Assembly (NCBI GenBank): GCA_017394445.1
Contig: JAFPYT010000386.1
Coordinates: 1-33,119, forward strand
Direction of reading: 5' to 3'
Length of the DNA stretch: 33,119 nucleotides
From: Bacteroidales bacterium
GTDB lineage: Bacteria; Bacteroidota; Bacteroidia; Bacteroidales; UBA3824
Part shown: positions 1-33,119 of the stretch, piece after piece
Layout: each line of letters begins with the position of its first letter
Numbering within the stretch: position 1 is the first letter of the stretch
Made by a program: the position numbers and the translations under genes
The notes under the pieces: generated by a model
Databases searched by the model: none
What the model was told of the DNA's origin: nothing
The model's input: only the letters and a program-made list of their open reading frames with translations

Positions 1-802
1 AGACACTTACATCTTTGTTGAGCCGATAGCCATCGTACCAACGCAGACATTCGTTGTAATCCATCGAATACTTTTGACACAACTCCTTTACCTCGTCTTT
101 TGTAAAACCCGTAAATTCGGCAAACATTTTAGGATTGACAATTGTAATCTCTATAAACTCATTGAGTTTGCTCTCCACCTTGTCGCGCACAATAGGCAGA
201 ATACCTGTGAGATATGCCATAGCGATTGCGGGTTTGAGCGTGCTGTTTTTGAAAAGTCCGTTCAAAAATTCCAAATACGGCAAGAACACCTCGTCGCTCT
301 CTTCCTCGCGGATAAGGACATCGTATTCGTCCATAATGATTACGAATTGTTCGCCGGTTTTGGAAAATACGGCTTGCATTGCTTTGGGAATGGTTGCGCC
401 CCTTGGTATCTTCACGTCAGAAAAATATTCGCGCATTTCGGTTACAACCTCCGAGGTGATTTCTTTCACCAAGTTGGTCTTTTTCCTAACATTGCGGTAC
501 ATTCCGTTGATATCCAACTTGATAATATTGTATTTGCCGTAATGTTGAGAGAAACTCCCGTCGTGATAGATTTTGAGTTTTTCAAACAATGGCAGCGAAT
601 CCGTATTTTTGCCGTAATACGAACTAATCAGATGGCTCGCCATACTCTTGCCAAAACGGCGTGGACGAGATACGCAGAGAAACCTATTTTCAGTATTGAT
701 AAATTTATTCAATTCTCTTACAATCAGAGATTTGTCCACATAAATTTCTGACCGCATCGCGCTTGCCAAAAGTGCGCTATTTGGATTGATGTAAAGTCCC
801 AT
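1..802 (-). CDS. AAA-ATPase-like protein (PF09820 type), 3' end cut off by the window
   Basis: Reading the minus strand from the ATG at 800-802 gives 267 open codons that run off the left edge. A Walker A-like RPRRFGKSM lies at residues 46-54, a Walker B FVIIMDEYDV at 153-162, and the family signature RWYDGYRLN near 254-262. These mark the AAA-ATPase_like family, common in many copies in Bacteroidales and usually followed by a C-terminal PD-(D/E)XK nuclease-like domain; that part would lie outside the window. The cellular role of the family is not established. The gene has its own promoter at 831-861 and is transcribed away from the gene at 918. Family call is firm; function is open. Confidence 0.88.
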   Translation of the reverse strand, partial: MGLYINPNSALLASAMRSEIYVDKSLIVRELNKFINTENRFLCVSRPRRFGKSMASHLISSYYGKNTDSLPLFEKLKIYHDGSFSQHYGKYNIIKLDINGMYRNVRKKTNLVKEITSEVVTEMREYFSDVKIPRGATIPKAMQAVFSKTGEQFVIIMDEYDVLIREEESDEVFLPYLEFLNGLFKNSTLKPAIAMAYLTGILPIVRDKVESKLNEFIEITIVNPKMFAEFTGFTKDEVKELCQKYSMDYNECLRWYDGYRLNKDVSV

Positions 803-830
803 AACCACAGAATGTTTATTGTTGCAATGG

Positions 831-861
831 CAAAGATAAAAAAATCCTTGCCAACGACAAA
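831..861 (-). promoter_or_regulatory. Bacteroidota-type promoter for the AAA-ATPase-like gene
   Basis: On the minus strand TTTG (858-861) is followed after 19 bases by TATCTTTG (831-838), matching the -33 and -7 boxes of Bacteroidota housekeeping promoters. It interleaves with the plus-strand promoter at 848-878. Confidence 0.7.
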
Positions 862-878
862 ATCTTTTGTTAACTTTG
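848..878 (+). promoter_or_regulatory. Bacteroidota-type promoter for the 918-3420 transcript
   Basis: TTG (848-850), 20 bases, then TAACTTTG (871-878), 39 bases before the ATG at 918. Its -33 box lies between the two boxes of the divergent minus-strand promoter, so the two polymerase sites overlap physically. Confidence 0.7.
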
Positions 879-917
879 CAGTATTGATAAAAATAAAACA
901 ATTTAAAACATAAGGAA

Positions 918-1559
918 ATGAAAGAATTCAAAAGTAAATACGCAAATCCATTTGAAGGATTAACAGAAGATAAATTTCAGGGTAAATGTGCTGAAATTGC
1001 TAACGATTTGTTTAACAACTATTGCATCAAATGCAATGAGAAAGAATTCTATTTTGCAGAAATAGAGTTCTACTATTTTCAAGATGACGTATGGAACCAA
1101 GATTGGAACCAAGCAACTTATCCGAGAAATTTTGAAGGTAAGGGTGGTCAATTATTCTATCATCTTAGCGGTGTGGATGTTTGTTTCGATGGTAACCTCA
1201 AAAGGGAAAATGGTGTTTTATCAGGGAAAGGAGGTGGAATACTAATTAGAAGTATTGTTGACAGTTCTAACAAAACGTTGATTATTGGTCCATTGACTTG
1301 TGCCAATACATTGTTGAATACTTGTGATGGGAAATATATGCCAAGCATTCAATCTTTAACTTTAAAAGAAAAACGTCAAGTGAATCCAATACAAACATAT
1401 CGTTTCTTTGGTAATGATGATTTCTCTAAAATAGGAAATGGCACCAACAGAGATGAAAAGTTGAAATTGGCATTCTATGACAACACCATCGATGCTACCG
1501 TTTGGAACAAAGTAAGATCTAAGTATTACGAAAAAAGATTAAAAATATGCCAACAATAA
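918..1559 (+). CDS. Hypothetical protein, 213 aa
   Basis: An open frame with a good promoter 40 bases upstream. I do not recognise the family with confidence. The protein is soluble: no signal peptide or membrane segment. It has conserved-looking blocks: a NYCIKCNEKEFYFAEIEFYY block near residues 34-53, a FYHLSGVDVCFD stretch near 81-92, a glycine-rich GKGGGILIRSI near 103-113, and a basic C-terminus. The order of these blocks (an acidic E-x-E strand, then H-L-S-G, then G-x-L-I-R, then a G-P-x-x-L-C-like segment) loosely recalls methylpurine-DNA glycosylases, but no diagnostic motif is complete, so this is only a hint. Its last 13 bases overlap the next frame, suggesting translational coupling. 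Confidence 0.75.
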   Translation: MKEFKSKYANPFEGLTEDKFQGKCAEIANDLFNNYCIKCNEKEFYFAEIEFYYFQDDVWNQDWNQATYPRNFEGKGGQLFYHLSGVDVCFDGNLKRENGVLSGKGGGILIRSIVDSSNKTLIIGPLTCANTLLNTCDGKYMPSIQSLTLKEKRQVNPIQTYRFFGNDDFSKIGNGTNRDEKLKLAFYDNTIDATVWNKVRSKYYEKRLKICQQ

Positions 1560-2068
1560 CTAACCCCACCCCAATACTTACGGATTTTAACACCGACTCC
1601 GTTTACGTCTCCAATTATCTACCAACAGAGTGTCCCACCCTTTATAAAAATCTCCAAACGATTTTGAAGGGCAATGGTGTGGATTGCAGGTTGTTGAAAA
1701 ACACCAAAGATATTTGGTGCAGGGATTTAATGCCGATTCAGACGGAGGACAATCGTTTTGTCTCGTACAAATATTTGCCGAATTATCTCAACGATGCCAA
1801 AAATAGAAAATACATCACCAACGTCAAAAAGGTTGGCGACATCGATTTACTTAAATGGGGCGACAATGTCGTGGAATTAAAAAACGAAAACAATAATATC
1901 CATATTCCCGATAATTTTATTATATTTGCTGCAAACAAACCTTTTGGGCAAATATGGATATTACTGATATTAAACGTATTATTTCAAGAGACGAAAACCG
2001 TGTGCTTGAACTCAAAAAGACCACAGGCGAGTTGGTCAAGGGAATGCAGACATTGTGCGCATTTTTAA
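1547..2068 (+). pseudogene. Truncated agmatine/peptidylarginine deiminase-family gene (PAD_porph type)
   Basis: The first ~115 codons read like the N-terminus of Bacteroidota agmatine deiminase-family proteins: VYVSNYLPTECP near residues 20-31, NTKDIWCRDLMPIQ near 57-70 (compare D-x-W-x-R-D in the family), and a degraded GDNVVEL where the family has D-G-G-N-V-V. After about base 1905 the resemblance stops, and the frame ends at 2068 inside the next gene's coding sequence. Family members are usually around 340 residues and carry a later catalytic His and a C-terminal Cys, all missing here. The start overlaps the end of the 918 gene by 13 bases. I read it as a 5' remnant left by the event that placed the 1954 gene here. 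Confidence 0.75.
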
Positions 2069-3420
2069 ACACCGACGGCGGATGGCTCTTATTTGGCATT
2101 ACACCCAAATTAGAAATCATAGGTCAAGATGTAACCGACAGCACACAAAGAGAAATTGCCCACGAAATCACCAAAATAGAACCTGCCGTCAATCTGCCAA
2201 TTGAAATCATTGACATTCCCGAACATCCTGGACGCAGCGTAATTGGCATTCATTGCGATGCGGCTAAATTTGGCAACGCACCATACACTTACGACGGACG
2301 TGCTTATTACAAAGTGGAAAGTACCACCAAGTTGATGCCACGCTCTATGTTTGAGGAACGACTACGTCGCAGCAATCCCGACCGTTTTGCGTGGGAAAGT
2401 CAGACTCCCGACTATCTTCATTATGAAGATTTAGACGAAAACAGAATCAAAGGAGCGGTGTCGTACGGTATAGACAAAGGGCGAATGCCAGCCTCGGCTA
2501 TGACCGAAACTACTTGGGCGTTGCTTGATAAATTTGCAATGATTAGCGACGGAAAAGTTAAAAATGCTGCCGCAGCCCTTTTTATCAAACGTCCAACGGC
2601 GTATCCTCAATTCTTATTGCGATTGGCACGGTTTCAAGGTACTGAAAAGAAGGCGTTTATTGACAATGCGAGAGTTAAAGGTAATTTTTTTGAATTGTTG
2701 GATGCGGGAATGTCGTTTTTATTCAAACATCTTTCGTTAAGAGGCATTGTAAGAGGTCTACGCAGAGAGGAACAATTGGAAATCCCCGTTGAAGCCCTAC
2801 GCGAAGCATTAATTAATGCACTATGTCATAGGTTGTTGGATTCTCCAAGTGGAAGTGTGGGCATATCTATCTTCGACGATAGGGTAGAAATCGAAAATAC
2901 AGGTCATCTACCAAACGAATTGACGATAGACACCATAAAACTTCCCCACCGTTCTTATCCTCAAAACCCAATTATCGCTGACGCACTTTATATGACATCT
3001 TTTTTAGAAAGTTGGGGAACGGGGGTAAGCCGTATGGTTGACGCTTGCAAATCAGTTGGTTTACCCGAGCCTGAATATGGTACAGATGGCTCATTTGTAT
3101 GGATAACATTCAAAAGACCCAACTCTGTTACTAACTTAGATACTAACTTAGATACTAACTCTGACACTAACTCTGACACCAACTCTGACACCAACTCTGA
3201 CACCAAATTATTATTAACCGACAAATTAAAAGAAGTAGTGGCATTTTGTATAATTCCAAGGAGTAGCCGTGAGATTTTGGAGCATATTGGAGTAATATAT
3301 CACAACAAAAATATCGCAAGATTTATCCACACCCTTATCAATGCAGGTTATTTGGAGCGAACCCTCCCTGACACACCGAACTCACCGTTGCAGAAGTATA
3401 GATTGAAAAGAAAAAAATAA
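1954..3420 (+). CDS. AlbA_2/Schlafen-type ATP-binding protein with C-terminal GHKL-like domain
   Basis: 488 aa. The N-terminus (residues ~8-125) is an AlbA_2 / divergent AAA_4 domain: VLELKKTTGELVKGMQTLCA followed by FLNTDGGWLLFGI. The middle holds EALREALINALCHR near 276-289 and IENTGHLPNELTI near 312-324, as in the HATPase_c_4 domain of RecG-like ATP-binding proteins; FLESWGTGVSRMVDACKSVG follows near 350-369. A repetitive TN(L/S)D linker (about residues 393-416) joins this to a short C-terminal region that looks like a winged helix. Such proteins are often annotated as putative transcriptional regulators or RecG-like helicases, but have no helicase motors. The start ATG lies inside the deiminase remnant; 1954 fits the family N-terminus. 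Probably transcribed from the promoter at 848-878. Confidence 0.88.
   Translation: MDITDIKRIISRDENRVLELKKTTGELVKGMQTLCAFLNTDGGWLLFGITPKLEIIGQDVTDSTQREIAHEITKIEPAVNLPIEIIDIPEHPGRSVIGIHCDAAKFGNAPYTYDGRAYYKVESTTKLMPRSMFEERLRRSNPDRFAWESQTPDYLHYEDLDENRIKGAVSYGIDKGRMPASAMTETTWALLDKFAMISDGKVKNAAAALFIKRPTAYPQFLLRLARFQGTEKKAFIDNARVKGNFFELLDAGMSFLFKHLSLRGIVRGLRREEQLEIPVEALREALINALCHRLLDSPSGSVGISIFDDRVEIENTGHLPNELTIDTIKLPHRSYPQNPIIADALYMTSFLESWGTGVSRMVDACKSVGLPEPEYGTDGSFVWITFKRPNSVTNLDTNLDTNSDTNSDTNSDTNSDTKLLLTDKLKEVVAFCIIPRSSREILEHIGVIYHNKNIARFIHTLINAGYLERTLPDTPNSPLQKYRLKRKK
3130..3201 (+). repeat. 12-bp tandem repeat, six units, inside the AlbA_2 gene
   Basis: Six in-frame 12-base units: ACTAACTTAGAT twice, ACTAACTCTGAC twice, ACCAACTCTGAC twice. 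A degenerate unit precedes them (3118-3129) and a half unit follows. They encode TNLD/TNSD repeats forming the linker before the C-terminal domain. Gain or loss of a unit would keep the frame. Confidence 0.95.
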
Positions 3421-3501
3421 CTCGCAATCCCTTGAAAATCTTAACATACCATCCATCCTTATCCCCTCTAAAAAATTTTGTGTAAAAAAATTGCAAAAAA
3501 C

Positions 3502-5085
<1,584 letters not shown>

Positions 5086-5096
5086 ACGTCTGAAAG

Positions 5097-5330
5097 ATGA
5101 AAGTAGAAATAATTTCACCCGACAAGCAAATCTACTCCGGCGAGGCCACATTAGTAAGCCTTCCAGGTACAAAAGGCTCGTTTGAGATAGAGCAAAACCA
5201 CGCCGCCATAATCTCCACCCTCGAAAAGGGCAAGATCAAAATCAAAAACGGCGACAAAGAAGAGTTTTACGAAATCTCCGGCGGACTTGTGGAGTGCAGA
5301 AAAAATCAGATAAATATTTTGGTCAACTAA
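5097..5330 (+). CDS. atpC: F1Fo ATP synthase subunit epsilon (short form)
   Basis: 77 aa. It matches only the N-terminal beta-sandwich domain of epsilon (MKVEIISPDKQIYSGEA at the start, then SFEIEQNHAAIIS, then a GGLVECRKNQINILV end). The C-terminal helical hairpin that inhibits the enzyme in many bacteria is absent, which is usual for Bacteroidota and not a truncation. It sits 11 bases after atpD and is closed by the terminator at 5355-5398, so atpDC is a two-gene transcript. Confidence 0.95.
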   Translation: MKVEIISPDKQIYSGEATLVSLPGTKGSFEIEQNHAAIISTLEKGKIKIKNGDKEEFYEISGGLVECRKNQINILVN

Positions 5331-5354
5331 CAATAACTTGATAATTAACAAAAT

Positions 5355-5398
5355 ACCCCGAGAGTTTCTTATATACAAGAAACTTTCGGGGTGTTTTT
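5355..5398 (+). terminator. Rho-independent terminator after atpC
   Basis: A 16-bp stem (5355-5370 with 5377-5392, one G-U pair), a 6-base loop and a run of five T. It lies between convergent genes and may also stop the minus-strand esterase transcript, although the minus-strand T run is poorer. Confidence 0.9.
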
Positions 5399-5418
5399 AT
5401 CTTATATGCAAGAAAGGA

Positions 5419-6375
5419 TTACTTAATCCATCCGTGCATACGCATCCATTTTTCGCAGGCGTCGTGCCAAAAGGCTTGTGTGTCGGTGGGTGCTTTTACC
5501 TGCAAACCGTGGTCGCCCTTGGCATAGAGATGAAGTTCTGCCTCAACACCGTTTTTGCGGAGGGCGTCGGTATACATAACGCTGTTAGCGTAGGGCACAA
5601 GTTTGTCGTCGAGAGCGTGAGCAAGAAATGCCGGAGGAGTATCCTTGGTAACCTGCTTTTGGCTCGAAAACTTATCGGTAAGAGCCTGATTAGCATCTTT
5701 GCCAATAAGGGCCTCGCGCGAACCCATGTGGGTGGTTTCGGCCTCCATAGTAATTACGGGGTAAATCAAGATAGAAAAATCAGGACGTGCGCTAACGTTG
5801 TATTCCGATTTGTAAACATTGTCGTTGTAATGCGTAGAGATTACCGAAGCCAAGTGTCCACCAGCCGAAAAGCCTATCACGCCAATCTTGTCGGGGTCGA
5901 TGCCGTATTCCTTGGCGTTGGCGCGAACATAGCGTACAGCCTGTTGAGCATCGATAAGCGGACCTACCGAGCGGTCTTGCATAAATTGGTCTTCGGGAAG
6001 GCGGTATTTTAGCACAAAAGCGTTGATACCCACCGAGGCAAGCCACTCAGCGGTTTGCAAACCCTCAAAAAGGTAAGTCAATCCTGCATATCCGCCGCCG
6101 GGGATAACAATCACCGATGCGCCAGATGGTTCTTTGGCAGGGAAATAAGCAAGTTGCGGAGTAGACACGCAGCGCATAAAGAAAATGTTTGCGCTTTGTT
6201 CGTCGCATTTTTTAGGTTCGCCCTTAGCGCCGGGGATTTTGGTAAAAAGTTCGATAGTTTTGGCGGGTTCGGGAGCCTTAGGCATCTGCGGACGCTGTGG
6301 CTGCTGAGCCATTGCTCCTCCGCCAATAATCATAGCCGTAGCAAACACGGCTGCAAAAGAATATAGTCTTTTCAT
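5419..6375 (-). CDS. Secreted alpha/beta-hydrolase esterase (BD-FAE / acetyl-xylan esterase-like)
   Basis: 318 aa with an N-terminal signal peptide (hydrophobic residues 6-22, likely cleavage after AMA at 23) and a proline-rich stretch after it. The hydrolase fold shows an oxyanion-hole loop IPGGGYAG (91-98), the nucleophile elbow GFSAGGH (Ser170), an Asp in DDKLVPY (256/257) and His289 in GDHG, forming a complete catalytic triad. Related secreted enzymes in Bacteroidota remove acetyl or feruloyl groups from plant polysaccharides; the exact substrate cannot be read here. It stands alone, with its own weak promoter, next to a nested palindrome at 6451-6515 that may control it. Confidence 0.9.
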   Translation of the reverse strand: MKRLYSFAAVFATAMIIGGGAMAQQPQRPQMPKAPEPAKTIELFTKIPGAKGEPKKCDEQSANIFFMRCVSTPQLAYFPAKEPSGASVIVIPGGGYAGLTYLFEGLQTAEWLASVGINAFVLKYRLPEDQFMQDRSVGPLIDAQQAVRYVRANAKEYGIDPDKIGVIGFSAGGHLASVISTHYNDNVYKSEYNVSARPDFSILIYPVITMEAETTHMGSREALIGKDANQALTDKFSSQKQVTKDTPPAFLAHALDDKLVPYANSVMYTDALRKNGVEAELHLYAKGDHGLQVKAPTDTQAFWHDACEKWMRMHGWIK

Positions 6376-6414
6376 TTTCCTGTGATTTTAATAAGTTTAT
6401 CAGCAGCAATAATA

Positions 6415-6447
6415 CAAAATTTTTTTCACAAAAAATAATCTCTCAAA
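6415..6447 (-). promoter_or_regulatory. Possible promoter of the secreted esterase
   Basis: On the minus strand TTTG (6444-6447), 21 bases, then AAATTTTG (6415-6422). The -7 box keeps TTTG but lacks the leading TA, so this is a weak match. The -33 box is 3 bases from the palindrome at 6451-6515. Confidence 0.4.
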
Positions 6448-6450
6448 CTC

Positions 6451-6515
6451 CTAATCCAAAAAAGTTATAACTATTTTGGATTACAATCCAAAATAGTCAA
6501 GTCTTTTTGGATTAG
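6451..6515. repeat. Nested inverted repeat built from TAATCCAAAA units
   Basis: Outer arms CTAATCCAAAAA (6451-6462) and TTTTTGGATTAG (6504-6515) are perfectly complementary. Inside them ACTATTTTGGATT (6470-6482) and AATCCAAAATAGT (6485-6497) form a second perfect 13-bp stem with a 2-base loop. All four arms carry ATCCAAAA or its complement. There is no T run after it and it lies between divergent promoters, so it looks more like an operator or cruciform than a terminator. Confidence 0.9.
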
Positions 6516-6570
6516 GGATAATGGAAGGGAGAAAATTATAGTTGATAATTGCAAAGCCGTGAGGTAAAAT

Positions 6571-6601
6571 TTTGATAATTAAAATAAAATTGATAGATTT
6601 G
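6571..6601 (+). promoter_or_regulatory. Promoter for the toxin-antitoxin/glycosyltransferase transcript
   Basis: TTTG (6571-6574), 19 bases, TAGATTTG (6594-6601), 25 bases before the antitoxin ATG. A near-perfect match to the Bacteroidota consensus. Confidence 0.75.
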
Positions 6602-6626
6602 CATAGTATTTAAAATCATTTTGACT

Positions 6627-6914
6627 ATGGAAGAATTATCATTGAGAATACCGAGCCAAGATATGGCATTCATATCGGAACTCGCCGCGCGTATGGGATG
6701 GGTGCTTAACAAATTAAGCAACATTACCAACATCACATTAGTCAATGATGTTGCTGTCAATGAGCCACAAAAAAACAAAATAAAATTACCCAAAGGCAAC
6801 GGCAAATCATCGCAGGAGGCTATGGAATGGGTAAAATCACTTGTTATCAAAGGTGGCAATCCCGTTCCTGTTGAGGAAAATGGAAGAGAGTTAAGATCAG
6901 AAAAATATTTATAA
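6627..6914 (+). CDS. Putative antitoxin of a PIN-domain toxin module
   Basis: 95 aa from the ATG at 6627; an upstream in-frame TTG at 6621 is less likely. The N-terminus EELSLRIPSQDMAFISELAA then RMGWVLNK follows the pattern I know from small Bacteroidales antitoxins encoded just before PIN toxins (P-x-x-D-x-x-F, then M-G-W). The rest is charged and low-complexity, as expected for the toxin-wrapping part. It ends 2 bases before the PIN gene and starts 25 bases after a strong promoter. The DNA-binding fold is not evident from sequence alone, so the role rests mainly on gene order. Confidence 0.75.
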   Translation: MEELSLRIPSQDMAFISELAARMGWVLNKLSNITNITLVNDVAVNEPQKNKIKLPKGNGKSSQEAMEWVKSLVIKGGNPVPVEENGRELRSEKYL

Positions 6915-6916
6915 GT

Positions 6917-7336
6917 ATGAATCTGTTTTTTGACACGAATATTCTAATGGACATAGTCTTTGAGCGTCCGTTTTGCCTAAACGAAGAAATTAAAATACTA
7001 CAATTGGCATTTAAGGAACAAGTAAAAATAGCAGTTTCATCATTATCAATTGTCAATACAGTATATGTGGCAAAAAAATATGGCAAAACCGACAACGATG
7101 TTAAAACAGCGTTAGATGCTCTTACCAAGCACATTAAAGTTTTAGATATGAGGGGGCAAGACGTTATATTTATGCTATCAAATGGATGGAAAGATTACGA
7201 AGATGGTCTCCAATATCTTTGTGCTTGCAATTACAAAGCAGATTTTATTATCACTCGCAACAAAAACGATTTTAAATTATCAAGTATAGAAGTGGTTACG
7301 CCACAAGAATTTCTTGATATGGTATCAACAGACTAA
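6917..7336 (+). CDS. PIN-domain ribonuclease toxin (VapC-like, PIN_3 type)
   Basis: 139 aa, about the size of a single PIN domain. It has the acidic N-terminal motif FFDTNILMD (Asp6, Asp12), the central KDYEDGLQ (Glu95, Asp96) and the terminal ADFIITRNKNDF (Asp109, Asn115, Asp118), so all acidic metal-binding positions look intact. PIN toxins cut RNA, often tRNA or rRNA, and are held inactive by the antitoxin encoded upstream. It follows the antitoxin by 2 bases and is followed after 2 bases by a glycosyltransferase gene, so module and glycosyltransferases appear to share one transcript. The RNA target is unknown. Confidence 0.88.
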   Translation: MNLFFDTNILMDIVFERPFCLNEEIKILQLAFKEQVKIAVSSLSIVNTVYVAKKYGKTDNDVKTALDALTKHIKVLDMRGQDVIFMLSNGWKDYEDGLQYLCACNYKADFIITRNKNDFKLSSIEVVTPQEFLDMVSTD

Positions 7337-7338
7337 CT

Positions 7339-8403
7339 ATGCACAACATCCTCCTTGTTTGGGACCGTATCGGTGATTATCATCTTGCACGTGTAAGGGC
7401 GTTGCGGGAGGTGGTAGGCAATAGATTGGTGTTTACCGCCGACCTTGCCGCCGCCGACAACCTATATAAGTGGAAAACCGAAAACCTTAAAAATCATTTT
7501 GTTCTGTCGGATAAGCCTGCCGAGGTGCGTGATGTGCGTTGCCGATTAAAAAATTTTAAAAAGATTATCAAAACTCACAACATAAAACACTGCTGCCTTG
7601 CTGGTTACGGACGCATTGAATATCTGCGGATGATAATTGCCGCAAAACTTCGCGGATGCAAGGTGCTGATTTTTTCGGAGAGTTGGTACGGACGGCGCAC
7701 ACCTTTTAATATATTAAAATCGTGGTTTTTAAAAATGTTTGCCGATGTGTTTTTGGTGTCGGGCATAAGGGCGAGAGATTTTACTGCTAATGTTTTGAAA
7801 ATCATGCCCGAAAAAATAGCCATCCCCTACTCGGTGGTAGACAACGCACATTTTGCAAACCCTGGCAATTATAATCCCGATACCAAGGTAATGCTCTGTA
7901 TGGCGCGTTTTAGCAAGGAAAAAAATCAAGAATTTTTGATTAACGCATTTCTAAAATCCTCATTATCGGAGAGTTGGACATTAAAACTTGTTGGAGCAGG
8001 TCCGCTAAAAGAAGAATTGGAACAAAAGTTTAAAGAAAAACATAATATAACACTATGCAATTGGGCGGTTTACAACGAATTACCTACGATTTACCATAAC
8101 AGTTCGATGTTTGTTTTGGCAAGCACGTTTGAGCCGTGGGGATTGGTGGTAAACGAGGCAATGAGCGCGGGACTGCCTTGCGTTGTGAGCCGTGCCGTGG
8201 GTGCTATGCCCGATTTGGTGGATTCGTCAGACGGTTTTACATTCGACGAAACCAACGAACAATCGCTCGTAGACGTATTTAACTGCATTGCCACATTATC
8301 CAAAGAGCAACTTATGCAGATGAGCCGCGCCGCCGTGGAGCGAATCAGCCGTTTTACCCCAGAAATTTGGGCTAAGCAAGTAGTCAAATTACTGAAAATA
8401 TGA
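7339..8403 (+). CDS. Glycosyltransferase family 4 (GT-B fold)
   Basis: 354 aa, cytoplasmic or membrane-associated. The C-terminal half has the family-4 nucleotide-sugar site: MLCMARFSKEKNQEFLINAF (near residues 184-203), KLVGAGPLKEEL, and the E-x7-E motif in STFEPWGLVVNEAMSAGLP (near 256-274). The N-terminal half, the acceptor side, is divergent and has the short basic segment usual for a membrane-near enzyme. It begins 2 bases after the PIN toxin gene and overlaps the next glycosyltransferase by ATGA, so the two are translationally coupled. Likely builds a surface glycan (LPS, capsule or O-glycan); donor and acceptor sugars cannot be read. Confidence 0.9.
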   Translation: MHNILLVWDRIGDYHLARVRALREVVGNRLVFTADLAAADNLYKWKTENLKNHFVLSDKPAEVRDVRCRLKNFKKIIKTHNIKHCCLAGYGRIEYLRMIIAAKLRGCKVLIFSESWYGRRTPFNILKSWFLKMFADVFLVSGIRARDFTANVLKIMPEKIAIPYSVVDNAHFANPGNYNPDTKVMLCMARFSKEKNQEFLINAFLKSSLSESWTLKLVGAGPLKEELEQKFKEKHNITLCNWAVYNELPTIYHNSSMFVLASTFEPWGLVVNEAMSAGLPCVVSRAVGAMPDLVDSSDGFTFDETNEQSLVDVFNCIATLSKEQLMQMSRAAVERISRFTPEIWAKQVVKLLKI

Positions 8404-9470
8404 ATATTATCAACATTATAGACCGTATCGACAAGGTTAATTTCGGCATTTGGAACGCCGCCCACCTACCCTGCTCCACACTTTATAATATATATAAGGT
8501 GAAATGCTTTGCGATTTTCCCTCGTATCGACGATTTGCCCGATGTTAAAACTCTCTATAATGTTGAACCAATTATTATAGATAACACTGACACTGAGGAA
8601 TTTAGAAAAATTTTAGAGAGATTTTCGCCAAAAGAGACCATAATTGTAACACACGGCAGTTGGCGTTTTCCTACACGATGGGGAAATTATGCCGCAAATA
8701 ACGGTTTCAAATGGGTTTACACACCTCACGGAATGTTAGAGCCGTGGAGCAAGAGGTTAAAATGGTTTAAAAAATTGCTCTATTTCCACTTAATAGAAAA
8801 ACGGATGATAAAACGTGCGGCAACCATTAGGGCAGTTTCAAAACCCGAAATGGAAAATCTCAAAAAAGATTTCAAAAAAGTGGTTCACATACCCAACGGA
8901 GCGGAGGTTGTTAAAAGTTACTCAGCGGTAACAAAGCCGATAACCCTTTTGTTTCTTGGCAGGCTGAACTCAAAAAAATGCGTCTACGAGATACTCAGGG
9001 CGTGGATAGATTCCAAAGCGTTTGGCAATGGAGATTATTGTTTAAAAATAGTTGGTCCCGACGATGGAGAGTTTCCTCGGCTTGAAGCATTATACCAGAC
9101 ATTACCCGAAAACAAAAACGTATATCTCAGCAACACACCCGTTTATGGCGAAGAGAAAGAGGCGTTGTTGGCAGAAAGCACATTTTTTCTCTTGCCATCG
9201 CAGTCGGAGGGTTTTCCCACATCGGTGGTGGAGGCAGGAATGGCGGGATGCGTACCAGTTATCAGCGACGGTTGCAATTTTCCCGAACTATTTGAAAATC
9301 AACTTGGAATCAAAGTAGAAAGCAATTATGATTCGTTGCTGAAATTTTTCAACAATATACCGCAATCATCTAACCGTAAGCAATATACCGATTATTTTGT
9401 TGAGAATTACTCCATAGAGGCAATTACCGAAAAAATGTTTTCGCTATACAAACGGCTGTTAGAGCATTAA
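8400..9470 (+). CDS. Glycosyltransferase family 4
   Basis: 356 aa. Motifs: YTPHGMLEPWS near residues 114-124 and IRAVSKPEMENL in the N-terminal domain, HIPNGAEV at the domain hinge, LLFLGRLNSKKC, then LLPSQSEGFPTSVVEAGMAG with the donor-binding Glu residues. The PHGMLEPW segment is typical of family-4 enzymes from polysaccharide clusters. Its start overlaps the preceding transferase by four bases (ATGA). Its last 12 bases overlap the end of radC on the other strand, so no intergenic terminator separates the two convergent genes. Confidence 0.9.
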   Translation: MNIINIIDRIDKVNFGIWNAAHLPCSTLYNIYKVKCFAIFPRIDDLPDVKTLYNVEPIIIDNTDTEEFRKILERFSPKETIIVTHGSWRFPTRWGNYAANNGFKWVYTPHGMLEPWSKRLKWFKKLLYFHLIEKRMIKRAATIRAVSKPEMENLKKDFKKVVHIPNGAEVVKSYSAVTKPITLLFLGRLNSKKCVYEILRAWIDSKAFGNGDYCLKIVGPDDGEFPRLEALYQTLPENKNVYLSNTPVYGEEKEALLAESTFFLLPSQSEGFPTSVVEAGMAGCVPVISDGCNFPELFENQLGIKVESNYDSLLKFFNNIPQSSNRKQYTDYFVENYSIEAITEKMFSLYKRLLEH

Positions 9471-10136
9471 ACCCTCGTCGCAAAAACTGTAATAACTATC
9501 GCCGGCAATGATAATGTGCTCGGGAAGGTCGATACGCAGAAGTTTGCAAATCTTTTTTAAATCTTGGGTGAGCGAAATATCCTCTTGGCTTGGGCGACAA
9601 GTGCCTCCGGGATGGTTGTGACACAGGATAATGCGTCCGGCATTGCACTCAAAGGCATAACGGAGAATCTCTTTAAAATCTACCACCACCACATTCGACG
9701 CACCTTTGCCTATTTGCTGACGGCGTATAAACTGTCCGCTTATGTTGCAATATATCACCCAAAATTCCTCGTGAGGTTTTTCGCGGAGAAATTTCATTGA
9801 TTCAAACACATCTTTGCTCGATAAAAGTTTCACCTCGGTGGGCGGCGTGGCGGCGGCAATTCGGCGACCAAGTTCCTGAGCGGCACGGATAATGGTAGAC
9901 TTTGCCGGACCGATACCTTCCACCTGCTCAATCTCTGAGCGGGTTAGGCGGGTAAACTTCATCAGGTTGTAGTCTGCCATCTTCATTACATCGTTGGCAA
10001 GGTCTACCGCCGAGCGATTTGCAGTGCCGTTAGTTATCAGTATAGCAATAAGTTCGGCAACGGAGCAAGCCTCGGGACCATTTGCGATAAGTTTTTCGCG
10101 AGGGCGGTCGTCTTCGTTCCAATCTTTGATGGGCAT
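9459..10136 (-). CDS. radC: RadC family JAB/MPN-domain protein
   Basis: 225 aa, full length. The N-terminus MPIKDWNEDDRPREKL and a helix-hairpin-helix region (VEGIGPAKSTIIRAA, 72-86) precede the JAB domain with its metal motif LCHNHPGGTCRPSQED (His173, His175, Asp186). RadC was once linked to recombination repair, a role now doubted; its biochemical activity remains unclear. It lies 76 bases downstream of rpsT on the same strand, with a terminator between, so it is either read through or has a promoter I cannot see. The 3' end overlaps the convergent glycosyltransferase gene by 12 bases. Confidence 0.95.
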   Translation of the reverse strand: MPIKDWNEDDRPREKLIANGPEACSVAELIAILITNGTANRSAVDLANDVMKMADYNLMKFTRLTRSEIEQVEGIGPAKSTIIRAAQELGRRIAAATPPTEVKLLSSKDVFESMKFLREKPHEEFWVIYCNISGQFIRRQQIGKGASNVVVVDFKEILRYAFECNAGRIILCHNHPGGTCRPSQEDISLTQDLKKICKLLRIDLPEHIIIAGDSYYSFCDEGLML

Positions 10137-10149
10137 AGGATAATGGAAA

Positions 10150-10184
10150 TAAAAAAAGGTCTCAACCGATTACCCGTCAAGACC
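10150..10184 (-). terminator. Terminator after rpsT
   Basis: On the minus strand a 9-bp stem (10176-10184 with 10159-10167, two G-U pairs), an 8-base loop and seven T (10151-10157). It separates rpsT from radC. Confidence 0.7.
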
Positions 10185-10212
10185 CTCTTTGCGTATTATG
10201 ACAACAAAATTA

Positions 10213-10464
10213 TTACAACTTGTTAACAAGTTTCTGCAACTTTGATTTCAAGTTAGCAGCCTTGTTCTGATGGATGATGTTTCTCTTGGCGAGTTTGTCA
10301 ATCATTTTAACAACACCCGGAAGAGCCTTCTCGGCTTCTTCTTTCTCTTTTGTTGCACGGATTTTTCTTACTGCGTTACGCATTGTAACGGCATAGTAGC
10401 GGTTGCGAAGTCTGCGAACTTCGTCCTGTCTGATCTTCTTTTTTGCTGAATGATGATGAGCCAT
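10213..10464 (-). CDS. rpsT: 30S ribosomal protein S20
   Basis: 83 aa, very basic and helical. It starts [20 protein letters not shown] and contains [17 protein letters not shown] and the C-terminal [19 protein letters not shown], matching S20, which binds 16S rRNA early in small-subunit assembly. It has a strong own promoter (10523-10554) and its own terminator (10150-10184), so it can be a single-gene transcript. The length is normal for the family. Confidence 0.97.
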
Positions 10465-10522
10465 TTCTCTTTTATTTAATGCTTTTGTTTATATTCAAAT
10501 ATTCTGTTTACAAATCAGAGCG

Positions 10523-10554
10523 CAAAGTAACAAAATATTCTTGATACCAACAAA
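10523..10554 (-). promoter_or_regulatory. Promoter of rpsT
   Basis: On the minus strand TTTG (10551-10554), 20 bases, TTACTTTG (10523-10530). It gives a leader of about 55 bases. The -33 box is 4 bases from that of the divergent promoter at 10559. Confidence 0.65.
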
Positions 10555-10558
10555 AAAA

Positions 10559-10590
10559 TTTGCGGATTTAAATTTTAATTTTTACTATTG
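10559..10590 (+). promoter_or_regulatory. Promoter of the family-2 glycosyltransferase
   Basis: TTTG (10559-10562), 20 bases, TACTATTG (10583-10590), one mismatch in the -7 box. It is back to back with the rpsT promoter. Confidence 0.55.
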
Positions 10591-10607
10591 TACCAAGAAA
10601 AATAATT

Positions 10608-11360
10608 ATGAACAATCCAAAAATATCTGTTGTAACAGTGGTTTACAACAGCGCGGCACTTATAGAAAATACCGTTAAAAGTATTATAAATCAATCGTAT
10701 AGCCACATAGAATACATAGTGGTGGACGGCGGAAGCACCGATGGCACTATCGACATTCTCAATCGTTACAAAAAAAATATTTCTACCCTCTTATCCGAAC
10801 CCGACCGCGGTATTTACGACGCTATGAACAAAGGTATCAGCCTTGCCACTGGCGATTTTGTGGTGTTTATCAATTCGGGCGACAAATTTTCTTCGCCAGA
10901 CATTCTTGAAAAAATTTTTTCTAACCCCGACGCCGCACAAGCCGACGTTATCTATGGCGACACCGACATCACCGACTCAGATGGCAATATTATCCATTCG
11001 CGCCGTCACCGTCCGCCCGAAACACTCGATTGGAAAAGTTTTAAGCGAGGAATGTTGGTTTGCCATCAAAGTTTTATAGCAAGGCGCAATTTGATAGATA
11101 GTTACGATTTAACATACCGTTACGCAGCCGATTTTGATTGGTGCATTCGCATTCTTAAAAAATCTAAGAGCGTGCACAACTCCCGTCAGGTTATAAGCCT
11201 TTTTCTCGAAGGCGGACAAACCCGCAAGACCATTGTCCCCGGCTTAAAAGAACGTTTCCGCATAATGCGCCACCACTACGGACTTATTTCAGCCACATTT
11301 TGGAATATAATATTAGGTGTGCGGTTTACGTGGTTTGTGATACGGCATAGATGGTTTTAA
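10608..11360 (+). CDS. Glycosyltransferase family 2 (GT-A fold, WcaA/WcaE-like)
   Basis: 250 aa. The start PKISVVTVVYNSAALIENTV is the family-2 nucleotide-binding strand; VDGGSTDGTIDIL follows, then SEPDRGIYDAMNKGISLATG. FINSGDKF holds the D-x-D-like metal site near residues 86-93, and YAADFDWCIRILK near 168-180 is the catalytic-base region typical of colanic-acid-type transferases. No transmembrane domain is evident. It is monocistronic and convergent with the AAA_14 gene 17 bases downstream. Probably adds one sugar to a surface polysaccharide; the sugar is unknown. Confidence 0.92.
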   Translation: MNNPKISVVTVVYNSAALIENTVKSIINQSYSHIEYIVVDGGSTDGTIDILNRYKKNISTLLSEPDRGIYDAMNKGISLATGDFVVFINSGDKFSSPDILEKIFSNPDAAQADVIYGDTDITDSDGNIIHSRRHRPPETLDWKSFKRGMLVCHQSFIARRNLIDSYDLTYRYAADFDWCIRILKKSKSVHNSRQVISLFLEGGQTRKTIVPGLKERFRIMRHHYGLISATFWNIILGVRFTWFVIRHRWF

Positions 11361-11376
11361 ACAGCATTAAAAACCC

Positions 11377-12522
11377 TTAGGCAAACAATTTTCCATTCCA
11401 AAGGCGCGACAAAAACTCTTTGGCAGGCCAAACCTCCACACCGTTAAACAATCGTGGGCGTTCCTCCAACGATACCACAATTAGTTTGCAATCAGGATAT
11501 TCCTCTTTAAACGCCTTTAATCCTTTGAGATGAGAAGAAACCACGTTTGCCGACGATTTGATTTCAATAGCCACTTCGGCATCGCCAATTATAGCATCAA
11601 CCTCGTAGGCATTGTTGAGAGTATGCCAAAATGAAAGTTTCTTATCAGATTCGGTATAATCGAGATATGCGGCAAGTTCTTGAATAATAAGATGTTCAAA
11701 AGCGTGACCATATTCAGAAGTTCCTCTGGTTAAACGTCCTCGGTGAAGCAAATGATTGGTAATACCCGTGTCGAAATAATAGAACTTGGGCGACAACTGA
11801 ACTTTACGCTTCAAAACCTTTGTGTATGCGGGCAGAAACATACCAATAAGCGTCTCCTCCAAAATAGTAAAGTATTCTTTAACAGTTTTTGCCGAAACAC
11901 CGCAATCGGTAGCAATTTTGGCGTAATTTACCATTTCAGAATCACTGAGAGCCGCCACCTCCAAAAACCGTGTAAAAGAATCCAAGTTTCGCACCAATGC
12001 CTCGGCAATAATCTCTTGTTGAAGATAATCACCGATGTAGGCTTGCAGACGTTTTTGCGGAGTGGTGGAAAGATAGTGGCGCGGCATCATTCCGTAATTG
12101 ACCGCACGGTCTAAATCAAAATCGGGTATTTCAGCACTAACCAACGGATGGAGAACCTTGCGAATAGCCCTTCCGCCAAGAAGGTTAGCCCCCGAACGTT
12201 TTAATTTGCGTGCGCTCGACCCGCACAAGATAAAATTGATACCGCGGTTGGTAATAAGCCAATGAACCTCGTCGAGCAACGAAGGAATTTTTTGAACCTC
12301 GTCGATAATAACGGTAGACCCTTCGTCAAGCATCATACACTCCTCGCGCAACTGCGACGGACGGAGTTTGTATTGAGCGTAAACATCAGATTTCAACAAG
12401 TCGTAATAAGGGGCATCAGGGAAAAGTTGTTTCAAGAGAGTGCTCTTGCCTGTCTGCCTCGGGCCCCACAGAAAAATACTATCTGTTTTAATATCGTTAA
12501 GCGAAAGAAGTCTGTCTAACAT
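11377..12522 (-). CDS. AAA_14/DUF4143 family ATPase
   Basis: 381 aa. The N-terminal ATPase has Walker A GPRQTGKST (20-28) and Walker B STVIIDEVQKIP (69-80), with the sensor-like LCGSSARKLKR. The C-terminal DUF4143 half includes the nuclease-like KLSFWHTLNNAYEVDAIIGD and VAIEIKSS, which resembles the E-V-D ... E-I-K core of PD-(D/E)XK enzymes. These proteins are abundant in Bacteroidota, often single genes among accessory DNA, and their biological role is not settled. It has its own good promoter (12545-12576); 40 bases beyond its start lies a two-copy 28-base direct repeat. The downstream gene is convergent. Confidence 0.92.
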   Translation of the reverse strand: MLDRLLSLNDIKTDSIFLWGPRQTGKSTLLKQLFPDAPYYDLLKSDVYAQYKLRPSQLREECMMLDEGSTVIIDEVQKIPSLLDEVHWLITNRGINFILCGSSARKLKRSGANLLGGRAIRKVLHPLVSAEIPDFDLDRAVNYGMMPRHYLSTTPQKRLQAYIGDYLQQEIIAEALVRNLDSFTRFLEVAALSDSEMVNYAKIATDCGVSAKTVKEYFTILEETLIGMFLPAYTKVLKRKVQLSPKFYYFDTGITNHLLHRGRLTRGTSEYGHAFEHLIIQELAAYLDYTESDKKLSFWHTLNNAYEVDAIIGDAEVAIEIKSSANVVSSHLKGLKAFKEEYPDCKLIVVSLEERPRLFNGVEVWPAKEFLSRLWNGKLFA

Positions 12523-12544
12523 AATTATTTAGTTTAGTATTTTG

Positions 12545-12576
12545 CAAAGTTACTAATAATAAAAATATTAAACAAA
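12545..12576 (-). promoter_or_regulatory. Promoter of the AAA_14 ATPase
   Basis: On the minus strand TTTG (12573-12576), 20 bases, TAACTTTG (12545-12552), 22 bases before the ATG. A perfect consensus match. Confidence 0.75.
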
Positions 12577-12587
12577 AAATTTTAATG

Positions 12588-12647
12588 AAAAAATGGAGTA
12601 CAACTTCCGATTTTATCGCAAAAAATGGAGTAGCACTTCCGATTTTA
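12588..12647. repeat. Two-copy direct repeat, 28 bases, period 32
   Basis: The copies at 12588-12615 and 12620-12647 share AAAAAATGGAGTA, then CAACTTCCGATTTTA or GCACTTCCGATTTTA, differing at two positions. They lie just upstream of the AAA_14 promoter. A partial third match (AGCACTTCC) occurs near 12873. Confidence 0.85.
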
Positions 12648-12723
12648 ACCAAACAAAAATGGTTTTAACATTCTTTAATTACCTTTTAAACCTCTTAACA
12701 ATAATAAGTTGTTACTTTGCACC

Positions 12724-12815
12724 GTAATAAATCAGAAAAAAAAATTGTCTTTTTCATAAATACAGAGTTTAATAGTAACAACCAAAAGGGAGGCGCGCTG
12801 AGGCCTCCTTTTTTT
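12724..12815 (+). ncRNA. Candidate small RNA 1 (about 90 nt)
   Basis: A promoter-like TTACTTTG (12712-12719) is followed by about 90 bases with no open frame and a strong terminator at 12784-12815. No good -33 box is seen. The body holds ATTGTCTTTTTCATAA (12744-12759) and TAGTAACAAC (12773-12782), which recur in the second candidate 250 bases away. I cannot assign it to a known RNA family. Confidence 0.45.
12784..12815 (+). terminator. Terminator of candidate small RNA 1
   Basis: An 11-bp stem (12784-12794 with 12803-12813, one G-U pair), an 8-base loop and a run of seven T at 12809-12815. Confidence 0.85.
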
Positions 12816-12955
12816 GTTTTAAGTGTAGTTTTAACAATAAATCCAACTTATTTTTACAAAACGGTATAAATCAGCACTTCCACAGCCTCAATTTTTAACG
12901 AAAATTCTCACTTTGTTTAATATCCATATAAAATAACCGCCATATCTTTGCAATC

Positions 12956-13071
12956 GGAAAAAGCGATGAGATATCGACTTTTTCAGAGTAAATAATTGTC
13001 TTTTCATAATATTAGGTTTAGGTTAAAAATTAGTAGCAACAATGGCAGGGAAACCTGCTTTTGTTGTTTTT
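12956..13071 (+). ncRNA. Candidate small RNA 2 (about 115 nt)
   Basis: TATCTTTG (12944-12951) is a perfect -7 box without a clear -33. The predicted transcript opens with a hairpin, GAAAAAGCGAT pairing with ATCGACTTTTTC across a 5-base loop with one bulge (about 12958-12984). It then carries ATTGTCTTTTCATAAT (12995-13010) and TAGTAGCAACAA (13031-13042), both shared with candidate 1, and ends in a strong terminator. No protein-coding frame fits the segment. Confidence 0.45.
13036..13071 (+). terminator. Terminator of candidate small RNA 2
   Basis: GCAGG and CCTGC close a GAAA tetraloop (13050-13053); with CAACAA/TTGTTG outside, the stem reaches 14 bp with one mismatch, then five T (13067-13071). 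Confidence 0.85.
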
Positions 13072-13082
13072 ATGGGTACAGG

Positions 13083-13114
13083 TTTGACAAGTTGACCAAA
13101 AAAAATTATCTTTG
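13083..13114 (+). promoter_or_regulatory. Promoter of the 13133-17068 operon
   Basis: TTTG (13083-13086), 20 bases, TATCTTTG (13107-13114), 18 bases before the ATG. A perfect consensus; it starts 12 bases after the small RNA terminator and leaves a very short leader. Confidence 0.8.
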
Positions 13115-13132
13115 TAGCCAAAACCAATCACG

Positions 13133-14011
13133 ATGGATTCCGAAATAATGCTTGTAAAAAACGAGGACATTGACCGCAAGCAATGGGACAGCGCCGTGTC
13201 GCAAACGCCTTATTGCTCGCTGTTTGGATATTCGTGGTATCTCGACAACGTTTGCACCACTTGGGACGCGCTCATTACCCGAAACTACCGCCGCATTATG
13301 CCCATACCAGTGTTTGAAGGGCAGCACCAGCAAATGCAGCAGTACCTTTTATGGTCGGGAATCTACGGCAGCGAAATCACCACGAGTGCAATTGCCGAGG
13401 AGTTTATCAACCACATACCCGAAAACTACAACGGGCTTTACCTCAACTTCAACAAACTCTGCGACATATCTAACGTAGAAAACGGACTTATCCATCACGA
13501 AAAAGTTTATCAAATCGACCTCTTGCAGCCTTACCGCAATAGAAGGTTTCAAACGCCCGCCACATCCAACAAAAAATACTCGGTAGACGCAAAACAATGC
13601 GTGTCGTTCTTTTTGGTAAACAACTACAAAACCGAGAGCATACTATATTTCCAACTTTTAAAAGAAGTAAAGCAGCGCGGACACTGCCTGATTTTTGCCC
13701 TTGCCAACACCGACAAAATTATTCTCGGATGCGCAGTGGTATTTATCTCACAGACAGAGATTTACCTAACCGACATCAGCATCAACAAAAACCAAAAAGA
13801 CTACAAAGCCATCAAAAACGAACTCTTGGATACTATAATCAGTTACTTTTCGGGCAAAAACTTCACACTTTATATTAAGACCAACAAAAGGGGCGTGTAC
13901 GACAGTTTCGACACCGAAACACTCGAACTTTTCGATGCCGTGCCATACCCACACATTTATTATATAAGAAACAATATTTCGAAACTATTTAATTTTTTTA
14001 ATTTTAAATAA
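13133..14011 (+). CDS. FemAB/GNAT-like hypothetical protein
   Basis: 292 aa. The N-terminus (QWDSAVSQTPYCSLFGYSWY, then LDNVCTTWDALI and YRRIMPIPV) matches a Bacteroidales family of FemAB-fold, GNAT-like proteins that begin W-D-x-C and continue Y-x-x-S-W-Y-L-D. The central domain (residues ~160-250) has the beta/alpha pattern of an acyltransferase (LIFALANTDKIILGCAVVFI). The substrate is unknown; FemAB relatives use aminoacyl-tRNA, other GNAT enzymes use acyl-CoA. It is the first gene of an operon and ends 2 bases before upp. The ATG at 13148 is an alternative start, but 13133 gives the usual N-terminus. Confidence 0.78.
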   Translation: MDSEIMLVKNEDIDRKQWDSAVSQTPYCSLFGYSWYLDNVCTTWDALITRNYRRIMPIPVFEGQHQQMQQYLLWSGIYGSEITTSAIAEEFINHIPENYNGLYLNFNKLCDISNVENGLIHHEKVYQIDLLQPYRNRRFQTPATSNKKYSVDAKQCVSFFLVNNYKTESILYFQLLKEVKQRGHCLIFALANTDKIILGCAVVFISQTEIYLTDISINKNQKDYKAIKNELLDTIISYFSGKNFTLYIKTNKRGVYDSFDTETLELFDAVPYPHIYYIRNNISKLFNFFNFK

Positions 14012-14013
14012 CT

Positions 14014-14664
14014 ATGACACACACACTTACACAATATCCGTCGCCAGCCGACCTCTACATTGCACAAATGCGCGACATCAATGTGCAGAAAGACCCGCAA
14101 CGTTTTCGCAACAATATCAAGCGGCTTTCGCACCTGCTCGCTTTTGAAATTGGCAAAACCCTCGACTACAAACCCACCGAAGTTACCACTCCGCTCGGCA
14201 CTGCAAAATGCCGCGAACTCAACGACAAAGTGGTGATTGCCTGCATTTTTCGCGCAGCACTGCCTATGCACGAGGGATTTTTAGACGTGTTTGACTATGC
14301 CGAAAGTTCATTTCTTGCCGAATACCGCTCTTACAACTCAGACGGAGGTTTCGACATCAAATCGGGTTATGTGGCATCGCCCCGCTTAGACGGAAAAATC
14401 CTCATAATGGCAGACCCGATGTTGGCCACAGGCGCAAGCATTGTTACCGCTATGGACCTCATCAAAAACCTCGGAACGCCCAAGCACATACATTTTGCCT
14501 CAATAATTTCGAGCAAAAAAGGTATCGAAACCGTTGAAAACCTTGCAAAACCTTGCAGCAGCGATATTTGGACAATTGCCACCGACGACACTCTCAACAG
14601 TCACGGCTACATTGTGCCCGGACTTGGCGATGCAGGCGACCTCTGTTTTGGCGAAAAACTTTAA
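14014..14664 (+). CDS. upp: Uracil phosphoribosyltransferase
   Basis: 216 aa. Makes UMP from uracil and PRPP for pyrimidine salvage. The PRPP-binding loop ILIMADPMLATGASI lies near residues 129-143, and the uracil-binding C-terminus GYIVPGLGDAGDLCFGEKL is conserved. The central CIFRAALPMHEGFLDVF is also typical; the usual R-A-G is R-A-A here, as in the divergent Bacteroidota form. It sits between the FemAB-like gene (2-base gap) and rsgA (6-base gap) in one operon. Confidence 0.93.
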   Translation: MTHTLTQYPSPADLYIAQMRDINVQKDPQRFRNNIKRLSHLLAFEIGKTLDYKPTEVTTPLGTAKCRELNDKVVIACIFRAALPMHEGFLDVFDYAESSFLAEYRSYNSDGGFDIKSGYVASPRLDGKILIMADPMLATGASIVTAMDLIKNLGTPKHIHFASIISSKKGIETVENLAKPCSSDIWTIATDDTLNSHGYIVPGLGDAGDLCFGEKL

Positions 14665-14670
14665 CCGTTT

Positions 14671-15606
14671 ATGACACAAGGCTTAGTAATAAAATCAACA
14701 GGCAGCAACTATTTGGTAGAAATTAATAATCAGATAGTTAACTGCAAAATACGCGGCAAAATCCGTCTCAGCGGAATACGCACCACCAATCCCGTGGCTG
14801 TGGGCGACAATGTTAGCGTGGAACTCTCAAACGATACAGAAGGCGTTATTACAGAGATACTTCCGCGCAAAAACTATATTGTGCGAAAATCTATCAACCT
14901 AAGCAAAGAGAGCCACATAATAGCCGCCAACCTCGACCAATGTATGCTTGTGGCAACGCTAATTATGCCCGAAACACCGTTGGAATTTATCGACCGTTTT
15001 CTTGTTTCAGCCGAGGCTTACAATGTGCCGGCAATTATACTATTCAACAAATCAGACCTTTACGGCAATTTGCAAGAAGTGCTAAAAGATACAATGGATA
15101 TTTACACAAAAATAGGCTACCGATGCGTAGCGGTATCGGCACAAACAGGCGAAAACGTTGACACTCTACGCACTATGCTCAAAGACAAAACCACATTGAT
15201 TTCGGGCAACAGCGGCACAGGCAAAAGCACATTGATAAACAGAATAAACCCGGGTTTGGGATTGCGCACTGGCGATATTTCGATGTACAGTCTTCAAGGA
15301 AAACACACCACCACATTTGCCGAGATGTTTCACCTCGATTTTGGCGGCAACATTATCGACACCCCCGGCATTAAGGGTTTTGGAATGGTGGGAATGACCC
15401 AGGAGGATATTTCGCACAATTTTCCCGAAATATTTGCACAATTAGAAAACTGCAAATTTTACAACTGCACCCACACCCACGAACCCGGTTGCGCCGTAAA
15501 AAAGGCAGTGGAAGACGGTACAATTCACCCCTCACGTTATCATAGTTACATAAGCATAATATCCGACGACGAAACTCAAAAATACAGAAAATCAAGCCGT
15601 GAATAA
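14671..15606 (+). CDS. rsgA: Ribosome small-subunit-dependent GTPase A
   Basis: 311 aa. An assembly GTPase acting late in 30S maturation. It shows the N-terminal OB fold (residues ~1-65), the circularly permuted GTPase order with G4 NKSDL before G1 GNSGTGKSTLINRI and G3 DTPG, and a C-terminal zinc site in CKFYNCTHTHEPGC. Length is normal. It starts 6 bases after upp and overlaps the following gene by 8 bases, so the barrel gene behind it is likely coupled to its translation. Confidence 0.96.
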   Translation: MTQGLVIKSTGSNYLVEINNQIVNCKIRGKIRLSGIRTTNPVAVGDNVSVELSNDTEGVITEILPRKNYIVRKSINLSKESHIIAANLDQCMLVATLIMPETPLEFIDRFLVSAEAYNVPAIILFNKSDLYGNLQEVLKDTMDIYTKIGYRCVAVSAQTGENVDTLRTMLKDKTTLISGNSGTGKSTLINRINPGLGLRTGDISMYSLQGKHTTTFAEMFHLDFGGNIIDTPGIKGFGMVGMTQEDISHNFPEIFAQLENCKFYNCTHTHEPGCAVKKAVEDGTIHPSRYHSYISIISDDETQKYRKSSRE

Positions 15607-17068
15607 GTTACTTAAAATATTAGTTTTAATTGTTGTAACCTGTGCGTTTACTTTAAATGCAGAGGGTCAAAATGAGTTTAGAAAACTTCATCGAGGATAT
15701 TCAGGACGAGGCTATTCTACTGTAAAGCCGTTTTTATCTAACCAAGAAGATATAAATATAATTTACGGTCCTGATTTGCCCCCAGCAGAATGGCCTTTTT
15801 ATGATTCCACAGGCAATCTAATTATTGACACCACCGAAATCAACCCTCGCAAAACTGTGGGTGAATGGTGCAAAGAGCATTTTTTTGAAACCAATTTTAT
15901 CACTGCCGAAAAAAACGATTGCAGCATCAATATCAACCCGCTCTTTATTTTTGAAGCCCGCAAAATGAATGGCAACGACACCTTATCGCTTCTCACTCGC
16001 AACACCCGCGGCATTGAGGCTTTTGGCAAATTAGGGGGGCATATCTCTTATTACACATCGTTTTACGAAAACCAAGGGGGATTTTTCCCCTACGAAAAGG
16101 AGTATATCGAAAAATACGACATTATTCCCGGGCAAGGACACGGCAAGGAATTTAAAGAAACGCAGTTAGACTGGGCGTGGGTAACGGGGCAAATCTACGT
16201 GCGTGCCAGCCGTAATTTGGAATTCGTGCTCGGATACGGCAAAAACTTTATCGGACACGGCTACCGCTCAATAATACTCTCCGACCAAGCGTTCAACTAT
16301 CCCTACGTGCGCTCGCAGGTAAGTTTATTTGACCGAGAATTGTTTTTCAACTCAATTTGGGCGCAGACACAGAGTTGGAACCACGATTCCGACTTTGTAA
16401 GCAACAATCACACATTCCACAATGCAGTCTACAACGTTCTCGGCTGGAATCCACCAGTGCTACGAGGCGTAAACCTTTCGATAATCCACGGCATTACGTG
16501 GAAGAAAAGCCAAAAAAGCAACTTTTTGGCAGCAGACCTAAGAGTTTCGCCATTTAGAGAGTTAAATATCTATGCGCAAGCACGTTACAACTGCGATGAT
16601 ATTCTCGACAAAAAAGTTGGCTATCAGGCCGGATTTGAAATATTTGATGTTTTTGAAATGCTGAAAATCAATGCTGTATTATCGTTTTTAAAAGGTGTTG
16701 GAGTACTTAGTCGCGACCGAAATCCTCTCCAATTGCATATTCAAGCCGAATACAACAGCAATTCATTAACCGAAATAGACCCGCTGCAAAAGCCTTACTC
16801 GTTTGCTCATTACGCCGAGCCGCTGCAATTTTCGTTAGATAGAGAAACGCTATTTATCTCAGACTTAACAATTTACAATCGTGTAGAAATATCCTTAATG
16901 CACTCCGACAGCAACATCCGCAAATACACCGACGTAAAACTCTCGCTCATAGCCAATAACACCACCGGCTGGCGCATCTACGGCGGCGGCTACAAACGCA
17001 ATGATGAAACGTACTTTTATGTTGGCACAAGTATATGTCCGGAGAGGAGGTATGAGAGGGAGATGTAG
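15599..17068 (+). CDS. Wzi-like capsule assembly outer-membrane barrel (first copy)
   Basis: 489 aa from a GTG start that overlaps the end of rsgA by 8 bases. This start gives a proper signal peptide (MNKLLKILVLIVVTCAFTLN, likely cleaved near residue 22); no ATG nearby does. The mature protein alternates short amphipathic strands as a beta-barrel, and the block VLGYGKNFIGHGYRSIILSD near residues 210-229 is the signature of Bacteroidota Wzi-family/RemB-like proteins. Wzi in E. coli helps attach capsule to the surface; RemB in Flavobacterium is tied to gliding. Which role applies here is not shown. A paralogue lies at 27411-28844. Confidence 0.85.
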   Translation: MNKLLKILVLIVVTCAFTLNAEGQNEFRKLHRGYSGRGYSTVKPFLSNQEDINIIYGPDLPPAEWPFYDSTGNLIIDTTEINPRKTVGEWCKEHFFETNFITAEKNDCSININPLFIFEARKMNGNDTLSLLTRNTRGIEAFGKLGGHISYYTSFYENQGGFFPYEKEYIEKYDIIPGQGHGKEFKETQLDWAWVTGQIYVRASRNLEFVLGYGKNFIGHGYRSIILSDQAFNYPYVRSQVSLFDRELFFNSIWAQTQSWNHDSDFVSNNHTFHNAVYNVLGWNPPVLRGVNLSIIHGITWKKSQKSNFLAADLRVSPFRELNIYAQARYNCDDILDKKVGYQAGFEIFDVFEMLKINAVLSFLKGVGVLSRDRNPLQLHIQAEYNSNSLTEIDPLQKPYSFAHYAEPLQFSLDRETLFISDLTIYNRVEISLMHSDSNIRKYTDVKLSLIANNTTGWRIYGGGYKRNDETYFYVGTSICPERRYEREM

Positions 17069-17094
17069 GGGGAAAGGAAACTACAAAGTGAATT

Positions 17095-17125
17095 TTTGGG
17101 GATTGCAAAAAAAGTTCTACCTTTG
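17095..17125 (+). promoter_or_regulatory. Promoter of the 17149-18837 operon
   Basis: TTTG (17095-17098), 19 bases, TACCTTTG (17118-17125), 23 bases before the ATG. Confidence 0.7.
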
Positions 17126-17148
17126 CCACCGGAAAAACAAAAATCAAA

Positions 17149-17598
17149 ATGAAGAGACTTTACGCTTTTGTAGAAAAACATTTCGATATAATTGAAACCA
17201 TTTTGGCAGTGGCTATTATGGTGTCGCTGTTTTTGTTGACGCAACTGGTGCCATATTCGCTGCAAATCTCGTTCGGTATACTTATTGCCGCCGCGGTGCT
17301 CTATTGGATAATGGCGGTGAGGCCGTTTGAAAAAAAAGTTTCGATTTTTAGAAACTTTACACGCCGCGTGGTGTGGAGTTCGTATATGATGTGGGCGTTG
17401 TCGCTGCTTATGAAACTTGGTTTTGAACAAAACGTTGACACCGACAAACTGTTCATTATCACAATGGCAGTGCTTGGCGTGGGATTAATCTGCATCCTGC
17501 TCAAAAGATTCAAACTCGGCGAAAAAGACCATTTTATGCCGATGCTTGCTAAAACATTGATATTCATATTGATATTAGCTTGGCTGATGTCGCTTTAA
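17149..17598 (+). CDS. Small integral membrane protein, unknown function
   Basis: 149 aa with four or five hydrophobic segments (about residues 12-33, 39-57, 77-92, 101-119, 132-149) separated by short basic loops; KRLYAFVEKHFD and RPFEKKVSIFR are charged cytoplasm-type turns. I do not recognise the family. It has its own promoter and lies 12 bases before the U32-family gene, so the two are probably co-transcribed. No catalytic motif is visible. Confidence 0.8.
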   Translation: MKRLYAFVEKHFDIIETILAVAIMVSLFLLTQLVPYSLQISFGILIAAAVLYWIMAVRPFEKKVSIFRNFTRRVVWSSYMMWALSLLMKLGFEQNVDTDKLFIITMAVLGVGLICILLKRFKLGEKDHFMPMLAKTLIFILILAWLMSL

Positions 17599-17610
17599 AA
17601 AGATAGGAAA

Positions 17611-18837
17611 ATGATAGAGATAATGTCGCCGGTGGGCAGTTTCGAGTCGCTTGCATCTGCTATTCAGGCAGGGGCTGGCTCGGTTTACTTTGGTCTCGGA
17701 AAACTTAATATGCGTGCGGGAAGTACCGTAAACTTTACCGAAGACGACCTCGAAAGTATTGTGTCGCTATGTCAGGAACACGGTGTAAAAACATACCTTG
17801 CCGTCAACACCATTATGTACGACACCGACATTGCCGAAATGCACCGCATTATCGACCTTGCCAAACAAAAACATATCACAGCAATAATTGCTTCTGATAC
17901 AGCCGTTTTAGAATATGCATTAAAACAAGGTGTTGAAATTCACGCCTCCACTCAATTAAATATCAGCAACATTGAGGCTGTAAATTTCTTCTCAAAATAT
18001 TGCGATGTAATGGTTCTTGCCCGAGAACTCACTCTCGACAAGGTAGTATACATTCATCAACAGATTAAAGAACAGAATATCCGCGGACCTAAGGGCGAAC
18101 TTGTGCGCATAGAGATGTTTGTGCACGGGGCGTTGTGTATGGCTGTTTCGGGCAAATGCTACCTGAGCCTTCACGAACTCGGACGCAGTGCCAACCGTGG
18201 AGCGTGTCTACAAGTGTGCCGCAGAGCCTACACCGTTAAAGACCGCGAATCTGACATTGAACTCGACGTTGAAAACGAATACATAATGTCGCCCAAAGAC
18301 CTCTGCACCATTGGTTTTATCGACAAGATACTTGCCGCCGGCGTAGAAGTGTTGAAAATCGAAGGTCGCGCCCGTCCGCCCGAGTATGTAAAACTCGTTA
18401 CCGAGGTATATCACGAAGCAGTTAAGGCGGTAGAAGAAGGCAGTTTCAACGCTGAAAAAGCCGAAAAATGGAAAGACCGCCTATCGGAAGTGTTCAACCG
18501 TGGATTTTGGGATGGATACTATCTTGGGCAGCGTCTCGGCGAATGGAACAATATGCACGGTTCAAAAGCCAAGTATCACAAAGAGTTTGTGGGCACGGTA
18601 AACAACTTTTTCAGTCGTCTGAGCGTAGCCGAAATATACATCAACAGCGGCAAAATCTCTGTTGGCGAGCGAGTTTTGATAATAGGACCCACCACTGGCA
18701 CAATAGATATGACCATCAGTGAAATCCGTTTCGACAACCGCAAGTCCGACACCGCCATCAAAGGCGACGTAATCTCCATCCCCGTACCAGAGAAAGTAAG
18801 ACGAAGCGACAAGTTGTATGTGTTGGTGGAGAATTAA
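17611..18837 (+). CDS. U32-family protein (TrhP/YegQ-like RNA hydroxylation type)
   Basis: 408 aa. The start [20 protein letters not shown] and the Cys motif [18 protein letters not shown] (Cys176, Cys183) with [12 protein letters not shown] (Cys199, Cys203) match the U32 family, where four cysteines hold an iron-sulphur cluster. The family was named a peptidase, but characterised E. coli members TrhP and RlhA hydroxylate tRNA and 23S rRNA pyrimidines with prephenate-derived chemistry, and UbiU/UbiV hydroxylate quinones. The length and C-terminal barrel (~330-408) fit TrhP best. It follows the membrane protein gene by 12 bases; the ahcY promoter overlaps its end. Confidence 0.85.
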
Positions 18838-18849
18838 TTTATTTTTTAC

Positions 18850-18857
18850 TACCTTTG
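18850..18857 (+). promoter_or_regulatory. Probable -7 box of the ahcY promoter
   Basis: TACCTTTG, 26 bases before the ahcY ATG. The nearest TTG (18823-18825) is 24 bases upstream, longer than usual, so only the -7 box is convincing. Confidence 0.5.
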
Positions 18858-18883
18858 CCCCATCATTAAAAATAAAAATAAAT

Positions 18884-20299
18884 ATGGAAAAATTCGACAA
18901 CACACTCCCCTACAAGGTTAAAGATATGAGTCTTGCCGCTTGGGGACGCAAAGAGATAGAACTTGCCGAGGCCGAAATGCCCGGACTTATGGCTTTGCGC
19001 AAAAAATACGCCGCCCAGCAGCCTCTCAAAGGCGCAAAAATTATGGGCTCGCTTCACATGACCGTTCAAACAGCAGTCCTGATCGAAACCCTCACCGCAC
19101 TTGGAGCACAGGTACGTTGGGCAAGTTGCAACATTTTCTCAACCCAAGACCACGCAGCGGCAGCCATTGCACAAGGCGGAGTACCAGTGTTTGCTTGGAA
19201 AGGCGAAAGTCTCGAAGAATATTGGTGGTGCACCGAGCAGGCTTTGACATTCGGCGACGGCGTTGGTCCCGACCTGATTGTTGACGACGGTGGCGACGCT
19301 ACCCTTATGCTCCACCTCGGCGTTGACGCAGAGAACAATCCCAAAATGCTCGACACACTGCCCAAAGGCGAAGACGCTGTGCAACTTTACAAACGCTTGA
19401 AATTCAACCTCGGCATCGACCCGCAGAAATTCCACAAACTTATCAAGAACGTTCGCGGAGTATCAGAGGAGACCACCACAGGCGTTCACCGTCTGTATCA
19501 GATGTTTGAGGCAGGCACTCTCCGTTTCCCAGCCATCAATGTAAACGACTCGGTAACAAAGAGCAAGTTCGACAACCTCTACGGCTGCCGCGAATCGCTC
19601 GCCGACGGTATCAAACGCGCCACCGACATTATGATTGCCGGCAAAGTGGCAGTAGTTTGCGGCTACGGCGACGTTGGCAAAGGCTGCGCTCGCAGTATGC
19701 GCGGATTCGGTGCAAGAGTAGTGGTAACAGAAGTTGACCCCATCTGCGCACTCCAAGCCGCTATGGAAGGCTTTGAAGTGGTAACAGTAGAAGACGCCCT
19801 TCCTTACGGCGACATATACGTAACCTGCACAGGCAACTGCGACATTATCACAGCCGAGCACATGACCGCCATGAAAGACAAGGCAATTGTCTGCAACATA
19901 GGCCATTTCGACAATGAAATCCAAGTTGCCGACCTCGAAAAAATCAAAGGCATCAAAAAAATCAACATCAAACCTCAGGTAGACCAATACATCTTCCCCG
20001 ACGGACACTCGATTATCCTCCTTGCCGAAGGACGTCTTGTTAACCTCGGATGCGCCACAGGTCACCCCTCGTTTGTAATGAGCAACTCGTTTACAAACCA
20101 AACCCTCGCGCAGTTGGATCTTTGGACCAAGAAATACGAAACAGGCGTTTACCGCTTGCCCAAATATCTCGACGAGGAAGTTGCCCGACTCCATCTCGAC
20201 CACGTAGGTGCAAAACTCACCAAACTCACCCAAAAACAAGCCGACTACATCGGCGTTCACGTTGAAGGTCCCTACAAGGCTGAGCATTACAGATACTAA
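18884..20299 (+). CDS. ahcY: S-adenosyl-L-homocysteine hydrolase
   Basis: 471 aa from the ATG at 18884; the frame stays open upstream, but that part lies across the promoter and has no family match. The enzyme splits S-adenosylhomocysteine to homocysteine and adenosine, closing the methyl cycle. Seen are [20 protein letters not shown] at the start, [16 protein letters not shown], the NAD-binding [13 protein letters not shown] (near residues 263-275), NIGHFDNEI, and the C-terminal KAEHYRY, which supplies a Lys and Tyr to the neighbouring subunit. The length matches bacterial forms with the internal insert. A strong terminator follows, so it is a single-gene transcript. Confidence 0.98.
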
Positions 20300-20317
20300 A
20301 CAATTACACAATAAAAA

Positions 20318-20350
20318 ACGGATAGCAAACATTTGCTGTCCGTTTTTTTT
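20318..20350 (+). terminator. Terminator after ahcY
   Basis: Arms at 20318-20329 and 20332-20343 are complementary over 12 bases (one G-U), with the innermost pairs opening to form the loop, and eight T follow. Confidence 0.9.
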
Positions 20351-20405
20351 ATATTTCAACCGCAAAAATCAAATAACCATTTTTTAATTATATTCGTTAT
20401 AATAA

Positions 20406-20436
20406 TTGCATTTGTAATACAAATGATATATATTTG
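20406..20436 (+). promoter_or_regulatory. Promoter of the RHH antitoxin with palindromic operator in its spacer
   Basis: TTG (20406-20408), 20 bases, TATATTTG (20429-20436). A perfect 15-base palindrome, ATTTGTA-A-TACAAAT (20410-20424), fills the spacer. A second one, ATTGT-ATC-ACAAT (20443-20455), lies over the start of the transcript. This is the expected arrangement for autorepression by the RHH protein. Confidence 0.7.
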
Positions 20437-20469
20437 CAATCTATTGTATCACAATTAATCGTAAAAATT

Positions 20470-20739
20470 ATGGCAACAGCAGCAATCAGAAAACCCGTAT
20501 CATTTAGGTTAAAAGCCGACCTTATAGAAGAACTCAAAATTAAGGCTGCCCGAACAAACCGTTCGTTAAATAATTATGTTGAGAGTGTGCTTCTCGACAA
20601 TGTTTACGATGAGCCCAACGAAGTAACCAAAGCGGCCATTGAAGAAGTAAAAAATAGACAACATTATCCCGAAAACGAACTATATAACAGTGCAGCAGAA
20701 CTTTCAAAGGCACTTTTATCAGAATTAGACGCAGAATGA
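20470..20739 (+). CDS. Ribbon-helix-helix antitoxin (type II module)
   Basis: 89 aa from the ATG at 20470 (the frame opens 12 codons earlier, but that start lies in the promoter and operator). RKPVSFRLKADLIEELKIKA then ARTNRSLNNYVESVLLDNV (about residues 6-45) is a clear ribbon-helix-helix DNA-binding domain; the C-terminal half is charged and helical, suited to binding a toxin. Its stop codon overlaps an ATG (ATGA at 20736), the usual coupling to a toxin gene, but the toxin itself is broken (next entry). It may now act as an orphan regulator of its own promoter or antagonise related toxins. Confidence 0.85.
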   Translation: MATAAIRKPVSFRLKADLIEELKIKAARTNRSLNNYVESVLLDNVYDEPNEVTKAAIEEVKNRQHYPENELYNSAAELSKALLSELDAE

Positions 20740-20824
20740 AAAAGATATTTGGTTCGACGAAAAAAATAACGTAATTGAATTAGTTCGTTTAGGCACTCAC
20801 TCTGAACTATTTAAGAATAATTAA
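20736..20824 (+). pseudogene. Remnant of a RelE/YafQ-family toxin
   Basis: The ATG at 20736, overlapping the antitoxin stop, opens a frame of only 12 codons. In another frame, 20738-20824 encodes EKDIWFDEKNNVIELVRLGT followed by HSELFKNN and a stop, the characteristic C-terminus of YafQ/RelE mRNA interferases (L-x-R-x-G-T-H-S-x-L-F). A typical member has about 90 residues, so some 60 codons are lost and the frame shifted, leaving the start and the end. It cannot make a functional nuclease. Confidence 0.82.
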
Positions 20825-20828
20825 ACCT

Positions 20829-21350
20829 ATGCACTGCAACAATTTAGACGAGGTACGCGCAAATATCGACCGGATAGATAGCGCAATAATAGCCCTCATA
20901 GCCGAAAGGGGCGAATATGTGGCTCAGGCCGCTACCTTCAAAAAAAACGAGGAAGGCGTAAAAGACTCATCACGAGTAGAAAAAGTAATTCAAAAAGTGC
21001 GTTCCAAAGCCGAAACACTTGGAGCAGACCCCGATATGGTAGAAAAACTCTACCGACAAATGATAGCATCGTTTATCAAAAAAGAGATGGCAGAGTATAA
21101 CGAAAACCAACCTATAACCCTCTTAGACAATATCCATCGCATTTTCACCACCCCTATGGGTGCACAGCGTATTGCCAAAAACCTTTTGCTACCAGCCGAC
21201 ACCGACCCAGTGGAATATTGCAAACAAAAAATTCAATCGCCCCAATGCACCATCTCCCGCAACGGCAAAAACTATTACTGCACCATCGACGGCATTACAA
21301 TCACAGTTAACGCTAAGAGTTACACTATTATAACCGCGCATAAAATATAA
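20829..21350 (+). CDS. Chorismate mutase (AroQ type) fused to a DUF3781 domain
   Basis: 173 aa in two parts. Residues 1-90 are an all-helical chorismate mutase/isochorismate-pyruvate lyase domain: Arg10, Arg27 and Lys38 sit at the spacing of the PchB and AroQ active sites, with DSSRVEKVIQKVR (46-58), and Glu86 where many family members have Gln or Glu. Residues 95-173 match DUF3781: NIHRIFTTPMGAQRI (101-115), GKNYYCTIDGITITVNA and the end SYTIITAHKI. DUF3781 is normally a small stand-alone protein of unknown function. The gene begins 4 bases after the toxin remnant and ends 6 bases before ogt. A role in aromatic metabolism is possible but not shown by context. Confidence 0.82.
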   Translation: MHCNNLDEVRANIDRIDSAIIALIAERGEYVAQAATFKKNEEGVKDSSRVEKVIQKVRSKAETLGADPDMVEKLYRQMIASFIKKEMAEYNENQPITLLDNIHRIFTTPMGAQRIAKNLLLPADTDPVEYCKQKIQSPQCTISRNGKNYYCTIDGITITVNAKSYTIITAHKI

Positions 21351-21356
21351 TTCTAT

Positions 21357-21845
21357 ATGACCTTTCTCTACCCTACACCCTCCCCCCTCTCCCCTATCCT
21401 TCTATCTTCCGATGGCGAAGTACTTACAGGTCTGCACTTTATTAAAGGCGAGGCGGTGGTGGAGCAAGGCGGCTCTTTGCCAATATTTAAGGATGTAACC
21501 AAGTGGTTAGATGATTATTTTGCGGGAAAGAGACCGAATTATATACCTGAATATCAAATTAATAATGCAACTCCGTTTCGCAGAGAAGTTTTAGAAATCT
21601 TGAAGACCATACCATACAGCGAAACCATCACTTACGGCGAAATAGCCAACAAAATCGCAAAAAATCACAATATTAACAAAATGTCGGCACAGGCAGTTGG
21701 CGGTGCAGTGGGTTGGAATCCTATTGGAATAATTATACCTTGCCACAGGGTTTTGGGCGTGGGCAAAAAACTCACAGGTTACAGCGGAGGCATACACAAC
21801 AAAATTGGTCTATTGAATATTGAGGGGATAAAATTTGCTAACTAA
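21357..21845 (+). CDS. ogt: Methylated-DNA--protein-cysteine methyltransferase
   Basis: 162 aa. Repairs O6-alkylguanine by moving the alkyl group to its own cysteine. The C-terminal domain shows TPFRREVLEILKTIPYSETI then TYGEIA, the DNA-binding helix MSAQAVGGAVGWNP, the active site IPCHRV and the end YSGGIHNKIGLLNIEG. The N-terminal domain (1-70) is short and proline-rich at its start, as in other Ogt forms. It begins 6 bases after the chorismate mutase fusion and is probably the last gene of that transcript. Confidence 0.94.
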   Translation: MTFLYPTPSPLSPILLSSDGEVLTGLHFIKGEAVVEQGGSLPIFKDVTKWLDDYFAGKRPNYIPEYQINNATPFRREVLEILKTIPYSETITYGEIANKIAKNHNINKMSAQAVGGAVGWNPIGIIIPCHRVLGVGKKLTGYSGGIHNKIGLLNIEGIKFAN

Positions 21846-21864
21846 AAAATCTATAACCGAGAAC

Positions 21865-21895
21865 TTGCTTTTTTACAAATAATTCCATACGTTTG
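21865..21895 (+). promoter_or_regulatory. Promoter of the 21940 lipoprotein
   Basis: TTG (21865-21867), 20 bases, TACGTTTG (21888-21895), 44 bases before the ATG. Confidence 0.7.
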
Positions 21896-21939
21896 TAAAC
21901 TACAATTATATACATTACCAACCATAAACAAATGCAACA

Positions 21940-22611
21940 ATGAAAAAAATCTCGTTATTATTAGCCGCAGGGCTCACAATGCTTACCTTGTCAGCGTGCA
22001 ACAACGGCGGCAACACCAACAACGCCACCGAATCTGCCAACAATTCTGCCACCACTACTGGCGATTCTCAAACCTCCGACAACAGCGGCAACGCCACAAA
22101 ATCCGAAGCACAGGCGGCTATGATTCCTGGCAAACTCAACTTCGTGAACCTCAAAGATGGCGAGCAACCCGTTATGACCGCCTTGACGCTCAAAGGAAAC
22201 CAAGCCGGCTCTGTGGAATGGAATGACCGAAAGCCAGCCACCGAAGGCATCCGCTGCATCTTTAATCTGAACGAGTGGATAGAGTTTTATCCCGTGACCA
22301 ATGCAGAATACGGCATCAAGGTGTGGATTATCAAACACAAAGAAGACCAGAGCTTCTACCTGAAAAACAAGATGCGCGACCTGACACCCGGCTTTGTGCA
22401 AGGCGGCGACATCCGCAAGGACCCCGATGCCGAGGAAGGAAGCCCCTGGGGAAGTATGTATGTTAATCCTGACAACGCTGAGCCCGGTTACTACGACTTT
22501 GTATTCACTTACGAAGACAAGGTGTTTGCCACAATGCTCACAAAATTCTACAAAGAAGATGGTCTCGACAACAAATCCGACGAAGAATTGGAAAAACTGA
22601 TGAAGGAATAA
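21940..22611 (+). CDS. Lipoprotein, unknown function
   Basis: 223 aa. The signal peptide MKKISLLLAAGLTMLTLSAC ends in a lipobox with Cys20, so the mature protein is lipid-anchored. Residues 21-60 are a flexible linker rich in Asn, Thr, Ser and Gly. A folded domain (~62-205) follows, rich in aromatic and charged residues (WNDRKPATEGIRCIF, EWIEFYPVTNAEYGIKVWII, MYVNPDNAEPGYYDFVF), with the look of a small beta-sandwich; the end is an acidic helix. I do not recognise the family. It has its own promoter and terminator and is therefore a single-gene unit. Confidence 0.85.
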   Translation: MKKISLLLAAGLTMLTLSACNNGGNTNNATESANNSATTTGDSQTSDNSGNATKSEAQAAMIPGKLNFVNLKDGEQPVMTALTLKGNQAGSVEWNDRKPATEGIRCIFNLNEWIEFYPVTNAEYGIKVWIIKHKEDQSFYLKNKMRDLTPGFVQGGDIRKDPDAEEGSPWGSMYVNPDNAEPGYYDFVFTYEDKVFATMLTKFYKEDGLDNKSDEELEKLMKE

Positions 22612-22640
22612 ATTAATTGACGATAACACAACCATCACAA

Positions 22641-22680
22641 AAAAAGCACTGCAACCATTCGCAGTGCTTTTTATATTTTT
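22641..22680. terminator. Bidirectional terminator between the lipoprotein and tRNA-Arg
   Basis: A perfect 12-bp stem, AAAAAGCACTGC (22641-22652) with GCAGTGCTTTTT (22661-22672), and an 8-base loop. T runs occur on both strands, so it ends both convergent transcripts. Confidence 0.92.
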
Positions 22681-22681
22681 G

Positions 22682-22755
22682 TGACCCCGGCGGGATTCAA
22701 ACCCACGACCTCAGGAACCGGAATCCTACGTTCTATTCAGCTAAACTACGGGGCC
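22682..22755 (-). tRNA. tRNA-Arg (anticodon CCG)
   Basis: 74 bases on the minus strand folding into a full cloverleaf. The acceptor pairs GGCCCCG with CGGGGTC and leaves discriminator A. The D stem is GTTT/GAAC, the anticodon stem TAGGA/TCCTG with loop TTCCGGT, and the T stem GTGGG/CCCGC with loop TTTGAAT. The anticodon CCG reads CGG codons. CCA is not encoded. The D loop has GA where GG is usual and the T loop has T where C56 is usual, a matching pair of changes. The gene starts 6 bases after the stop of the SiaC-like gene. Confidence 0.95.
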
Positions 22756-22761
22756 TTTTAT

Positions 22762-23157
22762 CTATTCGCTTGGGCGCTCAATGAGTTCGATTGGAATTGA
22801 AAGGCAATCCTTGTAGCCCGAACCTTCGTCGAACATATCTTCGTCATAAGTTTCGTAAATCCAATCGATATGTATGTCGGAGCCTTCGGAATGTAGTTTC
22901 TCTAACCTTACCAATAGTTCGTAAACAACCTTGTTTGATGCCGAAGATAATATCGAAAACTCAAATTCTATTTTTATTTCACCTTTCCAAGTGGGGATAA
23001 GGGTGAGAAGTTTTTCGATAATAGGTGTGTAGAATTCTACCGCGTTTTCGGGAAACGAGGGGCCTTCGAACCTTACAAACCTCTTATCGCCGTCGATTAT
23101 TATCGCCGGTGTATCATCAGAGGCTTCGATTGTTAGTTTGTTGTCTACGAGTTCCAT
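22762..23157 (-). CDS. SiaC-family (DUF1987) regulatory protein
   Basis: 131 aa, acidic. RFVRFEGPSFPENAVEFYTP (about residues 26-45) and FEFSILSSASNKVVYELLVR (about 66-85) match DUF1987, the family of SiaC, an anti-anti-sigma-like protein whose phosphorylation on a Thr/Ser in the second block controls biofilm formation and c-di-GMP output in Pseudomonas. The phospho-acceptor region keeps serines (SSASNK), but which one is used cannot be told. No kinase or phosphatase partner is encoded nearby. It appears to share a transcript with tRNA-Arg, which begins 6 bases after its stop. Confidence 0.88.
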   Translation of the reverse strand: MELVDNKLTIEASDDTPAIIIDGDKRFVRFEGPSFPENAVEFYTPIIEKLLTLIPTWKGEIKIEFEFSILSSASNKVVYELLVRLEKLHSEGSDIHIDWIYETYDEDMFDEGSGYKDCLSIPIELIERPSE

Positions 23158-23215
23158 TTGCGCTGCGATTAGTTATAATTATTTTTTATCGGAATTAACC
23201 GACACTTTCAAGCCA

Positions 23216-23223
23216 CAAATGTA
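23216..23223 (-). promoter_or_regulatory. Probable -7 box for the SiaC-like gene
   Basis: TACATTTG on the minus strand, about 58 bases before the ATG. No TTG at the expected -33 distance, so confidence is moderate. Confidence 0.45.
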
Positions 23224-23232
23224 ATAAAAATT

Positions 23233-24132
23233 TTAATGACTTGTGTATACTGTTTCGATAATTATTTTTGCAATATTTTCAAAGTACTGATTATCAATAT
23301 CTTTTAAACAATCATTTTTAATATCGTCGGGATTTCCGTTACGGAGATATTGTCCTGCCAAGCAAAACGACCGCACACCTGCCACTGCGCTCACAATAGT
23401 GTTGTCGCCATAATAAGGCTCTGCTATCACATCAGGAAAGAGGTTTTCGGCATTAAAAAGTTTGGCAGTGCTTCGTGCAAAATAAAAATGGCGCGATGCA
23501 AAATGGTTTGAATTGCCATCAATTACAAAATAAGCATCTTTGTGAGCGGGATGCATTACGCTAATGCCGTACTGATATTGCGGAATAATTTCTTTGTTAT
23601 CCTCAGCCCACGCCTGCGCTCCAAGGCAATAGCGCAGATGACCATTGATTGTGGAATCGTTGAGATAGGCAAAACGTCCGTCGAAAAACACAATATCGAT
23701 ACCACAGCCGGGGTCTCGCTCGGCAAAATAACGCGAAAGCGACATCAACAGAGCAGCTCCCGAAGCGCAATCGGCAGTATCGCCTGAAAATGGATTTTGG
23801 TCGTAATTGGTGTACAGAAGCACACGGTCGCGGTAGTCTGTGTTAAACATACACATTATATTATTAAGTGTAACCGAAAGAGTATCGTTGAGTTGCACTT
23901 TACGGCTCTGCACCATCACAGTGTCAGCGTGTTTACGCATTTCGCTACAAATAAAATCTTTGGCATCAACAATGCTCTGCGAACCGCTAAAACGCATAGT
24001 ATAACGGTTAAGACTATCGGCAAAATCCATTGCACAGTTGTTGTAATAACCGATAGGCACAGGCACAGGAGCGCACGCAGCCATCAACAGCAACAATAAT
24101 ATGCTAAAAGAGCGCAAGTTGCACATCATCAT
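23233..24132 (-). CDS. Lipoprotein resembling M28/glutaminyl cyclase, metal site lost
   Basis: 299 aa. The N-terminus is a lipoprotein signal with LMAAC and Cys20. The body follows Bacteroidota glutaminyl cyclase-like M28 proteins in order: [20 protein letters not shown] (family A-H-W-D-S-R-P), [20 protein letters not shown] (family G-A-N-D-G-A-S-G), [13 protein letters not shown] (family F-F-D-A-E-D) and [12 protein letters not shown]. Of the metal ligands the Asp is kept (Asp121), the Glu has become Arg153, and the late His appears to be Asn244. It is therefore likely an inactive relative. Its start overlaps the 3' end of ruvB by 29 bases, so it depends on ruvB transcription. Confidence 0.75.
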
Positions 24133-25132
24133 CGTTAAAAGTTGTAAGATTCTTACCTAAATGTTTGTATGCAAAGGGAGTAACCTCTCGCCCGCGTGGG
24201 GTGCGTTTTAAAAGGCCTTCCATAATAAGGTACGGTTCGTAAACCTCCTCGATAGTGCCGCTATCTTCGCCCACAGCCGTGGCAATGGTGTTTAATCCCA
24301 CAGGACCGCCCTGAAATTTATCGATAATGGTGCAGAGAATCTTGTTGTCCATTTCGTCTAAACCGAGCGAATCTATATTAAGGTTGTCGAGGGCGTATTT
24401 AGTTATCTCTAAGTCGATTACGCCGTTGCCTTTAACCTGGGCAAAATCCCTTACACGGCGCAATAGCGAATTGGCAATACGCGGAGTACCACGGCTACGC
24501 GATGCAATTTCACCAGCAGCAGGTTGGTCTATTTCCACATTAAGAATTTTGGCTGCGCGCATAACAATACGTGTAAGCACCTCAATATCATAATATTCGA
24601 GCAAAAGATTTATACCAAACCTTGCACGCAGAGGAGCGGTGAGCAATCCTGCTCGTGTGGTTGCGCCCACAAGCGTAAACGGATTAAGTGTCAACTGTAC
24701 CGAACGAGCCGCCGGACCTTTATCTATCACAATATCAATCTTAAAATCCTCCATTGCGGAATAGAGGTATTCCTCCACCACGGGCGAGAGGCGGTGAATT
24801 TCGTCGATAAATAGCACATCGCGGCTGTCGAGATTGGTAAGCAATCCCGCAAGGTCGCCAGGTTTGTCGAGCACAGGACCCGAAGTGGTTTTCATTCCCA
24901 CGCCGAGTTCGTTGGCTATGATATTAGAAAGTGTGGTCTTGCCCAAACCGGGAGGGCCGTGAAAAAGCACGTGGTCGAGTGCCTCGCCGCGCATTTTGGC
25001 TGCCTTAACAAACACTTCGAGGTTTTCGCGGAGTTTTTTCTGACCGTTGAAATCGTCGAAAGTTAAAGGGCGGAGTTTGCGCTCAAACTCTTTTTCCTTT
25101 TCGGATATGTTGTTGATTGCTCTAATGTCCAT
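24104..25132 (-). CDS. ruvB: Holliday junction branch migration helicase RuvB
   Basis: 342 aa. The motor ATPase of the RuvAB complex that moves Holliday junctions. It shows [20 protein letters not shown] at the start, Walker [20 protein letters not shown] (near residues 59-77), Walker [11 protein letters not shown], sensor 1 [20 protein letters not shown] and the winged-helix end [20 protein letters not shown]. Length is normal. ruvA is not adjacent, as is common. The last 29 bases overlap the start of the lipoprotein gene in another frame. Confidence 0.98.
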
Positions 25133-25194
25133 TACGCTGATTTTTGTTTTCGCCGTAAAGATAGTAAAAAATATGGTAGGCTATAAAAAAACTT

Positions 25195-26202
25195 TTATTT
25201 TGCAGTGCTATACAGTTTGCAGATTTCCTTAACCACCTGTTCGATAGGCTGATAACCTGCCACAAGAGTATTAATGCTCTTAATATTGCTATAAAGTTTA
25301 AAATCAGTAATAAGGCTAATAAAATCGTCGTTGAGCCGTGGATTGTGACGCGAAAACAGGTATTTAATTCTGTACCAAACTTTTAGAAAAGCAAACATAA
25401 ATTTACATACATTAAACTTAGGACGTTTAACGCCAAAAGTATCGGCAATATAAAATAGCAATTCGGCAAAACTCATACATTGCGAAACTGCTATAAAACG
25501 CTCGTTGACAATACGTTGTTTAGCAAGCGAGAGCATACAGCGTACAAGGTCGTTAACACCGATAAAACCCGTTACACCTTTGGTAAAAAAGCGGAAGCCG
25601 TGGCGAACACGGTCAAACATTGCACTACTATCTCTGTGCCAATCACCGGGACCAATAATAAAACCCGCATTAATCACCGAACCGGGCAAACCTTCTTCAA
25701 ATGCCCTCCAAACCTCCATTTCGCTCAAAAACGAAGCTTGCGAAAATTCGGTATAATTACCTTTTGGGTCGCGTTCTGATTTTTCGGTAATCTCTTTCAT
25801 CTCAGGTTCGTCGCCCAAAGCTTGGAGATTACTTACATGGCAAAAATATTTTACACCGGCATAGCGAGCCTCGTCCACAAGCAGTGCTGTGCTGTTAACA
25901 ATACCGTTGATAATATTGTCATCTTTTTTCAGACCAAAAAAAGCAGGTGTAGAGCAGTTGAACACCACATCGATTTCGCAGAGCATATCGGCAACAGAAT
26001 CGCGGTCGAATGGGTCGGCTTCCACCCAATCAATTTCTTCAAAAAGATTGTCGCAGTCGGAAAAATAGTATCCCATAATCTTTCGGAATCGCTCCATATC
26101 GCTACGGTCGGATTTAACGGCACGGACAGGAAGTCCTTTTTGCAGCAGAGTGCAAATCGTATGTGCTCCTAATATGGTGGTTGAACCGATTACAAGATAC
26201 AT
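25195..26202 (-). CDS. SDR-family (epimerase-like) protein without catalytic Tyr-Lys
   Basis: 335 aa with an N-terminal Rossmann start YLVIGSTTILGAHTICTLLQ, in which the middle Gly of G-x-x-G-x-x-G is Thr. The region that should hold Y-x-x-x-K reads TEFSQASFLSEMEVWRAFEE (about 151-170): compared with relatives reading A-Y-A-I-S-K-Y, the Tyr is Phe153 and the Lys is Ser157. Ser124 in CHVSN and the later IIGPGDWHRDSSAMF and GFIGVNDLV blocks are kept. The fold is an extended SDR like Bacteroidota NAD-dependent epimerases, but normal redox catalysis looks impossible. It lies 62 bases upstream of ruvB on the same strand; its promoter is not clear. Confidence 0.85.
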   Translation of the reverse strand: MYLVIGSTTILGAHTICTLLQKGLPVRAVKSDRSDMERFRKIMGYYFSDCDNLFEEIDWVEADPFDRDSVADMLCEIDVVFNCSTPAFFGLKKDDNIINGIVNSTALLVDEARYAGVKYFCHVSNLQALGDEPEMKEITEKSERDPKGNYTEFSQASFLSEMEVWRAFEEGLPGSVINAGFIIGPGDWHRDSSAMFDRVRHGFRFFTKGVTGFIGVNDLVRCMLSLAKQRIVNERFIAVSQCMSFAELLFYIADTFGVKRPKFNVCKFMFAFLKVWYRIKYLFSRHNPRLNDDFISLITDFKLYSNIKSINTLVAGYQPIEQVVKEICKLYSTAK

Positions 26203-26294
26203 TGAGGGTGTTTTTAACGCTTTGTAAAAGTAAACCTTAAAGGTTAATAGAATAGTGCCTTAAATTGAACTTATTATTAAGAAATGAAACATTT

Positions 26295-26327
26295 TTTGTA
26301 CTATAAAGTACAATTGTTGTACATTTG
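26295..26327 (+). promoter_or_regulatory. Promoter of the 26350 operon with a TTGTAC palindrome
   Basis: TTTG (26295-26298), 21 bases, TACATTTG (26320-26327), 22 bases before the ATG. The spacer carries TTGTACT-ATAA-AGTACAA (26296-26313), a perfect 7-bp inverted repeat, and a third half-site TTGTAC at 26317-26322 touching the -7 box. A regulator bound here would block polymerase. Confidence 0.7.
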
Positions 26328-26349
26328 CACCTAAAAGCAAATAGCGTTA

Positions 26350-27414
26350 ATGGATAATATAAAGATTGCCGGAAGTTTAATTATATCGTTGATAGTGAGT
26401 CTATTAACGATACCATCGATAGTGCGTGTGGCCAAAAGCAAGCGACTTTGCGAAAAGCCGCACGACCGCCATATACACCACGGCAATATTCCCACACTTG
26501 GCGGATGTGCAATTTTTGGAGCTTTTGTTACCACAATGTGCCTATTTGCAGGCGATAGCGCAAGTTTTATTCCATACCTCGCCGCTTCGTGCGTAATTCT
26601 CTTTTTTACAGGTATTAAAGACGACATTATGATAATTGCACCGCTTACAAAACTTGCCGGACAAATCACTGCCGCACTTGTGCTCTGTGCTGCGGGAGAT
26701 ATTCGCATTACAAGTATGCAAGGACTGTTTAATATTCAGGAATTGCCTTACGCTGTGAGCATTGCGTTATCGGTGTTAGTAGTGGTGGCTATAATCAACG
26801 CCTTCAACTTAATTGACGGAATCGACGGACTTGCAGGTTCGCTCAGCATATCGTCGGCGGCAATGTTCGGATTGTGGTTTTGGTACGAAGGGAACACTGC
26901 AATATGCATAGTATCAGCAAGTTTTATAGGCGCTGTAATAGGTTTTTTGCGTTACAATCTTTTTTCGCAAAAAAACAAAATATTTATGGGCGACACCGGC
27001 GCACAACTTGTGGGATTGATATGCGTGTTTCTTGCCATAAAATTTGTAGAAGCAAACAACGATATATCAACCACATACATTGTCCGTGGAGCACCGGCTG
27101 TGGCATTTGCAATAATGGCAGTGCCAGCATTCGACGTGCTTAGAGTTATGTTTTTGAGAATCTTACTCAAACGCCCGATTTTTCATCCCGACAATATTCA
27201 CATACACTACAAACTGTTGGAACTCGGACTATCGCACAAACAATCCGACATTGTGCTAAATATTTTCAACATAGCATTTGCCGTTGGTGTTTATTTTTTA
27301 TCCAAATACACTTATATCAACCGTATAGGATTGATAATGCTTCTTGTGCTTATGATTTCGTTTCATATTCCGCAGATAATTATCAACCGACGCTGCAAAC
27401 ATAAGAGCCTATGA
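26350..27414 (+). CDS. WecA-type undecaprenyl-phosphate glycosyl-1-phosphate transferase
   Basis: 354 aa, about ten membrane helices. It belongs to the MraY/WecA family, which moves a sugar-1-phosphate from UDP onto undecaprenyl phosphate, the first step of many surface glycans. Visible motifs: RHIHHGNIPTLGG (near residues 40-52), TGIKDD, the Asp-rich NAFNLIDGIDGLAG (near 151-164), KIFMGDTG (near 210-217), and the cytoplasmic His loop HPDNIHIHYKLLELGLSHKQ that favours GlcNAc in WecA relatives. Sugar choice is inference. The stop overlaps the next gene by ATGA, coupling it to the Wzi-like barrel. Confidence 0.93.
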   Translation: MDNIKIAGSLIISLIVSLLTIPSIVRVAKSKRLCEKPHDRHIHHGNIPTLGGCAIFGAFVTTMCLFAGDSASFIPYLAASCVILFFTGIKDDIMIIAPLTKLAGQITAALVLCAAGDIRITSMQGLFNIQELPYAVSIALSVLVVVAIINAFNLIDGIDGLAGSLSISSAAMFGLWFWYEGNTAICIVSASFIGAVIGFLRYNLFSQKNKIFMGDTGAQLVGLICVFLAIKFVEANNDISTTYIVRGAPAVAFAIMAVPAFDVLRVMFLRILLKRPIFHPDNIHIHYKLLELGLSHKQSDIVLNIFNIAFAVGVYFLSKYTYINRIGLIMLLVLMISFHIPQIIINRRCKHKSL

Positions 27415-28844
27415 AAACAGCCGCAACAATATTATTAATAATGTGTGCCATAGTCGTTAGCGCGCAAATCCCTTACCGTTACGACATTCTTGACCAAAAA
27501 TCGTTTCATTCGGCTCTGCAACCCTACGAAGATACCGCAAAAACTGCTGCAAAAGGCTATCAAATAGATATTTACCCATTAGTTAACATTGCAGCTGGCG
27601 CAGGCGACAACGATATGCACCCACTCTATTCGGCAAACGCAGGTGTGGAGATAAAAGCCAGCTTAACATCAAAACTTACTGCAAGTTATAGAATTTATGG
27701 CGGAATTTCGCGATATATGGATTATTTTGCAAACCTTGCCGACAGTATTCACTACATACCCGCAGCAGGAAGTTACAAAAAAAGCGGCGACACTTATTTC
27801 AGTTTATATCACGATTTTAACCTTACCTACCATTTAGCCGACTACCTAAAATTTTCGGCAGGTAAAGGTCGCAAAAAAATAGGCGACGGATACCGCTCGT
27901 TACTCCTTTCCAACAACAACAGCGGTATGTATTATTTCGACATAATTGCAGGCACAGGAGGATTTAAATACATATTTTCGATAAACACAGCCAAAAGTCT
28001 CGACAGTCAAACTGGTAGAGCACGCACCAAATACGTTGTATATCACGCAATTAGTTGGAATATAACAAATTATCTGAATATCGGTGGATTTGAATCAGTG
28101 TCAACCATTAAACGCGATTCGTTGGGTAATAGCCAATTTATTGATATTCATTACTTAAACCCTGTTTTATTTCTACGTCCGGTAGAATATTCGATAGGTT
28201 CGCCCGACAATGTTTTAATGGGCATATTTGGCAAGGCGCGTTACTACCGCAAAAATATTTTATACGCTCAGGTAATGTTAGACGAGTTTAACTCATCATT
28301 TTTAAAAGCAGGAAGCGATTGGTGGGCTAAAAAATTTGCTATTCAGGCAGGAGCACGTGGCGAAATCTTCAATCGATTGAAATATTTAGCCGAAGCCAAT
28401 TACATTCGCCCTTTTATGTATTCGCACGACGATGCGATACGCTCATATTCAATGTGTTCGCAACCATTAGCGCATCCCTACGGAGCAAATATCAAAGAGG
28501 GTATTCTAAACCTATCCTACACCACTAAAAACAATAAATGGAACATAGATTTTACTGCCGACATAGTAAAAACCGGCATCGACACCGACACAATATCCTA
28601 CGGCGGAAACATTTTGAGACCTTACACACTCCGCAGCGACGACTACGGGCAATCAATGCTACAAGGCAAACCTCTGACTATTACCGATTTGAATCTGACA
28701 GTAGAATACAAAATGAAATTAAATTTTGATTCAGAAGGATATATTTTGAAACCTTTTGTTACCTTTGGGTGTTACAACAATGAAGAAAAGAACATATATT
28801 TTTTGATAGGAATCAAAAATTTTGACTTAACAAGATTTTATTGA
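27411..28844 (+). CDS. Wzi-like capsule assembly outer-membrane barrel (second copy)
   Basis: 477 aa with a signal peptide (MKTAATILLIMCAIVVSAQ, cleavage near residue 18). The barrel carries FSAGKGRKKIGDGYRSLLLS near residues 145-164, aligning with YGKNFIGHGYRSIILSD of the first copy, and later YLNPVLFLRPVEYSIGSPDN, a block typical of this Bacteroidota family. It ends in an aromatic residue (Phe-Tyr), as outer-membrane barrels usually do. It overlaps the WecA-type gene by four bases, which links it strongly to glycan export or surface attachment. Overall identity with the first copy is low outside the signature. Confidence 0.83.
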   Translation: MKTAATILLIMCAIVVSAQIPYRYDILDQKSFHSALQPYEDTAKTAAKGYQIDIYPLVNIAAGAGDNDMHPLYSANAGVEIKASLTSKLTASYRIYGGISRYMDYFANLADSIHYIPAAGSYKKSGDTYFSLYHDFNLTYHLADYLKFSAGKGRKKIGDGYRSLLLSNNNSGMYYFDIIAGTGGFKYIFSINTAKSLDSQTGRARTKYVVYHAISWNITNYLNIGGFESVSTIKRDSLGNSQFIDIHYLNPVLFLRPVEYSIGSPDNVLMGIFGKARYYRKNILYAQVMLDEFNSSFLKAGSDWWAKKFAIQAGARGEIFNRLKYLAEANYIRPFMYSHDDAIRSYSMCSQPLAHPYGANIKEGILNLSYTTKNNKWNIDFTADIVKTGIDTDTISYGGNILRPYTLRSDDYGQSMLQGKPLTITDLNLTVEYKMKLNFDSEGYILKPFVTFGCYNNEEKNIYFLIGIKNFDLTRFY

Positions 28845-28872
28845 CAACTAACATAATACAATAATATATTTA
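28841..28872 (+). promoter_or_regulatory. Probable nadB promoter
   Basis: TTG (28841-28843), 21 bases, TATATTTA (28865-28872), one mismatch in the last base of the -7 box, 12 bases before the ATG. Confidence 0.45.
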
Positions 28873-28884
28873 AAGCAAAAGTTT

Positions 28885-30450
28885 ATGGATAGGACAACAG
28901 ACTTCCTCGTAGTGGGCAGCGGCGTTGCGGGATTATGTTTCGCACTAAAAGCCGCCGAAAAAGGTAGCGTGCTTATCGTTACAAAAGCCTCTGTTACAGA
29001 TGCTAACACAAAGTTTGCTCAGGGTGGAATTGCTTCCGTTACCGGCGAGGGCGATACTTTTGAAAAGCATATTCACGACACAATGGTGGCAGGCGATTTT
29101 CTCTCAAAAGAAAACATCGTTAAAATTGTGGTTGAGGAGGCACCCGACCGTATTAAAGAACTTGTGCAATGGGGCACCGAGTTTGACCGCAAGAGCGACG
29201 GAAGTTTCGACCTCCACAAAGAGGGCGGACATAGCGATTTCCGCATTCTCCACCACAAAGATAACACAGGTTTTGAGGTAGAACGTGCTCTTGTTGAGCG
29301 TGTTAAGGCTACTCCCAACATCACCATGGTGGATCATTTTTACGCCATGGAGCTTATTACGCAACACTATCTTGGCAAAACCGTTACCAAATACGACGAT
29401 GATATTGAGTGCTACGGCATTTACGCACTCAACACAAAAACTGGAAAGGTAGAAAAAATACTCTCAAAAATCACCTACCTTGCCACCGGCGGTATAGGCA
29501 ATATTTACCAAGTTACAACAAATCCTCCAATTGCCACAGGTGACGGCATTGCTATGGTTCACCGCGCTAAGGGCGTTGTAGACAATATGGAGTTTGTACA
29601 GTTTCACCCAACATCGCTCTATCATCCGGGCGAACGTCCTTCGTACCTAATTACCGAGGCAATGCGCGGTTTTGGCGCAATACTCAAAACCCAAGACGGC
29701 AAAACCTTTATGGAGAAATACGACGAACGCGGCTGTCTTGCTCCTCGCGATATTGTTGCCCGCGCAATCGACAACGAAATGAAAATCCGTGGCGACGAAT
29801 ATGTTTACCTCGACGCTACCGTTACCGACCACGAGGAACTCAAAAAGCATTTCCCCAATATCTACGAAAAATGCCTCTCGATAGGTATCGACATTACCAA
29901 ACAGCCTATTCCAGTTGTTCCCGCAGCCCATTACCTTTGCGGCGGTATTCGCGTAGACGAATTTGGACGCACAACAATCCACAATCTTTATGCAGGTGGC
30001 GAAACAGCTTGCACAGGATTGCACGGAGCCAACAGGTTAGCTTCCAACTCATTATTAGAAGCATTGGTTTTTGCACATCGTTCGGCAATACATTCTGCCA
30101 ATATCTTGTCGGGTATAAAATTCTGCGAAAACATCCCCGCATGGAACGACGACGGCACCACTATGAACGAAGAGAATATTCTTATTACTCAGTCGTTTAA
30201 AGAGTTACAACAAATTATGACCTACTATGTGGGCATTGTACGCAGCAACGAACGTATGAAACGCGCCTTCGACCGCTTGCAGATACTTTACAACGAAACC
30301 GAAGACCTCTACCGCCGTTCAAAAATCACTGTTCCGCTCTGCGAACTCCGCAACGCGCTTGTAACAGCTTACCTTGTAATCAAGATGGCACGTCGCCGCC
30401 GCGAAAGCATTGGTTTACACTACAATATCGACACGCCCAAAAAGAAGTAG
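28885..30450 (+). CDS. nadB: L-aspartate oxidase
   Basis: 521 aa. The FAD enzyme that oxidises L-aspartate to iminoaspartate, first step of de novo NAD synthesis. It has the FAD-binding FLVVGSGVAGLCFALKAAEK (7-26), the KFAQGGIASV loop, the substrate-domain HPTSLYHPGERPSYLITEAM, CLAPRDIVARAID, HYLCGGIRVDEFGRT, LYAGGETACTGLHGANRLAS with the second FAD contact, and the C-terminal helical domain ending with basic residues. Length is normal. nadA and nadC are not in the window. Confidence 0.96.
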   Translation: MDRTTDFLVVGSGVAGLCFALKAAEKGSVLIVTKASVTDANTKFAQGGIASVTGEGDTFEKHIHDTMVAGDFLSKENIVKIVVEEAPDRIKELVQWGTEFDRKSDGSFDLHKEGGHSDFRILHHKDNTGFEVERALVERVKATPNITMVDHFYAMELITQHYLGKTVTKYDDDIECYGIYALNTKTGKVEKILSKITYLATGGIGNIYQVTTNPPIATGDGIAMVHRAKGVVDNMEFVQFHPTSLYHPGERPSYLITEAMRGFGAILKTQDGKTFMEKYDERGCLAPRDIVARAIDNEMKIRGDEYVYLDATVTDHEELKKHFPNIYEKCLSIGIDITKQPIPVVPAAHYLCGGIRVDEFGRTTIHNLYAGGETACTGLHGANRLASNSLLEALVFAHRSAIHSANILSGIKFCENIPAWNDDGTTMNEENILITQSFKELQQIMTYYVGIVRSNERMKRAFDRLQILYNETEDLYRRSKITVPLCELRNALVTAYLVIKMARRRRESIGLHYNIDTPKKK

Positions 30451-30515
30451 GATTATTCACGATTACTTAACTTTTAGACAACGCCCGTTTAGGTTACATA
30501 GCATATATTTGCAAC

Positions 30516-30587
30516 GTATTAAGCGAGTCTAAAACAAACTCCTATATATTGAATATTATTAAAAGATGTCGCGAGACATCTTTTTTT
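30516..30587 (+). ncRNA. Candidate small RNA 3 or nadB 3' region with internal promoter
   Basis: A perfect -7 box TATATTTG (30504-30511), with no clear -33, is followed by about 70 bases and a strong terminator. The segment carries no open frame. TTTTAGAC (30472-30479) and GTCTAAAA (30527-30534) form an 8-bp inverted repeat around the box. It could equally be just the trailing part of the nadB transcript. Confidence 0.35.
30561..30587 (+). terminator. Terminator after nadB / candidate small RNA 3
   Basis: A perfect 10-bp stem AAAAGATGTC/GACATCTTTT with a GCGA tetraloop (30571-30574) and a run of seven T. Confidence 0.92.
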
Positions 30588-30639
30588 GTTACTTAAAGAT
30601 TATTAACAACTAAAAATAACTTTTAACACCATAACAGCT

Positions 30640-30647
30640 TATTTTTG
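30640..30647 (+). promoter_or_regulatory. Probable -7 box for the outer-membrane barrel gene
   Basis: TATTTTTG, 34 bases before the ATG; no TTG at the expected -33 position. Confidence 0.4.
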
Positions 30648-30681
30648 CAATACCAAAATTACTAATTAAAATAATAATACC

Positions 30682-31317
30682 ATGAAAAATTTATTTAAAG
30701 CAATTGCATTGGTGGCTATATTTGCCGCTGCAACCACAAGTGCCAACGCACAACTCTATCTCTCTGGTAACGTTTCGATGAACCACACATCTGGTAAAAA
30801 CGAAATCGAAAATCCGGCAACCAAAGAGATTACCACAACAGATGAAGACCCAACAAACGGTTTTTCGCTCGGAGCTGAAATCGGTTACTATTTTAACGAC
30901 AATATGGCATTCGGAGCCGATGTAACTTTTTCGCATAGTAAAAGCAAAGATGCCAACGATAAAAAAATTTGGACTGCCAACAATAGTTTCAATATCAATC
31001 CTTACTTTCGTTACGACTTTGTGTCAACAGAAAAAATCAGTTTTGGTGCAAAGGCTGAGGCTCTCTTAGGATTTGGCAAAAACAAAAACAACGAACACGA
31101 TTTATACAAAACATCGCAATTAGGTGTAGCCATTATTCCAGTGCTCAACTACAAATTCACTCCCAATTGGAGCGCAGGAGTACAATTTGGTGCTCTATCG
31201 TACATTCACCATGTCAGCAAAAATGCAGCCAACGAGAAAAACAAAAGCATTGACAATATTTGGGACTGCAACCTCAAACTTTCTTCACTCACTTTCAGCG
31301 TAGTATACACATTCTAA
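30682..31317 (+). CDS. Small outer-membrane beta-barrel protein
   Basis: 211 aa. The signal peptide MKNLFKAIALVAIFAAATTS is followed by ANA and likely cleavage near residue 23. The mature part shows eight or so alternating strands (LYLSGNVSMNHT, FSLGAEIGYYFNDNMAFGAD, FNINPYFRYDF, ISFGAKAEALLGFG, LGVAIIPVLNYKFTPNWSAG, SLTFSVVYTF) and a C-terminal Phe, like the OmpA/OmpX-type beta-barrel family (PF13505). Loops between are charged and variable. No peptidoglycan-binding OmpA domain is present. A single-gene unit with its own terminator; function beyond a surface barrel is unknown. Confidence 0.88.
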   Translation: MKNLFKAIALVAIFAAATTSANAQLYLSGNVSMNHTSGKNEIENPATKEITTTDEDPTNGFSLGAEIGYYFNDNMAFGADVTFSHSKSKDANDKKIWTANNSFNINPYFRYDFVSTEKISFGAKAEALLGFGKNKNNEHDLYKTSQLGVAIIPVLNYKFTPNWSAGVQFGALSYIHHVSKNAANEKNKSIDNIWDCNLKLSSLTFSVVYTF

Positions 31318-31344
31318 GTACATAATAATTGACAAACATAAAAG

Positions 31345-31372
31345 AGATGTCCTTTTCGGGGCATCTTTTTTT
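31345..31372 (+). terminator. Terminator after the barrel gene
   Basis: AGATGTCC pairs with GGGCATCT (31345-31352 with 31359-31366, one G-U) and a run of seven T follows. Confidence 0.85.
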
Positions 31373-31381
31373 GTGCCAAAT

Positions 31382-31969
31382 TTACAGCAACTTCGGTTGG
31401 CACGGTTCGTAGGTCATTCTATGGAGCGGGGTAACGCCGTATTTTTGGATTGCCTCTATGTGGTCTTTGGTGGGATAGGCTTTGTTTTTAGCCCAGTTGT
31501 ATTCGGGATATTGCTCGGCGGCGCGGGTTATCCATTCGTCGCGAAAGGTTTTGGCAAGGATAGAGGCGGCTGCAATCGACAGATAAAGTGAGTCGCCTTT
31601 AACTACTGTTTTATAAGGAATTGTCTTATACGGTTTAAATTTATTTCCATCGATTATAATAAATGCAGGTGTAATGCTCAAACCGTCCAAAGCACGGTGC
31701 ATAGCACGGATAGATGCATTAAGAATATTGATGCGGTCTATTTCTTGATTGTCGCACGAGGCAACGCAATATGTGGCGGCGTCGCGAATAATCTCATCAC
31801 GCAGCAGAAGGCGTTTCTTTTCGGATAATTGTTTGCTATCGTTAATATTAGGATTAAAGTAACCACTTGGAAACACCACTGCGGCGGCAAACACCGGCCC
31901 TGCAAGACATCCTCGTCCCGCCTCATCGCATCCCGCCTCAGGGTAGTTGGTTTGATAAAACGCTTGCAT
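31382..31969 (-). CDS. rnhB: Ribonuclease HII
   Basis: 195 aa. Removes ribonucleotides and RNA primers from DNA-RNA hybrids. The signature GCDEAGRGCLAGPVFAAAVV (13-32) gives Asp15 and Glu16; IIIDGNKF near residue 110 gives the next Asp, and VVKGDSLYLSIAAASILAKT is the substrate-facing block. Length is normal. The ATG is only 13 bases from the base of the tyrS terminator hairpin, which leaves no room for an independent promoter between; transcription probably comes by read-through from tyrS or from a promoter within it. Confidence 0.96.
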   Translation of the reverse strand: MQAFYQTNYPEAGCDEAGRGCLAGPVFAAAVVFPSGYFNPNINDSKQLSEKKRLLLRDEIIRDAATYCVASCDNQEIDRINILNASIRAMHRALDGLSITPAFIIIDGNKFKPYKTIPYKTVVKGDSLYLSIAAASILAKTFRDEWITRAAEQYPEYNWAKNKAYPTKDHIEAIQKYGVTPLHRMTYEPCQPKLL

Positions 31970-31982
31970 AATTTATTATTTA

Positions 31983-32019
31983 AAATAAAAGCGAATGATT
32001 TCCTCATTCGCTTTTATTT
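31983..32019 (-). terminator. Hairpin between tyrS and rnhB, terminator-like
   Basis: A perfect 16-bp stem (31983-31998 with 32004-32019) and a 5-base loop. On the minus strand it ends with CTTTTATTTTAAA, a broken T run, so termination may be partial. Being symmetric, it may act on both strands. Confidence 0.75.
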
Positions 32020-32034
32020 GTGTGTTTCAGTATG

Positions 32035-33119
32035 TTATGCTATTGTAAGCACAAACCAGTTTTTCTTGCCCTTGCGGACGAGGATGTATTTTTCGTCTAA
32101 AAGGTAAGTGGTGTCGATTTTGGTTTCAGGATCTGACACCTTTTCTTGGTTGATGCTCAGCGAGTTTTCTTTGGTAATAGCACGACGGGCTTCGCCTTTG
32201 GAGGCAAACACCTGCGATTTTTCTGCCAAAAGATCCAAGACGCCAATGCCCTGCGCAAGTTCATCTTTGGAAATCTTAAACTGAGGTACACCGTTGAATA
32301 TCTCTAAGAAGGATTTTTCGTCTAACTTCAAGAGTTGCTCCTTTGTACCTTTGCCAAAAAGTATCTGTGTGGCGGCGATGGCGGTGTTGTAAGCGTTTTC
32401 GCCGTGAACCATAATGGTGATACGTTTAGCAAGTTCGCTCTGCAAAAGACGGCGACCCGGATCTGTGCGGTGCTCTTCAATAAGGTTTTCAATCTCCTCT
32501 TTCGACAAGAGGGTGTAAATCTTAATATAACGCTCGGCATCTTCGTCGGATGTATTGATCCAAAACTGATAAAACTCGTAGGGCGAAGTAAGTTTCGGGT
32601 CGAGCCAAACATTGCCTTTCTCGGTTTTGCCAAACTTAGTGCCATCGGCTTTCTTGATAAGGGGACAGGTAAGACCGAATGCCTCAGCCTCGATACCGTC
32701 GATACGGCGGATAAGTTCCACGCCGGTGGTGATATTGCCCCACTGATCGGCGCCACCCATTTGGAGTTTGCAGTTTTTATGCTTGCGAAGATAGTAGAAA
32801 TCGTAGCCCTGCATCAATTGGTATGAGAACTCAGTAAACGACATACCTTCACGGCTGTCGGATGCAAAACGCTTTTTAACGCTGTCCTTAGCCATCTTAT
32901 AATTAACGGTGATGTGCTTACCGATGTCGCGGATAAAAGAGATAAACGAAAAATCTTTCATCCAATCGTAGTTGTCCACAAGTTCGGCAGCGTTGATAGC
33001 GTCGGAGTCGAAATCCAAAAATTTCGACAACTGCGCCTTAATGCAAGCCTTATTATGGTTGAGGGTTTTCTCGTCCAAGAGATTACGCTCGGCAGATTTT
33101 CCCGAGGGGTCGCCCACCA
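32035..33119 (-). CDS. tyrS: Tyrosyl-tRNA synthetase, 5' end cut off by the window
   Basis: 360 codons are visible; the open frame continues off the right edge. Charges tRNA-Tyr. It shows [13 protein letters not shown] (usually about 60-70 residues into the protein), [17 protein letters not shown], the Tyr-binding [20 protein letters not shown], the KMSKS-equivalent [13 protein letters not shown], and a C-terminal S4-like RNA-binding domain ([20 protein letters not shown] near residues 309-328 of the visible part). The HIGH motif would lie outside the window. A GTG near 33117 opens the visible frame but is internal, not the start. Confidence 0.97.

Follow-up and report, generated by a model that had tools for sequence, protein, structure and literature searches.

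A probable tandem pair of FopS-type small RNAs in an uncultured ruminant-gut Bacteroidales bacterium

The window, which is the whole 33,119-nucleotide stretch of DNA analysed here, comes from an uncultured ruminant-gut bacterium of the order Bacteroidales. Between two of its genes there is a gene-free stretch of 610 nt (12523-13132), within which the list of open reading frames has no annotatable frame of 60 or more residues. Two segments of this stretch, called candidate 1 and candidate 2, are arranged on the + strand according to a common plan: a -7 box, a first box ATTGTC-T5/T4-CATAA, a second box TAGTA(A/G)CAAC, and a hairpin with a U-run. The segments are spaced 251 nt apart. The two predicted small RNAs are 95-118 nt in size and have -7 boxes of the form TAnnTTTG/TTnnTTTG. 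The features are as follows.

12665-12669 (TTAAC), 12675-12679 (TTAAT) and 12695-12699 (TTAAC), + strand: boxes upstream of candidate 1, proposed regulator site
12712-12719, + strand: -7 box of candidate 1, TTACTTTG, read from the sequence; TT(A/T)CTTTG in the relatives G003, G017, G012 and G015
12724-12818, + strand: predicted transcript of candidate 1; fold z -2.27; conserved in place in relatives
12744-12759, + strand: first box of candidate 1, ATTGTCTTTTTCATAA
12744-12772, + strand: predicted seed of candidate 1, ATTGTCTTTTTCATAAATACAGAGTTTAA, antisense to ATG AAA AAG ACA; weak FopS match
12773-12782, + strand: second box of candidate 1, TAGTAACAAC
12777-12818, + strand: predicted terminator hairpin and U-run of candidate 1 (hairpin 12784-12818, its stem continued by 12777-12781)
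12895-12899 (TTAAC) and 12917-12921 (TTAAT), + strand: boxes upstream of candidate 2, 52 and 30 nt before the TTTG of its -7 box
12943-12950, + strand: -7 box of candidate 2, TATCTTTG, read from the sequence and kept in relatives
12956-13073, + strand: predicted transcript of candidate 2; fold z -3.85; FopS alignment; homologues in 18/18 genomes of the genus
12957-12984, + strand: 5' leader hairpin of candidate 2; folds in the window, G012 and G015 despite changed sequence
12994-13035, + strand: core and predicted seed of candidate 2, antisense to ATG AAA AGA CAA; 51.5-bit match to the model R1 (see below)
12995-13009, + strand: first box of candidate 2, ATTGTCTTTTCATAA
13031-13040, + strand: second box of candidate 2, TAGTAGCAAC
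about 13031-13072, + strand: predicted terminator hairpin and U-run of candidate 2, second box included

Direct reading of the sequence places the -7 boxes, the shared boxes and the terminators where an earlier note on this DNA had put them, and the TTTG -33 box is missing from both candidates, where the note had seen no good -33 box. The two-box pattern ATTGTCTTTT-N0-2-CATAA-N5-35-TAGTARCAAC is not a chance occurrence, since the whole 3.92 Mb genome has exactly two instances of it, both at this locus, and the reversed-pattern control has 0. Shuffled sequences fold worse than both transcripts (z -2.3 for candidate 1 and -3.9 for candidate 2). The first box is mostly unpaired in the predicted folds, in agreement with the earlier description of both shared boxes as unpaired. 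That description does not hold for the second box, which forms the base of the terminator stem in candidate 2 and does so in part in candidate 1. According to these folds, what is both free and conserved is a stretch of about 40 nt from ATTGTC onwards.

Between a glycosyltransferase gene (10608-11360) and the RNA pair lies the gene of an AAA_14/DUF4143 ATPase (11377-12522, - strand). It occupies this spot in the window, G003 and G017, and is absent in G012, G015, G009 and G001. The 10-bp sequence ATGGTTTTAA is situated at both edges (11351 and 12659) of the ATPase segment (11351-12668), which, judging by its edges, has the look of a recent insertion involving either target duplication or microhomology. 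Behind the ATPase start there are two 32-bp direct repeats (AAAAAATGGAGTA..ACTTCCGATTTTA; 12588-12651), which occur nowhere else in the genome apart from one 3-mismatch match on C87.

The FopS RNAs, described only recently, control glycan uptake in gut Bacteroides and were reported to be conserved within the Bacteroidaceae (PMC11697453). In human-gut Bacteroides, these RNAs silence sugar-importer genes by covering the start codons. At gathering scores, the Rfam search that the earlier note had proposed found only tRNA, and nothing at the two segments. At lax thresholds, FopS (RF04319) aligns to candidate 2 at 12998-13073 (29.4 bits, E 0.022) and to candidate 1 at 12747-12818 (19.4 bits, E 1.9), and GibS (RF04182) aligns at the same places with 22.7 and 18.4 bits. 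All these alignments fall on the seed. Both candidates miss the curated FopS cut-off of 56 bits (the best FopS score in their own genome is 38.3 bits), and the GibS scores are far under the corresponding 115 bits. In the reverse direction, a sequence-only model of 44 positions (R1), made with candidate 2 together with eleven relatives from its genus, candidate 1 and all FopS being left out, recovered the annotated FopS site at the right place and on the right strand in 10/10 FopS loci from other families (best E 1e-5, worst E 0.013). Because homology is found in both directions, from Rfam FopS to this locus and from R1 to the FopS loci, candidate 2 is regarded on sequence grounds as related to the Bacteroidales small RNAs FopS and GibS, though diverged from them. 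R1 gives candidate 2 a score of 51.5 bits; candidate 1 taken alone scores only 6.5 bits.

The anatomy of the pair has much in common with that of FopS (RF04319; PMC11697453): an unpaired seed U4-5-CAU-xx-UAUUAG-(A/G)UUUA-GGUUAA with an intrinsic terminator immediately after it, multiple copies that also occur in tandem, a seed antisense to SusC-type start codons (here by prediction, clear for candidate 2 and weak for candidate 1), and an encoded RRM-1 protein. The conserved unpaired R1' seed, with a minimum free energy of about 0, is present in candidate 2 and only partly in candidate 1; the terminator directly after the seed, a requirement of FopS membership, is present in the folds. The paralogues in the genome are at least candidates 1 and 2, C174 and C319, fewer than the 12-15 found in Bacteroides. 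The known FopS RNA begins with its seed (TTTGCAATGTG|TTTTTCAT) and starts directly with GUGUUUUUCAU, whereas here the seed is not at the extreme 5' end, as a leader of 22-72 nt separates the -7 box from TTTTCAT, judging by the predicted starts. Furthermore, AUUGUC here extends the seed into the coding part of the target, the upstream promoter boxes are unlike those of FopS, the seed of candidate 1 has drifted after CAUAA, and the host belongs to another bacterial family. The R1 seed of GibS and its unstructured 5' region, pairing around start codons, are likewise similar (RF04182; PMC7366714). GibS itself, compared by description, is longer and has a second seed, R2, and a PM2 promoter (PMC7366714, PMC11697453). 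Since neither the curated score nor the 5'-terminal position of the seed is reached, the pair is filed as a FopS variant and not as a formal member. There is nevertheless a strong case for a tandem FopS-type pair, in which the assignment of candidate 2 is firm and that of candidate 1 likely.

R1 matches are found in 18/18 genomes of the genus and include three strong orthologue classes (C248, C174 and C319 types). With one genome taken per GTDB species, the exact DNA pattern is found in 28 stretches, all from Bacteroidales metagenome-assembled genomes and nearly all from ruminant or horse gut. FopS scores above its cut-off in 46/247 sampled Bacteroidales genomes with well over ten family labels, often in tandem; in one known example (G140) the copies are about 250 nt apart.

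G003, G017, G012, G015, G009 and G001 all retain the tandem pair, located behind the same glycosyltransferase gene. In eight syntenic or paralogous loci, the candidate 2 core is identical letter for letter, and the leaders and terminator stems differ. A terminator-like hairpin folds in all family members, with stems unlike one another. This invariant box among changing leaders and terminators bears out the earlier proposal that the small RNAs are duplicates in which the unpaired box is the functional part and one terminator can stand in for another. The 5' hairpin attributed to candidate 2 does fold at 12957-12984; it is lineage-specific and, being missing in G009, was rejected as a family feature. 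The seed of candidate 1 (12744-12766) has the same sequence in G003, G017 and G012 and almost the same in G015. Among the upstream copies, that in G001, ATTGTCTTTTCATAATATTGGTTTAAGTTGATATTAG, is near the candidate 2 type (19.7 bits with R1), that in G009 is intermediate (14.4 bits), and that in the window is the most drifted. This gradation, together with the same pair being present in other genomes, indicates that candidate 1 is a tandem duplicate of candidate 2 with a drifted seed, as far as can be read from the aligned copies. A 23-nt match in another family (G028, L036) was rejected as a homologue of candidate 1, as it lies on the opposite strand of a dehydrogenase gene start.

That the segments are small coding genes or a dispersed repeat element instead of RNAs would agree with the 9-codon reading frame in the candidate 2 leader and with the multicopy core. 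This is extremely improbable, as the reading frame is lost through indels in G012 and G015, conservation is confined to the core and does not reach the ends, and almost all copies come with a promoter-like box of their own and with terminators that are not alike.

Counted back from the TTTG of the -7 box, the family promoters have TTAA(C/T) boxes at 51, 41, 30 and 21 nt, approximately one DNA turn apart, in all family types. Candidate 1 has those at 51, 41 and 21 nt, of which the ones at 51 and 21 are kept in 6/6 genomes with the pair. At least two phased boxes are found within one base of these positions in 24/31 distinct family promoters versus 5/730 background promoters (3/730 at the exact positions), a contrast that is large but not a clean probability, because the positions were first read off family promoters and orthologues were counted repeatedly. 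The boxes would suit a putative regulator that binds direct repeats along one face of the DNA, which lends support to the earlier suggestion of an activator and provides a concrete handle on that regulator. The phased array is missing from the known FopS loci examined. A looser promoter motif, TTAACATT, was rejected because it is not promoter-specific genome-wide; only the fixed positions are. An apparent third copy of the repeat D1 (13093-13114) was found to be the promoter of the next gene.

The position of the pair, on the same strand as and just upstream of the gene at 13133, might be expected of a cis-acting leader or attenuator of that gene. However, a separate -7 box, TATCTTTG, belongs to that gene (near 13107-13114), a terminator intervenes, and the same genomes have homologues at many places unrelated to this one, so that regulation in cis is highly unlikely.

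The same phased TTAA(C/T) boxes are found at five protein-gene promoters of G003 (L134, L175, L196, L208, L237). These genes include a TypA/LepA-like GTPase and exported proteins; a shared regulon is possible. In other families (L250, L254-L257, L259), a palindrome like TGTTATATAACA lies upstream of the FopS -7 box and is a candidate site for a FopS regulator.

The reverse complement of the first box is TTATGAAAAGACAAT in candidate 2 and TTATGAAAAAGACAAT in candidate 1, that is, a start codon followed by AAA AGA or AAA AAG. Pairing was calculated for 1668 ORFs in 2.29 Mb of sequence of G003, a relative with 99% identity at this locus, with start codons called mechanically and duplex energies that leave out mRNA accessibility. 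Candidate 2 forms duplexes of -16 kcal/mol or better with 108 starts versus 51/1579 internal in-frame ATGs (shuffled seeds: mean 16, maximum 46), and the seed CAU lies on the start AUG in 84/100 of its best start duplexes. Candidate 1 forms such duplexes with 46/1668 starts and 40/1579 internal ATGs (shuffled seeds: mean 7, maximum 15), with little difference between internal ATGs and true starts in how well they pair. For either seed, pairing with gene starts is much better than for any of 15 shuffled seeds. Long exact antisense targets were not found outside the pair itself.

The starts of SusC/RagA genes were taken as the sharpest test, as this is the target class known for FopS in B. thetaiotaomicron (PMC11697453). 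When 36 such starts from six genomes of the genus were ranked among all starts, the median rank for candidate 2 was 0.058, with 17/36 in the top 5%, compared with medians of 0.17-0.66 and 0-7 starts in the top 5% for 12 shuffled seeds; the shuffles, not p-values, are the guide here because orthologues are not independent. The preference persists among signal-peptide-like starts (16/36). The predicted pairing agrees with the earlier suggestion that the boxes might serve for pairing to targets. For candidate 1 the preference is modest (median 0.243, 6/36 in the top 5%, shuffles 1-6), although the top 0.5% of starts includes 3/6 SusC starts of its own genome. The number of strong SusC matches varies within the genus, from 14-18 in G001, G008 and G016 to 4-6 in G000, G003 and G009.

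These ranks bear on whether candidate 2 alone is functional, candidate 1 being a decaying duplicate that is still transcribed and has no important targets. Its low R1 score, weaker SusC preference and sequence variation between lineages would be accounted for in this way. Nevertheless, at least four more species-level genomes retain its promoter boxes, box 1 and strong terminator, its seed at 12744-12766 is conserved, and the boxes at 51 and 21 nt persist in all six genomes, making decay improbable. It is considerably less probable still that the conserved RNAs act as a sponge, the seed mainly titrating an RRM protein instead of repressing mRNAs. RbpB binds the 5' part of FopS in B. thetaiotaomicron (PMC11697453), and the genome encodes one RRM_1 protein, of the same class as RbpB, but neither the antisense-to-start design nor a SusC enrichment beyond that of shuffled seeds is expected of a pure sponge.

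The reading that we prefer, with a probability of roughly 0.74, is that the two segments encode trans-acting small RNAs of the FopS type, arranged in tandem and repressing mRNAs with which they pair at the start codon. It is drawn from the anatomy, homology, conservation, antisense-to-start design and predicted SusC enrichment, all of them sequence evidence, and by prediction the pair works like FopS. Transcription of each RNA, on the + strand, would depend on a Bacteroidota -7 box, apparently with the help of an activator bound to the phased TTAA(C/T) boxes, and would stop at the intrinsic terminator of that RNA. In the cell, the unpaired seed (ATTGTC-U4/5-CAUAA and what follows) would pair with the start codon and flanks of mRNAs whose proteins begin with MKR or MKK, mainly exported proteins and above all SusC/RagA-type importers, and so block translation initiation. 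The likeliest function, on the modelled duplexes, is to repress the translation of mRNAs for SusC-type and other exported proteins. The single RRM-1 protein may antagonise repression, as RbpB does for FopS in B. thetaiotaomicron.

Candidate 2 would be the conserved member of the family and candidate 1 a duplicate whose seed gained a U and drifted, and for this reason the target set of candidate 1 should differ. A more detailed scheme is put forward only tentatively: a single phased-box regulator would control the pair, and the change from U4 to U5 (MKR to MKK starts), together with the drift, would retarget the duplicate to other exported-protein mRNAs, diversifying a FopS-type network outside the Bacteroidaceae. 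The duplicate is a natural experiment on seed change and targets, and the pair illustrates duplication and drift of such RNAs. The occurrence of a diverged FopS form in an uncultured ruminant-gut lineage, where the predicted target class is unchanged, points to antisense-to-start control of SusC importers as an old mechanism that is widespread among Bacteroidales.

Among the viral contigs of IMG/VR no copies of the genus type were found, and 24 of these contigs (L260-L283) carry the exact Bacteroides FopS seed.
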